Source of the DNA: Alicyclobacillus pomorum DSM 14955
GTDB lineage: Bacteria > Bacillota > Bacilli > Alicyclobacillales > Alicyclobacillaceae
Direction of reading: 5' to 3'
NCBI RefSeq assembly: GCF_000472905.1
Contig: NZ_AXAR01000006.1
Coordinates: forward strand, 62,001-126,000
Length of the DNA: 64,000 bases
Each line of letters opens with the position of its first letter. Within the stretch, counting starts at the first letter, position 1. Positions 1-64,000 of this stretch are shown here, one piece after another. A program made the position numbers and the translations under genes. The notes beneath the pieces were generated by a model that did not search any database, had not been told where the DNA came from, and was given only the letters and a program-made list of their open reading frames with translations.

Positions 1-16
1 CCCTGTACTCTCCCAT
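1..16 (-). CDS. Probable start of a gene running off the left edge
   Basis: On the minus strand an AGGAGG ribosome binding site (bases 22-29) lies 7 bases before an ATG at 16, which opens MGEYR before the window ends. A second ATG at 21 is too close to the binding site. Nothing about the product can be said. The gene would be divergent from the NCS2 permease at 188. Confidence 0.3.
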
Positions 17-187
17 GTCATCCCCTCCTGTGCTTCCCTCATGGTACAACAGTCTCGAACACTATCGAACCTGTGCACGAAAAGAAAAGAAAGGCCAGAA
101 GATCCCATTCGCAGAGACACCCTAGTGTACAATAGGTAGGTGATATGATATCGGCACTGTCCATGACAAGAGGAGTGACATGCACGC

Positions 188-1480
188 ATGTCCCGTCATG
201 CATTTGTGAACGTCGTCGCAGGCATCCAGTGGCTCGGGTTCATGTTTGCCAACACCGTCGTGATTCCGTTGTCTGTCGGTACGGCGTTCCACCAAACGCC
301 CGAAGCCATCGCTGGTGCCATGGCGAGGTCGTTTTTGATCACGGGCCTCGCCTGTTTAATTCAGGTTTTCTTTGGACATCGGTTCCCCCTGATGGAAGGA
401 CAATCCGGCATGTGGTGGGGCGTCATTCTCGGACTCGTACAGTTGGGGACGGCGTCCGGTATCCCGATGGTCATGCTCGGCGGAAGTGTCAGTGTCGGAA
501 TCTTTCTCGGCGGCCTCGTTGTGATGGTCTGTGGCGCGTTGGGGATGCACCGGGTGTTGAATCGGCTGTTCACACCGGTCGTGATGGCGGTACTGCTGTT
601 CCTGTTAGCAGCCCAATTGATAGACATCTTCTTCAAAGGCATGATGGGGGTGTCGCAGTACGGGCACATCCAAAGCCCAGTTGCCCTCTTGTCCATTGGC
701 TTGGTGGTGCTGGTCAGCGCGTTGACCATTTGGGGAAGAGGTCTGCTCAGCAACTTCTCGATTCTCATCGGCCTGGCCACGGGGTGGATTGCCTACGTTC
801 TGCAATTTGGGGCAGGCACAGCGATGGTGCAGCCCAAGTGGCAAGACATCGCTCAGGCATTCTCCTGGGGAGCCCCTCACTTTCAACGAGGTATCCTCGT
901 CACGTGCATGGTCACAGCCCTTTTGAACACCACCAACACGGTCGCAACGCTGCGCGCGGCCGAGCCGTTGTTCCATCAACCGCTGTCAGCCAGTGATTAT
1001 CAACGGTCACTCGTCCTATCAGGACTATTTACAGCAGTCTCAGGTCCGCTTACGCTTGTGCCGTACGCGCCGTACACGTCATCCATCGGATTCTTGCGGA
1101 CAACGCGGCTCTTCTCTCGCACACCGTTTATCATTGGCGCGGCGATGTTCACCCTGTTCGGCTTCATCCCCCCGCTGTCCGGCTTTTTCTCCACGCTGCC
1201 CATCAGCGTCGGCGACGCCGTGTTGTTTGTCGCTTACCTTCAGCTGTTTGGATCCGCATTGAACAATCTGGACGGACTGACGTTCGACTTTCGCAGTATC
1301 TTTCGGATTGCGTTGCCCATTCTCGTCGGCCTCGCCATTCAGAGCATGCCGTCGGATGATTTTTCCACGTTGCCCGGATACGTGCAACCGCTCCTCGGCA
1401 ACGGCATGTTAATGGGTATTCTCCTCTCCATCGTCCTCGAGACCTTTCCCTGGGAAAAGATGAAACAGGCCTCCGCGTAA
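188..1480 (+). CDS. NCS2 family uracil/xanthine-type permease
   Basis: A 430-residue polytopic membrane protein that should import a purine or pyrimidine base (xanthine, uric acid or uracil) with protons. Seen: about 12 to 14 hydrophobic segments across the whole length, a hydrophobic N-terminus (GIQWLGFMFANTVVIPLSVG) typical of nucleobase:cation symporter-2 proteins, and a Gln/Glu-containing central part with the MEGQSG segment near residue 75. An AGGAG site precedes the chosen ATG. Start choice is moderate, because other ATGs lie just upstream in another frame. The gene stands alone: a minus-strand gene follows tail to tail. No purine riboswitch was recognised upstream. Substrate cannot be settled from sequence, but another nucleobase permease (11528-12919) and purA lie within 11 kb. 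Confidence 0.85.
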   Translation: MSRHAFVNVVAGIQWLGFMFANTVVIPLSVGTAFHQTPEAIAGAMARSFLITGLACLIQVFFGHRFPLMEGQSGMWWGVILGLVQLGTASGIPMVMLGGSVSVGIFLGGLVVMVCGALGMHRVLNRLFTPVVMAVLLFLLAAQLIDIFFKGMMGVSQYGHIQSPVALLSIGLVVLVSALTIWGRGLLSNFSILIGLATGWIAYVLQFGAGTAMVQPKWQDIAQAFSWGAPHFQRGILVTCMVTALLNTTNTVATLRAAEPLFHQPLSASDYQRSLVLSGLFTAVSGPLTLVPYAPYTSSIGFLRTTRLFSRTPFIIGAAMFTLFGFIPPLSGFFSTLPISVGDAVLFVAYLQLFGSALNNLDGLTFDFRSIFRIALPILVGLAIQSMPSDDFSTLPGYVQPLLGNGMLMGILLSIVLETFPWEKMKQASA

Positions 1481-1538
1481 CGTAGCGATAGGCCTGCTGT
1501 ATCCTGTTTCAGAATGGAGTTATCCTGCCATGACGAGC

Positions 1539-2042
1539 TCAGCTTGCATCCGAGTCCTTGGAGTTCCAGTCCACGTGCCGTTCCACCACGTGCTTGCCCG
1601 ACGCCGTATTCACAGTCAGGCGCACAGTGTTTGTCTCTTCGTTCAGTACCGCGTCACCGAGTATGGTGTTTTTGCCCGTTCCGGGAATATCGTATTCGGC
1701 TGTGAGAATGGTACCTCCATCGAGCTGGTGGTAATGGTTCAACAAGTCGAGCAACTCATTGGCGATTTGGCTGTCCGGAGGCGCCTTGTTCAGGTGGACA
1801 ACGCAAAAATCTTGCTGCATTCCGGACTCATCGTCCGCAATTTCTGCGTGCCCAATCCTGTGATCCACCACATACTGCGGAAACTCACTGCTGGTGGTCG
1901 CCCGAACATTCAGGGCCTGCAACGTGAGATGAGCAAATGTCCCCCCCAGAGCCAATACCACTGCCAATCCTGCGAGGAAGTACAAGCGGTTGCGGCGAAC
2001 CCGGCGCGCGTCGTCCGTCGCGTGATTGATGGCTTTCTCCAT
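1539..2042 (-). CDS. Hypothetical membrane-anchored protein
   Basis: A 167-residue protein that I do not recognise. It has a short basic N-terminus (RRVRRNR), one transmembrane helix near residues 22 to 42 and a soluble part of about 120 residues predicted outside the membrane. It ends near the NCS2 permease, tail to tail. I chose the ATG at 2042, preceded by GGGGTGG, rather than an earlier in-frame start at 2090, because 2090 falls inside a palindromic repeat element (2079-2145) that looks intergenic. Confidence 0.6.
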   Translation of the reverse strand: MEKAINHATDDARRVRRNRLYFLAGLAVVLALGGTFAHLTLQALNVRATTSSEFPQYVVDHRIGHAEIADDESGMQQDFCVVHLNKAPPDSQIANELLDLLNHYHQLDGGTILTAEYDIPGTGKNTILGDAVLNEETNTVRLTVNTASGKHVVERHVDWNSKDSDAS

Positions 2043-2078
2043 GTCCCACCCCGATATGAAATGCCGTACGTGCTTATC

Positions 2079-2145
2079 AGCGATTTGCAAAACGCAACCC
2101 TCATCTATGTGTGCTCAACCACTCGAGTGGAATTTTGCAAATCGC
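2079..2145. repeat. Palindromic AGCGATTTGC element, copy 1 (short form)
   Basis: Ends are AGCGATTTGCAAAA and ATTTTGCAAATCGC, which are inverted repeats. The centre holds TGTGCTCAACCACT, close to the TGTGCTGAACCACT of the longer copies. It is a deleted version of the 118-base unit seen at 39200 and 45443, and lies between the hypothetical membrane gene and ytxJ. Confidence 0.8.
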
Positions 2146-2290
2146 CCTTATTTCATACATTACCGAATATTCAAAGCTCAATCAATCGTTCGTGACACAA
2201 ACCTCCAAGCTCACGCATACCGAGATGAGCAAATGTTGCATCTGGTGTGTCACCGTGACACACTGGTATCACGGAGATCACTCTGGGGGG

Positions 2291-2620
2291 ATGAACATGG
2301 TCACCATACAATCCGAGGCGCAGTTGGACGAGGTGCTTGGAAGTCACGCGGGAGAAGACCTCGTCATCTTCAAACACAGCACGCAATGTCCCATCAGCGC
2401 GGCTGCCTACGACGAGGTTGTCAAGTTTGAAAAGGGGAGTAACGCGCCCGTCTATATGATTCGCGTCATTGAGGAGCGTCCTGTGTCGAACTACTTTGCG
2501 TCGACTTACGGCGTCAAACACGAGTCACCACAGGCCATTGTCCTCCGCGACGGCAAGGTGCGCTGGCACGCATCACATTGGAACATCACGGAGCAGGCGT
2601 TACAAGGCGCGTTGGCATAA
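2291..2620 (+). CDS. ytxJ: YtxJ-like bacillithiol-system redox protein
   Basis: A 109-residue thioredoxin-fold protein matching YtxJ (monothiol bacilliredoxin BrxC type), which removes bacillithiol from S-bacillithiolated proteins in the cytoplasm. Seen: the single redox cysteine in the motif STQCPIS near residue 32, a central region YMIRVIEERPVSNYFA, and a cis-Pro segment (HESPQAIVLRDGK) as in thioredoxins. An ATG at 2291 follows a G-rich site (GGGGGG); an ATG two codons later is also possible. Longer in-frame openings reach into the repeat element at 2079-2145 and were not used. It has no operon partner: the MFS gene converges on it. Confidence 0.85.
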   Translation: MNMVTIQSEAQLDEVLGSHAGEDLVIFKHSTQCPISAAAYDEVVKFEKGSNAPVYMIRVIEERPVSNYFASTYGVKHESPQAIVLRDGKVRWHASHWNITEQALQGALA

Positions 2621-2668
2621 CGCGCCTTTGCCACATAACGATTCACCGTCGGTCAACGCGGCTACAAG

Positions 2669-3922
2669 TCAACCCCCCAGATGCACCTGATGCATCGCGT
2701 TCGACGACTTCTGCAGGCGACCAAACACAAAGAAACAGAGAATGGGTAAGATGGTGAGTGCGCAGATCACCATGAGCAATACTGTTATCGAGGTGCGGTC
2801 GTATAAGACGCCGCCAAAAACCGGTCCTATCATGCGGCCGAGCGTTGCACAGCTCGCGACCAAACCTTGCAACGTGCCAAGCCGGTGCTCCGGTGCCAGG
2901 ACGGCCACTGCAGAGGGAATCGCTGGCCACACAAACAGCTCTCCCGCCGTCATTACCACCATGGCGGCCACAAACACCGGATATGCATGCCCGACCAACA
3001 GCAACAAGTACGCCAGAGCGTACAACGCGGTCCCTAAGATCATTTGCGTACTCAGGGCTTGTAGCCGCCGAACCACCTTAGATATGAGCGGTTGCGCCAC
3101 GAAGATGAGCAGTCCGTTCAAGGTCCAGAGCACGCTGTACGAAGCCAGTGGATAACCTAATGATTTCATATAGACCGAGATGGTACTTTGCCACTGTACG
3201 TAAATCCCCCAGGCCAAGATGTACCCGACAAACAATACGCCAATCGGAACCCAAGGCACCTTCGGCAACATGCTTGCCGGCACGTCTCCATGGGAGTCGG
3301 CCTCAGCCTGCTGATTGCGCCGCGAAGCCACAGCGGCAAACGGCTGTTGCAATACCGTCAGGATAAGTAGGATGAGTATCAAGTACGCCACACTAATTCC
3401 GATGAACACCGACAGGAACGATATTTGAGCCAGCACGCCGCCAATCGCAGTCCCGACGGCGACGCCGAGGTTGTTGGCGACGTACAGAAAGTTAAACGTC
3501 CTCCGTCCGCCCTCCGGCCAAGCGTGTCCCGCCAGTGCGTTCATGACGGGAAACGGAATCGCGCACGTGGTGCCGAACACAGCCATGACGGCAATGTACA
3601 GGTACCAGTCGGGCGAAAAGACGGGAACCAGAATCACCACCGCCGATAACATCAATCCGAGGAGCAGTACTGGTGTCGCACCAAAGCGGTCGTACATGCG
3701 CCCACCGATATAACTTCCGATGAACCCAGCCGCGGAATACACCATGAGCACCAAGCTCGCCACCGTCAGTGGCTGATGTAGCACGGAGTGAATATAGATG
3801 GCGTTCACCGGCCAGAGCAGAGACAGGCCTCCCACGTTCAGAAAACACCCGAGTCCGAGCATCCAGACGATGAACGGGTAATCCTGTTTTACGTTTCGAA
3901 CCGCATTCAGAGCCGATTTCAC
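2669..3922 (-). CDS. MFS family transporter (drug or metabolite exporter type)
   Basis: A 417-residue major facilitator protein with 12 hydrophobic segments. The loop between helices 2 and 3 carries GGRMYDRFGA, the motif A of this superfamily (residues near 74 to 83), and the pseudo-repeat occurs in the second half. The start is a GTG (VKSALNAV), preceded by a weak site. It is the third gene of a minus-strand operon after the aldolase and the lipoate ligase-like gene, with about 20 bases between it and the latter. The best guess is export of a sugar derivative or small drug-like molecule; the substrate is not readable from sequence. Confidence 0.85.
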   Translation of the reverse strand: MKSALNAVRNVKQDYPFIVWMLGLGCFLNVGGLSLLWPVNAIYIHSVLHQPLTVASLVLMVYSAAGFIGSYIGGRMYDRFGATPVLLLGLMLSAVVILVPVFSPDWYLYIAVMAVFGTTCAIPFPVMNALAGHAWPEGGRRTFNFLYVANNLGVAVGTAIGGVLAQISFLSVFIGISVAYLILILLILTVLQQPFAAVASRRNQQAEADSHGDVPASMLPKVPWVPIGVLFVGYILAWGIYVQWQSTISVYMKSLGYPLASYSVLWTLNGLLIFVAQPLISKVVRRLQALSTQMILGTALYALAYLLLLVGHAYPVFVAAMVVMTAGELFVWPAIPSAVAVLAPEHRLGTLQGLVASCATLGRMIGPVFGGVLYDRTSITVLLMVICALTILPILCFFVFGRLQKSSNAMHQVHLGG

Positions 3923-3942
3923 ACACCATCACCGCTTCTGCA

Positions 3943-4758
3943 TCAGTCGCAAACATGAGAAAGATACGCACGGTAAAATTGCTGCAAATCTCTGAGGGCA
4001 ATGTGCGTGGCCTCGCTGGCCGAAGCGCCCTGAAACAGCCCAGGCAGGCATTCACGAAGCGTGGTGGACGTCGAAGCGTCCACGCGGTACGGATTGCCCG
4101 CCTCCTCGTAAAAGCGATTGATGAGCCCCGTCGCCCACTCCATGTCCACATCAACGACAATACAGGCGTGGGCCAAGATGTACCCTGGGCGCGCGGACTT
4201 CATGCCGGCCAGTCCGCCCCTCCACGCCTGGGCCGTACCAACCAACTTCTGCTCATTGACCAGGACGTTGTACTTGCCGTCACAATAACTGCCAGGCAAC
4301 TCTCCGGTCGTGGCACGACAGCCGTGCGTGCCCAGCCACTCGATGATAGGGCCGCATAACATCCGATAATAATCATCGGTCGTGACGGTGTACGGCAGCC
4401 TCGGGAAGAGATACGATACATGCAAGACCCCTTCTCCCTGGGGAACAGCCGTCCCTCCCGTTTGCCGCACAACCACACTGTATCCGTCCTGTATGAGGGA
4501 TTGCATCGCACGCTGGCCAGCCTCTGTGGCAACATCCTTGCGACTCACACCGATGCCACGGTGTTTGGCCGCCCGCCACAGTCGAATCAATGGTGGGCGT
4601 CGGCCGGAGGCGACGTCTGTGCCGAGCTGCGGATCTAAGTCCATGTTTGCTTGTGGATGTTCCACGTCGTCTATCCACTCGATCTCGAGCCTTGCGGGCC
4701 ACGGTAGTACCAGCGTCACAGGCGTTCCCTCCTCATCCCCTAAGTCCATAGGACTCAT
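3943..4758 (-). CDS. Lipoate-protein ligase A / octanoyltransferase family protein
   Basis: A 271-residue member of the BPL_LplA_LipB family, which transfers lipoate or octanoate to lipoyl domains of dehydrogenase complexes in the cytoplasm. Seen: VVVRQTGGTAVPQGEG near residue 97, matching the RRTGGGAV..H nucleotide and lipoyl binding loop though degenerate, and SYCDGKYNVLVNEQKLVGTA near residue 159, which contains the conserved catalytic lysine region. Its start overlaps the stop of the aldolase gene by an ATGA, so the two are translationally coupled. Neighbours are sugar-phosphate aldolase and MFS genes rather than lipoyl enzymes, so its partner is unclear. LipL, LipM and LplJ types cannot be separated here. 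Confidence 0.75.
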   Translation of the reverse strand: MSPMDLGDEEGTPVTLVLPWPARLEIEWIDDVEHPQANMDLDPQLGTDVASGRRPPLIRLWRAAKHRGIGVSRKDVATEAGQRAMQSLIQDGYSVVVRQTGGTAVPQGEGVLHVSYLFPRLPYTVTTDDYYRMLCGPIIEWLGTHGCRATTGELPGSYCDGKYNVLVNEQKLVGTAQAWRGGLAGMKSARPGYILAHACIVVDVDMEWATGLINRFYEEAGNPYRVDASTSTTLRECLPGLFQGASASEATHIALRDLQQFYRAYLSHVCD

Positions 4759-5393
4759 CCGCGTTGTCCATACCCTTGAAACTTCTCCATCACTTCTGCA
4801 ATCTGCGAAGGCGTGAGCACCTGCGGGCCTCCGAGTCCTTTTGCCAGGTACTGCAACTGTGCGAGATACTCTACCGCCTCTGCGTGATAGTACGCTTCCT
4901 CGAGGTCCTTTCCGAGCGCCAGCACACCGTGGTTGGCCAACAGCGCCACCTTCACGGTTTGTAGTGCCTCTGCGGCGGCTTGTGCGAGCGCTTCGGTACC
5001 GTAGGTGAAGTAGGGCACCACAGGAATGTGATCTCCCATGGTGGCAATCACGTAATGCACCGCTTCAATCGACTGACCGGCGACAGCAAACGCGGTCGCG
5101 TACAGCGAATGTGTATGTACAATGCCGTGGATGTCAGATCTCCTCGCATACACTTCCGTATGCATCGGCGTCTCTGAAGACGGCTTCAAGTGCCCAGAGA
5201 CGACGCGCCGCGTGTGAATGTCGACCACGACAATATCGTCTTCACACAGACGGTCGTACGGGACGCCGGTTGGCGTGATGGCGATGGTCTTGTCATCCAA
5301 TCGCGCACTGACGTTTCCCGCAGTTCCAAGCGCTAGCGCTGCATTTGCCATGCGCTGTGCCACTTGGCAAACCAGCTTCCTCACATCAGCCAT
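4755..5393 (-). CDS. fucA: Class II aldolase/adducin family (L-fuculose-phosphate aldolase type)
   Basis: A 212-residue zinc-dependent class II aldolase, likely cleaving a 1-phosphorylated ketose such as fuculose or ribulose phosphate. Seen: GNVSAR near residue 27, TPTGVPYDRL, SSETPMHTEVY, the zinc ligand motif HTHS near residue 92, and NHGVLALG, which holds the third histidine. It is the first gene of a three-gene minus-strand operon. The ATG at 5393 has GAGGTGG 8 bases upstream; an in-frame GTG at 5405 is less well placed. It could instead be a methylthioribulose-phosphate dehydratase or ribulose-phosphate epimerase relative; fuculose-phosphate aldolase fits best by size. Confidence 0.8.
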   Translation of the reverse strand: MADVRKLVCQVAQRMANAALALGTAGNVSARLDDKTIAITPTGVPYDRLCEDDIVVVDIHTRRVVSGHLKPSSETPMHTEVYARRSDIHGIVHTHSLYATAFAVAGQSIEAVHYVIATMGDHIPVVPYFTYGTEALAQAAAEALQTVKVALLANHGVLALGKDLEEAYYHAEAVEYLAQLQYLAKGLGGPQVLTPSQIAEVMEKFQGYGQRG

Positions 5394-5435
5394 GACGGAT
5401 TCCACCTCATTCTACATGTTACAAAAAGTGAGCAT

Positions 5436-5478
5436 AAAAAAGGAACCTCATTCAGAACAAGTCTCTGACTGAGGTTCC
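5436..5478 (-). terminator. Rho-independent terminator of the LysM-NlpC gene
   Basis: On the minus strand GGAACCTCAGTCAG and CTGAATGAGGTTCC form a 14-base stem with two mismatches, followed by TTTTTT. It lies 30 bases after the stop of the NlpC/P60 gene. Confidence 0.85.
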
Positions 5479-5507
5479 AAACTGTGGATGACCAGTAATA
5501 CACCAAC

Positions 5508-6617
5508 TTACGCCAGTGGGTTAACCGCACCCGTGTACCGCGGCCCCCAGTAGTACGGGTTGTTCAGGTTTTGGATTACCACACCGTGTGACGAAGTAGC
5601 TGACAGGAACTGGCCATTGCCCACGTAAATGCCGACGTGAGAATCCGGGCTACCAGTGGTGTTGAAAAACACAAGGTCTCCAGGTTGGAGATTGGATTTG
5701 CTCACCGAAGGGCCAGCCTGGGCCTGAGCATAGGAAGTCCGAGGCAGCGACACATTGAAATGGCCGTAAACCTTTTGAACCAAACCCGAGCAGTCAAAGC
5801 CCGCCGCGGACGTTCCGCCCCATTGGTACGGCGTACCGATAAACTTTTCTGCGTACGCTACGACTTCAGAGCCGGTAACGGAAGATTGCGCAGGTGCAGC
5901 ATACGAGCGTACTGCGGGCGCCATCTCAGCCGCAGCATAGACTTTCCGCGCAGAAGATGTAGAGCTCGAGACGACAGGTTTCACAGGTGCGACGTGCGAA
6001 CGCACTGTATCCTCGACATGAGCCGTACGGGACACGTTCCGCGTGGTAGATGTCTCACTAGGGACGGCATGTTTTACGCCTGTGACGTGCGAACGCACTG
6101 CATGCGCGACATGAACCGCGCGAGACACGTTCCGCGTGGTGGATGTCTCACTTGTCACGGTATGTTTCGTGCCTGTGACGTGAGAATGCACTTGAGGCAC
6201 GACGTGAGCCGCACGAGACACGCTCCGCGCAGTGTACGTTTCGCTTGTACTACTCTCGCTCTCACCGAGCCACAACGTCGTTCCAGCGTAAATCAGATTT
6301 GGGTTTGTCAAGTGGTTCCAACGGATGATATCGGCCTCTGATACGTCGTACGTACGGGAAATCTTCCAAACGGAATCTCCTGGCTTTACCCAATATGGTG
6401 TTGCCAACTGGAGGATTTGTCCGGGGTACAATAGACTAGACTTCGCGTTGTTGATGGCCTCGAGGACGGCCAGTGGTTGATGCTGTGCACGCGCAATCTT
6501 GGAATACGTGTCCCCCGACTTCACCTTGTAGGTGGTGTTGGCAAAGGCAGTTGAGGACATGGCGGCCATAGCAAAGACACTGCTAGCTGTGGCAGCAAGC
6601 CACTGTTTTTTGAACAT
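5508..6617 (-). CDS. Secreted LysM x2 - NlpC/P60 peptidoglycan endopeptidase
   Basis: A 369-residue exported cell-wall hydrolase that should cut the D-Glu-diaminopimelate bond in peptide stems. Order: signal peptide (residues 1-26, cleavage after STAFA), LysM 1 (29-71), LysM 2 (75-117), a linker of four about 31-residue repeats rich in Ser, Thr, Val and His (125-243), then NlpC/P60 (about 250-369). Catalytic Cys276 lies in FDCSGLV, His327 in SHVGIYVG and a third polar residue, His344, in SSHG. It resembles B. subtilis LytE and CwlS. The leader holds a c-di-AMP riboswitch, and a terminator follows the stop, so it is monocistronic and probably switched off by c-di-AMP. A catalytically dead relative lies at 56729-57262. 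Confidence 0.93.
   Translation of the reverse strand: MFKKQWLAATASSVFAMAAMSSTAFANTTYKVKSGDTYSKIARAQHQPLAVLEAINNAKSSLLYPGQILQLATPYWVKPGDSVWKISRTYDVSEADIIRWNHLTNPNLIYAGTTLWLGESESSTSETYTARSVSRAAHVVPQVHSHVTGTKHTVTSETSTTRNVSRAVHVAHAVRSHVTGVKHAVPSETSTTRNVSRTAHVEDTVRSHVAPVKPVVSSSTSSARKVYAAAEMAPAVRSYAAPAQSSVTGSEVVAYAEKFIGTPYQWGGTSAAGFDCSGLVQKVYGHFNVSLPRTSYAQAQAGPSVSKSNLQPGDLVFFNTTGSPDSHVGIYVGNGQFLSATSSHGVVIQNLNNPYYWGPRYTGAVNPLA
5889..6245 (-). repeat. Four tandem about 31-residue coding repeats in the hydrolase linker
   Basis: Within the LysM-NlpC gene the pattern S-E-T-x-T-x-R-x-V-S-R-x-x-H-V-x3-V-R-S-H-V repeats at residues 125, 156, 187 and 218. Units 2 and 3 are the most alike and the fourth is degenerate. 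The linker probably spaces the catalytic domain from the LysM domains. Confidence 0.8.
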
Positions 6618-6640
6618 GCACTACAACAATCCCTTCTACG

Positions 6641-6765
6641 TCCTACGGGGTTAGTTGACGGGTTCGGGTAGAAGGTGCCCTACGCGAAAACATTCGCGAT
6701 TCACCCCATGATAAATAAGTCCCCCGCTCTTTCGATTCGGACTTCTTTGATTTTCATCTATCACC
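6641..6765 (-). promoter_or_regulatory. c-di-AMP (ydaO/yuaA-type) riboswitch
   Basis: Read on the minus strand, the leader contains GGGGTGAATCGCGAATG, TAGGGCACCTTCTACCCG and AACCCGTCAACTAACCCCGTAGGA in order, with GCGGGGGACTTA upstream. These are the conserved blocks of the ydaO RNA, which binds cyclic di-AMP and turns off genes for cell-wall hydrolases and potassium or osmolyte transport. It sits 20 to 150 bases upstream of the LysM-NlpC gene, a standard target. Confidence 0.93.
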
Positions 6766-6886
6766 GCGCTTGGCCAAGCGGTACCTGTTTATCCACGAGT
6801 TTATGAAGCAATTTGCACATCCGCAATGCAAAATTGTTTACATGGTGGTAAATCCATTCCATATTCGTCCACATTTTATGAAAAGA

Positions 6887-8188
6887 TCATTCTATTGTAA
6901 GATTTTGTCTGCCTTTGATTTGAATCCACCGCCCCCATAACACAGAGCAGCCCACGCCGAACAACACCGCCAGACACGGCATCATGGGGTATCGAAACCT
7001 GTCCCAAGCCGGGAAAAAGAAGAACAGCGCTGTATTGTACGCAACGTACAGCAGCGGAAACCACCACACGGGTCGTACCTGTACCTTGCCCCGCGCAACC
7101 ACCCACAATCCGAAGACAGCGAGCGCCATCCAGACGTAGTACGCCACCGTGTTGCACACTTCCGCGGCGAGAAGCTGCCCAGCAGACCACGCGGGTCGTA
7201 ATTGACCGAACGTGACACCGACGACGTTGGTGTCCTGCCAATACAAGAAAAACCACTTGGCGAAGCCGTGCACGATGGTAGACATCGGGTGATGCAGGAT
7301 GTACGACAGCGCGACGTGCATCCCCACCTTGTTCTCCAGGAAATCATCTTGCTGGTACGGAAGCAGCGGATTCACCCTCGGATCCCAAGACCAAAAATAC
7401 ACGCCATCCGCCTTGGTCCCTTGCCAGAGGTCCACGCCGCCATTGGTGGAGACGAGGATGAAGTGATGCATCGTCATCCAGTTGCGCACGGTGGCGGGCA
7501 GGATCCCGAGAACCAGTGCAACCGTGAATATTGCCGTCACCAACACGGTTTGCCGCCACGACTGGCGCGCTATCCAGCGTTCGTACACCAGTACGCCAAT
7601 CGGAAACAACATCGCAATGGGTCGGACCATGCACGCAATGCCGAGGACCGCCCCAGACAACGCCACCAACAGCAACCGCTTGCGCATCGCGTGAAGCGAG
7701 AACACCCAAAGGCTCAACATGAGTAGAAAGGTGTATAACTCCTCAGAACCAAGCACTGCATTCCACTCGATATGACTCGGCAACAGGGTGTACCCCAGTG
7801 CCGCGACAAACGCCGTGCGGGGCGATTGAACCACGGTATAAGTCAAAGCGTACACAAGCACAGCAACGCCTGTACTGAGCAGCGCGTTTGCGATGAGGCC
7901 AATCTCCACGGAAGGGCCGAACAGGCGGAACAAAGCGGCCAGGAAAAACGGATACCCCATCGGCCAGTACGCCGTGTAGTGCCCGTACCAGACGTATCCT
8001 TGGCCGTGAAGAATCTGCACCGCGTGCGTGTAATACCACTGAAAATCGTAGAGCTGTGGCGGATGCACAAAGCAGAGCCAAAGCCCTCGAATCACAAGAT
8101 TTACCGCAATCAACACGGTTAGCCATCGCCCATGCGGCCACTGTTGCGGACTGTTGAACGACGATGAGATGGTAGACGCTTTCGTCAC
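6887..8188 (-). CDS. GT39/ArnT-like membrane glycosyltransferase
   Basis: A 433-residue protein with about 11 transmembrane segments. The first extracytoplasmic loop has the acidic DFQWYYTHAVQILHGQGY segment and later YWPMGYPFFLA, both typical of dolichyl/undecaprenyl-phosphate-sugar mannosyltransferases and ArnT (GT-C fold, GT39/GT83). It likely moves a lipid-linked sugar onto a cell-surface protein or polymer outside the membrane. The GTG start at 8188 shares its first base with the LysR stop codon TAG and has AGGAGG 8 bases upstream; longer in-frame starts would overlap the LysR gene. It forms an operon with that regulator. The acceptor is unknown. Confidence 0.8.
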   Translation of the reverse strand: MTKASTISSSFNSPQQWPHGRWLTVLIAVNLVIRGLWLCFVHPPQLYDFQWYYTHAVQILHGQGYVWYGHYTAYWPMGYPFFLAALFRLFGPSVEIGLIANALLSTGVAVLVYALTYTVVQSPRTAFVAALGYTLLPSHIEWNAVLGSEELYTFLLMLSLWVFSLHAMRKRLLLVALSGAVLGIACMVRPIAMLFPIGVLVYERWIARQSWRQTVLVTAIFTVALVLGILPATVRNWMTMHHFILVSTNGGVDLWQGTKADGVYFWSWDPRVNPLLPYQQDDFLENKVGMHVALSYILHHPMSTIVHGFAKWFFLYWQDTNVVGVTFGQLRPAWSAGQLLAAEVCNTVAYYVWMALAVFGLWVVARGKVQVRPVWWFPLLYVAYNTALFFFFPAWDRFRYPMMPCLAVLFGVGCSVLWGRWIQIKGRQNLTIE

Positions 8189-9096
8189 TACTTCGGCCTC
8201 CTGTCTTTCGACGCAAACCATTGCCGCAAATACGTGCAAAACTGCGCAGCGCACGCCGGAATAATGCTGTCTTTGCGCATGGCGAGCGTAATCGTTCGCG
8301 CTCCGAGTTGAGCATCCTCCAGCTGAATGACGCGTAAGCGCCCCTGCCCCACGTCATCCATTGCGGAGGAGCGAGGTAGACAGGAAATCCCCACACCGTG
8401 CTGCACCAGGCGGCTGATGCTCTCCAAGCTGTCCGTTTCCATGGCAATCGTGAGTGGCAAGTCTCGTTCCGCCGTAATGTCCGCCAACATTTTGCGGAGA
8501 CCAGACCCTTGTTTCATCAAGACAAACGGGTATTGCACAGCTTCCTCCAAGGTGACGCTACCTCGCTCTGCCAGTGGATGTGTCGGAGCCGCCACCAGCA
8601 ACAGGTCATCTTCGAGAAGCGGCGTGCCTAGCAGTTCTCCTTCTTGGTCTTGGAATGTGGTGACAATGCCGACATCCACCTCCCGTTGCATCAAAGCATC
8701 TAATGTTTCTTTGGAGGATCCGGTCCGCACATAAAATGTCACGCCCGGATGCTGTTCTCTGAATAGCGCAAGCAGCGGTGGCAGAAGGTAGATGGAGGGA
8801 GTCAGGCCCGCACCCAAATACACGTTGCCCACTTCCGGATCTGTGAAGCTGTTCAATTCGTCTCGCATTTTCTCAGCAAGTGCCAAGTGCCGCTTTGCGT
8901 AGCGATACACCAATTCGCCCGCGCGGTTCAGTACCAGTTTCTTGCCAATGCGGTCGAACAGAGGCATACCGCACTGTTGTTCAAGTTGTTGCACGTGGCG
9001 GCTGACCGTCGGTTGCGTCAAGTGCATGGTCGCCGCGGCCTTGACCAGCGTCTCTTGCTCAACAATGTGAACGAACGTCTCAAGCAATTGAAACAT
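8188..9096 (-). CDS. LysR family transcriptional regulator
   Basis: A 302-residue regulator. The N-terminal winged helix (residues 1-60; LVKAAATMHLTQPTVSRHVQQLE) and the C-terminal substrate-binding domain (about 90-295) are both clear. CysL/CytR-like features (VYLGAGLTPSIYLLPP) suggest the YwfK/CysL group, but the co-inducer is unknown. An inverted repeat of T-N11-A type, TATACGAAATCCGTATA, lies 24 bases upstream of the ATG. purA is divergent, 180 bases away, and the GT39 gene is directly downstream with a one-base overlap. Autoregulation is likely; control of purA or the transferase is inference. Confidence 0.9.
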   Translation of the reverse strand: MFQLLETFVHIVEQETLVKAAATMHLTQPTVSRHVQQLEQQCGMPLFDRIGKKLVLNRAGELVYRYAKRHLALAEKMRDELNSFTDPEVGNVYLGAGLTPSIYLLPPLLALFREQHPGVTFYVRTGSSKETLDALMQREVDVGIVTTFQDQEGELLGTPLLEDDLLLVAAPTHPLAERGSVTLEEAVQYPFVLMKQGSGLRKMLADITAERDLPLTIAMETDSLESISRLVQHGVGISCLPRSSAMDDVGQGRLRVIQLEDAQLGARTITLAMRKDSIIPACAAQFCTYLRQWFASKDRRPK

Positions 9097-9120
9097 CCCT
9101 ACACCCCCAAGGCGAAGATA

Positions 9121-9137
9121 TATACGAAATCCGTATA
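9121..9137. promoter_or_regulatory. LysR-type operator (T-N11-A palindrome)
   Basis: TATACG and CGTATA flank AAATC as a perfect inverted repeat in the gap between the LysR gene and purA. A related ATACATCGTAT follows immediately at 9134-9144. The spacing fits a LysR-family recognition site. Confidence 0.6.
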
Positions 9138-9275
9138 CATCGTATGCGACAAATCAATTTTACACATAGATACGGTCGTCATACACTAATGAATGTGATC
9201 AACTTTTCCAGCTCGGTGCTGTTGGGAAATGTGAACGAAATATTGAGATGAGTTTGAATTGAGGAGGGTGCGCAT

Positions 9276-10535
9276 ATGGTGCATGCAGTGGTTGGCGCAC
9301 AGTTCGGCGACGAGGGCAAAGGAAAGATGGTGGATTACTTCGCCGTCGAGGCGGATATGGTCATCCGTTACCAAGGCGGTGGGAACGCTGGACATACCAT
9401 CGTCAACGACTTCGGCAAGTTTGCCCTACATCTTGTCCCATCCGGGATCTTCAACCCATCGACGGTATGTGTACTCGGCGCTGGTGTTGTCATTCACCCG
9501 GCAAATTTGGTGAAAGAGCTCAAGACGCTGCAGGACGCTGGTATCGCCATCGACAATCTGGTGATCTCCGAACGCGCCCATATGGTGCTGCCCTATCATA
9601 TCTGGCAAGACCAGTACGAAGAGCAAACCCGGTCCAAGAAAGTCGGGACCACCTTACAAGGCATCGGTCCTGCCTACCAAGACAAGACCGGTCGCTTCGG
9701 ACTGCAGATTGGTGAAATGAAAGATCTGGAACGGTTCCGCGAGCGTCTGAAGGGCGCGTTTGACCTCAAGTTGCGGCGGATGCCCGGGATGGAAGAGGTC
9801 AGCGGATCGTTTGAGGAGATGTGGAACGAATTGATGGCAGCGCGCGAAGTACTGCTGCCATACATCAAGGATACGATTCCGTTGGTACGCGACGCGGTAC
9901 AGGCAGGCAAACACGTACTCCTTGAGGGCCAACTCGGCGTCATGCGCGATCTCGACTGGGGCGTCTACCCGTTTGTCACCTCCTCCAACCCGATTTCCGG
10001 AGCAACGTCCGTGGGTGCCGGCATTCCGCCAACGGCCATCAAGCGCGTGACGGGCATCACGAAAGCGTACACCACCGCCGTGGGCGAGGGGCCGTTCCCG
10101 ACGATGCTCGACAACGAAATCGGCGACTATCTGCGGGAGAAAGGCCATGAATACGGTGCAACCACGGGCCGCAAGCGTACATGCGGTTGGCTGGACCTGC
10201 CGACACTCAGATACGGAACGTGGCTCAACGGATACACAGAGCTGGCGCTCATGAAATTGGACGTCTTGAGCGGGCTCAAGGAAGTGGCCGTTTGCACGGG
10301 ATATGAACTGCACGGCACTGTGCACGACATGCCACTGCTCGCGCACGAAATGGAGCAGGTGAAGCCCGTGTACCAGACCTTGCCTGGTTGGGACGAGGAC
10401 CTGTCGGATATCACGTCGTACGATGCGCTGCCGGCAAACGCGCAGGCATTCATCGCCTACGTGGAAAAAGCGGTCGGCGTGCCCATCAAGTACGTGTCGG
10501 TGGGGCCAGATAGGAAGCAAACGATTGTGCGGTAA
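9276..10535 (+). CDS. purA: Adenylosuccinate synthetase
   Basis: A 419-residue enzyme that joins IMP and aspartate using GTP, the first committed step from IMP to AMP, in the cytoplasm. Seen: GAQFGDEGKGK at residues 7 to 17 (GTP-binding P-loop with catalytic Asp), GGGNAGHT at about 37-44 (IMP loop and catalytic His), GTTLQGIGPAY near 127, SSNPISGATSVGAG, and GATTGRKRTCGWLDL in the C-terminal half. Length is slightly below the usual 428 to 432. GAGGAGGG lies 7 bases before the ATG. It stands alone, divergent from a LysR regulator. Confidence 0.95.
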   Translation: MVHAVVGAQFGDEGKGKMVDYFAVEADMVIRYQGGGNAGHTIVNDFGKFALHLVPSGIFNPSTVCVLGAGVVIHPANLVKELKTLQDAGIAIDNLVISERAHMVLPYHIWQDQYEEQTRSKKVGTTLQGIGPAYQDKTGRFGLQIGEMKDLERFRERLKGAFDLKLRRMPGMEEVSGSFEEMWNELMAAREVLLPYIKDTIPLVRDAVQAGKHVLLEGQLGVMRDLDWGVYPFVTSSNPISGATSVGAGIPPTAIKRVTGITKAYTTAVGEGPFPTMLDNEIGDYLREKGHEYGATTGRKRTCGWLDLPTLRYGTWLNGYTELALMKLDVLSGLKEVAVCTGYELHGTVHDMPLLAHEMEQVKPVYQTLPGWDEDLSDITSYDALPANAQAFIAYVEKAVGVPIKYVSVGPDRKQTIVR

Positions 10536-10599
10536 ATGGAGTCTGCGGCCTAGACCGTAATGCTGTAATCCCACTGTCTAAGAGGCGCAAGATGACAAA

Positions 10600-10636
10600 G
10601 AAGCACCGGGCAAAAGTCCCATTTTGCCGGTGCTTC
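10600..10636 (-). terminator. Hairpin between purA and the DJ-1 gene
   Basis: GAAGCACCGGGCAAAA and TTTTGCCGGTGCTTC form a long stem between convergent genes. The downstream T tract is weak on both strands (TTTGTC on minus), so its use as a terminator is likely but unproven. Confidence 0.5.
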
Positions 10637-10698
10637 CCGTCAGCCTCTCCGATTCAAACGGAGTTCGGTGACAAACAGTGTCATGGTTTCCTCGACAC

Positions 10699-11373
10699 TT
10701 ATGCCGGGTTTTCAATTGCTTCAATCACTTTTTCCGCGGTGCTCTTGCTGGACATCGGATTTTGCCCCGTCACCAAGTTTCCATCGCGAACCGAGAAGTC
10801 AGCCCATTTTTCGCCGCAAACAAATTCCGCGCCTTGTTCACGCAACTTGGTTTCCAGCAAAAACGGCATGTGCTCTTCCAAACCGGTTTCCTTTTCTTCG
10901 GCGTTCGTAAAGCAATTGACCTTTTTGCCCTTCACGAGCGGTGTACCGTCCTGGTATGTCACATTGACCAGACCGGCCGGGCCATGGCAAACCGCTCCAA
11001 TGACTTTTCCATCCTCGGCAAATTGCTGCAATACGTATTGCAAGGTCTCGTTGTCCGGAAAATCAAACATGGTGCCATGCCCACCGGGGAGGAAAATTGC
11101 GTCAAACCCTTTTGCATCATCCTTGCTCAGTGGCACCGTGTGTTTTAACTCCTCTTCCGCAGCTTGCCATTCCGATTTCTTCTCTTCCGGCACACTGTTG
11201 GGATCCAGCGCAACCTCCCCACCTTGGATGCTGGTCACTTTCACGTCATACCCTTTGTCTTTAAACACCTGATAAGGTACGGCAAACTCTTCCAACCAAA
11301 GTCCGGTTTTGTGATCCTCCGTAATCTTCGTGTGGTTGGTCACGACCATCAGAATGCGCTTTGTCTTGGACAT
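10699..11373 (-). CDS. DJ-1/PfpI family protein (Hsp31/glyoxalase III-like)
   Basis: A 224-residue cytoplasmic protein of the type 1 glutamine amidotransferase-like fold. The nucleophile elbow VIGAVCHGPAGLVN (Cys near residue 131, followed by His) and the LPGGHGTMFDFPDN segment match the class I-like Hsp31/YDR533C group, whose members act as glutathione-independent glyoxalases or chaperones against methylglyoxal and stress. The ATG at 11373 follows AGGAGG by 8 bases; an earlier in-frame start at 11439 lacks such a site. It is monocistronic and converges on purA. Confidence 0.88.
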   Translation of the reverse strand: MSKTKRILMVVTNHTKITEDHKTGLWLEEFAVPYQVFKDKGYDVKVTSIQGGEVALDPNSVPEEKKSEWQAAEEELKHTVPLSKDDAKGFDAIFLPGGHGTMFDFPDNETLQYVLQQFAEDGKVIGAVCHGPAGLVNVTYQDGTPLVKGKKVNCFTNAEEKETGLEEHMPFLLETKLREQGAEFVCGEKWADFSVRDGNLVTGQNPMSSKSTAEKVIEAIENPA

Positions 11374-11527
11374 TGCCGATACCTCCTTGTTTTTCGATTG
11401 AATCCGTGATGCGGTTGGATTCAATCGGTGATGGTTCATCCGCGTTCCTCGATTATATTTTATACAAGTCGCTTTAGAATTTGAAGCAACCTATATGTTG
11501 TTCCATGTTGGTCACAACACTGTCGGT

Positions 11528-12919
11528 TTATTGTACAGCTGCTCGAGCTCGGATTTCTTGCAGTTCGCCTGTTGTATTGAGTTTGGCTTTCATCGCGAAG
11601 TAGTAGATCACAGCTGGCAATATCAAGGCCACCATCCATGCGATGTCCACGTGACCTAACGCTTTGGAGATTGGCCCTTCGTATACACCGTCTACGTGCA
11701 TGAACGGAATCTGTGCAACGATGGTGACGAGGTACGTACCAATACAGGTCCAATTGAACTTTCCATACTGGCCGTTCACATCGAAAATGTCCTTGACACT
11801 GTAGTTTCCGTGGCGGAGCAGGTAGTAGTCAACCAAGTTAATCGCGCTCCACGGCACCATGATGTACTGGAGCAACAACATGAAGTCGTTCATGATGGTA
11901 ATGAGACTTCCTTGTCCGACAATCCCAATCCATGTTCCAATGGCATCGACGATGGCCAAGATGACAAACCGCATCGTCGGCGTGACCTTGATCTTTGTGA
12001 ACGGTTCGATGGTCGTGACTGTCGCCATGAACGCGCAGTACAGGTTCAGCACGTTGACGCCGAGGATCCCCAGGACGATGACCATGTAAACCACGGGTTC
12101 TAAACCGTGACCCACCATCTGTGCAAGGAATCCAGTCGGATCTTGACCGAATTTAGATGAAGCCGCGACCAAGATTACGCCTAACCCCATCGCCCATCCA
12201 GTGCCGAGAACGCCACCAGCGTACGTCCATCCAAACGTCGCCCACGGCGATGTGTTGCGAGGCAAGTATCGCGAGTAGTCTGCGACGTACGGTGCGTACG
12301 TGAGCAACCACGTCGCACAAATACTCAGAGCCATCAAGAACGGTCCGAACTTAAACCCGGACGCAGACCAGCTATTTGCCGGCAATGGCAGGCGAAATGC
12401 GTCAACAGTGATGAGAACGAACACGATGCCGAACAGGATGGCGAAGTATTTTTCGACGGCGTGAATGAGGTCGTAACCGTACGTTGTGACAATGAGGGTA
12501 ACGCCGTTGAGAACAATCATCGCCAACCATACTGGAATGTGGGGCATGGCGCTATGAATCGCTTGAGCGCCGAGTAGGCCACTGTAGTAGACGGATCCAA
12601 TGTACATGACCATGACGAGCATCAGTGGCAAGATGGCGCCAATGACACCGAATTGCGCGCGACTTTGAATCATCTGCGGGATGCCGAGCTTCGGCCCTTG
12701 GGCGGAGTGTGTCGCCATGAACACCCCGCCGATTAGATTGCCGAGCACGACGGCGACGAGTGCCCAGAATACGTTGAGGCCGAGTGAGATGGCCACCGCG
12801 CCTGTCATGACCGGCGTGAGTTGCATGTTGCTGCTGAACCAGATGTTAAACAGGTCTCGTGCTTTACCGTGACGCTCTGAATCCGGAATATAGTCGATGC
12901 TACGCTGTTCAACCTTCAT
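11528..12919 (-). CDS. NCS1 family cytosine/purine/allantoin permease
   Basis: A 463-residue membrane protein with about 12 helices. Seen: the N-terminal PxxxRHGKARDLFNIWFSSN segment, helix-1 NMQLTPVMTGA, GPKLGIPQMIQSRAQFG near residue 75, all standard in nucleobase:cation symporter-1 proteins (CodB, PucI and Mhp1 relatives). It should import cytosine, a purine, allantoin or a hydantoin with a cation. AGGGGG precedes the ATG. No neighbour on the same strand fixes the substrate. A c-di-AMP riboswitch lies about 480 bases upstream on the same strand, but a short decayed frame intervenes, so control by it is uncertain. Confidence 0.87.
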   Translation of the reverse strand: MKVEQRSIDYIPDSERHGKARDLFNIWFSSNMQLTPVMTGAVAISLGLNVFWALVAVVLGNLIGGVFMATHSAQGPKLGIPQMIQSRAQFGVIGAILPLMLVMVMYIGSVYYSGLLGAQAIHSAMPHIPVWLAMIVLNGVTLIVTTYGYDLIHAVEKYFAILFGIVFVLITVDAFRLPLPANSWSASGFKFGPFLMALSICATWLLTYAPYVADYSRYLPRNTSPWATFGWTYAGGVLGTGWAMGLGVILVAASSKFGQDPTGFLAQMVGHGLEPVVYMVIVLGILGVNVLNLYCAFMATVTTIEPFTKIKVTPTMRFVILAIVDAIGTWIGIVGQGSLITIMNDFMLLLQYIMVPWSAINLVDYYLLRHGNYSVKDIFDVNGQYGKFNWTCIGTYLVTIVAQIPFMHVDGVYEGPISKALGHVDIAWMVALILPAVIYYFAMKAKLNTTGELQEIRARAAVQ

Positions 12920-13306
12920 TTACAGTACCCCCTTGTTGCATTCGGTCTATGATTTCAGTGCTCCACGTACGAAGTTGTGGATGTGGCGTAGGCCGTGTTC
13001 AATCAGGGAGGCATAAAAGTACACGTAAAAACGACTTTGGCGTACGTCGTTTATCAAGCACTGATTTTTATTGTATTTTCTACCTCTTTATCCCAGTGGA
13101 CTATGAAACGATTCCACTTGGATATTCCGACGATGAAAGCACAAGGTAAATTCAGGGATATATGACGGAAGCAGATGGAGCTTCGTCGTCAACGACGGAC
13201 GTGACTCGGCACGAAAACAGTAGACGTTATACCCACGACGTCAAACATATGTTCTCCTGACTGCTGGAGCTGAGCGAATGGAACAGCCGCAATTTGTAGA
13301 AGTTGT
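12920..13306. other. Gene-free stretch downstream of the orphan riboswitch
   Basis: No convincing gene is seen. On the minus strand one frame stays open from about 13377 to 13198 (reading SAAILISSASNNPVIASGLR and on), out of frame with the start at 13378, which looks like the decayed remainder of a gene. The last 100 bases must hold the NCS1 permease promoter, which I could not place with confidence. Confidence 0.5.
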
Positions 13307-13378
13307 CTAAGTCCACTCGCGATGACGGGATTGTTGCTTGCAGAACTTATGAGGATTGCTGCAGAGGGGTTTAAACAT
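13307..13378 (-). pseudogene. Relic reading frame behind the orphan c-di-AMP riboswitch
   Basis: GGAAGGAGATG lies a few bases before an ATG at 13378 that opens only 23 codons (MFKPLCSNPHKF...) before TAG at 13307-13309. The first three residues match those of the LysM-NlpC protein at 5508-6617, and in the next frame the sequence reads on like a signal peptide (SAAILISSASNN). I read this as a frameshifted former cell-wall hydrolase or other riboswitch-controlled gene, with its body lost. A real 23-residue leader peptide is the alternative. Confidence 0.45.
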
Positions 13379-13400
13379 GTAAAACATCTCCTTCCAATAC

Positions 13401-13515
13401 GCTTACGAGGTTAGCTGTCGGGTTAGGGTAGAAAGGGTACCCCACGATAACGTTTCACCCCAAAATTGGTTCCCCCGCTTCCCGCACGGTCATTCACTTC
13501 CGCCCGGGAATTCAG
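13401..13515 (-). promoter_or_regulatory. Second c-di-AMP (ydaO-type) riboswitch, orphaned
   Basis: On the minus strand: AGCGGGGGAACC, GGGGTGAAACG, GGTACCCTTTCTACCCTA and ACCCGACAGCTAACCTCGTAAG, in the order and spacing of the ydaO RNA. The last block is closer to consensus than in the copy at 6641. A good ribosome binding site and ATG follow, but only a 23-codon frame. Confidence 0.9.
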
Positions 13516-13519
13516 CGCT

Positions 13520-13809
13520 ATTTGATGAAGTTAGTTCCTTTCTTTACCTTACATCAAATATGGCCACAGCGCAAATGTATGACATTTTCAGGTTGTGGAC
13601 ATCGCGAGATTCGGGCTCGTGAAAACTGCCCGTCCAGATTGAGGGCTGTCCACACAAATTGAGCAGAAACTGACTATGATATAGCGGCTCTGTTGAGGGC
13701 AATGCGACCTTTCCGCTACATTCCCTTCAACCCGAACGAATCCTGGACAACCTGTCACGGTTGACTTCTATGAGAGCCCAATACATGATGCCTATCAGGA
13801 GGATAGAAA
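13520..13809. other. Gene-free stretch between riboswitch and pseudogene
   Basis: No gene seen. It should hold the minus-strand promoter for the riboswitch RNA (near 13560-13590) and the plus-strand promoter of the haloperoxidase pseudogene. An inverted repeat ATTTGATG...CATCAAAT with a 26-base loop occurs at about 13521-13562. Function unknown. Confidence 0.4.
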
Positions 13810-15188
13810 ATGAAACATTCAAAATCTCACTGCGAAATCGAACCTTAGTCTCCAAAGGAACGCCTGGAAAAAGCCTTTCGTATTCGTGCACAGGCCGCTG
13901 AATTTCAAAAGGGGCTACCTCTCCCGGACCATCCTTGTAACGGGGACGAACACTTATTTTCCAATAAAATCGCTAACTATTCTAAGGCTCTCCCACACAA
14001 TCAACTCGGGGAAGTTCATCTCGACGCCTACAATGCCTTCATTCATGCGTTAACGACAGGCAAACCAGGGGATTTTGAGTCCATCCCTCTTGGCGGAGTC
14101 GTCAAGCTCACTGATCCGCAAGCCACCTATGCGTTCGAATTGGCAGGGCCCGATAGTCATCATTTGGGTATCGCTGTACCACCAGCATTCAGTAGTGCCC
14201 GAGAAGCAAGCGAGATGGGCAAGCTCTACTGGCGTGCACTCACGCGCGACGTACCTTTCGCAGAATTTGACACCAACCCCCTCTCTCAGGCTGCCGCTTC
14301 TGATCTATCCAAATTTTCTGATTTTCGTGGTCCAAAAGTGAATGGTAATGTCACTACGGGTACCTTGTTCCGCGAGAAAATCCCCGGTGACCTCGTGGGT
14401 CCTTTCATTTCCCAATTCCTATGGAAGGACATTCCTTTCGGAGCCACTACGATTGTTCAGCGATATCGTACGACAGTGGTCTGGGTGCTTGTTTGATTCT
14501 GCTCAGTTTTGGGCCGTCAGCTCTAGATCCAGGAAACCCATATTTCGATTCGATGACTCAAGTCGGTTTTGCCACCTTCGGTGGGCCGCACATTCTGGAT
14601 ATGGTCGCGCGGGCGGCTCGGGTGGCCCTAGAGTCTGCTTGGTTCCAAAAATTTCTGGTCCATCGCCGACTCCGTCCGGAGGAGTTCGGAGGGCGCGTCC
14701 ACAATCGCTTAATCGGCGCCGCCAACTACCCAATTAACCCAGAATTGCTCAATTCAGAAGCTGTTTCACGAGTCTATAGTAAATATGGCACTTATCTGCT
14801 GCCTATGGGCTATCCGGAAGGATGTCCCACCCATCCTGCGTTTCCTGGTGGTCACGCTAGCTTTGTTGGGGCCATGGTGACTATGCTAAAGGCGTTTTTT
14901 AATGAATCGTTTGTGATCCCCAATCCGGTAACGGCTAGCTCAGACGGACAACTGTTACTCCCCTATTCTGGCACGTCTTTAACAATCGGCGGTGAACTCA
15001 ACAAACTTGCCTCCAATATTACGCATGGACGTGACACTGCCGGTCTACACTGGCGCTCTGATGGCGAAGGCTTAAAGCTAGGAGAAGCTGTTGCCATCGG
15101 AATTCTTCGGGATTACAGGGCTACTTTCAACGAACGGTTTGGCGGTTTCTCCCTTACCCAATTTGACGGTACAACGATAACAATCTAA
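13810..15188 (+). pseudogene. Vanadium-dependent haloperoxidase (PAP2 superfamily), disrupted
   Basis: Reading from an ATG at 13810 (AGGAGG upstream), codon 13 is TAG (13846-13848). The same frame then runs on as a typical N-terminal helical domain until about 14475. There the frame changes and a stretch corresponding to several tens of residues seems lost, because IVQRYRT is followed directly by ACLILLSFGPSALDPGNPY. The C-terminal part keeps the vanadate and phosphate-binding motifs: RRLRPEEFGGRVHNRL, HPAFPGGHASFVG and THGRDTAGLHWRSDGE. With one nonsense codon and one frame-changing deletion it should not make an active enzyme. Base composition is more AT-rich than the neighbours, hinting at acquired DNA. 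Confidence 0.85.
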
Positions 15189-15213
15189 TAGAATGCTCAG
15201 CATTCCTCACAAG

Positions 15214-15241
15214 CAAAAACCGAGGAGAAAATCTCCTCGGT
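15214..15241 (-). terminator. Terminator of the methyltransferase (moa) operon
   Basis: On the minus strand ACCGAGGAGA and TCTCCTCGGT pair around TTT and are followed by TTTTTGC. It lies 50 bases past the methyltransferase stop and 26 bases beyond the end of the haloperoxidase pseudogene. Confidence 0.85.
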
Positions 15242-15289
15242 CCTGCTCTTATTCTCTCATATCCTGGTTCCACGCACCTGTCATCGTGA

Positions 15290-16354
15290 CTACCTCGGCC
15301 TCGCCACAATGCCGTTGTGCGCCTTAATGATGCCGTGGCGTAGAATCTCAAAGCCGTTTTCGTACAAGTAGAGCCCCATCTGCTGCACGGTCATCAGTTC
15401 ACGATACGTATAGTTCATCGCTTCCGCCATGACGTGGTAGAACAACCGAGACTTCCATTGTAAGCGGGGTGTCGTGAGGATGGCGTAGCCGCCAGGCTTG
15501 AGGAATCGGCGGTGAAAATCTATCGCTTCTGGTTTGTATTCGTCCGGAAAATGCTCGATGAGTCCGACGCTGAGCACAATGTCAAACTCCTGGCCGAACG
15601 GGAGGTTGCGAATATCGTCGACCATAAAGTCGGTGTTCATCTGGTCCTTGTACCAGACACGGTGTCCACCGGTCTCCGGATTCACGCCAAGGAACGGGTA
15701 GTACTCGGGAAACTTGCCAAAACGGTCTGTCTTGCAAAACTCGTCGTAGTCCACCAGTACGGCTTCCCCACCGGGATACATGGCGTACAACTGCATCGCT
15801 TCATAGCCATCAGCAGCGCCGAGAAACAAGATCTTGGGCCTATGCACCTGCAATCCCTGAAATAGTGCGCGTTTTCCACGCGGATCCCAAATGGCGTCTT
15901 GTACCCGGTGTGTCAAATTCCACAGTGCGAGCTGCTGCATTTCTGTGAACAGATCCGGAACCTCGCCCCATTTGAACGTGGATAGCGCTTGTATCATTTG
16001 CCGACGTACCCGACTGCGCTCTGTGGGCACATCTTTGATAAACCACTCATGAAACGACCTGTTGAATTTTTGCCAGGATACGGGGACAGGCATGGTGTCA
16101 CCGTTTTGCTCTTCCCAAACCCGTTTGCCACTCGCGTAGTTCTCCACCCGAAACGGCCGTCCTACGTCTTTCCAAGACACCGTGGCCCAGTCTCGCACAA
16201 TATGGTCGCGGATAAACTTCTGCGTTTCTGGCGGAGACGGCGTCCTCAGATCAATGCGCAGATTGGACAACGTTTTGGTCATACCGATGTGCTGTTCTTG
16301 AAACGGCCTTGAACAGTCGGTCTCTCGTAAGACCTGTTCACGTGCCATGACCAT
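15290..16354 (-). CDS. Class I SAM-dependent methyltransferase
   Basis: A 354-residue protein. Residues about 170-310 carry a Rossmann methyltransferase domain: PKILFLGAADGYEAMQLYA (motif I), EAVLVDYDEFC (acidic motif II), FDIVLSVGLIEHFPDE (motif IV) and FLKPGGYAILTTPR (post-motif). The N-terminal 160 residues are not recognised and may bind the substrate. It is the last gene of the mocA-moaA-moaD-moaE operon, about 15 bases after moaE's neighbour start region, followed by a terminator. The substrate is unknown; the location suggests, but does not prove, a link to molybdenum enzymes. AGGAGGAG precedes the GTG/ATG pair at 16357/16354. Confidence 0.75.
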   Translation of the reverse strand: MVMAREQVLRETDCSRPFQEQHIGMTKTLSNLRIDLRTPSPPETQKFIRDHIVRDWATVSWKDVGRPFRVENYASGKRVWEEQNGDTMPVPVSWQKFNRSFHEWFIKDVPTERSRVRRQMIQALSTFKWGEVPDLFTEMQQLALWNLTHRVQDAIWDPRGKRALFQGLQVHRPKILFLGAADGYEAMQLYAMYPGGEAVLVDYDEFCKTDRFGKFPEYYPFLGVNPETGGHRVWYKDQMNTDFMVDDIRNLPFGQEFDIVLSVGLIEHFPDEYKPEAIDFHRRFLKPGGYAILTTPRLQWKSRLFYHVMAEAMNYTYRELMTVQQMGLYLYENGFEILRHGIIKAHNGIVARPR

Positions 16355-16369
16355 CACGGCATCTCCTCC

Positions 16370-16798
16370 TCAAGTGGCAAACCCTTTTTGATGCCCAATC
16401 CACTCAGATCCGTCGTCCCAGTTCTCCTTTTTCCATATGGGGACAATCTCCTTCAATCTATCAATGGCGTATGCGCTTGCAGCAAATCCGACATCTCGGT
16501 GCGGAGCGGCCACTACGGAGACGACGGCAATGTCCCCGATATCGAGCCTGCCAATTCGGTGCGTCATGGCAAGCTGCGTGTGCGGCCAGCGTTCTTTGAT
16601 TTCCTTCGCAATGTCAGCCATGGTTTGTACAGCCATGGGTTCGTATGCTTCGTATTCCAAGTAGATGGTTCTCTTCCCCTTCGTGAATTCGCGCACCGTT
16701 CCAATAAAAGGAACAATCGCACCGATGTCCGGCCCACCAACCTTGGCAATCACCTCCGCAGGATTGATGGGATCTCGAACAATTTCGAAATACTTCAT
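16370..16798 (-). CDS. moaE: Molybdopterin synthase catalytic subunit
   Basis: A 142-residue MoaE. With MoaD it puts two sulfurs into precursor Z (cPMP) to make molybdopterin. Seen: GAIVPFIGTVREFTKGK near residue 27, LEYEAYEPMA, MTHRIGRLDIGDIAVVSVVAAPHR and PIWKKENWDDGSEWIGHQKG at the C-terminus with the conserved lysines that form the active site and bind the MoaD tail. GGAGGG lies 6 bases upstream. It directly follows moaD. Confidence 0.95.
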   Translation of the reverse strand: MKYFEIVRDPINPAEVIAKVGGPDIGAIVPFIGTVREFTKGKRTIYLEYEAYEPMAVQTMADIAKEIKERWPHTQLAMTHRIGRLDIGDIAVVSVVAAPHRDVGFAASAYAIDRLKEIVPIWKKENWDDGSEWIGHQKGFAT

Positions 16799-16801
16799 CG
16801 C

Positions 16802-17044
16802 TTACCCTCCACTGACTGGCGGTATAATGGCTATCTCGTCCCCTGGTTCCAATTTTTCTTCTCGCATCACGTACTGGAGATTGCGCGCGACCATGGAACT
16901 GTGCAAAATCTCCTTTGCGTCCGGGTATCTCTGCGTGAGCACATGGATGAGATCCGCAACACTGGCTGCCTCTCTTTCTGGAATGCGGACTTCACTCTGG
17001 CCTACGACCTCAGCCAACTTCGCAAAAACCTTTACAGTAAGCAT
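16802..17044 (-). CDS. moaD: Molybdopterin synthase sulfur carrier subunit
   Basis: An 80-residue ubiquitin-like protein ending in PPVSGG. The terminal Gly-Gly is adenylated and turned into the thiocarboxylate that gives sulfur to MoaE. The beta-grasp start MLTVKVFAKLAEVVG is clear. I chose the ATG at 17044, with GGCGGAGGAGAAT before it, over an in-frame ATG ten codons earlier. Three bases separate it from moaE. Confidence 0.93.
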   Translation of the reverse strand: MLTVKVFAKLAEVVGQSEVRIPEREAASVADLIHVLTQRYPDAKEILHSSMVARNLQYVMREEKLEPGDEIAIIPPVSGG

Positions 17045-17092
17045 ATTCTCCTCCGCCCCCAACAGAATCTCCATGAGAACAGATGTCAGGCG

Positions 17093-18121
17093 CTACCCGC
17101 CCATTTGAAACATCTCGAGTTTGGTTCTGTGCAATCCGGACGTGTTGCTCAGGCGGATTTCAGAATAACGGTCTTTCCTTCTATTCCACACGTTGACAAT
17201 AGCTTCTTTGATTTCCATATCACTTGCACCTTGACGAAGCATCGTCCGCAAATCAGTCCCGTTCGCGGAAAACAAACAGGTATAGAGTGAACCTTCCGCA
17301 GAGAGTCGTGCACGCGTGCAGGTTGAACAGAACGCCTGTGTCACCGACGAAATGAAACCGATTTCATCGTTAGATCCCTTGTATCGGTATCGGGCGGCCA
17401 CTTCCCCAAAATAGTTGGGACTGAGCGGTTCTAGAGGCATTTCTGCGTGAATCAGCTCCACGATGGTTTTACTAGGTACCACGTGATCCAGCCTCCACCC
17501 GTTGCTGTTCCCAACATCCAGGTATTCAATAAATCGAAGAATGTGGCCCTTATCACGAAAATAACGCGCCATCGGTAAAATATCCTGGTCGTTGACCCCC
17601 TTTTGGACCACCATGTTGACTTTTACTTGTAAACCAACATGAGCAGCTTCCTCAATTCCCTCCAATACATGCTTCACCTGAAATCCTCGCCCGTTGATTT
17701 TCCCGAAGCTCTCGTCATCCAGACTGTCAAGACTGACATTGATCCTTTGCAAACCTGCATCTCGTAACGCTTCAGCATGTTTGGCAAGCAGTGACCCATT
17801 GGTAGTAAGAGAGAGGTCTCGGACGCCCTCAATTTGGGCAATACTCCGAATGAGCTCAGGGAGGTTTCTCCGCAACAGCGGCTCTCCGCCGGTAATTCGA
17901 ATTTTTTCAACGCCTAAATCCACAAAAATTTGGGCCAATCGAGTGATTTCCTCAAAACTCAGTAGTTGATCCCTATCAAGAAACTGAAAATTGGGTCCAA
18001 AAAGTTCTTCAGGCATACAGTAGCGGCAGCGAAAGTTACATCTATCTGTAACGGAAATCCGCAAGTCACGTAACGGACGGCTTAAACCATCAAGCAATTT
18101 TGTACGTTCGTTCCCTGCCAT
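17093..18121 (-). CDS. moaA: GTP 3',8-cyclase (radical SAM)
   Basis: A 342-residue MoaA that starts molybdenum cofactor synthesis by making 3',8-cyclo-H2GTP from GTP. The N-terminal radical SAM cluster is C28-x3-C32-x2-C35 ([11 protein letters not shown]). The GGEPLLR motif follows. The second cluster motif is [19 protein letters not shown] near residues 263-281. The protein ends in MGG, the Gly-Gly tail needed by this family. It lies between mocA and moaD. moaC, whose product finishes cPMP, is not in the window. Confidence 0.95.
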
Positions 18122-18136
18122 GATGCATCACCCTAC

Positions 18137-18748
18137 CTATTCGGCTTCAAACTGCTGTTCCACTTTTCTGAAGTCTTCAGGCGTGTCGATATCAACGCCC
18201 CAAAGCGCTTCTTCAAATGCGATGAATTTGGCGCAGTTCTTGTGACGCTGGATAATGGACCTTCCTCCTTCGTCACCCTCTATTTCCTGGAACTCATGAT
18301 AGTATTCCGCATCAAATAGGATAGGATGGCCGGGAGCACCTGCGTATACAGGTCGTACGATGCGAATTCCGTTTGAACGATGAGAATGATAGGTGTCCAC
18401 TATCGTGTCTACCACAAAGTTTGGTACACATGGCTGATCCCCCAAGAATATCAGGACCGCTTCGGTTCGCCCAGTGACAGCCTGAATTCCCATCTTTATA
18501 GAGGAAGCCATACCGGTTCTATAATCTGCGTTTCTTCGAATTTCAACATCGGGGATGCCTTGGAGATGAGTTTCCAGCTGATGGATATGTTCTCCCCCGA
18601 CGACAACGATGGGTTTCAAATGAGTAGACACGGCCGCATCAACCGAGTAGCGAAAGATAGGTTTGTTTTTTAAATTCAATAAAAGCTTCGGTTTCCCCAT
18701 CCGTTTCGACATACCGGCTGCCAGGATGATTGCTCCGATATCCGACAT
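18137..18748 (-). CDS. mocA: Molybdenum cofactor cytidylyltransferase (MocA-like)
   Basis: A 203-residue NTP transferase. GAIILAAGMSKRMGKPKLLL (residues 5-24) is the nucleotide-binding loop, LIFLGDQP the metal-binding segment and GHPILFD the C-terminal motif. MocA adds CMP to molybdopterin for xanthine dehydrogenase-family enzymes; MobA would use GTP for a different enzyme family. The CO dehydrogenase operon nearby uses the cytosine dinucleotide form, so MocA is the better call. It is the first gene of the moa operon. Confidence 0.85.
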   Translation of the reverse strand: MSDIGAIILAAGMSKRMGKPKLLLNLKNKPIFRYSVDAAVSTHLKPIVVVGGEHIHQLETHLQGIPDVEIRRNADYRTGMASSIKMGIQAVTGRTEAVLIFLGDQPCVPNFVVDTIVDTYHSHRSNGIRIVRPVYAGAPGHPILFDAEYYHEFQEIEGDEGGRSIIQRHKNCAKFIAFEEALWGVDIDTPEDFRKVEQQFEAE

Positions 18749-18862
18749 GGACTTTGATCCTTTCTTTCCTCATAAGGGTACCTTCGTCCTCACTGCGCAC
18801 ACAAGAAGATGGCTTTTTGTACCTTCGGCTGTCGTGCGTCATCGGCAGCTGTACCACAGTCT

Positions 18863-19387
18863 TCAGTTGAACTTTGCTTCTCGAACTTCCCTTTCTGACT
18901 CGGTAAGCTGCGCGTTTTTCTTGTCCCCAACGAACCCCACACGAACTGCACTCCACCACGCACCGATAACCCCACCGGTCATGCCGCCCATGCCACCGCC
19001 CATCATCACGTTGACAATGGACATAAAGTCCATCATGCTGGGCGCATGACCTGTAGAAATTATCCATGCAAGGGCAGCCAACAGAGCCCCTACCGTCGAT
19101 CCGACCACGCCCCCAACCATGGCACCCATCAGAGCCCACATGGCTCCATGTTGCTTGTGGATGCTTGCAACATCCAGAGGCAAATTCGTTCGAGGCACGA
19201 AGTGTTCAACCCGTTTCCATCCCATTCTGAATCCAAGCGCACTGCCAAACAGTGAGCCAGCGCCGGCAAGTACAAGGGCAACCAGTCCCGATGTACCTAC
19301 GAGGAAATCGACAATTCCTCCCAAGAGAGCTCCACACATGCTGCCCCAGGCACAGCCCCAACCAGTTGTCCGACAAAGGATATCCAT
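18863..19387 (-). CDS. Hypothetical glycine-rich membrane protein
   Basis: A 174-residue protein with about four hydrophobic segments, many Gly and Met residues (MMGGGMGGMTGG near residue 130) and glycine zipper-like spacing (GALLGGIVDFLVG; GAMVGGVVGSTVGALLA). I do not recognise the family. AAAGGTGG precedes the ATG. It lies upstream of mocA on the same strand, about 115 bases away, and is divergent from the XdhC gene. A role in metal transport is possible given the Met-rich loop, but this is speculation. Confidence 0.6.
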   Translation of the reverse strand: MDILCRTTGWGCAWGSMCGALLGGIVDFLVGTSGLVALVLAGAGSLFGSALGFRMGWKRVEHFVPRTNLPLDVASIHKQHGAMWALMGAMVGGVVGSTVGALLAALAWIISTGHAPSMMDFMSIVNVMMGGGMGGMTGGVIGAWWSAVRVGFVGDKKNAQLTESEREVREAKFN

Positions 19388-19648
19388 GGATAATGACCAC
19401 CTTTCCGGTTATGATGCGTCCAGCGCAAGATTTTGCTAGGAAAATCGATGAAGTGTATTGCGTCTCGGTATCCGTACCACGTCACGGAACGGTCAGGTAT
19501 GAATGAACACCCATTTGGGTCTATAACATGACTGTATTTTCATTATACATTATATATATAAACATTTATCAAGATTTATATAAAACGGAATATAATCCAA
19601 CTTGAGCGGTTGAACCCACATCCAGTCAAACCAAGGAGATGACAAACC

Positions 19649-20698
19649 GTGTCTAGGATTAGTGAAGCACGTGAAGTGTTTACCCGGATTGAACAGGCCT
19701 GGTCAGATGGTGAACGCACGGCTCTGCTCACAATTACCCAAGTAGAGGGCTCCGCGTACCGCCTTCCCGGAGCCAAAATGATGATGACAGAAACAGGAAA
19801 AATGCTCGGTACACTGAGCGGCGGTTGCCTGGAATCCGACCTGTACGGATGGGCGGAAAAGGCAATGCAAGAAGGCGAACCCCGTATCGTGAATTACGAT
19901 CTCAGTGAAAACGAGTTGTGGTCCCTCGGAATTGGCTGCAAAGGAATCCTGGAAGTTGCCATTTTCCCCATTCGTCCCGAAGACCGATTTTGGCAATCTG
20001 TACGGGAGGCCGTCGCCCAAGACCGTGCCGTCTCGTTGGTTATCGAATTGCCTACCGGTGCTCGTGCCGTCTTCGACGGGACAAGCCCGATTTCCGGTGA
20101 GATTGACAATCTGCCAGATGCCGTCGTACAGCGTTTGACCAGCCGTGTCCGGAGTCGTACGAGGGCGGAAGTCGCCGTGGTTGATGGACGCCGCTTTTAC
20201 ATCGACACCATGCGCCCAAGTGAACGGCTGATCCTCTGCGGTGCAGGCCACGACGCCGTACCCGTGGCGGCACTCGCCGCCAAGTGCGGATTTCGGGTCA
20301 CTGTCCTGGATCCCCGCAAGGAGTTCAACGGACCCAACCGCTTTCCTACCACAGAACACCTGGTCGTCGAACCAGATCAAGCGGATCCTGCACAACTCAA
20401 GGAAAGCTGGTGGCTCATCATGAACCACCTGCAAGTGCGCGACGAAGCCGCATTACATCTCGCACTGCAAGCCCAGCCCAAGTTTATTGGTGTGCTCGGT
20501 CCTTTGTCGCGAACGCGCGAGATGCTGAACAACATTGGCGCGGACATGGACAGCGGTCCAATTCATGCCCCAGTTGGGCTGGATCTGGGTGCGGAAACCA
20601 TCGACGAAGTCGCGGTTTCCATCGTGTCTGAATTACTCGCAATACGGTCCGCGCGAACGGGTGCGCCGCTCCATCGGCGAGAAAAAATTCACAGCTGA
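19649..20698 (+). CDS. XdhC/CoxI family molybdenum hydroxylase chaperone
   Basis: A 349-residue protein that binds the molybdenum cofactor and helps sulfurate and insert it into xanthine dehydrogenase-family enzymes such as CO dehydrogenase. N-terminal XdhC/CoxI domain: VEGSAYRLPGAKMMM and GTLSGGCLESDL near residues 32-61, plus GIGCKGILEV. C-terminal Rossmann part: RLILCGAGHDAVPVAALAA near 192. The start is a GTG with AAGGAG upstream. It converges on coxE, so it flanks the cox operon but is transcribed on the other strand. It is one of two XdhC proteins here; the other is fused to a YHS domain. Confidence 0.88.
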   Translation: MSRISEAREVFTRIEQAWSDGERTALLTITQVEGSAYRLPGAKMMMTETGKMLGTLSGGCLESDLYGWAEKAMQEGEPRIVNYDLSENELWSLGIGCKGILEVAIFPIRPEDRFWQSVREAVAQDRAVSLVIELPTGARAVFDGTSPISGEIDNLPDAVVQRLTSRVRSRTRAEVAVVDGRRFYIDTMRPSERLILCGAGHDAVPVAALAAKCGFRVTVLDPRKEFNGPNRFPTTEHLVVEPDQADPAQLKESWWLIMNHLQVRDEAALHLALQAQPKFIGVLGPLSRTREMLNNIGADMDSGPIHAPVGLDLGAETIDEVAVSIVSELLAIRSARTGAPLHRREKIHS

Positions 20699-20702
20699 CG
20701 GG

Positions 20703-21836
20703 TCAGGGCGCCGCAGCTCGCAGCGCCCCGCCCAGCACCGCCTTTTTCCATGTTTCTACATCATGAACATCGACAAACGCGTCAATGTAAGGCAACGCCA
20801 TCGACATGCCCACCGCAGTTGGCTCATATCCGGGTTCGCCGAGCAACGGGTTGAGCCAAACCACTCGGCCTACACGAGCAGCCAAGTCGCGCATGGACGT
20901 ATGCATACGCTCCGGATGCCCAGCGTCAAACCCATCCGACACAATGATGACGGACGTATGCCGGTGCAATAGACTCGGATACCGGTGCAACAGCTGGTCC
21001 AACGCACTGCCAATGCGTGTGCCACCCTTCAATCCCGGCAAATCTGCATACGTCAAACCCGTAACCCCTTTGCGGCCAATCAGAGACGTGACGCGCAACA
21101 GGCGCGTTGAAAAGAGGAAGATTTCCGTGCGTGCGCGGGCCCGCGTGAATGACCAGGCGAGTGCTGTGATAAACGGTGCATATGGCTTCATGGATCCTGA
21201 AATATCGATGACCAGGACAACGCGCGGCTTGCCAGGACGGTGTCGACGCATTTTCAGTACAAACGGCTCCCCTGCGCGGCGCATGGCGTACCGCATGGTT
21301 TGGCGGAGGTCGATTTTCCCCCTGCCTCGTGACCGCCATTTGCGGCCTCGCGGTGCATCCATCGTGCGCACCGCCAAGCGAGTCAGATGAACCACGTCCT
21401 TCAAGACCTGTTCGTCTGCCCGCAAAGCGTAACGCTCGCCGTCGTTCGGATGATATCCGGCGAGGAAGCCCTGTACAGACTCCACCGTCTGTCGATCCGC
21501 CTGTTCTCCGGCACCGCTGTCACTCCCACCAACCAAATCATCCGGCTGGAAGCGGCGCTTTTCCTCCAATTGCACGCCCCGACCACAAAAGTATCGCTCA
21601 AACAAACTCGGAAAGATGCCCCACTCCGCCGGTGTGCGCGAATAGATGGACCGAAAGGCACTGCAGACCTCGTCTATGTGGGTCAAGTCCAGTTCAACCA
21701 AGGCGGCAATGGCAGTCAACGTTTCTGGAATCCCGACCTTAAATCCATGTTCTCTCAGCCAAGGCGCAAAGCCGGCCACCTGCCGCACGATGTTCGCCGT
21801 CCAGCGGCCAACCTCCTCACCCGTCAGGCGTTCCAT
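20703..21836 (-). CDS. coxE: VWA domain protein CoxE
   Basis: A 377-residue protein of the CoxE family. The C-terminal half is a von Willebrand A domain with the MIDAS motif DISGS (VLVIDISGSMKPYAPF) and a downstream conserved Asp (IIVSDGFDAG). In Oligotropha, CoxE works with the AAA+ protein CoxD to build the copper-sulfur-molybdenum site, acting in copper insertion. Its start overlaps the coxD stop by 13 bases, so they are coupled. It is the last gene of the cox operon and converges on the plus-strand xdhC. Confidence 0.88.
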   Translation of the reverse strand: MERLTGEEVGRWTANIVRQVAGFAPWLREHGFKVGIPETLTAIAALVELDLTHIDEVCSAFRSIYSRTPAEWGIFPSLFERYFCGRGVQLEEKRRFQPDDLVGGSDSGAGEQADRQTVESVQGFLAGYHPNDGERYALRADEQVLKDVVHLTRLAVRTMDAPRGRKWRSRGRGKIDLRQTMRYAMRRAGEPFVLKMRRHRPGKPRVVLVIDISGSMKPYAPFITALAWSFTRARARTEIFLFSTRLLRVTSLIGRKGVTGLTYADLPGLKGGTRIGSALDQLLHRYPSLLHRHTSVIIVSDGFDAGHPERMHTSMRDLAARVGRVVWLNPLLGEPGYEPTAVGMSMALPYIDAFVDVHDVETWKKAVLGGALRAAAP

Positions 21837-22684
21837 AACACGTCGAGTCCCCTCTCCCGAACGAAGTTCAGGTCTTCCTCTGTCTTCAACAAACATCCAA
21901 GGGTCAGCCGAATGACCGCTTCGTCTAATTCCTGCGTCCCCAACTCGTGCAGCGCCTTTGCAAAATCGATGGACTCTGCCATTCCGGGAGGCTTGAGCAG
22001 CGACAACTTCCGCAGTCGTCGCATGCCACGTGCGATTTGTTTCGCCAGTTCATGCGCAATGTGCGGCACATGCAGGGAGATGATGGCCGCCTCTTGTTCT
22101 GGCGACGGGTAATCGACCCAGGCGTACAGACAGCGGCGCCGCAAGGCGTCCGACAAGTCGCGCGTGCGATTGGACGTCAACATCACAATCGGTGGCTCAA
22201 CAGCGCGAAAGGTTCCTAACTCGGGAATCGTCATTTGGTATTCCGAAAGGAATTCGAGCAGCAACGCCTCGAACTCCTCGTCGGCGCGATCCACTTCATC
22301 AATCAACAGCACAGGCGCTGGCGTTTCTCGTAGCGCACGTAGAAGCGGTCGTTCGATGAGAAACGGCTCACTGTACAGCGACGCCTGATTCACGTCCCCA
22401 TCGGCGAACGCCGTACGTGCCGTCAGCAACTGTTTTGGGTAATCCCAATCGTATAACGCCTGACTTGCATCCAAGCCCTCGTAGCACTGCAAGCGAACGA
22501 GGTTCACCGAACGAACGGTGGCAAGCGCTTTCGCCAGTGCCGTTTTTCCCACACCTGCAGGGCCTTCCAACAGCAGCGGACGGGCCAGCCGCTGTGCCAG
22601 ATGCAGTACAGTAGCCAACCCTTCCTCAACCACGTAGTGAGCACGATGCAGTTCCTTCTGCAATTGGCGCACCTGCTCGTTCAT
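21824..22684 (-). CDS. coxD: MoxR-type AAA+ ATPase CoxD
   Basis: A 286-residue ATPase. Walker A is GPAGVGKTALA (about residue 44), Walker B VLLIDEVDRADEEFE, sensor 1 PIVMLTSNRTRDLSDALRRR. CoxD is the chaperone that, in Oligotropha, unfolds or remodels apo-CO dehydrogenase so that sulfur can be added to molybdenum. It pairs with the VWA protein CoxE directly downstream, a usual MoxR-VWA pairing. The ATG at 22684 has GGAGG 8 bases before it; earlier in-frame starts overlap coxG and lack a good site. Confidence 0.9.
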   Translation of the reverse strand: MNEQVRQLQKELHRAHYVVEEGLATVLHLAQRLARPLLLEGPAGVGKTALAKALATVRSVNLVRLQCYEGLDASQALYDWDYPKQLLTARTAFADGDVNQASLYSEPFLIERPLLRALRETPAPVLLIDEVDRADEEFEALLLEFLSEYQMTIPELGTFRAVEPPIVMLTSNRTRDLSDALRRRCLYAWVDYPSPEQEAAIISLHVPHIAHELAKQIARGMRRLRKLSLLKPPGMAESIDFAKALHELGTQELDEAVIRLTLGCLLKTEEDLNFVRERGLDVLWNA

Positions 22685-22709
22685 CTGAACATCCTCCACT
22701 TCCGTTCGT

Positions 22710-23204
22710 TCAACCTTCATCCGCAGCTGTTCCGTCCGTGGCGCCGACCGCCGCTTCGTCCGGCAAGTTATCCAAGGCATTCTTCAGGTTGGCAAAGACC
22801 TTCTGTGTGATTTTTTGCGCCTCTCTATCTATCAAACGCCCGCCGAGACTTGCGATGGGCCCACTGATCACCGCGTCGCACTTCCATTTCAAAAGGGTTC
22901 CATCCGCAGTGTCGGTGAGTTCCATTGCCGCCTTCATATCAACACCGCTCCCCATTCCACCGCCGCGAATCGACAGGGAGGCCGTCGAGCCCGGTTGAGT
23001 GACGGTTAATTCACTTGTGAGATCGAACTTGCCGCGAATCGGGCCCACGCCGACCTTCACGAGCGTGCGAAAGCGGGTTTCACTCTCCACGTTCAATTGA
23101 ATCAAGTCGGGAATACAGGGCCCCATTTTATTTGGATCAATCACGAAATTCCAAATCTTCTCTCGTGGCTGTTCAATGGTGAATTCTCCTTGATACGTTC
23201 GCAT
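22710..23204 (-). CDS. coxG: CO dehydrogenase subunit G, SRPBCC fold
   Basis: A 164-residue START/SRPBCC protein (YQGEFTIEQPREKIWNFVIDPNKMGPCIPD; later ATLSI-like and DREAQKITQKVFANL). CoxG links CO dehydrogenase to the cell membrane in Oligotropha, and work in mycobacteria reports that it carries quinone to the enzyme. AGAGGAGG lies 7 bases before the ATG at 23204. It sits between the XdhC-YHS gene and coxD. Confidence 0.9.
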   Translation of the reverse strand: MRTYQGEFTIEQPREKIWNFVIDPNKMGPCIPDLIQLNVESETRFRTLVKVGVGPIRGKFDLTSELTVTQPGSTASLSIRGGGMGSGVDMKAAMELTDTADGTLLKWKCDAVISGPIASLGGRLIDREAQKITQKVFANLKNALDNLPDEAAVGATDGTAADEG

Positions 23205-23340
23205 GATTTTGCCTCCTCTGTTGTTCATGCCAAGTCTGACTAGACGCGCGAAGCAGACGACCATCAACGGGCTGGATACCGCCCCTTATGTCCTCGTGCC
23301 AGTACACTTCCACGCACCTACGCCCCCGTGGGGCGCGCCG

Positions 23341-24387
23341 TCAGGCGTGACTATGCAGATACCTTTCCGGTTCTCGTGCGAAGCGGTCCCGGCAGCCACC
23401 ACAGCAAAACCCGTAGGTGGTTCCGTCCAGTTCCAGCCGGTGTGGCGTCTTCGCCAAGTCTACAGTCATGCCACACACCGGATCGACCACCTCTTGATGC
23501 ACTGAGACATTGCTGCAGTGGGTTACTGAAGCCTCAGACACCGAAGTCCAGGCAGCGGACTGTCCCTCCCACAGTGCTTTCGCACCGCGGCGTCTGCGTT
23601 CCACAATTTGCGCCAGCACGCTGAGTGCGATTTCTTGCGGCCCGACGGCGCCGATATCGAATCCTGCAGGCGCCGTGACAAAGTCGATAAAGTCGCTGGA
23701 CGCACCCGCTTCCGCCAAATCGGCGCGCACTCTCGTCCAGCGCTTTGGACTGGTGACGAGGCCAAGATAGCGAAGCGGCAAAGAGGCGACGGCCAGCAGT
23801 CCATCGACATCGTACAAACCCATCGTGGCGACGACGCCATACGCCGGCGTATTCGCATGAAAATGAAGTTCACTGCGCAGTGTCGCGACCGGGCCTTCCG
23901 CACGAGGGGTTGCCGCCTCTTCAAGCGAGATCCGGCGCGGGTTCAGTGAGAATCTGGGCGCGAGTTCTGCCAACGCAAGCGCGATGGGGGAGTTCCCGAC
24001 CACCACCAACAGTGGGTCCACATGTTTCGGTTCCAAGAACAGTTCGACCGTCCCTTCCGATGCGCATGTCATCGGCAGGACCGTCACGCCTTCCGCCACG
24101 TCGGTCGGCGGCTGCGGCGTCACGAGCACGAGCTTGCTCTCGCCCGTGCGGAGGCACTTCTTCGCCTGGTCGATGACCAGATCCCGCGTGCAATGCCCCC
24201 CGACAAACCCTTTCATTTCGCCATCCGCCGTGACAATCGCTTTGTCGCCAACCGTGGCAGAACTTGGGCGCACACGGCGGACGACAGTCACCATGACGTA
24301 CGGTTCCGCCCGTTCATCCAAGTCCCTTGCAGTGTCCAAGAGATTGTCCATCCGTTGGACCCGACGCCCCGAAGGCCGCCGGGTCAT
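23341..24387 (-). CDS. XdhC/CoxF family chaperone fused to a C-terminal YHS metal-binding domain
   Basis: A 348-residue protein in two parts. Residues about 15-290 are an XdhC/CoxI family protein with the N-terminal domain (GDKAIVTADGEMKGFVGGHC) and the Rossmann part (PLLVVVGNSPIALALAELA). The last 45 residues form a YHS/TRASH domain: DPVCGMTVDLAKTPHRLELD then YGFCCGGCRDRF, with cysteines set to bind a metal. It is placed directly after coxL, where CoxF-type factors occur. Oligotropha CoxF helps insert copper, so a metal domain on this protein fits that role; this is inference. The ATG at 24387 is 3 bases past GGAGGA; an internal ATG at 24351 is possible. Confidence 0.85.
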   Translation of the reverse strand: MTRRPSGRRVQRMDNLLDTARDLDERAEPYVMVTVVRRVRPSSATVGDKAIVTADGEMKGFVGGHCTRDLVIDQAKKCLRTGESKLVLVTPQPPTDVAEGVTVLPMTCASEGTVELFLEPKHVDPLLVVVGNSPIALALAELAPRFSLNPRRISLEEAATPRAEGPVATLRSELHFHANTPAYGVVATMGLYDVDGLLAVASLPLRYLGLVTSPKRWTRVRADLAEAGASSDFIDFVTAPAGFDIGAVGPQEIALSVLAQIVERRRRGAKALWEGQSAAWTSVSEASVTHCSNVSVHQEVVDPVCGMTVDLAKTPHRLELDGTTYGFCCGGCRDRFAREPERYLHSHA

Positions 24388-24415
24388 CCCTCCTCCATCC
24401 AGGTTGGCTATCGGA

Positions 24416-26767
24416 TTATTCTGAGATACCGTGCTCCCTCAAGATGCTCCACACTTTCCAAGGGAAAATCGGCATATCGATGTGCTCCACACCAAACGGC
24501 GACAGTGCATCCACAACCGCGTTGACAAACGCCGCGGGAGAACCGACATTCGGCGACTCTCCAACGCCTTTCGCACCGATTGGGTGGTGCGGCGACGGGG
24601 TCACTGTCCGGTCCGTTTCCCAGTGCGGGGTGTCTGCCGACGTGGGAACCAGATAATCCATCCAGTTCGGAGCCAAACAGTTGCCGTCCGCGTCGTATGG
24701 AATGTCTTGCATGAACGCAATCGCAAACCCTTCGGTGAGCCCTCCGTGAACCTGTCCGTCGACAATCATGGGATTGATCACGTTGCCGCAATCATCGACT
24801 GCCAGGAAACGCCTCACCTTGACGGCGCCCGTTCCCTTGTCGATATCCACCACTGCGATGTACGCCCCATGGGGGAAGGTGAGATTCGGTGGATTATAGT
24901 AGTACGTCGCTTCCAAGCCCGGTTCCAGGCCCTCAGGGATGTTTGTGTACGCAGCAAACGCCACGTCCTTCATCGACACAGAGCGACCCGGCAAGCCCTT
25001 TACGGAGAAAGCGATGCCATCCCACGTGACGTCGTCTTCACTGACCTCCAAAAGATGGGCGGCGATTTTGCGCGCCTTCTCACGAATCCTGCGCGCGCAA
25101 AGTGCTGCTGCACCCCCCGCCGTCGGCGTGGAGCGACTGGCGTACGTGCCCAACCCGTAGGGTGCCGTGTCGGTATCGCCTTCTTCAATCAGTACGTCGT
25201 CCGCACTCAGTCCCAGTTCCTCCGCAATGATTTGGGCAAATGTCGTTTCGTGTCCCTGGCCCTGGTGCCGCACACCAAGCCGCGCAATCACCTTTCCAGT
25301 TGGATGGAAGCGAATCTGCGCACTGTCGAACATCTTAATGCCGACAATGTCGAACAGGTGCGCAGGACCTGCGCCGACCACCTCTGTGAAGGTCGAGATG
25401 CCAATGCCCATCAATTCCCCGCGTGCCCGCTTTTCTGCCTGTTCTTTGCGCAGCTCTTCATATCCAATGCGGTCTAGCGCGAGTTTTAGCGTCTTTTCAT
25501 AGTCCCCGCTGTCGTAGACCCATCCGGTGGGAGATTTATATGGGAACTGGTCCTTGCGAATGAAGTTGCGAAGACGCAGCTCGGCGGGATCCATTCCCAG
25601 TCGCTGGGCCAATACGTCCATCACTCGTTCAATCAGGTACGATGCCTCTGTGACACGGAATGAACAGCGATAGGCCACGCCGCCGGGCGCCTTGTTCGTG
25701 TAGACTCCGTCCACCTCGACAAACGCGGCTTTGAAATCGTACGAGCCGGAGACAATGCTGAACAATCCGGCCGGGAACTTGGACGGATCTGCCGCCGCGT
25801 CGAAGGCACCGTGGTCGGCTATCGTCTTGACGCGCAGTGCCAACACTTTTCCGTCCTCACGCGCCGCAATCTCAGCGGTCATATGGTAGTCGCGAGCAAA
25901 GTGGCTGCTGGCAACGTTTTCGGTACGCGTTTCAATCCACTTCACAGGGGTTCCTAATTTCAAGGAGGCGGCAACGGCAATGACGTAACCTGGATATACG
26001 GGAACTTTGTTGCCAAAGCCACCGCCAACATCCGGTGAAATGACTTGAATTTGGTGTTCGGGAAGACCGGACACCATCGCCAGCACCGTCCGGTGGACGT
26101 GGGGCGCCTGCGAAGTGACATACAATGTCAACTTGCTCTTGGCTGGATCGTAATCTGCGACGCATCCACAGGGTTCGAGCGGCGAAGGATGGACGCGTGG
26201 GAACCGCACCTTCTGACTGACGATGACCGGCGCGTCACGGAACAGCGTCTCGGTTTCCTCTCTGTCCCCCGCCTCCCAGTGGAAGATATGGTTGGACTTT
26301 TCCTCTTTATCCTCGCGAAGAACCGGAGCGTCCGGCGCAAGTGCCTTGAAAGGATCCACCACAACCGGTAGAGGTTCGTAATCGACTTCAATCAGTTGCG
26401 CCGCGTCTTCTGCTTGCGCACGCGTCTCCGCGACCACCGCAGCCACTTCCTGGTACTGGAACAAGACCTTGCCCGTGGCCATTACCATCTGTTGGTCCCC
26501 TGCCAGCGTTGGCATCCAGGCGAGGTTCATGCTGGCCAGGTCCTCTCCCGTGAGTACCAACTTGACCCCTGGTGCGGCGAGTGCCGCAGACGTGTCGATA
26601 CTGCGAATGCGGGCGTGCGCGTACGGACTGCGCACGATGCAGAGATAGAGCATATTCGGCAACATGACGTCATCTACGTAACGGCCCTTCCCACGAATCA
26701 GTCGCGGATCCTCTTTACGACCAATCGGTTTGCCCATCGGCCGCATCTCAGTCTGTCGAAGTGCCAT
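24416..26767 (-). CDS. coxL: Aerobic carbon monoxide dehydrogenase large subunit, form I
   Basis: A 783-residue molybdenum-copper subunit that oxidises CO with water to CO2, passing electrons to CoxS and CoxM. The active-site loop is AYRCSFR (bases 25655-25675), where Cys368 would bind copper; AYxCSFR is the accepted signature of form I, true CO dehydrogenases. [14 protein letters not shown] (cofactor binding) and [11 protein letters not shown] (with the catalytic Glu near the C-terminus) are present. I chose ATG 26767, with GGAGGTGG upstream, giving a 20-base overlap with coxS; a start at 26803 is less likely. It needs the cytosine dinucleotide cofactor made by the nearby mocA and moa genes. 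Confidence 0.96.
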
Positions 26768-27263
26768 GGGTTGCCGCCACCTCCAATGTTTCTTGAGTTT
26801 CACCCGACATCTTGCGAGCAGCCAGTTGAACCGCTTTCACGATGTTCACATACCCCGTGCAGCGACAGATATTCCCTGAAAGCGCCTCGCGAATTTCTTC
26901 TTCAGTCGGCGCCGGATTCTCTTGTAACAGCGCATAGGATGCCATCAGCATGCCAGGCGTGCAGTAGCCGCACTGCAGCGCGTGCTCCTCCCAGAATGCG
27001 CTTTGCAATGGGTGCAGTTGCCCGTTCTTCTCCAGCCCTTCAACGGTCAGCACCTCGCGACCGTCCGCCTGCACGGCGAGTACGGTGCACGACTTGACGA
27101 GTTTCCCGTCCAACAGCACGGTGCAAGCACCGCAACTGGTGGTATCACAGCCGATGTGCGTTCCCGTCAGCTTCAGTTGTTCGCGCAGAAAATAGGCCAA
27201 CAACGTACGCGGTTCAACGTCCGCTTCGTACGGGCGTCCGTTGACAGTCACCCGGATGTTCAT
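26748..27263 (-). CDS. coxS: Carbon monoxide dehydrogenase small (2Fe-2S) subunit
   Basis: A 171-residue iron-sulfur subunit. The N-terminal plant-type 2Fe-2S cluster has [16 protein letters not shown] and a later Cys in VKSCTVLA. The C-terminal four-helix cluster has QCGYCTPGM and NICRCTGY. Electrons go from the molybdenum-copper site through both clusters to FAD in CoxM. The end extends about 15 residues beyond typical small subunits ([16 protein letters not shown]). It overlaps coxM by 4 bases and coxL by 20, in the form I order M-S-L. Confidence 0.95.
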
Positions 27264-28144
27264 TCCGCCCCCACCCTTTCTTGCAACTCTTCCGCGATTT
27301 CCAGGAGTGCGCGTTTTGCAAAAACACGTAGAAGATCCCGCTTGTAATCCGCACTACCGCGCAGGTCATCTGCAGGGTCCGCGTCTTCCGGCACCAGCTT
27401 GGATACGGTCGAAATCGTCTCCTCCGTCAGAGGTTGTCCGACGAGCGCCGCCTCCGCCTTCGCAGCTCGCAGTGGAATCGGGCCACACGCGCCAATGCCG
27501 ATGCCAGCCTCGGAAACGCGCCCATCCTTGCCCATCACCACGTGCACAGCCAGCGCGGCAATGGCGAAATCACCGGCCTTGCGTTCGAGTTTCATGTAAC
27601 GAGCGGCCACAGGTCCGTTTGGTGTCGGAACATGCACCGCCACGGCAAGTTCATTTTCCTCTAGAGATGTCGCGAACGTATCCACAAAGAACTCATCAAT
27701 GGGAATGAGTCGGCTTCCCTCCAGCCCCTGTACTTCTACGTCGGCACGAAGAGCAATCATCGCCGCTCCCCAATCCGAGCCCGGATCTGCGTGGACGAGC
27801 GAGCCGCAAATGGTTCCGCGGTTGCGAATCGGCGGATCCGCAATCCAACGAGCGGTGCGGGACAGGAGCGGATATCTGTCGCGCAGTTCCGTCGCATGTT
27901 CCGCGTCGGCATGTCGTGTCAGCGCACCAATCCGTAATTTTCCATTCTCCTCGCGCCAGCCTTTGAGATCATCGATGCCGTTGACATCAATGAGTACGGC
28001 TGGGGCTGCAATGCGAAATTTCATCATCGGCAACAAGCTTTGGCCTCCTGCCAAGATCTTGCTGTCGTAGCCGTACTCAGTCAGAAGGCGGATTGCCTCA
28101 TCGACTGATGTCGGCGCTTCGTACTGAAAGGCATTGGGAAACAA
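27260..28144 (-). CDS. coxM: Carbon monoxide dehydrogenase medium (FAD) subunit
   Basis: A 294-residue FAD-binding subunit. Seen: [14 protein letters not shown] near residue 30 (the AGGQS motif) and [19 protein letters not shown], matching the T-x-GGS motif with Cys in place of the first Gly. It passes electrons to quinone via CoxG or directly. I chose the TTG at 28144, with AAAGGAGG 7 bases upstream, because it gives the usual length near 290 and starts with the family's [10 protein letters not shown]. Upstream ATGs at 28237 and 28204 lack good sites. It is the first gene of a seven-gene cox operon. Confidence 0.93.
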
Positions 28145-28298
28145 CGTAAAGCCTCCTTTGTCTAGCAGAGTATGGTTTCCATTCGGCTGTCGCTGCACTG
28201 TCATCCCAGCGCATGCCCGCCGTGAAGGCGGTTTCAAGATAAAACAAGGGGTAATTCAGTTTCATTTCATTATTAGATGAATTCCGTTTTCTTGAATT

Positions 28299-28342
28299 AT
28301 TATAGAATGTAAAATAGACGTGGAATACACCCAATCGGGTGT
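28299..28342 (-). promoter_or_regulatory. Candidate cox promoter with operator palindrome
   Basis: On the minus strand TATAAT (28304-28299) lies 155 bases before coxM. The hexamer 17 bases upstream is TATTCC, a poor -35 match. The perfect inverted repeat ACACCC-GATT-GGGTGT (28327-28342) lies just upstream and abuts this weak -35. That arrangement fits a promoter needing an activator, and the neighbouring response regulator is the obvious candidate. The palindrome is also 53 bases upstream of the divergent kinase gene. Confidence 0.5.
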
Positions 28343-28395
28343 TTATCAATACCTACTCCTCCCGCAATACCTCTCGAAAGGACGGGAGACGACGT

Positions 28396-29649
28396 ATGCG
28401 TGAACCTACGCCATTCACTGAACTCTTTCAAGTTTTGTCTGACGCACTGGAGCGTCTACAACCTTGCATGGACGAGGGGCTTGAACCGCTGTTGCAGGCT
28501 GTGATTGACTACGCCCGTGAATTGGTACGCGCATCCTTCGCAGGCATCATCATTTTGGAACCACAGGATCCGTCTACCGTCCGGTACTTTAAAGTGTCCG
28601 GATGGCACTCGGAGTTCTCTGAATTTCCGAAAGGGCAAGGGATGTACTTCTTACCCGCGCAAACCGGCCATTCGCTGCGCGTGGATTCGGTTGCCGGACA
28701 TCCACTGTCTGTCGGTATACCCGCAGGCCATCCACCCATCGAAGCGTTTTTGACCATTCCACTGCAACGCCACGGTCAGACGATGGGTTGCATGTTCTTC
28801 GGCAAACCGCCCAAGGCAGGCGCATTCACCAAAAACGACGAAGACATGATGACAGGGTTTGCTTCACTGTGCGCGATGGCCATTTCATGGTGTGAGCAGC
28901 GAGAGAAACACCGCTTCCACATCTTGACGGAAGAACGTCGGCGCATTGCGGAGGAATTACACGATTCGCTGTCCCAAACCTTGTTTGCGGTGGCCCGCGA
29001 GATTGACCGCTTGGAACGAATGGTGACGACAGCCAAGGAAAAAGGTGAGCTACAGGCACGTATTGCGCGGTTACGTGAATTGACGAACCAGTGCCAGTCG
29101 GAGTTGCGTGCCATATTGTTCCGTCTCATAGACGGTGAAACAAAACCCAACCTGTCCGCTTTGACGGACCTCGTACAAGAATTTGAGCGTGTGAGTGGAA
29201 TTTCCACACAACTCATCACACACGGGAACTTGCATCAACTGAGCGAGCCGGTCCAACAGGCCGTCCTCAAGATGGTCGCGGAGTCGTTGACCAATATATA
29301 CCGCCATGCAAACAGCCCCGTCGCCGTCGTCCACGTGCTTGTAGACGCGGACAAAGCCACGGTTGTTGTGCAGGATGCCGGCGTTGGCATTTCGGATGAA
29401 GCGCTCCGCCTCATGAACCATCCAACGGGCCATTTTGGGTTGTACTCGATGGCGCGGTCGGTCGCCATGCTCAATGGTACGCTGGATATTTTTCGGAATG
29501 ATGACGGAGGGACGACAGTGCGGTGTACGTTTCCGATTCACTCACATGCTGAACCAAACGGGAGTCCCCTGAAGCCAGGTTCCGTTCCATTCGGCCCGAG
29601 TTTAGGCCACACTTCAGAAGATGAGACGCAAGGAGGGAACAATCTTTGA
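28396..29649 (+). CDS. GAF-domain histidine kinase, NarX/DevS family (candidate gas sensor)
   Basis: A 417-residue soluble sensor kinase. Residues 25-165 form a GAF domain, about 175-245 a HisKA_3 dimerisation domain (RRRIAEELHDSLSQTLFAVA with phosphorylated His189) and about 270-385 a HATPase domain (NIYRHANSP, VQDAGVGISDEA, GHFGLYSM). No membrane helix is seen. In the GAF part, AGHPPIEAFLTIPL resembles the DosS/DevS segment that holds the haem-binding His149; the matching residue is His112. GGACGGGAG precedes the ATG at 28396. It overlaps the response regulator gene by 4 bases and is divergent from the cox operon. Haem binding is inference. Confidence 0.85.
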   Translation: MREPTPFTELFQVLSDALERLQPCMDEGLEPLLQAVIDYARELVRASFAGIIILEPQDPSTVRYFKVSGWHSEFSEFPKGQGMYFLPAQTGHSLRVDSVAGHPLSVGIPAGHPPIEAFLTIPLQRHGQTMGCMFFGKPPKAGAFTKNDEDMMTGFASLCAMAISWCEQREKHRFHILTEERRRIAEELHDSLSQTLFAVAREIDRLERMVTTAKEKGELQARIARLRELTNQCQSELRAILFRLIDGETKPNLSALTDLVQEFERVSGISTQLITHGNLHQLSEPVQQAVLKMVAESLTNIYRHANSPVAVVHVLVDADKATVVVQDAGVGISDEALRLMNHPTGHFGLYSMARSVAMLNGTLDIFRNDDGGTTVRCTFPIHSHAEPNGSPLKPGSVPFGPSLGHTSEDETQGGNNL

Positions 29650-30278
29650 CGAAGCGCATCGTTGTCGTTGACGACCATGAGCTGGTTCGAATCGGTTTGC
29701 GCGCACTGCTGAGCGACGGCGGGTTGGAGCTGGTGGGCGAGGCAAGCAGTGGATCCGAAGGACACGGACTCATTCAATCCCTGCAACCGGATCTCGCACT
29801 CATTGACGTGCGTCTACCAGACATGAGCGGTATCCAGTTGTGCAAGTCGGTGCGAGAAACCAACACGTCAACCCGCCTCGCCATCCTCACCTCGGCGATG
29901 GACAAACATGTCATTTACGCTTGTCTCCAGACTGGGGTTCAGGGCTATCTACTGAAGGATATGCCCGGTGAAGAGTTGTTGCGGTCCATATGCCATATTT
30001 TAGACGGAAAATCCGTCCTCGACCCGAAAGTGACCGAATACGCCCTACACTGGATTGAATCCCGTAAGGAAGGTGAACCACACAAGGATGTTCTCGACTT
30101 ACGGGACTTAGAGATCCTCCGCCTCATGGCACAAGGGCGGACCAATCAAGAAATCGGCAAGCACATGTACCTGTCCGAAAATACGGTGAAATCGATTGTC
30201 AATGAAATCTATCGTCGCCTTGGCGTCAGAAGCCGCGTGGAAGCCGTGATGGAGGCACACCAACGGGGGCTTCTATGA
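29646..30278 (+). CDS. Response regulator, NarL/DevR family
   Basis: A 210-residue DNA-binding regulator. The receiver has acidic residues Asp9-Asp10, phosphoacceptor Asp54 (LALIDVRLPDMSG) and a Lys in LLKDMPGEEL. The C-terminal LuxR-type HTH is RDLEILRLMAQGRTNQEIGKHMYLSENTVKS, written here only as a family marker with the core GRTNQEIG. The TTG start has AGGAGG 9 bases upstream and overlaps the kinase stop. It likely controls the divergent cox operon, its own operon or modAB; this is inference from position. Confidence 0.9.
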   Translation: MTKRIVVVDDHELVRIGLRALLSDGGLELVGEASSGSEGHGLIQSLQPDLALIDVRLPDMSGIQLCKSVRETNTSTRLAILTSAMDKHVIYACLQTGVQGYLLKDMPGEELLRSICHILDGKSVLDPKVTEYALHWIESRKEGEPHKDVLDLRDLEILRLMAQGRTNQEIGKHMYLSENTVKSIVNEIYRRLGVRSRVEAVMEAHQRGLL

Positions 30279-30345
30279 ACCTTATATATAGTGTTGTTTG
30301 TCTGACTTAAACGGTGGGCTTGACGGTGCAACCTCGCGCGCTTTG

Positions 30346-30410
30346 CGATGTGTGTGTTATATAACGATTGTACGTATTCTATAGGTGTTTGTATACAGAA
30401 AGTTGTATAC
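30346..30410 (+). promoter_or_regulatory. modA upstream region with ModE-like half-site and direct repeats
   Basis: ATATAACGAT (30359-30368 region, within CGATGTGTGTGTTATATAACG at 30346-30366) matches one half of the E. coli ModE operator well; the other half is poor. TTGTATAC occurs twice with a 14-base period (30389-30396 and 30403-30410). Either could be an operator of the molybdate uptake genes. No modE gene is in the window. Confidence 0.35.
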
Positions 30411-30462
30411 TAGATTCGTTCAATTTCAATAAGTTCGTCGAAATTACGGGGGTATATGTCGC

Positions 30463-31491
30463 ATGACGTCTAAACGAACGAGCAGGTACATTGTATGGGG
30501 ATTCGCGTGCATGACGGCTCTGATGAGCGTGGGGTGTGGTCAGGGCCCCGCTCCATCTTCTGCCACGCCCACCGGGCACGCCCCGCTGTCCGTCCTGTAC
30601 GCGGGTTCCATGACAAAAGTGATGGAAGGCACCATCGGACCCGCCTACCGGAGGAGCGCAGGCGTGGAACTGGCCGGGGAAAGCGGCGGATCGTCAGCAC
30701 TTGCACAAATGATAGCATCCGGTATCAAACAGCCGGACGTGTTCATCAGTGCAGATCCGTTGGTGAATGACAACGTCCTACTCGGCCCAAGCCATCACAA
30801 CATGGAAGACTGGTACGCGACGCTGGCGAGCGATGAAATGGTTATCGTATACAGCCCGAAGAGTCGATTCGGCGCTATGTTGAAGGAAGCTGCAGACACC
30901 GGGGACTGGCTTAATGTACTGGAGAAACCCGGATTCTTGTTGGGACGAACGGATCCCAAGCTGGATCCGAAAGGCACCCGCGCCCTCCTCGTGATGGAGC
31001 TGGCCGCTCGGTACTACCATCAACCAGACCTGGTGTACCGAATTCTGGGTTCTACCGAAAATCCGAAGCAGGTCTTTCCCGAGGAAACCCTGTTGTCTCG
31101 GCTGACCACGGGACAATTGGACGCCGCTTTCGCATACCGGCACGAAGCGGTGGAATGGGGGCTTCCGTACATTGCGTTACCCAAACAGATCAACTTGGGA
31201 GATCCCAGCTACGCCAAAACCTATGCAACGGTGTCCGCTCCAGGCGCCGGGGGTAAACAACAGCACGGAGCCCCCATTGTGTTCACCATTTCCGTGCCAA
31301 ACACGGTCAAGCATCAAGCGGAAGCGACGGCCTTCGTGGAGTATATGCTGAGTGGCGCAGGCCACCGACAACTCTTGAAGGACGGCTTCGGTGCTGTGGA
31401 CATCACCCTGCTCGGTGACTTGTCCAAGGTGCCAAAGCCGATTCAAACCGTGGCGGCTGCGCATGCATCCTCTGGAGGTGGACAGCACTGA
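30463..31491 (+). CDS. modA: Molybdate/tungstate ABC transporter substrate-binding lipoprotein
   Basis: A 342-residue exported protein with a lipoprotein-type signal peptide; the candidate lipid-modified Cys is Cys25 in LMSVGCGQG. The mature part, LSVLYAGSMTKVMEGTIGPAYRR and ESGGSSALAQMIASG, matches the ModA/WtpA type that binds molybdate or tungstate oxyanions. It is followed directly by a permease gene with a CTGA overlap, and lies beside the CO dehydrogenase operon, which needs molybdenum. Sulfate or thiosulfate binding is less likely. Confidence 0.85.
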   Translation: MTSKRTSRYIVWGFACMTALMSVGCGQGPAPSSATPTGHAPLSVLYAGSMTKVMEGTIGPAYRRSAGVELAGESGGSSALAQMIASGIKQPDVFISADPLVNDNVLLGPSHHNMEDWYATLASDEMVIVYSPKSRFGAMLKEAADTGDWLNVLEKPGFLLGRTDPKLDPKGTRALLVMELAARYYHQPDLVYRILGSTENPKQVFPEETLLSRLTTGQLDAAFAYRHEAVEWGLPYIALPKQINLGDPSYAKTYATVSAPGAGGKQQHGAPIVFTISVPNTVKHQAEATAFVEYMLSGAGHRQLLKDGFGAVDITLLGDLSKVPKPIQTVAAAHASSGGGQH

Positions 31492-32261
31492 AGCGAGTCG
31501 TCCCGTCAGTGCTGATGGTCGCTGCACTTGTCCCTTTTCTCTTCATTTTGGCGCCCATCATTCACCTGGTTTCCACCGCCAATCTGTCTGACGTCTGGAC
31601 AGTGCTGCACGACGACACGTTTCTCTTGTCGCTAGAGACTTCCATGGTGGCCGCTCTGTTGACAACGGCCTGCGCCATCGTCTTCGGGCTCCCCGCTGCG
31701 TTTTTGCTGTCCATCTGGCAATTTCGGGGGCGGCGTTGGGTAGAAGCGGTACTGCTCTTGCCGCTCGTGATGCCGCCCCTCGTGGGCGGCACGGCCGAAA
31801 TCAGTGTGTACGGGCCGAACGCATGGCTTGGCGCATGGTTTGCCGGTCACGGTGCACCGCTCACCGATAGCCTGATTGGGGTCGTTCTGGCCCAAGCGTT
31901 TGTCACCAGCCCGTTCCTCATTCTTGCAGCGCGCGCAGGCTTCGATGAAGTGCCGCGAGACCTGTTGGAGGCGACTCGACTGGCTGGCGGTGGTCTGTGG
32001 GCACAGTTTTGGTTCGTCTACCTTCCGTTATCGCGGCAGGCCATTGGTGCAGGCGTGTTGCTCACATTCGCGAGAAGCATCGGTGAGTTTGGCGCCACGC
32101 TCATCATGGCCTACCATCCGTACACGGTACCGGTAGACATTTGGACGGCGTTTACGAGCGGTGGTCTGAATGCCATCATTCCCATGGCGGTCGTGCTGTT
32201 GTTCGTTTCCATCCTGATTGTGGCCCTCACATCGTGGATCCCGAGATCTTACTCGAGATAG
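31488..32261 (+). CDS. modB: Molybdate/tungstate ABC transporter permease
   Basis: About 257 residues with six hydrophobic segments. The cytoplasmic EAA loop is EATRLAGGGLWAQFWFVYLP near residue 160, matching ModB/WtpB and CysT permeases, which couple to the ATPase. No ATP-binding gene (modC) follows. I chose a CTG at 31488, overlapping the modA stop (CTGA), because GGAGGTGG lies 6 bases before it and it adds a basic N-terminus (KRVVPSV). The next in-frame GTG (31509) and ATG (31515) lack a binding site and may be the true starts by coupling. Confidence 0.85.
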   Translation: MKRVVPSVLMVAALVPFLFILAPIIHLVSTANLSDVWTVLHDDTFLLSLETSMVAALLTTACAIVFGLPAAFLLSIWQFRGRRWVEAVLLLPLVMPPLVGGTAEISVYGPNAWLGAWFAGHGAPLTDSLIGVVLAQAFVTSPFLILAARAGFDEVPRDLLEATRLAGGGLWAQFWFVYLPLSRQAIGAGVLLTFARSIGEFGATLIMAYHPYTVPVDIWTAFTSGGLNAIIPMAVVLLFVSILIVALTSWIPRSYSR

Positions 32262-32299
32262 GGGCGTTCTTTCCATCGTCGGTGTCCTGTCGAAAGAAG

Positions 32300-32323
32300 A
32301 CAACGCGGCCTAGACCGCGTTGC
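32300..32323 (-). terminator. Hairpin at the end of the 32310 gene and modB
   Basis: CAACGCGG and CCGCGTTG pair around CTAGAC at the 3' ends of two convergent genes, and the stem includes the last codons and the stop of the minus-strand gene. The T tract (TTGTCTTCTTT on minus) is weak. Confidence 0.35.
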
Positions 32324-32681
32324 ACAGGATCCGCCGGTGGACGGAAACCTCGAACAGTTCCTCCCATTTCCCCTGCAGAATGCGTTGGAGAGACGTCACG
32401 AATCCTTCAAATTCCCCTTCGATAAACGGATTTGGAACGAGGTACGCCTTGTCAGCGCTTACATAAATCAGCTCGCTGTCCCCCGAAAACTCGGTGTCCA
32501 CCAGCTGAGTCCACAACACGAGAAATTCCCCGTCCAACTGCAATGTCTTCAGAGCCCATTCTGTGAGCGCATGGCAAACCTGATTGACCTCCTCTGGACT
32601 GTACCCGCCTTCCCACATGGTGGTGGAATAGTTGCGCTCCTGTAAGAATCTCGCAAACGCGGTGAGTACGGAAAGCGTCAT
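32310..32681 (-). CDS. Hypothetical cytoplasmic protein
   Basis: A 123-residue acidic protein, unrecognised. No membrane helix, signal or known motif. It is Trp- and Glu-rich (WEGGYSPEEVNQVCHALTEW; ILQGKWEELFEVSV). GAGGAGG lies 6 bases before its ATG, and the frame is closed cleanly, so it is probably real. It converges on modB and lies downstream of the sensor kinase gene, with about 50 bases between, so the two may share a transcript. Confidence 0.6.
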   Translation of the reverse strand: MTLSVLTAFARFLQERNYSTTMWEGGYSPEEVNQVCHALTEWALKTLQLDGEFLVLWTQLVDTEFSGDSELIYVSADKAYLVPNPFIEGEFEGFVTSLQRILQGKWEELFEVSVHRRILCNAV

Positions 32682-32731
32682 TCGAATCCTCCTCGGCGTG
32701 GGTTTCAGTGATTATACTGTGCTTTCCCAGT

Positions 32732-34351
32732 CTAGTTGCTCACCACTTTGTTCCCCAGACCCAGGTTCGTCTGGTCAGAAGGCAACAACGGGAGTGAGAT
32801 TCGAAAGCACGCTCCGCCAGACGACGGATTCGACACCGCAATGGAACCTCCGTGTTCGTGAATGATTTGCTGGCAAATGTAGAGGCCTAAGCCTGTTCCA
32901 GTTTCTTTCGTGGTGTAGAATGGATGAAATACCTTTTGCAAGCTGTCCGCAGGTATTCCAGGCCCGGTATCCCGAATTTCAATAATACCCTCGTCCCCCT
33001 CTGCATACGTTCGAATGGATACAACACCAGGCGTGGTCATCGCCTCAAACGAATTTTTTAGTAGGTTCAAAAGAACTTGTGCCAGTTTCTCCACGTCCAC
33101 TCGAACAACCAAGTCCGTGTCGTCTTGTTCGATGGTGAAGTGATGCCGAAGGAATATCATTTCTGGTTCCACCAGGGCACATACCTTGGCGACGCACTCC
33201 TGCAACCGTTTGATTTCAAATCGAGCGACATGCGGTTTCGAAAACGTGAGAAATTCCTCTGTGAGCGCAGTCACTCTGTCTATTTCGCCCATCATCAAGT
33301 CAAACCAGGGTTTGACGTTGTACGCATTTCGTTGAGACACTTGGAGGAACCCTTTCACAGTGGTTAATGGGTTTCGGATTTCATGGGCCATGCTTGCCGC
33401 AATTTCGCCTAACACCTTCAGCTTCTCATTTCTGAATAGTTGTGCTTCCTGTGCCCGCCACGCTAATCTCTTTTCCTCAAACAACCTCTCTTCCAAGACG
33501 GACACGATGTCATGCTTGCTTTGACGCTCGTACGGAAAAATGGCATAGCTGTATGGACACCGCATCTCCAAGATCTCCGTCAAAGGCCCTTCGACAAATT
33601 CGGAAAACCGGGAGATAGCCTGTTCCGCGTCACTCCCATGTAAGGCAATCGCAAATTTATCGCCGCTGTATCGAGAAATCACCAGTGCATCTGGAAAACT
33701 AAGCGTCAGGCAGCGCGAAATCTCTTTAAGGATCTCGTTGCCTTTTTGAAACCCGTGCTCGTGATTCATTGCCTTCAGATTCGTGCAATCCACGAGAAAC
33801 GCAACAAAAGGTCGCCCTTCCGACGCCATCTGATCTAAACGTCGATGAAAGGATTCGTAGTTGACCAGGCCCGTCAAGGCATCCACGACGGAGAGACCAC
33901 GGTTTTCCGCCCCAAGTGGTTGCTGCTTTGGTAACTGGAGTGCATAGCAGAGTGTCACCACGAGTAGGATGGAGCCTCCAAGATCCGCCCCAGTTCCAAG
34001 CAGAGCGTACAGGTTGGCATCGGAGTAAGTGAACCGTACACATTCATACACACCCATCAGGAACACCGTAAGTCCGAGCGACGGAACGAGTCGCCGTGTC
34101 TCAAAGAGGTACCGAACAGACAATATCAAATAGAGCGCCTCGCACCAGTTCAGCTGGCTCAGACGATGAAATACAGCCAACAACACGACTTGAAAGATAC
34201 GAAGCCACGACAGTCTCTTTTCGAAGTAGCAGCTGCAAATGAAAAGCAATGCGCACACAATGAGGAGCGCGTGATGGACCGATTTACCCAACAACAGGGA
34301 TGACACTACGATGAATACACCGTAAATGACTGAAAACAGGTCAAAGACCAT
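32732..34351 (-). CDS. Membrane sensor histidine kinase with a degenerate GGDEF domain
   Basis: A 539-residue protein. Residues about 1-155 hold five or six transmembrane segments. About 165-320 is a GGDEF-like domain whose signature is RYSGDKFAI in place of GGDEF, so cyclase activity is unlikely. A linker follows, then HisKA (GEIAASMAHEIRNPLTTVKG with the phosphorylated His) and a HATPase domain (LLNLLKNSFEAM, IEIRDTGPGIP, GTGLGLYICQQI). The C-terminal half resembles KinB/KinD-type sporulation kinases that phosphorylate Spo0F. No response regulator is adjacent. GGCGGAG precedes the ATG at 34351; in-frame starts up to 34441 are weaker. What it senses is unknown. Confidence 0.8.
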   Translation of the reverse strand: MVFDLFSVIYGVFIVVSSLLLGKSVHHALLIVCALLFICSCYFEKRLSWLRIFQVVLLAVFHRLSQLNWCEALYLILSVRYLFETRRLVPSLGLTVFLMGVYECVRFTYSDANLYALLGTGADLGGSILLVVTLCYALQLPKQQPLGAENRGLSVVDALTGLVNYESFHRRLDQMASEGRPFVAFLVDCTNLKAMNHEHGFQKGNEILKEISRCLTLSFPDALVISRYSGDKFAIALHGSDAEQAISRFSEFVEGPLTEILEMRCPYSYAIFPYERQSKHDIVSVLEERLFEEKRLAWRAQEAQLFRNEKLKVLGEIAASMAHEIRNPLTTVKGFLQVSQRNAYNVKPWFDLMMGEIDRVTALTEEFLTFSKPHVARFEIKRLQECVAKVCALVEPEMIFLRHHFTIEQDDTDLVVRVDVEKLAQVLLNLLKNSFEAMTTPGVVSIRTYAEGDEGIIEIRDTGPGIPADSLQKVFHPFYTTKETGTGLGLYICQQIIHEHGGSIAVSNPSSGGACFRISLPLLPSDQTNLGLGNKVVSN

Positions 34352-34540
34352 CAGACCACTCCGCCTACGTTTGCTGTTAGGAACATATATTCGGTATTTT
34401 CCAAAAACTAAACAATCTATCATAGACAATAGTATACACAATGTCTATCCAAATACCACCATCATGATACTTTTTCCCCGGTTCTTCTCCCCTACGCGTG
34501 CTACGAATACGGGTATCGCTCCAACGGGACCTTTGAATCT

Positions 34541-34586
34541 CAAAAAAGAAAGGGAACCCACCATGGCACGTGTTTGCCGGGTTCCC
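34541..34586 (-). terminator. Terminator of the ssu operon
   Basis: On the minus strand GGGAACCCGG and GTGGGTTCCC pair, followed by TTTCTTTTTTG. It lies 35 bases after the ssuB stop. Confidence 0.85.
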
Positions 34587-34621
34587 GTCCGTGCGATTTA
34601 TTCTACATGTACAAAATCCTA

Positions 34622-35371
34622 TCAGCCTCCTTGTAGAACCAGTTCCTTCTCAGGCGGACCTCCAAGCACGTGATCCAGGATGTATGACTCAATGGCGTGA
34701 AACCGTGCGTCCCGACGGCGCGGCCGCTCCAGGTCCACGGGAACGTCCAACGTGATGCTCCCTTGTTCCAGTACCACCACTCTGTCGGCCAGTGTGACCG
34801 CCTCACCGATGTCGTGAGTCACCAAAACAGCGGTGAATCCCTGCGCCAGCCAGAGCTGTTCAATCAGGCGTTGCATCTCGAGACGAGTCAGGGCATCCAG
34901 TGCCCCAAGCGGTTCATCCAACAGCAGCAAATTGGGGTTCCATACCAGTGCGCGTGCCAGGGCCACGCGTTGCTTTTGTCCACCAGACAGTACGGACGGC
35001 CACTCATTCGCCTTTTGCTCCAGACCCACCCATTGCAATGCGTCGTGCGCCACAGGTCGTTTGCTTCTCGGCAGACCCAACTGAACGTTCTGTATCACGC
35101 TCTGCCAAGGAAGAAGGCGCGGCTCCTGGAACACAACTCGAGTGTCCGGGCGAATCCCCGTCACCACGCGGTTGTCCACGAGGACACTACCGTGGGACGG
35201 AGAATCCAATCCAGCGATGAGGCGGAGCAGCGTGCTCTTTCCTCCTCCACTTTGACCAACCACTGCAATAAACTTCCCTGGTCGAACATCGACACTAACC
35301 TTCTGTAACACATGGTGCTTGCCAAACCGTTTCTCAACGGCCTCCAGTTTCAAACGCACCCCGTTTGACAT
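34622..35371 (-). CDS. ssuB: Sulfonate ABC transporter ATP-binding protein
   Basis: A 249-residue ATPase of the nitrate/sulfonate/taurine (SsuB/TauB/NrtD) group. Walker A GQSGGGKST (about residue 39), Q-loop FQEPRLLPW, signature LSGGQKQRVALARAL, Walker B LLLLDEPLGALD and the switch His in VTHDIGEAV. It powers SsuC. Last gene of ssuEADCB, with a terminator after it. Confidence 0.93.
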   Translation of the reverse strand: MSNGVRLKLEAVEKRFGKHHVLQKVSVDVRPGKFIAVVGQSGGGKSTLLRLIAGLDSPSHGSVLVDNRVVTGIRPDTRVVFQEPRLLPWQSVIQNVQLGLPRSKRPVAHDALQWVGLEQKANEWPSVLSGGQKQRVALARALVWNPNLLLLDEPLGALDALTRLEMQRLIEQLWLAQGFTAVLVTHDIGEAVTLADRVVVLEQGSITLDVPVDLERPRRRDARFHAIESYILDHVLGGPPEKELVLQGG

Positions 35372-35386
35372 TGTGCCATCCTCCCC

Positions 35387-36190
35387 TCACGCCGGTTCCG
35401 CAGCAGAAACCTGAAACTGCGGGTGCCACCGTAACCATTTCTTTTCCAACGTCCGTGCCATGACATCCGACAACGTTCCAAGCAACGCATAGAGAAGGAT
35501 GGAGAGCACGACGACATCCATTTGCATGAACTCCCTCGCGTTCATGGCTAGGTAGCCAATGCCTGTGTTGGAAGCGATGGTCTCTGCGACGATGAGCGTA
35601 GTCCACATGACGCCAAGACCATACCGAACCCCAACGAGAACGGACGATAACGCACCGGGGAGGATGACCTTCAAGTAGAGAGATAGGGTGTTCAGTCCAT
35701 ACACCTTCCCCATCTCTATCAACCCTGGGTCCACCGACTTGATACCGTGGAACGTGTTCAAGTACACCGGAAACAGCACACCCAACGCCACGAGGATGAC
35801 TTTTGCCTCCTCCCCGATACCGAACCACAGGATGACGAGTGGGATCAATGCTAAGTGCGGGATGGTCCGCACCATTTGCAGCGTTGCATCGAATACCGTT
35901 TCAGCCCATCGAAAGACGCCGTTCAGAAGGCCGAGCACAAAACCAACGCCTCCTCCAATGGCAAATCCAAGAAATGCCCGGCCTGCACTCACCGACAAGG
36001 CACTCCACAACGTCCCGGTCACGGCAAGATGAACGCCCGCCTGGACTACCTGAAGCGGGGTGGGCAACACGGAGCTCGCAATGAGACCGAATGCGCCAAG
36101 CACCTGCCAGAGTACGATGACGAGCACCGGTATCGCAGCCGACACCAACTTCCGCCCATTACCGGCCTGCCGGCGCAACTTCATCTTCAC
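35387..36190 (-). CDS. ssuC: Sulfonate ABC transporter permease
   Basis: A 267-residue inner-membrane protein with about six helices. The EAA loop ([20 protein letters not shown] and ILPGAL) matches SsuC/TauC. The GTG at 36190 has GGGAGGTGG 6 bases upstream and starts inside the end of ssuD, an overlap of 32 bases. An ATG two codons later is possible. The frame remains open upstream to 36250, but that would overlap ssuD much more. Confidence 0.88.
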
Positions 36191-37352
36191 CTGCTGCCAC
36201 CTCCCGAACCTGTGATTGAGGTTTGACCTCGGGCGACTTTTCGTTCGCAATCAGCTCTCCGAACGGCCCCACGAAAGCCGTCTCCGGCATATCCTTTCTC
36301 TGAGCGACAAGCAAGTGAGGGAACAGCAACTCCGCAACTCGGTAGGCCTCTTCCAAGTGCGGGTACCCAGACAGGATAAACGTGTCAATCCCAATGTCCG
36401 CATATTCTTGAATGCGTTCTGCAACCGTGGCGGGATCGCCCACCAGAGCCGTGCCTGCTCCTCCCCGAACCAAGCCAATCCCGGCCCACAGGTTCGGACT
36501 GATTTCCAGATTCGATGTATCCCCGCCGTGCAACTCGACCATTCGCTGTTGCCCGACCGAGTCGTACCTGGCAAAGATTTTTTGGGCGGCAGCGATGGTC
36601 TCATCGTCCACGTACTGGATGAGATCCTCAGCCGCCTTCCAGGCTTCTTGTTCTGTTTCCCGGACAATCACATGGAGTCGAATCCCGAAACGGAGCATCC
36701 GCCCTCGTTCGGCAGCCAACTGACGCATCTGTTGTACCTTCTCTGCCACTTGTTGCACAGGTTCACCCCAAGTCAGGTACAAGTCCACGTGTTCGGCGGC
36801 GACAACTTGCCCTGCGGGTGAGGAACCGCCGAAATACAGGGGTGGATAGGGGCGCTGTACCGGCGGATAGAGCAGCTTGGCACCCTCCACGTCCAGGTAG
36901 TTCCCGTGGTAGGTCACCGTTTCACCACGCATCAACTGCCTCCAAATTCGAAGAAACTCATCGGTCAATTCATAGCGCGCATCGTGTTCCAAAAAGAGTC
37001 CGTCCCCCGCCAACTCCTCGGGATCGCCACCCGTCACCACGTTGATCAGCAGGCGTCCGCCCGACAGCCGGTCGAACGTGGACGCCATTCTCGCGCCGAG
37101 GGTGGGGGACATCAATCCCGGTCGGATGGCAACCAGGAACTTCAACCGCTCAGTGACGGAGATCAGGGACGCTGCCGCAATCCACGCGTCTTCGCACGAT
37201 TTCCCCGTCGGCAACAGCACACCGGAAAAACCCAGGTGATCCACCGCTTGAGCAATCTGCGTCGCGTAGTCCAAATTCACCTGTCTAGCGCCGTACTGGG
37301 TCCCTAGATACCTTCCATCTCCATGTGTCGGAATGAACCAGAACAGTTCCAT
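36159..37352 (-). CDS. ssuD: FMNH2-dependent alkanesulfonate monooxygenase
   Basis: A 397-residue luciferase-like TIM-barrel enzyme. It splits C-S bonds of alkanesulfonates to sulfite and aldehyde using FMNH2 from SsuE. Seen: [18 protein letters not shown] at the N-terminus, [20 protein letters not shown] near 105 and [12 protein letters not shown], all standard for SsuD. The ATG shares bases with the ssuA stop (TGATG). The C-terminal tail after LFPHLLV is long and charged. Confidence 0.94.
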
Positions 37353-38359
37353 CACTTTGCCCCCTCCGTCAAACGGCTGTCTACGTCGTCAGCGACGCGA
37401 ATTGGATTCGGAATCAACCCCATGCTTTGGAACGTGTCTGCAATCTGTTGTTGTTCGTTGATGGTCTTGGCATCCATCGGCTGAAATCCGTAGTCCCTTC
37501 GATTGGCCGCTATCTCCAACACGCTCGAGTCAATCCCCAGCTGTGGCGCCAACAATTGGGCGACCTCTTTGCGATGATTCTTCGACCAAGCATCTGTCTC
37601 TCCGATGGCCTTGATGAGTGCTTGCACGACGTCCTTGTGTGTCTCTTCGAAACGCTTGGATGCAAAGTAGAATTCTTGGTTGGCGACGTGCGCTTGCCCA
37701 TCCACCAGTACCCGTGCTTTCAAATCCGTTTGTGCCACCGCGTAGTACGGGTCCCAAATCACCCACGCGTCTACGCTTCCTTTTTGAAATGCGGCACGGG
37801 CGTCCGCAGGAGCCAAATACACGGGTTGGATATCTTGATACTGGAGTCCAGCGGACTGCAGCAGCTTTACCAGCAAGTAGTGCACGTTGGACCCCTTGTT
37901 CAGCGCAATCTTTTTGCCTTTCAAATCCTGCACACTGTGAATGGTGGAATTTTGGGGCACTAACATCGCCTCACTGTGTGGACTTGACGGCTCGTGTCCG
38001 AGATAGACAAAGGGGGTGTTTCCCGCCTGTGCGAAGATGGGTGGAGCTTCTCCAGCGTGCCCAATATCGATACTCCCGGCGCGCAGTGCCTCCAGCAATT
38101 GCGGTCCGCCGGGGAACTCCGTCCACTCGACCTTGTACCCCAGCTTTTGCATGGTCTTGTCGAACTGGCCCTGTGCCTTGACGATGTTCAGGGTTCCATA
38201 CTTCTGGTAGCCAATATGAACAATCTTGTCACCAGTCGGCTGCAGCTCAGACGTTTGCGCAGCAGCTCCGCATGCAGCCAATGCAACCATCATCACACCG
38301 GCGACGAGCCAAGTGGCGGCCCGCCTGACGATTTGGAATAACCTCCCCATCCACTTCAC
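37352..38359 (-). CDS. ssuA: Sulfonate-binding lipoprotein
   Basis: A 335-residue exported protein with a lipobox near residue 29 ([10 protein letters not shown]). The mature region, [19 protein letters not shown] and the [20 protein letters not shown] segment, matches SsuA/TauA-type binding proteins. It captures alkanesulfonates outside the membrane for SsuBC. It overlaps ssuE by 4 bases and touches ssuD at TGATG. Confidence 0.92.
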
Positions 38360-38922
38360 GACGTTGTTCCCCCTCCCGCGTACACCGTCCGCGACATGTT
38401 GTAGACGTCTGCGACCAACTCCACCAGCGCAGCGGACAGTCTCTCTGCAATCTCATTGTCTAGCTCGACCGAGCCATCTGGTTTTTTCACCACATGCCTT
38501 TCCAGCGCGAACACGCCGCGCAGGATATGCGTCGCGCCCAGCACAGCCAACAGCGGCTTCAGCGCGTAGTCGAGTGCTAAGAGGTGTGACTGCGTGCCGC
38601 CAATCGCAAGCGGGAGAACCACCTTCCCTTCAAAGCTGTGCATCGGTAACAGGTCCAGGTACGTTTTCAACAATCCCGTGTACGAGGCTTTGTACACCGG
38701 GGTTCCCACAATCACGGCGTCCGCGTTTCGCACTCGTTCGGTCGCCTGTTGAATCGCAGCGCTGTTTGCGTTACCGCAGACCAGGTCCACAGCCGGCAGT
38801 TCCCGTACATTGATCCAGTCCACGGAGAGTCCAGACGCCGCAAGGGACTCGTGAACGAACGCCAGAAGAGCAGCTAACCGAGACGAAGACGATGGACTCC
38901 CTGAGATGGTCACGATGTTCAA
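38356..38922 (-). CDS. ssuE: NAD(P)H-dependent FMN reductase
   Basis: A 188-residue flavodoxin-fold reductase that gives FMNH2 to SsuD. Phosphate-binding loop SGSPSSSSR near residue 7; VIVGTPVYKASYTGLLKTYL near 74 is the typical flavin site. The TTG at 38922 has AGGAGGG 8 bases upstream and gives the family length; the frame is open further upstream to 38985. First gene of the operon. Confidence 0.93.
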   Translation of the reverse strand: MNIVTISGSPSSSSRLAALLAFVHESLAASGLSVDWINVRELPAVDLVCGNANSAAIQQATERVRNADAVIVGTPVYKASYTGLLKTYLDLLPMHSFEGKVVLPLAIGGTQSHLLALDYALKPLLAVLGATHILRGVFALERHVVKKPDGSVELDNEIAERLSAALVELVADVYNMSRTVYAGGGTTS

Positions 38923-39050
38923 CGCGATATCCCTCCTGGTTTGCAATGGATGTGATACTCTGGCCGAATCGTCCCCACACGTCATGCACCTTGCGTGACG
39001 AGCCCCTATCCAAACGCCACGTGCGTGTGAACAGACAAGCGCTCGGATGC

Positions 39051-39109
39051 AAAAAGGCCCTTCTCACCGGACATGAGTCTCCTGCTCATGTTCCGATGTG
39101 AAGGGCCTT
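39051..39109 (-). terminator. Strong hairpin with T tract in the ssu leader
   Basis: On the minus strand AAGGCCCTTC...ACATGAG and CTCATGT...GAAGGGCCTT form a long stem followed by TTTTTGC. It lies 130 bases before ssuE and only about 30 bases after the predicted start of transcription from the promoter at 39148-39176. It can be either the terminator of the upstream rrf2-yezD unit or an attenuator. Confidence 0.8.
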
Positions 39110-39147
39110 CGGTGGTCCGATCAGCCTTCCCTATGAAATGATTACTA

Positions 39148-39176
39148 ATTTTATCGGAATTGTTCGTTTATATCAA
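39148..39176 (-). promoter_or_regulatory. Sigma-A-type promoter before the ssu operon
   Basis: TTGATA (39176-39171) and TAAAAT (39153-39148) on the minus strand, 17 bases apart. It faces ssuE, with the hairpin at 39051-39109 between. Confidence 0.6.
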
Positions 39177-39199
39177 GCGCAAATGATGAATTAGAGTTC

Positions 39200-39317
39200 A
39201 GCGATTTGCAAAATAACGACGAACAGCTGGTTCAGCACAATATGTGGTGTTTCTGGCATTAGAGAAACGCTACATCTAGTCGTGCTGAACCGCTCAAGAG
39301 GAATTTTGCAAATCGCT
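39200..39317. repeat. Palindromic AGCGATTTGC element, copy 2 (full length, 118 bases)
   Basis: Outer inverted repeat AGCGATTTGCAAAAT / ATTTTGCAAATCGCT; inner inverted repeat GGTTCAGCACA / CGTGCTGAACC; a third near the centre GTGTTTC / GAAACGC. The right end touches the last base of the yezD-like frame at 39317. Confidence 0.9.
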
Positions 39318-39505
39318 CAAAGTTGACCATTCGACCTCTGCACCTTGTCTCGTTTCCGCGTCTGTTCCAGGGAAAACCTGCGCCGCTCAACACGTTCGAT
39401 TTGAGTGACCTGCGAGTCGTGAACGACAATCTGTATCGTACCGTACTCCAGCCCTTCCAGGGATTGAAGCATATGTTTGAGCCACTGCGGGCCCTCATCC
39501 ATCAT
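39317..39505 (-). CDS. yezD: YezD family protein (DUF2292)
   Basis: A small protein of about 62 residues. LEGLEYGTIQIVVHDSQVTQIERVE is the family core: a two-strand hairpin with Gln-Ile-x-Val-His (given here by its flanks YGTIQI and VTQIERVE). YezD proteins of Bacillota occur near sulfur assimilation genes; the function is unknown. Its ATG overlaps the rrf2 stop, so it is probably coupled. The frame ends at the edge of a palindromic repeat. Confidence 0.75.
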   Translation of the reverse strand: MMDEGPQWLKHMLQSLEGLEYGTIQIVVHDSQVTQIERVERRRFSLEQTRKRDKVQRSNGQL

Positions 39506-39950
39506 GCGATGATTCAATGATTTTCCCCCCACTTCGCGTAACCACTGCACCGGTGATTAAGTCGTCGAGCGTCGTTTCATCCAAAACCCGCGCCACCGTC
39601 TCTCGAACCAAGATCCACAGCGGCTGCAACATACAGGCAGCTTCGAGCGGACATGGTTCATATGCAGTGACACTGGCACAACTCATGGGAGACAGTGGGC
39701 CCTCCAGGTTGCGTATCACGTCTCCAATGCAAATGCCCTTGGGAGAGGTTCGCAACATGTAGCCTCCATTCATTCCCCGCTTGCTCCTGACGTAACCCAG
39801 GTTCTTCAACTGCAACATGATTTGTTCGAGATAATTGCACGACACAAGTGTCATATCCGCAATTTCTCCAATCGTCAGAACCTCACCGCACGATTGGCCG
39901 AGCACAAGCAGCGCACGCAGAGCATACTCGCCGCGGCTAGACACTTTCAC
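39495..39950 (-). CDS. Rrf2 family regulator with three conserved cysteines
   Basis: A 151-residue winged-helix regulator: VSSRGEYALRALLVL at the start and RGMNGGYMLRTSP in the wing. Cys91, Cys100 and Cys106 (SCASVTAYEPCPLEAAC) have a spacing very like the [4Fe-4S]-binding cysteines of NsrR, while CymR lacks such a set. It may sense nitric oxide, iron-sulfur state or redox. Its coupling to yezD and position before the ssu operon suggest sulfur control. AGGTGG precedes the GTG at 39950. Confidence 0.85.
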   Translation of the reverse strand: MKVSSRGEYALRALLVLGQSCGEVLTIGEIADMTLVSCNYLEQIMLQLKNLGYVRSKRGMNGGYMLRTSPKGICIGDVIRNLEGPLSPMSCASVTAYEPCPLEAACMLQPLWILVRETVARVLDETTLDDLITGAVVTRSGGKIIESSHDG

Positions 39951-40102
39951 GGCCACCACCACCTATTCAACCATCTTGAGCATATTGGTCGTGATTCATG
40001 GTTGGTGCGTCGAAGGGCAAATGCCTAGAGCACGGTATGCGCCGTGGAGAGGAATGGTGAAAAGACGAATGTGGGGAAACGTGTTCCTGTTTTGATGTGA
40101 AA

Positions 40103-40145
40103 TAAAACACCCGGCCCACTGGAACTTGTCCAGTGCACCGGGTGC
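40103..40145 (-). terminator. Terminator of coaA
   Basis: On the minus strand CACCCGG-TGC-ACTGG pairs with CCAGT-GGG-CCGGGTG, followed by TTTTATTT. It lies about 95 bases after the coaA stop. Confidence 0.8.
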
Positions 40146-40238
40146 TTACACGCGTTGTAACAAAATCATCATCGGCATGAGCGATGCGTAAGAATTTGCG
40201 AGCGTAGTTCGTCACTGTTCTTGCAATGCGCTAACAGG

Positions 40239-41198
40239 TTAGATCTTCCGTAACCGCACACTTTGAACTGCATGCGACGGTCCCTTTTCCAGAATCAAAT
40301 CCGCGCGGTGCTTTGTCGGCAGGATGTTATCGCGTAAGTTGACACCGTTGACTTCCTTCCAAATGCGGCGCGCAAATGCGTCGGCTTCCTCGGCAGACAT
40401 ATGCGCGTACCGATGGAAATAAGAATTGGGGTTCCGGAAAGCGGTTTCCCTCAATGTGTGGAATCTCTCCAAATACCATCGTTGGATGAGTTCTTCCTCT
40501 GCGTCCACGTAGATAGAGAAGTCAAAGAAGTCAGATACAAACAATTGAGGACCGCGCTTTCGACCTGTGCGATTTGTCTGCAGGACGTTTAACCCTTCCA
40601 GAATCATAATGTCCGGTTGACGAACCACCTGATATTGGTCCGGAAGTATGTCATACTCAAGATGCGAATAGACCGGGGCCTTGACTTCAGGGGCTCCCGA
40701 TTTGACAGCGGCTACGAATTCAATCAGCCTGCGCACATCATAGCTTTCCGGAAATCCCTTGCGGTTCATCAGCCCGCGTTGCTCCAGGACGCGGTTTGGG
40801 TACAAAAAGCCGTCCGTGGTGATTAAGTCCACCTTGGGATGATTCGGCCAACGCGCGAGCAGCGCCTGGATAATACGAGCCGTGGTGCTCTTTCCGACGG
40901 CCACACTGCCCGCAATCCCGATGATGTAGGGGACTTTCTGCGCCGGGTTCCCGAGAAACGTATTGGTCGCGGTAAACAATTTCTGCGTTGCACCCACATA
41001 GAGGTTGAGTAACCTGGATAACGGCAGATAGATGTCCGAAACTTCATCGAGCGATATCCGTTCGTTGAGACCACGTAGGCGTTCCAACTCTTCCTCTGTG
41101 AGCGACAGCGGCGTGGCCGCTCTCAGGCGGGCCCAATCGTCGCGGGTAAAGTATAAGTAGGGTGAAAAGACTTGATTCTTTTGCGACTTTTTGGTCAT
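40239..41198 (-). CDS. coaA: Type I pantothenate kinase
   Basis: A 319-residue P-loop kinase that phosphorylates pantothenate, the first step of coenzyme A synthesis. P-loop [12 protein letters not shown] near residue 93; [24 protein letters not shown] and [20 protein letters not shown] are typical of prokaryotic CoaA. AAGGAG precedes the ATG. Monocistronic with its own terminator. Many Bacillota use CoaX instead, so presence of a type I enzyme is worth noting but not unusual. Confidence 0.95.
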
Positions 41199-41310
41199 AA
41201 TGGCAAGGCTCCTTCACGAACCATCATAAGGGCATGCACTTGGTACAGCGTACATCAACCCACTCCATCCACGCAACTACACACGCAGCCCGTATTGAGA
41301 CTCTTGAATC

Positions 41311-41712
41311 TCACTTCCGCGGGTGGTGGACGGTGCAGCTACCATCCTCACACGCCGATGTACGCCCAAACACCCGCGACAATGCAAACCGATGCCTGGC
41401 AACAAAGCCGTACGCTGCGTCTGCCATCCAACGTACCGGTGGCACCGCGTACAGCCACACTATCTTTCGCCACACCGGGTGTAATCGACCAATCCTCACC
41501 AACGCGCCAGCCCCTCGATACACGCGGTTCTCATCCACCACGTGCAGAGATGCCTCAAGCGCCTGCTCCGTCAGTTCCGGATGGATCTCCTTGAGGTCCA
41601 CGGTGCGAAAGTCCACGCCAATGACATTCGCACCGTACCGCTTGCGAATGTTCCCCATGGCCGCTCTGCACAGTCCACAATGACCATCGTACAGCACAGT
41701 GATTGGCTTCAC
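41311..41712 (-). CDS. DCC family thiol-disulfide oxidoreductase (DUF393)
   Basis: A 133-residue protein with the N-terminal VLYDGHCGLCRAAM, the family's DxxCxxC motif, and two hydrophobic patches (KIVWLYAVPPVRWMADAAYGF). B. subtilis YuxK is a relative. The role is a likely thiol redox activity. The C-terminus (TSACEDGSCTVHH) adds two cysteines. Start is a GTG. It lies upstream of coaA on the same strand. Confidence 0.82.
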   Translation of the reverse strand: MKPITVLYDGHCGLCRAAMGNIRKRYGANVIGVDFRTVDLKEIHPELTEQALEASLHVVDENRVYRGAGALVRIGRLHPVWRKIVWLYAVPPVRWMADAAYGFVARHRFALSRVFGRTSACEDGSCTVHHPRK

Positions 41713-41963
41713 AGGCCATTCCCCACGTTTCTCAGCGTCCGAGTAGAAAATTCTAAAACCGACACCGTTGCATATCGTTGTGTTGGAATACTGATCAGAT
41801 CACTAGTGTACTCCGCAAGGACGCTCGACAAAAGGTCTGTGCGCTGAATCCTTCTCAATCTGTATGACTTGTCATTGCCCAGGAAACGCAGGAAAAGCGT
41901 GCTCGTCCGTCAGTCACAATGGTATTCTTTTCATATCCATGAAACGAAAGGAACGATGACCTC

Positions 41964-42200
41964 ATGGTTTTCATCATCATCCTCGTCCTCTTACTGTTGC
42001 TACTGTTCATAGGCGGTTTATATCATCTAGCCCTGGCAGTTTGGGAACTCCGGCGTGGAGAAAACCGCACAGAATATGTCAGGCGCGCCATCGTGGGCGG
42101 CCTGCTGTTGGTTTTCGCCTTCATCGCTCCCTGGTTGATGTTCATAGTGGCGGGTATGGCGACGGGGATTCAGGCGCCCGTCATTCATTCCGTCGGATAG
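41964..42200 (+). CDS. Small two-helix membrane protein, unknown
   Basis: A 78-residue protein with two long hydrophobic segments (residues about 2-27 and 43-68) separated by a charged loop (WELRRGENRTEYVRR). A GAAAGGAACG site precedes the ATG. No family recognised. It converges on glcD. Confidence 0.6.
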   Translation: MVFIIILVLLLLLLFIGGLYHLALAVWELRRGENRTEYVRRAIVGGLLLVFAFIAPWLMFIVAGMATGIQAPVIHSVG

Positions 42201-42230
42201 CCTGAAGCACACAGTCTACTGAGCCTACTT

Positions 42231-43613
42231 TCAATGTGACTCTATCTTCTCATCGTGCACCAGCTTGCCTGGGTTGAGGATGCCTTTGGGATCCAGCGTG
42301 GCCTTGATGGAGCGCATCAAGGCCAGGGCAGGGCCATGTTCGCGTTCCTGGTACTTGCGCTTCCCGAGGCCCACACCGTGTTCCCCAGTGCACGTTCCAC
42401 CCAGCGACAGCGCATGATTCACCACCTCTTCGTTGAACGCGTTTGCCTTTGCCATGGAATCCGGGCTGTCCGGTTGCACCGCCATGCTCACATGGAAGTT
42501 TCCATCGCCCACGTGTCCAATGATGGCGCCGTCAATGCCCATCTTCTCCAACATCGCCTGTGCGTGCTGAATTGCATCGGGCAGTTTGGACAACGGCACG
42601 CAGACGTCTGTTGACATGTGCCCAAAACCGGGGTATTGGTGCATGAACGCGTAGACGGCGTTGTGGCGGATCTCCCAAAGCTCACGTCGCTGTGCTTCTT
42701 CCACTACAAAGTCAAACGCCGTGCAGCCTTCCTCTGACGCAATCTCCTGTGCGAATTGTACGTCGTACTCAATGCTTTCCGAGTTTCCATGGAACTCCAC
42801 CAACAGGGTGGGCGCTACAGGGAAGTCCGTTCCTTTGTATTTGTTGAACGCTTGCACGTACGCCGGACTTACGTACTCCAACCGAGCCACCGGTACACCG
42901 CTGCCCACCATCGCGGTTGATGCCTGCACACACGCTTCAATGCTCGGGAAAATCACCTTCGCCGCGACAACTTTTTCGGGAAGCCCGTAGACGCGAAGCC
43001 AAAGTTCGGTGATCACGCCTAGCGTTCCTTCCGAACCGACGAATATCGGCGTGAGATTGTAGCCGGAGGATGACTTCGCCGCCAAGGTCCCCGTTTCAAT
43101 CACGGTCCCGTCCGCCAGCACCACTTGCAGCGACCGCACGTTGTCTTTCATGGCGCCGAAGCGCACAGTGGTCGTGCCGCTCGCATTGGTCGCCGCCATG
43201 CCGCCAAGAGAGGCGTCGGAGCCTGGATCGACCGGGAAAAACAGGCCGTATGGGCGCAGCGCGTCGTTCAACTGGTTTTTGGTGACGCCCGGTTGCACCT
43301 TCACGAGAAAGTCGTTCGGGCGCACCTCGAGTATTTGGTTCATGCGCATCATGTCGAGGCTGATACCCCCGCGGATGGGGATGGCGTGCCCTTCCAGGCT
43401 GGTTCCAGTGCCAAATGGAACGACGGGGACTTCATGCTCCGCAGCGTAGCGAACCACCTTCACCACATCGTCCGTCGACTCGGCAAACACAACCACATCC
43501 GGCAGTGCTGGGGTGTGATACGACTCATCCCGACTGTGTTGGGCAAGAATGGACGCTCCAGTGGAAACCTGGTCTTTCGACAAGATGGAAACAAGATCTT
43601 CGTAGAGGGACAT
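42231..43613 (-). CDS. glcD: FAD-linked oxidase, glycolate oxidase GlcD / D-lactate dehydrogenase type
   Basis: A 460-residue VAO/PCMH-fold flavoenzyme oxidising D-lactate or glycolate. FAD-binding PFGTGTSLEGHA near 66; PGVTKNQLNDAL; PVDPGSDASLGGMAATNASG near 125; GSEGTLGVITE; and the C-terminal GTCTGEHGVGLGK with catalytic and metal-binding histidines. The lut lactate genes lie 6 kb away, so D-lactate is a reasonable substrate. GGGAGG lies 12 bases before the ATG. Confidence 0.9.
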   Translation of the reverse strand: MSLYEDLVSILSKDQVSTGASILAQHSRDESYHTPALPDVVVFAESTDDVVKVVRYAAEHEVPVVPFGTGTSLEGHAIPIRGGISLDMMRMNQILEVRPNDFLVKVQPGVTKNQLNDALRPYGLFFPVDPGSDASLGGMAATNASGTTTVRFGAMKDNVRSLQVVLADGTVIETGTLAAKSSSGYNLTPIFVGSEGTLGVITELWLRVYGLPEKVVAAKVIFPSIEACVQASTAMVGSGVPVARLEYVSPAYVQAFNKYKGTDFPVAPTLLVEFHGNSESIEYDVQFAQEIASEEGCTAFDFVVEEAQRRELWEIRHNAVYAFMHQYPGFGHMSTDVCVPLSKLPDAIQHAQAMLEKMGIDGAIIGHVGDGNFHVSMAVQPDSPDSMAKANAFNEEVVNHALSLGGTCTGEHGVGLGKRKYQEREHGPALALMRSIKATLDPKGILNPGKLVHDEKIESH

Positions 43614-43685
43614 GAATGTGACGCGCCTCCCTGATTCACAACCTCCATGCGAACCCGCAAAATCGTGGTAAGGTTGTGATGATTT

Positions 43686-43735
43686 AGCGATTTGAAATGC
43701 CTCTCGAGTGGTTCGTCTCTATTTTGCAAATCGCT
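43686..43735. repeat. Palindromic AGCGATTTGC element, copy 3 (short form)
   Basis: AGCGATTTG and ATTTTGCAAATCGCT flank CTCGAGTGGTTC, the reverse complement of the GAACCACTCGAG-like segment in other copies. It is 50 bases long, between hom and glcD. Confidence 0.75.
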
Positions 43736-43823
43736 GGATAATGAGAATGACTCGCATGACGAGTTTGCTAGTTTTATTGTACACGATTTCGCGGCACATC
43801 TTGGGAGGACGGCAATTCCGCGA

Positions 43824-45140
43824 TTACTCGGCCGCAACAAAGCGGAGCGATGCATCGAGGTGCTGAACGGGCAGTCCAGCGGGGTACGCCTTCGGCGCCT
43901 CGACAAACGGATACCAACGCACTTCCCCATGGCAGAGGCCAGCCAGGTGCGCCGTCCATTGTTCCACATGCGCCCTTTCGCCTTGAATGACCCAACACTC
44001 GACGCCCAGCGAAGTGGGCCCCACGTAATCCACGGACGCCAGGGCGGTGTTTTCAAACGGCACCGTGTACGGTCCCACCCGGTGCGATGTGTATCTGCGA
44101 TGCACCACCAAGTAGGCAGGATAACGCACGGGATGCACCGGCTTCACTCGTGTGTGAACACAGCGCGGCTGGTTCGCAGTCGTTGCCAGACGAACCAAAT
44201 CCTCTACGATGGCACTCGCCGTCGCGAAGGAGCCAGCGCCAGGCCCCGCGTACACGACTTGCCCCACGATGTCAGCATCCACGCACAGCGCGTTGTTCAC
44301 GCCATCCACCGCGTACAGAGGATGGTGCGCGGGAACGAGAACGGGTCTCACGGACGCGTGAAGTACTTCGCCGTCATCCTCCGCCGTGGCAACCAAACGA
44401 ATGCGACATCCAAGGCTTTCAGCCACTTCCATGTCCTGCGTGTCCACATCGGGAATGCCGACACACTCGATGTCGTCGGTCGCGACCTCTGTGGCGAAGG
44501 CGGACCTGCACAGGATTTGCAGTTTAAACCGGGCGTCCTGCCCCAGTACGTCAAACGATGGATCTGCCTCCGCGTAGCCGGCTTGTTGTGCTTCGGCAAG
44601 CGCCTCGGCAAATGTGACCCTGTCTTCGCGCATCCGCGTGAGGATGTAATTGGACGTGCCGTTCGCGATGGCGGTGACCTTCTGAATGCGGTTCGCCGCG
44701 AAGTAGTGATCCAGCGCGTGAAGTACGGGCACGCCGCCGAGGGCACTGGCTTCGCAGAGCACGGTCACACCGTTCGCCTGGGCGATGGCGTACAGTTCCC
44801 GACCGTAGGTGGCAAGCAATTCCTTATTGGCGGTGATGACGTGTTTACCTCGTTCCAGTGCGGTCTTCACGGCCTCAAACGCGGGGTCCACTCCGCCCAT
44901 CGCTTCAATGACAATATCAATCTCCGGATGCTCGCACACGTCCCGCCAGTTGTCGCACAGCCACTCTCGTTGAACCGAGTCAACGCGCGAACGCTCCAGG
45001 TCCCGCACGGCGATTTTCACGATGTCGAACGACACGCCACAGTGTTGCAACAGATGATCTCGATTCTGCGACAAAGCGCTCACCACTCCGCCGCCAACAA
45101 CTCCACACCCCAACAATCCGATGTTCCGCACGTTATGCAC
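43824..45140 (-). CDS. hom: Homoserine dehydrogenase
   Basis: A 438-residue enzyme that reduces aspartate semialdehyde to homoserine, the branch point to methionine and threonine. NAD(P) loop NIGLLGCGVVGGGVV; GKHVITANKELLA; catalytic region FKLQIL-type with Lys and VTAIANGTSNYILTRM; C-terminal ACT-like part is present. The GTG at 45140 is 8 bases after AGAAGGGGG and starts just before the dinucleotide loop. The leader carries a SAM-I riboswitch, so expression should fall when S-adenosylmethionine is high. Confidence 0.93.
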   Translation of the reverse strand: MHNVRNIGLLGCGVVGGGVVSALSQNRDHLLQHCGVSFDIVKIAVRDLERSRVDSVQREWLCDNWRDVCEHPEIDIVIEAMGGVDPAFEAVKTALERGKHVITANKELLATYGRELYAIAQANGVTVLCEASALGGVPVLHALDHYFAANRIQKVTAIANGTSNYILTRMREDRVTFAEALAEAQQAGYAEADPSFDVLGQDARFKLQILCRSAFATEVATDDIECVGIPDVDTQDMEVAESLGCRIRLVATAEDDGEVLHASVRPVLVPAHHPLYAVDGVNNALCVDADIVGQVVYAGPGAGSFATASAIVEDLVRLATTANQPRCVHTRVKPVHPVRYPAYLVVHRRYTSHRVGPYTVPFENTALASVDYVGPTSLGVECWVIQGERAHVEQWTAHLAGLCHGEVRWYPFVEAPKAYPAGLPVQHLDASLRFVAAE

Positions 45141-45192
45141 AGCGAGGCCCCCTTCTGAACATTGCAACTTTTCCATCCCGAGGCCTACTGCA

Positions 45193-45223
45193 CCAAAACA
45201 AAACCGCCCCGGCGAGGAGCGGT
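45193..45223 (-). terminator. Expression-platform terminator of the hom SAM riboswitch
   Basis: On the minus strand AACCGCTCC and GGGGCGGTT pair, followed by TTGTTTTGG. It lies between the aptamer and the hom start. Confidence 0.85.
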
Positions 45224-45253
45224 TGTCTGCAATCGAACATTGCGACAAGGTCA

Positions 45254-45371
45254 CTCCTCTCATCTCTCAGGCCAACCGTCGTTCGCCTGCAGGAATTGGC
45301 ACCTCTCTGAAGGACATCCTTCAGTGGTTGCCGGGCTTCATCGGGCCAGTCCCTCCGCCGCTCTGGATAAG
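45254..45371 (-). promoter_or_regulatory. SAM-I (S-box) riboswitch before hom
   Basis: On the minus strand: CTTATCCAGAGCGGCGGAGG, then GACTGGCCCGATGAAGCCCG, GGCAACC, GGTGCCAATTCCTGC and TGAGAGATGAGAGG. These blocks are the core of the SAM-I aptamer. Binding of S-adenosylmethionine should allow the terminator at 45193-45223 to form. Confidence 0.95.
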
Positions 45372-45442
45372 AGTTGTACCATATTATGTACATTGTAGTT
45401 TGGAGATACTATATCACCGCTCGCAAATCACGTCAAACGCCC

Positions 45443-45560
45443 AGCGATATGTAAAATTAGGACGAACACCTGGTTCAGCACAATTCGAAGTGTTTCAGGC
45501 AGTGATGAAACACATCATCGATGTGTGCTGAACCACTCTAGAGAAATTTTGCAAATCGCT
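45443..45560. repeat. Palindromic AGCGATTTGC element, copy 4 (full length, 118 bases)
   Basis: Same length as copy 2. Left end AGCGATATGTAAAAT is slightly decayed; right end AATTTTGCAAATCGCT is intact. Inner repeats TGGTTCAGCACA / TGTGCTGAACCA and GTGTTTCA / TGAAACAC are present. Lies between hom and thrC. Confidence 0.9.
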
Positions 45561-45668
45561 CGAGTCATTCCCGTAACAAAGCGTCTTCCCGCTACCGCAA
45601 GATCCCTTCACTGTATTCATCTTTTCCTTGACAGCGCGCGGCATGTCCGCGAAACTTTATGAAAATGA

Positions 45669-45752
45669 TTGATTTGCAAAATTTCAGTAGAGTCGTTCAG
45701 CAGTGCGCGACGTTGTGCTGAACCGCAATGTATCGTGATTTTGCAAATCGCT
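45669..45752. repeat. Palindromic AGCGATTTGC element, copy 5
   Basis: GATTTGCAAAAT on the left and ATTTTGCAAATCGCT on the right, with GTTCAGCAGTGCG / TTGTGCTGAAC inside. About 84 bases. It ends 24 bases before thrC and so lies in its 5' untranslated region. Confidence 0.85.
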
Positions 45753-45775
45753 GAGGTGAAGGAGGTTTCGGTGGC

Positions 45776-46858
45776 ATGAAACAGGAAGGGCGTCGGCACG
45801 GTGCGTGGCCGGGTCTGTTGCAAGCGTACGGAGAGTGGTTGCCACTGACGGACCGCACGCCGCGGCTTTCGCTGAACGAAGGCAATACACCGCTCGTGCT
45901 CTCGCACCGACTGAGTGAACGGACCGGTGCGAAGGTATATCTGAAACTGGAAGGGGCAAACCCGACCGGATCTTTTAAAGACCGAGGCATGGTCGTTGCC
46001 GTCGCAAAGGCATTGGAATCCGGGAGCAAAACGGTCATTTGCGCATCCACAGGCAATACTTCCGCGTCCGCGGCTGCGTATGCGGCACGGGCAGGAATGA
46101 ACGCCATCATTCTCATTCCAGACGGCTACGTGGCCCTCGGCAAACTGTCACAGGCCATGGTGTACGGAGCCAAGATTATCGCCGTACGGGGCAACTTCGA
46201 CGAGGCCTTGGCGATTGTGCACGAATTGGCGAAGACGCTACCGGTGACGGTGGTGAATTCGACCAACCCGTATCGGCTGGAAGGACAACAGACGGCCGCC
46301 TTCGAGATCTGCGACGCGCTTGGGGATGCTCCGGACAGGCTTTGTATCCCGGTGGGTAACGCAGGCAATATCAGCGCGTACTGGAAGGGCTTTTGCGCAT
46401 ACAGCGAGGCACAGTTGGTGAGCCACCGACCGAAGATGAACGGCTTTGAGGCCGAAGGCGCTGCCGCCCTGGTGAAGGGGCATCCCATTGAAACGCCCGA
46501 GACGTTTGCCACCGCCATTCGGATTGGCAAACCTGCGTCCGGGCATCTCGCGCTGCGCGCAGCTGAGGAGTCCGGCGGCCGCATTGACTTCGTCACCGAT
46601 GACGAAATCCGCGCGGCATATCGACTGCTGGCCTCCGAAGGCATCTTTGCCGAACCCGCGTCGGCCGCTTCCGTGGCCGGGCTGCTGAAACTGCATCGAC
46701 AAGGTGAGATCGCCGCTGGCGAGACCATCGTGTGCGTATTGACTGGAAACGGGTTAAAAGACCCGGACAGTGCCATCGCCACCGCAGTACAGCAACCGGA
46801 AGTCGTGAACTGCCATCGCCTAGATGTGGAAGCGGCCATTGGCGGCCTATTGAAATGA
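45776..46858 (+). CDS. thrC: Threonine synthase
   Basis: A 360-residue pyridoxal phosphate enzyme of the short bacterial type, converting O-phosphohomoserine to threonine. Seen: [23 protein letters not shown] with the PLP-binding Lys (near residue 67), [18 protein letters not shown] and [14 protein letters not shown], the phosphate loop. GGAGG lies 10 bases before the ATG. thrB follows 73 bases on. Divergent from hom. Confidence 0.95.
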
Positions 46859-46875
46859 GCGATGTTACAAATCGC
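46858..46875. repeat. Minimal AGCGAT...ATCGCT palindrome, copy 6
   Basis: AGCGATGTTACAAATCGCT-like sequence of 18 bases that begins on the last base of the thrC stop codon. It keeps just the outer ends of the element family and may be a deleted remnant or a chance match. Confidence 0.5.
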
Positions 46876-46931
46876 TCAAATCCACGTTGAACGAAACGCT
46901 GACAAGTCCAGTGGAAGGAGACGAACGCATC

Positions 46932-47894
46932 GTGGGCTCTGACCTTCGCACACCTCCTCGCATCCGCTTTCAAGTGCAGGTGCCCGCGACATCGGCAAAC
47001 CTCGGCCCCGGATTCGATTGCATGGGCATTGCACTGTCCCTGTACAACGACATCGCAGTTGAAGTGGGGGTTCCGTTCGCGGTCGAAGTCTTCGGGGAAT
47101 CGAGCAATCTGTTGCCCACCGACAGAAGCAACGCGGTGGTATGGGCCATGGACACGTTGTTGAACCGCGTCCAGAGCGACCTCGTGCCTAGAGAGTGGAA
47201 AGTGGTGTGCCACAACCGTATCCCTGTCGGGGCTGGACTCGGATCAAGCGCATCGGCGATTGTTGGAGGCTTACTGTTGGCGAATGCCTTGGTTTCCTAT
47301 TTCGATCCGCCCCGCGCCCTTTCTCGAGCGGACCTTCTGAAAATCGCAACAGAGATGGAAGGACATCCCGACAACGTGACGCCGGCGTTCGAAGGAGGCG
47401 GTTGCCTGAGTATTCCAGACGACCAAGGCCACCGTACCATCCCACTGCCGATTCCGATGAACTTGCACTTTGTGGTGGCCGTACCGTATTTCACGCTGTT
47501 GACGGAAGAGTCGCGCCGCGTCTTGCCGGAGAACATCTCCCGGCATGACGCCGTGTACAACGTCGCTCAGGCATCGCGCCTGACCCTGGCCCTGGCGACC
47601 GGCGATTTGTCGCTGCTCAAAGGCGGCTTTGGCGACCGGCTGCACGAGCCGTACCGAAAAGCGCTCATTCCAGGGTATGCGGACGTGCGCCGATCCGCCT
47701 TGCAAGCAGGGGCCATTACCACCACGCTCAGCGGCGCAGGCCCATCGATGTTGGCGTGGTGTGACGACGAAAAGGTGGCATGGCGCGTCGCAGATCAGAT
47801 GACACTCGCCTGGCGCGAACACAACGTGCCCTGCCGCAGTGAAGTATTCTCCATATCGCGGGAGCCTACTTCTGTGCGACAGTGTGATGGCTGA
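46932..47894 (+). CDS. thrB: Homoserine kinase
   Basis: A 320-residue GHMP kinase that makes O-phosphohomoserine for ThrC. VPATSANLGPGFDCMG at the start; ATP loop PVGAGLGSSASAIVGG near 92; GHPDNVTPAFEGG; and the C-terminal LSGAGPSMLAW. The GTG at 46932 follows GGAAGGAG by 11 bases. A longer in-frame TTG at 46887 is possible but would extend into an unusual N-terminus. It is second in the thrC-thrB operon. Confidence 0.94.
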   Translation: MGSDLRTPPRIRFQVQVPATSANLGPGFDCMGIALSLYNDIAVEVGVPFAVEVFGESSNLLPTDRSNAVVWAMDTLLNRVQSDLVPREWKVVCHNRIPVGAGLGSSASAIVGGLLLANALVSYFDPPRALSRADLLKIATEMEGHPDNVTPAFEGGGCLSIPDDQGHRTIPLPIPMNLHFVVAVPYFTLLTEESRRVLPENISRHDAVYNVAQASRLTLALATGDLSLLKGGFGDRLHEPYRKALIPGYADVRRSALQAGAITTTLSGAGPSMLAWCDDEKVAWRVADQMTLAWREHNVPCRSEVFSISREPTSVRQCDG

Positions 47895-47932
47895 CTTCCC
47901 CCTGCACCATTCCATTCGACCAATTGACAAAG

Positions 47933-47967
47933 GACGCATGCGGGTCTCCCCCACATGCGTCGTTTTT
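47933..47967 (+). terminator. Terminator of thrC-thrB
   Basis: GACGCATG-CGGG and CCCA-CATGCGTC pair, followed by GTTTTTC. It lies 39 bases after thrB. Confidence 0.8.
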
Positions 47968-48000
47968 CGAATCGGCAATCTGTGATGCTTTACATCAAGG

Positions 48001-49518
48001 CTACGCTTGTACGCCAACTGTGCTGTCGTTGTAGTCGACCGGGCGCGTGGAATCCGTTCCTTTCGACACACCCAGTGCGTTGAACACAGCGGACAGAACT
48101 ACTGTGACCACGAGGTTGACCACGAGCGCCCACACCGCAGCGTATCCTGAGAGGTTCCCCAACCAGGTGATGGTGTAGGTGGAACCTTGGAAGTGCAGTG
48201 ACGCTTCCATCCAGGTTCCGGTCAGCATCCCTATGGCCCAACCGATGAGCAGTGCCCAGCGATGCAGCCAACGCGTGTACAAGCCGATGATGATGGTCGG
48301 CAGTGTTTGCATAATCCAAATACCGCCCAGCAGCTGAAGGTTGATGGCAAATTCGCCTGGCATGGCGACCACAAACAGCAATGCACCAACCTTTACCACG
48401 AGCGACACGAACTTTGCCACACTGGATTCGTGCTGCGGCGTGCAGTCTTTCTTGATGTACTCCCGGTAGATGTTGCGCGTAAACAGGTTTGCAGCCGCAA
48501 TGGACATGATGGCTGCCGGAACCAGTGCGCCAATCCCAATGGCTGCGAAGGCCACGCCCGCGAACCAGTTTGGGAATTCCTTCAGGAACAGGAGCGGCAC
48601 TGCGCCGTTGTTCGTCTTCGGATGCACGCCCGCTGCAATCGCCATGTAACCGAGCAGCGCGATGATGCCCAGCACAAATGAGTACGCCGGCAGGAGTGCG
48701 GCATTCCGCCGAATGACCTTGCCGCTGCTGGCGCTAAAGACACCGGTCAGAGAGTGCGGGTACAGGAACAAGGCGAGGGCGGAGCCCAAGGCCAACGTCG
48801 CGTACGCTGTATACGCTTTCGGACCAATCACAAACGCACCAGGCTTGGGACGTGCTGCCAAACCCTGTTGCGCCAGGTGGAAGATATTTGCGAATCCACC
48901 CAGTTTGATAGGAATGATGATGACGGCCGCAATGACTGTGATGTAAATCAAGAGATCTTTTACAATGGCAATCATCGCGGGCGCGCGAAGACCGCTCGTG
49001 TAGGTGTACACCGCCAAGATGATAAAGGCGACGATAATCGGCCATTCGCCCCCCAGTCCCATCGCCTCGAGGACCGTCTTCATGCCGACCAACTGCAGCG
49101 CGATGTAGGGCATCGTAGCCAAAATCCCCGTCACGGCAACGGCCAACGCCAGGCCGTGGCTGCCGTAGCGGCCACGGACGAAGTCGGCAACGGTGACATA
49201 GCCGTACTTTTTCGCCACCGCCCATAGGCGAGGCATGACCATGAACACCAACGGATACACGATGATGGTGTACGGCACCGCGAAGAAGCCAGTGGCGCCG
49301 GAACCAAACATTGTCGCTGGAACTGCGATGAACGTGTACGCTGTGTACAAGTCGCCCCCCAACAGGAACCACGTCACAATGGTTCCGAAACGGCGGCCGG
49401 CCAAGCCCCACTCATCGAGTAATGTGAGATCTCCCCGTCGCCACCGGGCTGCGACAAACCCGAGTACGGTCACCAACAGGAACAAAATGACAAATACGAT
49501 GAAAGCAGGCCACTGCAT
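48001..49518 (-). CDS. Sodium:solute symporter (SSS) family, monocarboxylate permease-like
   Basis: A 505-residue protein with about 13 hydrophobic segments. DEWGLAGRRFGTIVTWFLLGGDLYTAYTF, given only by its ends DEWGLAGR and GGDLYTAY, is the SSS-family N-terminal region, and KYGYVTVADFVRGRYGS the family's loop. Paired with a DUF3311 protein, this matches the MctP type, which takes up lactate, pyruvate and other monocarboxylates with sodium or protons. The lut operon next to it supports lactate. The start at 49518 follows AAAGGG. Confidence 0.85.
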   Translation of the reverse strand: MQWPAFIVFVILFLLVTVLGFVAARWRRGDLTLLDEWGLAGRRFGTIVTWFLLGGDLYTAYTFIAVPATMFGSGATGFFAVPYTIIVYPLVFMVMPRLWAVAKKYGYVTVADFVRGRYGSHGLALAVAVTGILATMPYIALQLVGMKTVLEAMGLGGEWPIIVAFIILAVYTYTSGLRAPAMIAIVKDLLIYITVIAAVIIIPIKLGGFANIFHLAQQGLAARPKPGAFVIGPKAYTAYATLALGSALALFLYPHSLTGVFSASSGKVIRRNAALLPAYSFVLGIIALLGYMAIAAGVHPKTNNGAVPLLFLKEFPNWFAGVAFAAIGIGALVPAAIMSIAAANLFTRNIYREYIKKDCTPQHESSVAKFVSLVVKVGALLFVVAMPGEFAINLQLLGGIWIMQTLPTIIIGLYTRWLHRWALLIGWAIGMLTGTWMEASLHFQGSTYTITWLGNLSGYAAVWALVVNLVVTVVLSAVFNALGVSKGTDSTRPVDYNDSTVGVQA

Positions 49519-49575
49519 GGTGAGCATCCCTTTCCCCAATATGGATTTGTCCAGATTCGTGCAACGCAAGGAAAA

Positions 49576-49779
49576 CTAGTTCGTGGCTTTGTAGACAACG
49601 ACGGTCAGCGCCGCACTGATCAGAACCCACAAAAATTGATACCAGTAGAAGTAGGGGATGCCCCACAGTTCCGGTTTCACCGACGCGTAAAACGGCGGAT
49701 ATAAGGTGGCGATAAATGGGATGATTAAGAGCACATACCACCCGTACTTCTTACCGTTGCGTCGTGGACTGTCCTCCAT
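49576..49779 (-). CDS. DUF3311 small membrane protein
   Basis: A 67-residue protein with two hydrophobic segments (WYVLLIIPFIATLYPPFYA and FYWYQFLWVLISAALTVVVY), typical of the DUF3311 partners encoded before SSS symporters. AAAGGAG lies 8 bases before the ATG. It probably forms a unit with the symporter. Confidence 0.85.
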   Translation of the reverse strand: MEDSPRRNGKKYGWYVLLIIPFIATLYPPFYASVKPELWGIPYFYWYQFLWVLISAALTVVVYKATN

Positions 49780-49960
49780 TCCGTCAACTCCTTTCTCCGC
49801 GGAATCTATCCCTGTGCGTTTAAACTTTTGCACTTATTAAAATATTGCGTGTTGATAGATTCCATGTCAAGGTCGCTGAGGCATCCACCTGTTCCAACGG
49901 CAGACCGAGCTGGCTCTTTGCAGACAGGATGTTCTGTTCTACGTGTGTCCGCCCACCCCG

Positions 49961-50638
49961 CTATTCTTGCCAAATCAACGCGTACACCGTGGCCGGACCG
50001 TGAACGCCGATGCTCAAGTCGTTTTCAATGTCGGACGAGCGACTCGGTCCAGAGATAAAGTGAATGGAAGATGGCAGATGACCACCGTGCTGTTGTAGAA
50101 CCTCCGCCCAGACCTCACCCATCCTCGTCCGAATTTGACTCGATTTGATCAAGACGACGTGAACACTCGGCAACAGACTTACGGATCGCCCTTTGTGAAT
50201 ATCGCTCATCAACACCACGGTTCCTGTGTCGGCAATCGCGAAGTCACAACCTGTGATGCCCACGTCCACCTGCGCCATACGAGCGACCGAATTCGCACCG
50301 TCTGTACCCCAATACACGACTTCGCGTCCAGCGAGAACACGGTCTACATCGAACTCCGCCGTAAAGGCGCCGCTCCACATACCAACCGTCCGCGGCTGAA
50401 GTGTCTCCAGGAAACCAGATAATCCCTGTAACAGCGACGCCTTGGAATCATATACCACTGCAGAACCACCGAGTTTCTCCAACTCCACACAGAACTTTTC
50501 AAGCCGTTCCTCTTCCGGTAACGCATACGATTGCCAAAAGTCCGGTGCGCCCACCACGTCCCGCGCGGGTGCGGTGGTCAATGCGGACGAACGCCCGAGC
50601 CGTTTGGCGATTCCGGCGAAGAATTCATCCTCTCTCAT
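49961..50638 (-). CDS. lutC: Lactate utilization protein C
   Basis: A 225-residue LUD-domain protein. AQVDVGITGCDFAIADTGTVVLM near 130 and VHVVLIKSSQIRTRMGE are the family motifs. LutC with LutA and LutB oxidises L-lactate to pyruvate. Its ATG overlaps the lutB stop (ATGA). Confidence 0.93.
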   Translation of the reverse strand: MREDEFFAGIAKRLGRSSALTTAPARDVVGAPDFWQSYALPEEERLEKFCVELEKLGGSAVVYDSKASLLQGLSGFLETLQPRTVGMWSGAFTAEFDVDRVLAGREVVYWGTDGANSVARMAQVDVGITGCDFAIADTGTVVLMSDIHKGRSVSLLPSVHVVLIKSSQIRTRMGEVWAEVLQQHGGHLPSSIHFISGPSRSSDIENDLSIGVHGPATVYALIWQE

Positions 50639-52092
50639 ACCTGGTCACCCCCATCCTCTCCACGTCTCCACGCCTGTTGCATGGACTGGAACCGCTCACG
50701 GAACGATGACTTGGCAAGTGCGGGTGCATGTCTGCTCTCTGTCCAACCCATGAGCGGACCCATGGTGGACTCGACGTATCCCTGGCGCAACAGGGGCTTC
50801 TGAGCCTTGCGGGCCAAGCGCATGACGCGTTTGTACCTGCCCGCCTTGGCAAACACCATCCGATAGCCCTGAAAGGCCATACGCTCTGCCCACTTCGTCC
50901 GCCCTTGCTCGACGTTTCTGCGGCGCAAAGCGACCAACATGTCGTGCAGCGGGATTTTCACGGGACAAGCCTCGTAGCAGGCGCCGCACAGGCTGGACGC
51001 GTACGGTAGATCTTGATAGGCCTCTCCCTGATTCAACAGCGGTGTCAACACCGCGCCAATCGGCCCCGGATAGACACTCCCGTACGCGTGGCCGCCAATG
51101 TGGCGGTAGACCGGGCAGACGTTTAAACACGCCCCACAGCGAATGCAATGCAAGACCTCCTGGAACTCGTCGTCACCGAGCTGCGACGAGCGCCCGTTGT
51201 CCAAAATGACAATGTGCAACTCGTCCGGACCATCCGCCTCCTCCGCCCTGCGCGGTCCCGTAATGACGCTCATGTACGTGGTGAGCTTTTGTCCCGTCGC
51301 ACTCCTCGGCAGGAGGTTCGCCATCACTTCGAGATCTGCGAATGTGGGCAGTATACGCTCCATGCCCATGGTCACGATGTGGGTTTTGGGCAGTGTCGAA
51401 ACCATGCGACCGTTCCCTTCGTTCGTGAACAAAACCACAGAGCCGGACTCCGCAATGGCGAAATTGCAGCCCGTCATCCCGACGTCTGCCCTAAGGAACT
51501 TGTCTCGCAACGCGCGGCGGGCAAAAGCCGTTAGGTCTTTCGTGTCCGTTGTCAGATTCGTTGCGCCGGCCGCTGTAAACAGGTCCTTGATTTGCGACCG
51601 AGTCTTGTGGATGGCAGGGATGATGATGTGGGAAGGCATTTCGCCGGCGAGTTGGATGATGTATTCCCCTAAATCGGTCTCCACCACCTCAATGCCTCGT
51701 TCTTGCAAGTGCTTGTTGATGTGAATCTCTTCGGACACCATCGATTTGGATTTCACCGCAAGCTTGGCTTGTTTCTTTTCCACGATTTTCACAATCGTTT
51801 GGGCTGCTTCCTCTGCATTCGCCGCAAAGTAGACGTGACCGCCGTGCGCCTGGACATTGTCGACAAACTGGCGGAGGTAATAGTCCAGGTGGGCGATGGT
51901 GTGGCTGCGAATTTGTCTTCCGCGCTCTCGCCATGCTTCCCAGTTGCCCAACTCTTCCGAAGACGCCGCCTTCCGCCCCCGCAATCGTTCGGTTGTAAAA
52001 CGCACAGCCCCTCGCAAAAAGTCGTCTTGCAGCGCCAAACGGGACCTGTCCACAATGGTCGTCACTTGGATTGCATCCTTCTCTGTACTCAC
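50635..52092 (-). CDS. lutB: Lactate utilization iron-sulfur protein B
   Basis: A 485-residue protein. LUD domain in the first 300 residues (GMTGCNFAIAESGSVVLFTNE) followed by two [4Fe-4S] motifs: CIRCGACLNVCPVYRH and SSLCGACYEACPVKIPLH. The GTG at 52092 overlaps the lutA stop (GTGA), with GGAAAGGTGG upstream. Earlier in-frame codons to 52203 lie inside lutA. Confidence 0.94.
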   Translation of the reverse strand: MSTEKDAIQVTTIVDRSRLALQDDFLRGAVRFTTERLRGRKAASSEELGNWEAWRERGRQIRSHTIAHLDYYLRQFVDNVQAHGGHVYFAANAEEAAQTIVKIVEKKQAKLAVKSKSMVSEEIHINKHLQERGIEVVETDLGEYIIQLAGEMPSHIIIPAIHKTRSQIKDLFTAAGATNLTTDTKDLTAFARRALRDKFLRADVGMTGCNFAIAESGSVVLFTNEGNGRMVSTLPKTHIVTMGMERILPTFADLEVMANLLPRSATGQKLTTYMSVITGPRRAEEADGPDELHIVILDNGRSSQLGDDEFQEVLHCIRCGACLNVCPVYRHIGGHAYGSVYPGPIGAVLTPLLNQGEAYQDLPYASSLCGACYEACPVKIPLHDMLVALRRRNVEQGRTKWAERMAFQGYRMVFAKAGRYKRVMRLARKAQKPLLRQGYVESTMGPLMGWTESRHAPALAKSSFRERFQSMQQAWRRGEDGGDQV

Positions 52093-52835
52093 CGGGACAC
52101 CACCTTTCCTTGCTGCATGCCTTCCCAAAGCAGTTCCGCCAAATGCATCACGCGCACAGGTTGACCCTGTTTGCGAAGGCGCCCACCGATGTTCATGAGA
52201 CAACCCGCGTCCGTGCCGACCAGCACCTCTGCCCCACTTTCCACGACGCGATCCGCCTTTTCACTCACCATCGCCGTAGAAATGTCGTGCATCTTCACGG
52301 CAAACGTTCCCCCGAATCCGCAACAGTCGTTGGCACCTGTGAGTGGAACCAATCGCAAGTCTTGTACGTGGCTCAGGAGTTGCAGCGGCTCATCCTTCAC
52401 ACCGAGCAGCCGCAAACCGTGGCACGATGGATGATACGTCACTGTGTGCGGAAATCGGGCGCCGACATCGGTCACATTGAGGATGTTCACCAGGAATTGA
52501 GACAACTCAAAGGTTTTGTCAACCAGCGCCCGGGCGCGGGCGGAATCGATGGGATGGTCCTGAAACAGCTGAGGGAAGTAGTGATGAATCATACCCGTGC
52601 AAGATCCCGAAGGACTTACGACATAATCCGCACCGTCGAACGCATCGAGCAGCGTCTTTGCGGCTGCCCTCGCTTCTTTCACGTAGCCGCTGTTGAACGC
52701 CGGTTGGCCGCAACAAGTCTGGCTTTCAGGAAGATCCACGTCGACGCCGTAATGGTGCAGAATTCGGACCATGGCCTCCCCAACGTTCGGGAAGAAGTTG
52801 TCCACGAGACACGTGATGAATAGTGAGACTTTCAA
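52089..52835 (-). CDS. lutA: Lactate utilization protein A (CCG domains)
   Basis: A 248-residue protein with two cysteine-rich CCG domains: SQTCCGQPAFNSGY and ANDCCGFGGTFAVK, with PSGSCTGMIHHY and HPSCHGLRLLG. These bind an iron-sulfur cluster and face LutB. The TTG at 52835 has GGGAGTGAG 6 bases before and gives the family length; the open frame up to 52943 runs into the repeat element. First gene of the lut operon. Confidence 0.93.
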   Translation of the reverse strand: MKVSLFITCLVDNFFPNVGEAMVRILHHYGVDVDLPESQTCCGQPAFNSGYVKEARAAAKTLLDAFDGADYVVSPSGSCTGMIHHYFPQLFQDHPIDSARARALVDKTFELSQFLVNILNVTDVGARFPHTVTYHPSCHGLRLLGVKDEPLQLLSHVQDLRLVPLTGANDCCGFGGTFAVKMHDISTAMVSEKADRVVESGAEVLVGTDAGCLMNIGGRLRKQGQPVRVMHLAELLWEGMQQGKVVSR

Positions 52836-52904
52836 CGTTGGCTCACTCCCATGAAGCTGGCATGTCCATGCAATACAGATGATAAGGGGCTGTTTTCGCT
52901 CATC

Positions 52905-53073
52905 AGCGATTTGCAAAATAACGACGAACAACTGGTTCAGCACAATATGTGGTGTTTCAGGCAGTAATGAAACACATCATCTGAATGTGCTGAACCATTC
53001 CACATGGAAATTTGCAGAACGCAAGTAACATCTACCAGTGCTGAACCACTCTAGAGTGATTTTGCAAATCGCT
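52905..53073. repeat. Palindromic AGCGATTTGC element, copy 7 (compound, 169 bases)
   Basis: A near-full unit (52905 to about 53025; AGCGATTTGCAAAATAACG at the left) whose right end is degenerate (AAATTTGCAGAACGC), followed by an extra right half, CAGTGCTGAACCACTCTAGAG to GCAAATCGCT (in two parts). Its left half is almost identical to copy 2. It lies in the leader of the lut operon on the minus strand. Confidence 0.9.
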
Positions 53074-53203
53074 CATACACAAAAATACCCAACACAGAAC
53101 CAACTTGTCCATATTTTACGAAAATTCCAGTTGGACACCAGCCGTTTCGCATCGGTTCATGACTTCGTAGAATGAGCCATGCTGATTGAAGGGGGGTGGG
53201 TCT

Positions 53204-53353
53204 GTGTACGATGGTGGATGTTTTGGTGGATTTACGCGATGGGCCGTGGTGTTCCTAATTATCTTCGTTCTATTCATCCTGCTCGTTCCGTTTACCGGCG
53301 GATACGCAGGTGGCGGCGCGTATGGCGCAGGTGCTGGAGTGGGAGCGTACTGA
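53204..53353 (+). CDS. YjcZ-like small spore membrane peptide
   Basis: A 49-residue peptide starting at GTG with a GGGGGG site upstream: a Gly/Cys-rich start (VYDGGCFGGFTRW), one transmembrane segment (AVVFLIIFVLFILLVPF) and a Gly/Ala/Tyr-rich end. The F-hydrophobic-L-F-I-L-L pattern is that of YjcZ/YtxC-type sporulation peptides. Family call is by pattern only. It has a plausible terminator 195 bases further on. Confidence 0.6.
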   Translation: MYDGGCFGGFTRWAVVFLIIFVLFILLVPFTGGYAGGGAYGAGAGVGAY

Positions 53354-53548
53354 GTCATGCACAAAGGGGCAGAAGCAACGTACTCGCTACTGTGAGAATC
53401 TTTTATGTGTCGCATGAAGGTTCCGGGTAAGCCGTTCGGCCGGTGCTCGAGCGAATGGTAGGCTCATACCAACCCATCACAAGAAACGTGGTTGTTGATC
53501 CAGGTTGTCCAAGCAGAGGATGCTGGTGATAAGTCAGTGATTTGAAGG
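53354..53548 (+). other. Gene-free stretch after the YjcZ-like gene
   Basis: No gene, promoter or repeat recognised before the terminator at 53549. It may be the 3' untranslated part of the YjcZ-like transcript. Confidence 0.4.
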
Positions 53549-53575
53549 GCATCGGCTACGGCCGGTGCTTTTTTA
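53549..53575 (+). terminator. Rho-independent terminator
   Basis: GCATCGGC and GCCGGTGC pair completely (one G-T) around TACG and are followed by TTTTTTA. Confidence 0.8.
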
Positions 53576-53739
53576 TAACCCTGTGTCTACCAGTCGTTAT
53601 CCCACGGCAGACCTCGCCCGTAACCGGATGCAGCTTCGAAAAAGTGTCGATTCTCTGGGAATTTTACGTGTTAAACGAACACAAATGGGAATATTTGCGG
53701 AGATTATGGAATAGTTTTCAGAGTAGATGGCAGGAAAAA

Positions 53740-53770
53740 GCGCCCTTGCTCCGAACAAGCAGGGAGGCGC
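53740..53770 (+). promoter_or_regulatory. Hairpin covering the ribosome binding site of the 53777 gene
   Basis: GCGCCCTTGCT pairs with AAGCAGGGAGGCGC with small bulges. The right arm holds GGGAGG, the ribosome binding site of the ATG 7 to 10 bases later, so the site should be hidden in the folded RNA. Confidence 0.6.
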
Positions 53771-53776
53771 GAGGCG

Positions 53777-53938
53777 ATGGTACAGGTAGTGGTGATGCTA
53801 CAAATCATTCTGGTCAGCCTGCAGATTATTGACCTTTCAATGCGCCTAATTCACAAACGAGGTATCGCTCATCTGTTGCGTAAAACCGGGCATGGCCTAT
53901 GGATGAGGGTAACCCACCTTACTCGCATCCGTAGGTAA
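53777..53938 (+). CDS. Small protein of unknown function (hydrophobic N-terminus, basic C-terminus)
   Basis: A 53-residue frame: residues 2-20 are hydrophobic (VQVVVMLQIILVSLQIIDL), the rest is strongly basic (HKRG, LLRKTGHG, TRIRR). GGGAGG is well placed before the ATG but lies inside a hairpin. Size, layout and hidden binding site resemble small membrane toxins of type I systems; no antisense RNA promoter was identified. It may also be chance. Confidence 0.5.
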   Translation: MVQVVVMLQIILVSLQIIDLSMRLIHKRGIAHLLRKTGHGLWMRVTHLTRIRR

Positions 53939-54150
53939 TGAGGAGAGGGTTGCTTTCCTGTCATCCCTCAACAATATATGGCCCGAACCTTCGTAGCATG
54001 ACTAACAAAATGCGGAAGCGTTGTACACTTTTGCAACAATACTCACTTCGGTGCATTTTCATTCCGAAGGATTGCAGAACCAACACCTCCGCGCTGCACC
54101 GCTTGCAGCCATTCCTCAAGATATGAAGCGAATGTACGACGGGGAAGACG

Positions 54151-54324
54151 TTAATTTTCCTGTAATTCGTCCAGCGCAGCATTCACTGCGGTACCGTCTT
54201 CATAGTGAACCCGTGCATACGATGTGGTCTCGAACACTGCGTCAATATGAACGGGCGTACCGCGATATGTCACATTGATGATTTTGGGGGAATCCATAAT
54301 TTCTTTCGCACGTTGGATGTCCAT
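54151..54324 (-). CDS. sspH: H-type small acid-soluble spore protein
   Basis: A 57-residue protein, MDIQRAKEIMDSPKIINVTY at the start, then RGTPVHIDAV, matching the SspH family of minor spore core proteins in sequence, length and start. AGGAGAG lies 6 bases before the ATG. Expression in the forespore is expected. It shows the organism makes endospores. Confidence 0.9.
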   Translation of the reverse strand: MDIQRAKEIMDSPKIINVTYRGTPVHIDAVFETTSYARVHYEDGTAVNAALDELQEN

Positions 54325-54576
54325 TCAAATCTCTCCTAGTAGCGCAATTTGTCCGTATTATCCCCCGCTTCCATGACCGCAATGCGAATTCCGCAACGCA
54401 ACAACCACGACAACGTCAACGCGTCCATTGACGGAGCCTCCGCTTTCCCAGACCCGCACCACGGCAATATTCCCGCTGCGCGGGTGTTTTCCGAACGTTC
54501 TTCAATACTATAAATATGAGGATGTGGATAAGATGTAAACAAGGGCATATTCGACGGGTTGACACAGGTGATAAAA

Positions 54577-54879
54577 ATGTATGCACGGGTGATTAAAGCA
54601 GTCTTCGGTCCGGATTCCGCGTGGGAAGTGCAGCACATCGTGAACGTATTGGCCGCAAAATCTAAGCAGATGAACGGTTTTATCGACGTTGTATTGCTGG
54701 CGGACTACGAAAACGGAGAGTACGAGTCGATTTCGTGGTGGGAAACCAGAGACGATGCATTCTTGTCCTACAAAGCCATCGCAGATCAGCTCAAAGAGAT
54801 GGTTGGCGACAACATTCAATGGGAACCCACGGTTCAAATCTTCGAAGTATATAGACCTAAATCGATTGACATGGTTTGA
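54577..54879 (+). CDS. ABM-like ferredoxin-fold protein, unknown
   Basis: A 100-residue protein with alternating strands and helices and Trp-Trp-Glu (YESISWWETRDDAFLSYKAI) in the position usual for antibiotic biosynthesis monooxygenase-like proteins. AGGTGAT precedes the ATG at 54577. No partner gene; the substrate is unknown. Confidence 0.65.
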   Translation: MYARVIKAVFGPDSAWEVQHIVNVLAAKSKQMNGFIDVVLLADYENGEYESISWWETRDDAFLSYKAIADQLKEMVGDNIQWEPTVQIFEVYRPKSIDMV

Positions 54880-55129
54880 CACTGTCAAGCCCCCTCCTCG
54901 TTGTCCATGGCGTCCCTGTTTGCGTATCCACACCCAAATGGCACGACCTGAATCCTGTCTTTCGCATGTTCCATGGATTGTTTTGTTACATTCTCCAGAC
55001 CATTTGTCGTTGTTTTGCAACTTGCTCTGTTCCATGAATTTTTCGTAATGTTAGAATGGAGTTATGCAGTAGGAGTTTTTTCGGGTACGGGATGAAAATC
55101 GTCCCAGCACCACATGGGCAGGAGAAGCC

Positions 55130-55666
55130 ATGCGCATGAACCTACGACGAGCCACATCGGCCGATGTTCCCGATATTGCAAACGTCAACGTGAACACATT
55201 TCAGGCGACCCAACGTGGCATTGTACCAGACTCGGTTCTGGAGAACCTGGACGTCGGGAAAGCGGCGGATCGATTTCAGCGTCTGTTGCGTCGTGACGAC
55301 TTACGGACGTTCATCTACGTCGCAGAAGTGGCCGGCGCCGTGGTCGGTTACGCCATGGCCGGCATCGCGCGTGAACATGTCCCTGGGTACGTCGGCGAAC
55401 TGTACGGAATCTACATCTTACCGCCATATCATCGGTCCGGCATCGGGAGACAGCTTGTGCAAGCGGTGGCGAATGAGCTGATGCATGCCGGTGTACCGTC
55501 CATGTATGTCCTGGTGTTCAAGGAGAACACGCGTGCACGGCGGTTCTACGAATCACTAGGTGGACAATTCCTTTTCGAGCGCACCATCACGCTTGGAGAT
55601 GAAGACGTGCCCGAAGTCGGATACGGGTGGCGGACACTTATAGAGTTTGGAACGTATCAAGGTTGA
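55130..55666 (+). CDS. GNAT family N-acetyltransferase
   Basis: A 178-residue acetyltransferase. The acetyl-CoA loop is HRSGIGRQLVQAVANEL near residue 103; GELYGIYILPPYH precedes it and ENTRARRFYESLGGQF follows. The role may be amino acid, peptide or drug acetylation. AGGAG is 5 bases before the ATG. An aldo/keto reductase gene starts 27 bases later. Confidence 0.88.
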   Translation: MRMNLRRATSADVPDIANVNVNTFQATQRGIVPDSVLENLDVGKAADRFQRLLRRDDLRTFIYVAEVAGAVVGYAMAGIAREHVPGYVGELYGIYILPPYHRSGIGRQLVQAVANELMHAGVPSMYVLVFKENTRARRFYESLGGQFLFERTITLGDEDVPEVGYGWRTLIEFGTYQG

Positions 55667-55692
55667 GAACACGCGTTTGGAGGTCAATACAC

Positions 55693-56673
55693 GTGAGGAC
55701 TTTACCGCTTCATCGCCGTGATATTCCTGTGAGTACTTTGGTTTTAGGCTGTATGGGATTCGGAGGAAAAGACTGGTTTGATCAGGGTCCATTGACTGCA
55801 GAGCAAATCAAACAGGGACGAGAAGCCGTGGACGCAGCGTTGTCCATCGGTATCAACATGTTTGATCACGCCAATATCTACAAATCCGGCAAAGCCGAGC
55901 AAGTGTTTGGCGAGATTCTCAAAGAACAAAAAAGCCTGCGAGACAAGATTTTCATCCAATCGAAGTGCGGCATTCGTTTTGCGGACGACAAGGCCCCGTT
56001 TACCCGCTTTGATTTCTCTGAGGAAAACATTCTTCAGACGGTGGAAGGTTCACTTTCGCGACTCGGCATCGACTACATGGACTTTCTTCTGTTGCACCGT
56101 CCAGATCCGCTCGTGGATCCGGAAGAGGTGGCCTCAGCGTTCCGAAAGCTGAAGGATGCAGGAAAAGTCCGCTGGTTCGGCGTGAGCAATATGAGCGCGG
56201 CGCAGATGAAGCTTTTGCAGAAGTACCTCGATGTCCCCATTGTCGTGAACCAACTGGAGTTGAGCCTGTACCACCACAACTGGGTGGATGCGAGCATCAA
56301 CCTGAATCAAGCACCGGCCGCAGACGATATCTTTCCGGAAGGTACCATTGAGTATTGCCGTATGGAGGACATACAGATTCAGTCTTGGGGTTCTTTAGCA
56401 CAAGGGTTGTACACCGGGCGCGCGCTGGACAATGAGCCCGACACCGTGAAGGCGACGGCCAAAAAAGTTCAAGACTACGCCAACCAGAAGGGCACGACCC
56501 GAGAAGCCATCGTACTGGCCTGGTTACTCAAACACCCCGCAGGCATCCAACCTGTGATTGGTACCACGAATCCGGAACGAATTCGTGCGTGCGGAGAGGC
56601 CACGCGCATTGAACTCACTCGCGAGGAGTGGTACGACCTTTGGATTACCGCACGCGGCAAAGGGATGCCCTGA
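55693..56673 (+). CDS. Aldo/keto reductase
   Basis: A 326-residue NADPH-dependent (beta/alpha)8 oxidoreductase. Catalytic tetrad: Asp in NMFDHANIY, Tyr in the same segment, Lys in QSKCGIR, His in FLLLHRPDPL. Cofactor part: VIGTTNPERI near the C-terminus. Closest to the YdhF-type group of Bacillota. The GTG start has GGAGGT 7 bases upstream. It is likely co-transcribed with the GNAT gene and ends at a bidirectional terminator. Confidence 0.9.
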   Translation: MRTLPLHRRDIPVSTLVLGCMGFGGKDWFDQGPLTAEQIKQGREAVDAALSIGINMFDHANIYKSGKAEQVFGEILKEQKSLRDKIFIQSKCGIRFADDKAPFTRFDFSEENILQTVEGSLSRLGIDYMDFLLLHRPDPLVDPEEVASAFRKLKDAGKVRWFGVSNMSAAQMKLLQKYLDVPIVVNQLELSLYHHNWVDASINLNQAPAADDIFPEGTIEYCRMEDIQIQSWGSLAQGLYTGRALDNEPDTVKATAKKVQDYANQKGTTREAIVLAWLLKHPAGIQPVIGTTNPERIRACGEATRIELTREEWYDLWITARGKGMP

Positions 56674-56698
56674 GTTTTAGGAGTTTGTAGGGAATCGA

Positions 56699-56725
56699 GA
56701 AAAACCACCCAACACGGGTGGTTTT
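56699..56725. terminator. Bidirectional terminator
   Basis: AAAACCACCC and GGGTGGTTTT pair around AACAC, with A and T runs on both sides. It serves the convergent reductase and NlpC-like genes. Confidence 0.85.
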
Positions 56726-56728
56726 ACT

Positions 56729-57262
56729 TTACAGCACACGTCGACCATATATAAATTTGCCCGACCAGTACGGATCACTCAAGCTGATGACCTTCAGACC
56801 GTGGGTGGTCATGGCCGCGAATTGGTTGCCACCGAGGTAAATTCCGTCGAACGTCGCGGTGCCGCCGGTGTTGTCGAGGTTAAAGAAGACCAAGTCTCCT
56901 TGTTGGAGGTCGGTTGCACTGTTGATGATGGTCCCGGTTTGTGCTTGTTCCGCAATCGTCCTCGGAAGTTGCACACCCACCTTGGCATACACGGACTGCA
57001 CAAATCCGGACGCATCCAACGAGGCTGTCGCAGGCGATTGTAGCATCTGTTGGACCGCGGAATACACCTGGCTTTGCTGCTGGTTTTGCTGCAAGGAGTT
57101 CACGGGCTTGGAGGACACGACCTGGATGACCACGTTTGAACCTGATGCCGGTTTTGCGGCAGGCTGCCGCAGATGCTGCCACACATAGAATGCGGCCACC
57201 CCAATCAAGACCACGGTCGCCCCCAGAAGTCCACTGACAATCATTTTGAACCGGGTTTTCAC
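56729..57262 (-). CDS. Membrane-anchored NlpC/P60-like protein lacking catalytic residues
   Basis: A 177-residue protein: basic N-terminus, one transmembrane helix (about residues 8-28), a Gln-rich linker (SLQQNQQQSQVYS) and an NlpC/P60-like fold. Where active enzymes have D-C-S-G it has Asp83-Ala84-Ser85-Gly86, and where they have S-H-V-G-I-Y it has T-F-D-G-I-Y. His154 (TTHG) is kept. Other parts align well with the 5508-6617 hydrolase (LPRT, QQGDLVFFN, GNQFAAM, YWSGKFIYGR). It is likely a non-enzymatic regulator or wall-binding protein. Confidence 0.85.
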   Translation of the reverse strand: MKTRFKMIVSGLLGATVVLIGVAAFYVWQHLRQPAAKPASGSNVVIQVVSSKPVNSLQQNQQQSQVYSAVQQMLQSPATASLDASGFVQSVYAKVGVQLPRTIAEQAQTGTIINSATDLQQGDLVFFNLDNTGGTATFDGIYLGGNQFAAMTTHGLKVISLSDPYWSGKFIYGRRVL

Positions 57263-57560
57263 TGTTTGCCCTCACTTCCCCATGGTTGATACCGATATTG
57301 GAATACATCACAAAGAAGCGCGCATCCCACTCTGATTCACCACACAACAACATACATAGCTATTCGGGTTGTAATCTGATTTCTTGGGTGTGATTCCCCA
57401 CCCGCATTGTCTCACATTTATATAGCACTCCTCCACCTTGATTTGGTATTTTCATGATGAACACTTCATTTGTATTATCGTGTGCGACTCCGGTAAGCGC
57501 ACCGGCGTTCTGCTCACAGCGCAAGCGTACACAGTGGTGCAACCAAAGGAGGATGTCCGG

Positions 57561-57998
57561 ATGGCATATGAAGGCAGCCGCACGGGACGGCCGTTCACGT
57601 CCGACTTGTCGGGTCAAGAATTCTGGTTATTGCGAGATCAAGGGTACATCCCCGTCGGGTTTGTGCTCGGCAACTCCGTGTATTCCATGGGTGTGACCGG
57701 CGGCATCAAGTCCTGGGCCCGCGGTCTCATCAAAGGTGAAATCAAAGAGTTGACCCAGCTCATGTACGACGCACGGAGCCTCGCGTTGCGCCGCATGGAA
57801 GAAGAAGCGGCGAGACTCGGAGCAGACGGCGTCGTAGGCGTGGACATTGTTGTCAATCACCACGGAGACCTGATGGAAGTGACGGCGACCGGTACTGCCA
57901 TCAAGCGCGATCCGAACTGGACACCACAACCTTCACGCCTCCAAGTCGTGATGGATGCGGCCAGCGAGACGAGCGGTAAAACACAGTTAGACGTGTGA
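57561..57998 (+). CDS. YbjQ/UPF0145-like heavy-metal-binding domain protein
   Basis: A 145-residue cytoplasmic protein. GYIPVGFVLGNSVYSMG and LTQLMYDARSLALRRMEEEA with ADGVVGVDI match the YbjQ (DUF74) fold, which forms pentamers; function is poorly known. AAAGGAGG lies 8 bases before the ATG. It is shorter at the start than some YbjQ proteins. Confidence 0.8.
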   Translation: MAYEGSRTGRPFTSDLSGQEFWLLRDQGYIPVGFVLGNSVYSMGVTGGIKSWARGLIKGEIKELTQLMYDARSLALRRMEEEAARLGADGVVGVDIVVNHHGDLMEVTATGTAIKRDPNWTPQPSRLQVVMDAASETSGKTQLDV

Positions 57999-58170
57999 TA
58001 TTGCGCTGACCGCGTTGGTCGTCCCATTTGCACAGGGCTGGTGTGAAACTGCCACCAAACCGGCATGCTGACTTGTAGGTGGTGCGACGGTGCATCCGCA
58101 GTCTTGCATACTGCAATGATACGCCGGACGTGCTATCGTATATGTAGCGATACACAAGGGAGTGACGTTC

Positions 58171-58485
58171 GTGGTCAGCATACAGTCGCACGCCGAGTTT
58201 CAGGAGGCGACAACCCAAGACAGCCTGGCAGTAGTGAAATTTTACACCACGTGGTGCCCGGACTGCAGGAAGCTCAACACGTTTATTGACGACATCATCG
58301 CCAAACACTCCGATTTGCGGTGGTACGAAATCAACGGCGAAGACTTCCCTGACCTATCGGAAAAGTACGAGGTGATGGGGGTCCCAAGCCTGCTCGTCTT
58401 CAAGAACGGAGAAAAGGTTGCACATTTGCACAGTAAGTACACCAAAACCCCAGAACAAATTGAAGAGTTCCTGCAACAACTGTAA
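58171..58485 (+). CDS. Thioredoxin family protein
   Basis: A 104-residue thioredoxin fold with the active site TTWCPDCRK (Cys29, Cys32) and the cis-Pro loop GVPSLLVFKNGEK. CPDC rather than CGPC suggests a role like B. subtilis YtpP. The GTG at 58171 follows GGGAG. Its stop lies within the T tract of the convergent terminator. Confidence 0.92.
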   Translation: MVSIQSHAEFQEATTQDSLAVVKFYTTWCPDCRKLNTFIDDIIAKHSDLRWYEINGEDFPDLSEKYEVMGVPSLLVFKNGEKVAHLHSKYTKTPEQIEEFLQQL

Positions 58486-58528
58486 AACAACGGACCTCCC
58501 GAGCGAACGAGCTCGACGAGGTCCGTTG
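58484..58528 (-). terminator. Terminator of the 58544 gene
   Basis: On the minus strand CAACGGACCTC and GAGGTCCGTTG pair and are followed by TTTTAC. It also covers the end of the thioredoxin gene. Confidence 0.8.
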
Positions 58529-58543
58529 ACGCATTTTCGGAGG

Positions 58544-58912
58544 TCAACGTCTCGAAGACTGTACTGCCGTATGAAGCTGAGCCCCAGTGGTTCTGTTGCG
58601 AAAAATCACGTACGTCAGTGCAGCGAGCAGCAAGGGGGCTGCAGCCCACTCCGCCATCTGCACGTCGCTGAATACCCACCCGCTGAACATCCCCTCTGCG
58701 GCCGACAGAACAAACAGTACCATAGACACTTTCCATCTCACCAACGTGAAAATGCCAGAGATCAGGCACAGCAGCGCGAAGACAAAACCTGCTCCGCCGT
58801 CCCCCTCCAGCTGCGGAATCTGATTCACTGCCCCATAGCTCGCCAGCATCAAAGCTTGCCACCCACAGACGCAGACAACGAGCAAACTCAACATCAACAC
58901 CACAAATTTCAT
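58544..58912 (-). CDS. Small four-helix membrane protein, unknown
   Basis: A 122-residue protein with four hydrophobic segments and short loops. The C-terminus is basic and polar (RNRTTGAQLHTAVQSSRR). GAGGTG lies 6 bases before the ATG at 58912. No family recognised. Flanked by terminators on both sides, so it is monocistronic. Confidence 0.6.
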   Translation of the reverse strand: MKFVVLMLSLLVVCVCGWQALMLASYGAVNQIPQLEGDGGAGFVFALLCLISGIFTLVRWKVSMVLFVLSAAEGMFSGWVFSDVQMAEWAAAPLLLAALTYVIFRNRTTGAQLHTAVQSSRR

Positions 58913-59009
58913 ACCTGTCACCTCAGATCTGTGTTCTACGTCCGAACCGCATCCATCGTGGATGGATGGCAAAACATCATCTATCACTGAGTCTATGAAT
59001 CCAGATATG

Positions 59010-59057
59010 AAAAAAGTACCTCTCCTCTGACTTTCCACGTCAGATACAAGAGGTACT
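59010..59057 (-). terminator. Terminator of the CDP-alcohol phosphatidyltransferase gene
   Basis: On the minus strand AGTACCTCT and AGAGGTACT pair around a further stem (CTGACG...GTCAG), followed by TTTTTT. Confidence 0.85.
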
Positions 59058-59076
59058 AGAGTCGTGGCACGAGGCT

Positions 59077-59811
59077 TTACGCTTGGATGAAATGCCTTTT
59101 CCAGAATCGAATCCCATCCACGTAGAAGAACCAAACCAGTGACAAGACGGCCGCCAGCGCGATGCCGGTCAGGGGAGCGTTGAACATTGGGCCCACGACA
59201 AACGCCAGTGCCTGTGCCTCAATCGAAGTAAACAACACAACGATGCCAAAGTGGTGGAACAGCCACTTTTGCCGCGGGCTGAGCAACATTCCCGACTCAC
59301 CGGTGACTTCCAGGTCTGTCCGCGCAGGGCCGAAGTCCCACTTGACCGTACTGTCTGTCTTCACCAGAACCCGGGAGAAGAGGTATAACAGTGCAGCGGC
59401 CCATCCCCACCAGTTTCCGGCGCCCAACGCGTCCTGGCCAAGCAGCAATGCCAGGAGTAAAATCGGCTTTTTCACTTCATCAAACGTGTGGTCCAGCCAG
59501 TGCCCAAACTTTGTAGCCATCTTTTTCTTGCGGGCCATGTAGCCATCCACACAATCTAAAATGTACGAAACATGGAAGATCAGTGCGCCGATAACGAGGG
59601 AGACCCAATCGCCCAAGTAGAAAAAGACAGCCGAAACGCACGCCACCAGCAACGACATCACAGAAACCATGTTCGGCGTCAGCCGGGTCTTACAGAGGAA
59701 TTCAGAGATGGGCACAGACAGAGGCAACGTAACATAGGTATCCCATGGCTTGGGGAACCGGATATATGGATTATTGGCACAACGGAACAAATATGTGTCT
59801 GTAAACTTCAC
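59077..59811 (-). CDS. CDP-alcohol phosphatidyltransferase family protein
   Basis: A 244-residue membrane protein with about six helices. The signature D-x2-D-G-x2-A-R-x8-G-x3-D-x3-D is present as DCVDGYMARKKKMATKFGHW then LDHTFDE, near residues 88-114. It joins a CDP-linked alcohol (diacylglycerol or an inositol-type head group) to an acceptor. The N-terminal part (FTDTYLFRCANNPYIRFPKP) suggests a non-standard subfamily. The GTG at 59811 follows AAAGGTGG. Product not resolved. Confidence 0.85.
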   Translation of the reverse strand: MKFTDTYLFRCANNPYIRFPKPWDTYVTLPLSVPISEFLCKTRLTPNMVSVMSLLVACVSAVFFYLGDWVSLVIGALIFHVSYILDCVDGYMARKKKMATKFGHWLDHTFDEVKKPILLLALLLGQDALGAGNWWGWAAALLYLFSRVLVKTDSTVKWDFGPARTDLEVTGESGMLLSPRQKWLFHHFGIVVLFTSIEAQALAFVVGPMFNAPLTGIALAAVLSLVWFFYVDGIRFWKRHFIQA

Positions 59812-59839
59812 GCGACACCCACCTTTCAAACACCCCTGT

Positions 59840-60484
59840 TCATGCCGAATGGCGTATGGAAGCTTTTCGAATTCTTGTGGACATCCCGATGGCAAACAAA
59901 AGGATAGGGACCAGGTACAACCACAACGCCTGACGGGACCCCGAGTCCGTACCGGAAAGCAGTCCATGCAGGGTCACCAACGCGAACGTCGGAAAGGAAA
60001 GAAAGTGAATAGACTTCCAGAACTTCACGCCAATCTTGTCTCGAATCCACGACGTGAAAACCAGCACAAGAATGCCATACAATGCAAGGACACCACAACC
60101 AGTCGGCAGAGGACGATACGTAGCAGCAAACGGCACAAGCAACTTGGTCCACGGAAACGGGATGGTCGCATCTTCGTGCAACCCAAATAGATGCAGGGCG
60201 ATAAACGCCAGCAACAAAATGGATACAAATTGGTGCAGCTGGGCCATCAGGTACCGCAACTTCCATCTATCCCAGATTCCGCTCCGACTTGTCACACCGA
60301 GGATGGCCGTGAGCGACAGCAGTTCATAGGACGTGAATCCGGCAGCCCGCTCGAGGTACCAGAAGACTTTGTTCTGCGCAGCCCCCGTCGGGTACATCAG
60401 GTGTACCAAACCATAAGATCCGGCAATCACCAGCAAGACAAACACGCCACCGAACACAAGCGGCGCGACCTGGCGTTCATTCAC
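59840..60484 (-). CDS. Ferric reductase-like transmembrane haem protein
   Basis: About 214 residues with six hydrophobic segments. Histidines in adjacent helices (LMAQLHQF, FIALHLFGLH, KSIHFLSF, LVTLHGLL) fit the bis-haem layout of ferric reductase-like domains (MsrQ, YedZ and NOX families). No cytoplasmic flavin domain is attached. It overlaps apbE by 4 bases (GTGA), though a TTG at 60493, with GGAGG 10 bases upstream, is also possible. It likely moves electrons across the membrane. Confidence 0.75.
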   Translation of the reverse strand: MNERQVAPLVFGGVFVLLVIAGSYGLVHLMYPTGAAQNKVFWYLERAAGFTSYELLSLTAILGVTSRSGIWDRWKLRYLMAQLHQFVSILLLAFIALHLFGLHEDATIPFPWTKLLVPFAATYRPLPTGCGVLALYGILVLVFTSWIRDKIGVKFWKSIHFLSFPTFALVTLHGLLSGTDSGSRQALWLYLVPILLFAIGMSTRIRKASIRHSA

Positions 60485-61398
60485 GAGTTCCAAGCGTGCA
60501 TCACCTCCCCCGTGTTCTTGACCACGACCCATCCACGTTGCGCACGGCTTGACAACCACGCAATGCCCTCGACGCTGCCAAGGAGCAGGCAGGTCTTCGC
60601 CATCACCTCTGCTGCAACGAGACTCGGGTGAACGACGGTGCAGGATACAATGTCGGATGAAGACGGTTGGCCAGTGCGTGGATCGATGAGGTGATGCACC
60701 GTTTTGCCGTGATGCGTCCAGCGCCGCTTGTACGTTCCACTGGTCGCGAGCGACAACGAATCCAGGGTCAGGGTCAGCGCGTGCTGCGTACGCGAGAAGG
60801 GGTCTTCAATCCCGACCAGCCACGGGCGCTCACCGTTTCTTCCCTCACACACCGCGTCGCCGCCCGCGTTGACCACGAAGTCCTCAAACCCGCTGTCTCG
60901 CAGAACCCCGGCGCATTGCTCGACAATCCACCCTTTTCCGATGCCGCCCACATCCAGTTGAAAACCCGGATCCACTCGGCAGTGTCGCCCATCTGGAGAG
61001 AGTTCGTACGGGCATCGCGCCGAGATGACGGGGTGAACGTGAACCACCGGGGCTTCATTCGGTTCACGGCGCCTGTCAAACGAGACGTCATATCCCATGT
61101 GCTCGAGCACCGCGCCGAGACAAGGATGGAACAAGCCGTCTGTCCATAGGAATGCCTCTCTGGCCAGGCGCAGCACCTCAAACGTCGCAGGATGGATCTC
61201 AACCCACTGGCCTCTGCCTCGGTTGATTCGACAGATGTCACTCGTCGGATGAAATCGGGACAACCGTTGCTCCATGTCATGGACCATGCCGACAACCTTG
61301 TCCAGCACCTGCTCAACCATCGATTCCGAGTGGCACGCCCGTGCATGAATGGCAATCTGTACGTCCGTCCCCATCGCGCGAAAGGACCTCATCTTCAT
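60481..61398 (-). CDS. apbE: FAD:protein FMN transferase
   Basis: A 305-residue ApbE family enzyme, which attaches FMN to Thr or Ser of target proteins, usually outside the membrane. FRAMGTDVQIAIHA at the start; LDVGGIGKGWIVEQ near 148; VNAGGDAVCEG; ATSGTYKRRW; LIDPRTGQPSSSDI. No signal peptide is seen, so it may act in the cytoplasm. It precedes the ferric reductase-like gene. Confidence 0.92.
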   Translation of the reverse strand: MKMRSFRAMGTDVQIAIHARACHSESMVEQVLDKVVGMVHDMEQRLSRFHPTSDICRINRGRGQWVEIHPATFEVLRLAREAFLWTDGLFHPCLGAVLEHMGYDVSFDRRREPNEAPVVHVHPVISARCPYELSPDGRHCRVDPGFQLDVGGIGKGWIVEQCAGVLRDSGFEDFVVNAGGDAVCEGRNGERPWLVGIEDPFSRTQHALTLTLDSLSLATSGTYKRRWTHHGKTVHHLIDPRTGQPSSSDIVSCTVVHPSLVAAEVMAKTCLLLGSVEGIAWLSSRAQRGWVVVKNTGEVMHAWNS

Positions 61399-61403
61399 GC
61401 GGA

Positions 61404-61853
61404 TTACGATGCTCCCGATCTAAAGTCTGGCGTCTGACCTGGGGCAATCCCGGCGCTTCCGGTTCCCGGATTGCCACCTCCGTCGAAAGACCAGGCACCT
61501 TGCCCTCCATCTGAAGCCCCCGCACCATCACCGGATCCATCTGAGCCCGCGGAACTGGAGGGGCCTGAACTTCCGTATCCACTCGGGCCGCCGAAGCCAT
61601 CCGCACCGCTGCTTCCATATCGATGATGATGGCGCCCATCCACAAACTGCCCCGTTGCTCCTCCCCCGCTGGACTGTTGTGGTGCAGAGGAGGATGTGCT
61701 GGAAGAACTCGAGGACGAGGTGCTCACTCCGTGCCAAATGGCGAAAAACCCCGCGATGGAAGTCACGACCGTTCCCCAGGACAGCACAGACAGCCAGCGG
61801 GCGCGGTTCGCCCGTCGCCGATGTTGTTCTCGTTTCTTCTCTTCATCCTGCAT
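61404..61853 (-). CDS. Single-helix protein with a long Ser/Gly-rich tail
   Basis: A 149-residue protein: charged N-terminus (EEKKREQHRRRANRARW), one transmembrane helix (about 19-42), then about 105 residues mainly of Ser, Gly, Ala and Asp, including a Ser8-type run and His-His-His. No known family and no clear ApbE target motif. AGGGGG is upstream of the ATG. Only five bases separate it from apbE, so the three genes form an operon. Confidence 0.7.
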   Translation of the reverse strand: MQDEEKKREQHRRRANRARWLSVLSWGTVVTSIAGFFAIWHGVSTSSSSSSSTSSSAPQQSSGGGATGQFVDGRHHHRYGSSGADGFGGPSGYGSSGPSSSAGSDGSGDGAGASDGGQGAWSFDGGGNPGTGSAGIAPGQTPDFRSGAS

Positions 61854-62075
61854 CGACCCTTCCCCCTTTCAGCGTGGGCATTCACCAACGCGACATCGCC
61901 GTCTCACGAAAGACGTTTCCAATCACGTGAGCAAGCCGAGGCAAACGCGCACCCGGGCACGTACTCCGCTCTTCAATCATTCTATCCACTCTATGTGGAG
62001 ACACATTGGAAGGAATGTGGAGAGATTGTGGAAGCGATGTCGTCAGAGCGGCCGACATGGCGGCATCCATTCGGT

Positions 62076-62110
62076 GCAAAAAAATGAGGGCGCACAACAA
62101 CTGTGCGCCC
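62076..62110 (-). terminator. Terminator of the SPW protein gene
   Basis: On the minus strand GGGCGCACA and TGTGCGCCC pair around GTTGT, followed by TCATTTTTTT. Confidence 0.88.
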
Positions 62111-62144
62111 ATCCAAATGTATTCAGAATGAGTTCACGCGTGCA

Positions 62145-62522
62145 TTACGTCGTAGACTTTTTCTTTGTGGATCCGAAGCCGGCCCATCCGTGGTCAGCGG
62201 CGTCAGACATACTCCACAAGTTCAGCAACACCGTAATGAGACCCAGAATGACGCTGCTCCACTTTTCGCCGGAGTTCAAGGAAAGAGCAAACGGTTGGAT
62301 GACGAACCACACACCCATGATGAGAGAAACCCAGTTCTGCCAAGACTTCCATCCGGTATGGTTCTTTTCCGTGGCCGCCCACGCGGACGCAATCAACTGA
62401 ACGAGACCGAAGATGACACTCGTCCAAACCGCTGCCGTTTTATCGGAGAATCCGAGTGCCCACGGCGCAACGATGAACCACAAACCGATGACTGCATTGA
62501 CCCAGTTTTTCCACATCATCAT
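62145..62522 (-). CDS. SPW repeat membrane protein
   Basis: A 125-residue protein with four hydrophobic segments in two related halves: WVNAVIGLWFIVAPWALGFS and WVSLIMGVWFVIQPFALSLN. Each carries the SPW repeat pattern of W-x-N/S ... W-x-x-x-P. The function of the family is unknown. AAGGAGG lies 6 bases before the first of three ATGs. Confidence 0.85.
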   Translation of the reverse strand: MMMWKNWVNAVIGLWFIVAPWALGFSDKTAAVWTSVIFGLVQLIASAWAATEKNHTGWKSWQNWVSLIMGVWFVIQPFALSLNSGEKWSSVILGLITVLLNLWSMSDAADHGWAGFGSTKKKSTT

Positions 62523-62777
62523 GCTGCTCCTCCTTTCCAAAGCATACATTCTTGGAATCCGGATTCCACTTTCAAAGTAGTCCCGAAGGCGTATCCGCGT
62601 CAAAGCAGATGTTGACCTTTTTTGACGAATAGCGAGCAAAAAGTGTCCGTGTAAATCAATTAGCCCGCTCTTTCAACCGCTCTCTTTATTTTACATAATC
62701 TTTTAGATGTGATGGATTGACTCCCTGCACCATGCTCTACGAACCGGCAGCGAGACGCGTGACCCGATGGATTTGAA

Positions 62778-62819
62778 CACAAATCACCCCCGAGCTGCCC
62801 TATACAGTCGGGGGTGATT
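62778..62819 (-). terminator. Terminator of msrA
   Basis: On the minus strand AATCACCCCCGA and TCGGGGGTGATT pair, followed by TGTGTTC. The T tract is weak but the stem is long. Confidence 0.65.
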
Positions 62820-62836
62820 CAACGGCACTGCATCCA

Positions 62837-63385
62837 TCACTTGTTCGACCAGTGTTTCTCAATAAACGCTTCACGTCCGGACGCTTTGCTGTACGCCTGG
62901 TAGCGTTGAGGATTCTTCTTGTAGAAGTCCTGGTGGTACTCCTCGGCCGGGTAAAACGGCCCTGCCGGCAGAATCGGGGTGACAATCGGCTTGTCAAAAC
63001 GCCCGCTCGCCTCCAACGCACGTTTGGAGGCTTCCGCTAATTCCCGCTGGCGTTCGTTGTGGTAGAAGATGGCTGTCTGGTACGAGGGGCCCCGGTCGTA
63101 GAACTGGCCGCCTTCATCCGTCGGATCAATCTGCTGCCAGTACACCTCGAGCAACTTCTCGTACGGGAACACCTCAGGGTCAAACTCAATCTGAACCGCT
63201 TCCCGGTGTCCGGTGGTACCGGAACAAACCTCTTCATACGTCGGATTCTCTTTATGCCCGCCCGTGTACCCGGACGTCACTTTGATGACACCGGGCCACT
63301 GGTCAAACGGCTTCACCATGCACCAAAAGCAACCACCGGCGAACGTCGCCAGTTCGTGGCGGCTGTGATTCGTCTGTTCTGCCAT
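62837..63385 (-). CDS. msrA: Peptide-methionine (S)-S-oxide reductase
   Basis: A 182-residue enzyme repairing oxidised methionine. Catalytic Cys19 in [27 protein letters not shown], given in part; [30 protein letters not shown] near the end. AAGGAGG lies 7 bases before the ATG at 63385. The frame is open further upstream but with no better start. Confidence 0.94.
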
Positions 63386-63482
63386 GACGATTCCTCCTTG
63401 CCCTGAATCACGGGAGTCAACAGATACCTGAAAAACCACCGATCCCGTTCGGTCGGTACCAACTCCATTCAGCGAAACAGGC

Positions 63483-64000
63483 TCACCGTTCGGATTTCGT
63501 ATACAAGCGGTGCAGTCCCACAGCCAGTTCGTCGAGCTCCTTTCCAACCAGGATGCTCTCTACGTAACGCGCTGGAAGGGCCTCAAATCCGCAGTCCAGT
63601 CCGGCCAAACCTCCAGCAATGGCGCCGATGGTGTCGGCGTCACCCCCGAGGTTGGCGGCAAACTGCACGGCTTGTTCAAAATCCGGCGTCGTGCTGAGAA
63701 TGTGTACAACCCATTGGAACGTATGCACCACAAACCCGTCCGGCACCACATTTGGCTCTACGTACAGCGCCGATTCGTACCGGGTTCCCTGGACTTCTGC
63801 GGCGAGTGCACTTGGCAAGGGTTGCCCTCTCAGCATGCGACTTGCAATTCGATTGTACACCCGACAGGCCTCGTCCGCGAGCGAATCCCAATGCGTCATC
63901 TTCGACTGCAGTACCGTCACTTCTTCCATCCGCGACACATCGGCGTAGGCGAGCGCCACTGGCAGGCACCTCATCAAGGATCCGTTCCCTGCCGTCAGTC
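63483..64000 (-). CDS. ADP-ribosylglycohydrolase family protein (5' end beyond the window)
   Basis: The last 172 residues of a DraG-like protein; the reading frame is open to the right edge. [15 protein letters not shown] at the edge and [16 protein letters not shown] near the C-terminus are two of the metal-binding motifs (Asp-Ala-Asp-Thr). It would remove ADP-ribose from proteins or O-acetyl-ADP-ribose. No partner is visible. Confidence 0.85.

Follow-up and report, generated by a model that had tools for sequence, protein, structure and literature searches.

Results

The kinase pair and the adjoining cox genes

The window, that is, the whole stretch of 64,000 nucleotides analysed, holds a sensor kinase gene (28396–29649, plus strand; 417 aa) and, overlapping its stop by 4 nt, the gene for a NarL/FixJ-type (NarL/DevR-type) response regulator (29646–30278, plus strand; 210 aa). 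Pfam resolves the kinase into GAF_2, HisKA_3 and HATPase_c, with a single GAF domain at residues 29–163 in which AGHPPIEAFLTIPL is confirmed, and the regulator into Response_reg and GerE. The predicted phospho-acceptor in the H-box of HisKA_3 is His189 (codon 28960–28962, plus strand), which is invariant in the orthologues. Alignment to mycobacterial DosS singles out two residues of the GAF domain: His112 (28729–28731, plus strand), the predicted proximal haem ligand at the position of DosS His149, and Phe134 (28795–28797, plus strand), at the distal position of DosS Tyr171. The acidic pocket, Asp54 and Lys104 of the regulator are retained in its relatives. The sequence-only reading had described a kinase lacking a membrane helix and a DevR-like partner with Asp54, and both descriptions hold, the highest 19-residue hydropathy mean of the kinase being 1.35.

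The pair is divergent from a CO dehydrogenase operon, as had also been stated, and its neighbour on the operator side is a form I cluster in the order coxM-coxS-coxL-xdhC/YHS-coxG-coxD-coxE, all on the minus strand. coxM (27260–28144; Pfam FAD_binding_5 and CO_deh_flav_C) likely starts, judging from the sequence, at a TTG at 28144 behind AAAGGAGG; it is followed by coxS for the [2Fe-2S] subunit (26748–27263; Pfam) and coxL for the large subunit (24416–26803). CoxL carries the form I motif AYxCSFR as AYRCSFR and scores 1272 bits against TIGR02416 (cut-off 991); together with the coxM-S-L order, this identifies the enzyme as form I aerobic CO dehydrogenase. Further Pfam assignments are an XdhC/CoxI family protein with a C-terminal YHS domain (23341–24387), coxG (22710–23267; COXG), coxD for an AAA ATPase (21824–22780; AAA_5) and coxE for a VWA domain protein (20703–21896; VWA_CoxE). 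Convergent with coxE lies an xdhC/coxI-like gene (19649–20698, plus strand; Pfam), the predicted second target of the regulator.

The XdhC/CoxI–YHS fusion is kept in related cox clusters and may handle metal for the Mo-Cu site. Beside the cluster lie genes for the molybdenum cofactor (MoaE-like, MoaA, MobA-like; 16370–18748), and a WtpA/ModA-like binding protein gene followed by a permease gene comes after the regulator (30380–32261), as if supplying molybdate; a TATACA-N6-TGTATA sequence lies upstream of the WtpA/ModA-like gene, at about 30390–30410.

Conservation of the neighbourhood

A close set of 61 genomes, comprising the genome at hand and its relatives, contains the kinase in eight members, namely the genome itself and seven with orthologues at 50–73% identity, and in all eight the kinase gene has a close form I coxL next to it; in a ninth coxL genome the contig ends inside coxM. 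One further Alicyclobacillaceae MAG and two Hydrogenibacillus genomes extend the series, so that 11 of 12 Alicyclobacillaceae/Hydrogenibacillus clusters have the pair next to form I cox, the contig of the twelfth ending first. Another class of Bacillota yielded 26 form I coxL genes at 73–76% identity, and 22 of these clusters have the pair close by, usually divergent from coxM and four times past the opposite end of the cluster. One of the remainder is decayed and has part of the regulator only, and one lies on too short a contig; the other two (G114, locus L111; G153, locus L107) showed no pair in the stretches read and no genomic GAF match at E 1e-14. Adjacency thus extends to 33 form I clusters from two classes. 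That an ordinary two-component system has come to lie beside cox by chance, and plays no role there, might be considered because GAF-HisKA_3 kinases are common. The conserved neighbourhood already contradicts it, and with 33 clusters of two classes showing the pair along with a matching clade and operator, we regard it as scarcely credible.

The systematic survey covered the Bacillota. A plasmid search retrieved one distant cox neighbour, a GAF kinase with its regulator near form I cox on a plasmid of Thermomicrobium roseum (L116, 1799–3684), which belongs to another phylum and falls outside the clade described below; a single-sequence search of genome contigs gave no matches.

Resemblance of the GAF domain to DosS and DosT

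Searched against all PDB sequences, the kinase has its five best matches in the GAF-A domains of DevS/DosS and DosT (E 2.8e-14 to 5e-11), the nearest sequences there at 27–28% identity. A five-sequence profile separated DosS/DosT (E 5e-24) from the next family (5e-9); NreA, also a GAF protein, is a weak match (E 2e-5). The alignment to DosS is gap-free from the histidine to the residue at +22 (numbering checked), and His112 therefore corresponds to His149 and Phe134 to Tyr171. The positions named in the sequence-only reading were thus correct, but the phenylalanine it had counted as a match is, by alignment, a systematic difference from DosS.

The same reading had taken a histidine with an aromatic residue at +22 as an argument for haem. 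That argument is unspecific and was rejected: 49 GAF rows from DosS-type kinases unlinked to CO genes (46 distinct genes) have His and Tyr at these positions, so that the combination is a family-wide signature and by itself no proof of haem. The alignment points to the phenylalanine, where the kinase clade departs from DosS, as the informative residue.

A predicted structure model (pLDDT 87.5) places His112 in a loop ahead of strand 117–125 and Phe134 within strand 128–137. With Foldseek the first 17 matches are all DosS/DosT (E 4e-11 to 3.5e-9), which supports the expected likeness to DosS GAF-A; by VIA-align, however, DosS (Z 18.7, 2.2 Å over 142 residues) scores about the same as non-haem GAF domains, and the fold therefore does not show function. 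This tie in Z is among the reasons to consider a GAF domain devoid of haem, in which His112 has a structural role or belongs to a site for some other ligand, the kinase sensing a metabolite or cofactor connected with CO oxidation. GAF domains bind many ligands, the histidine is family-wide, and the cox-adjacent kinase of T. roseum retains HPP, with Gly at +22. The closest solved relatives, however, are all haem proteins, and more distant GAF domains do without the histidine, so that the fold does not need it. On this evidence we hold a haem-free sensor to be distinctly unlikely. His102 and Cys132 were considered as alternative ligands and discarded: both are invariant in close orthologues and lost in members from the other class, whereas His112 is retained down to about 31% identity among the cox-linked GAF domains.

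A Phe/short-loop branch linked to CO dehydrogenases

Profile alignment showed His112 together with Phe134 in every one of the 32 intact cox-linked GAF domains. In each of them the loop between the positions of Trp70 and Phe77 has 7–8 residues, as against 12 in DosS/DosT; the cox-linked distal loop is thus 4–5 residues shorter than that of DosS, by 4 in the kinase at hand. The 49 unlinked rows have His, Tyr and the 12-residue loop, as do DosS and DosT. Relative to DosT, the missing residues map to about positions 104–107, and haem contacts, including Arg106, have been reported next to this stretch (PMC4082495). Y171F DosS is inactive in all its liganded states and does not favour CO over O2, binding O2 more tightly (PMC4082495). 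Phe alone therefore predicts no CO-activated kinase, and further differences in the pocket are required, for which the shortened loop is the obvious candidate.

The sole kinase with Phe and a short loop outside the cox set is that of G494, where kinase and regulator lie directly upstream of genes for a ferredoxin and an anaerobic Ni-CO dehydrogenase (L203, contig C74, 7083–12081; TIGR01702 622 bits, cut-off 478). Of roughly 50 matches to cooS in that class, this one alone has a hit of the genomic GAF search in its neighbourhood. In a quick kinase tree, built without bootstrap and with the trait columns left in, the cox- and cooS-linked kinases form a clade with 33 members (SH-aLRT 97) that is distinct from the Tyr type, which groups with DosS/DosT (SH-aLRT 99). 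One cox-linked kinase (G562; L109, 3201–4505) has a GAF domain without the His and the Phe and may represent a natural control or a decayed sensor.

These comparisons bear on the nature of the signal. A haem-bound sensor might report O2 or redox state and confine cox to suitable respiratory conditions, with no report of CO. DosS and DosT serve such a purpose in mycobacteria, Y171F DosS prefers O2 to CO (PMC4082495), and CO oxidation at this locus is aerobic. Yet in G494 a member of this clade lies next to an anaerobic Ni-CO dehydrogenase. Genomes of the same class also often carry unlinked DosS-type kinases with Tyr, which suggests a different function for the CO-linked branch. We therefore judge an O2 or redox signal unlikely. 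CO is the likeliest signal because the branch is linked to two unrelated CO dehydrogenases.

Operator and promoters

The gap between coxM and the kinase gene contains a 29-bp candidate operator, GGTATTGATAAACACCCGATTGGGTGTAT (28325–28353, minus strand), whose core palindrome ACACCC-N4-GGGTGT (28327–28342) is conserved together with its flanks in seven relatives, one of them mismatched. Promoter alignment places the predicted coxM −10 element, TATAAT (28299–28304, minus strand), 22 bp from the palindrome, with no good −35 element. In 10 of 11 aligned promoters TATAAT or TACAAT follows the palindrome by 22–24 bp, and the −35 position directly after the palindrome shows no consensus in these 11. 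Such spacing suggests that an activator would bind at around −42 relative to the predicted start. A sigma-70 consensus scan of the gap found no promoter, which fits a coxM promoter lacking a −35 element but proves nothing.

A genome-wide pattern search for the extended motif with at most three mismatches found two sites only in the 3.4-Mb genome: the one described and a weaker one with three mismatches (19496–19524, plus strand), 125 bp before the xdhC/coxI-like gene. A second exact ACACCC-N4-GGGTGT, on contig C1, was dismissed as a terminator-like hairpin with a GAAA loop and a T-run. In H. schlegelii the palindrome (at most one mismatch) is likewise confined to two genomic sites, one preceding coxM and the other the same xdhC gene, and it remains with the cox genes although the pair sits elsewhere in the cluster. 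The xdhC site is in a similar place but weak in most Alicyclobacillaceae, at 18–24 of 30 positions where shuffles reached 19.

In the other class, the region between coxM and the kinase gene contains palindromes that are lineage-specific: the ACC-N6-GGT type at 8 of 10 loci, against 0.32 expected, and ATCC-N4-GGAT at 6 of 7, against 0.08. These counts overstate the evidence because related genomes are not independent. The recognition helix of the regulator varies in step with the palindromes (K-x-I/L, K-x-H, K-x-R); as a link between protein and site this co-variation is suggestive only, since the helix groups also represent separate lineages.

Discussion

The conserved neighbourhood, the separate clade, the operator and the fold give good support to a DosS-like two-component system dedicated to the control of cox, and the part of the sequence-only reading that proposed such a system stands, its motif argument aside. 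We favour, as reasonably probable, the interpretation that the two proteins are dedicated to CO oxidation and respond to CO, representing a distinct branch of the DosS-type sensors. Haem binding and CO sensing are suggested by homology, by the retention of His112 and by the association with CO dehydrogenases. Against the interpretation as a whole stand the presence of His112 in unlinked kinases too, the loss of both His and Phe from the kinase of G562, and the form I clusters of G114 and G153 that lack the pair.

In the mechanism proposed, the GAF domain of the cytosolic kinase would hold a b-type haem via His112, its distal pocket closed by Phe134 and the shortened loop. Ligand exchange at the haem, most likely involving CO, would alter autophosphorylation at His189, from which the phosphate would move to Asp54 of the regulator. 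Dimers of the phosphorylated regulator might then bind ACACCC-N4-GGGTGT, next to the position of the absent −35 element and with its centre near −42 relative to the predicted coxM start, and so activate coxMSL and the maturation genes, the second site serving xdhC. The pair thus probably turns the CO oxidation genes on when CO is present, a sign that we infer, as we do the haem, CO as its ligand and binding of the operator by the regulator.

The pair probably works like DosS/DevS and DosT with DosR/DevR of Mycobacterium, with which it has in common the GAF fold, the proximal histidine, the HisKA_3 and HATPase_c core, the NarL/FixJ-type (LuxR-type) partner and the soluble state; the distal Tyr and the tandem GAF domains of DosS/DosT are not found in it. 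Where DosS/DosT have two GAF domains the kinase has one, the Glu87 of DosS is replaced by an Ile-type residue, and the target of DosS/DosT is the dormancy regulon as compared to a predicted CO dehydrogenase target here. The unlinked DosS-type kinases of Bacillota share the GAF-HisKA_3 build and the same histidine, but they have Tyr at +22 and the long distal loop, form a separate clade and do not lie beside CO dehydrogenase genes. NreB/NreA/NreC and NarX/NarL are similar in their HisKA_3 kinases and NarL-family output, though the matches to NarQ/NarX span only the kinase part and lie far below the cut-off.

Regarding CO dehydrogenase regulation, the proven CO-specific regulators in the literature consulted, CooA, RcoM and CoxC, are one-component proteins (PMC11347149, PMC11942997) of the CRP/FNR or LytTR type in which sensor and DNA-binding domain are joined, unlike the present system, where sensor and DNA-binding protein come from separate genes and other families. 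CutR, which regulates the aerobic CO dehydrogenase of Mycobacterium sp. JC1, is of the LysR type, with no kinase (PMC12609908). A context survey of Ni-CO dehydrogenases noted a neighbouring two-component system of a different regulator class (COG0642/COG0745; PMC6344411). A literature search to which most subscription journals were inaccessible found neither a GAF two-component system described for cox nor a described regulator for aerobic CO oxidation in Bacillota.

The balance tips slightly towards an apparently undescribed, CO-tuned branch of DosS-type haem-GAF sensors, with a short pocket lined by Phe, which is co-inherited with Mo-Cu and once with Ni CO dehydrogenases in Bacillota and acts via a palindromic operator at cox promoters. 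If true, this would be a new sensor architecture for CO, and the Tyr and Phe clades would provide a natural comparison of gas discrimination by haem-GAF sensors, with a compact and directly testable regulon and operator predicted.
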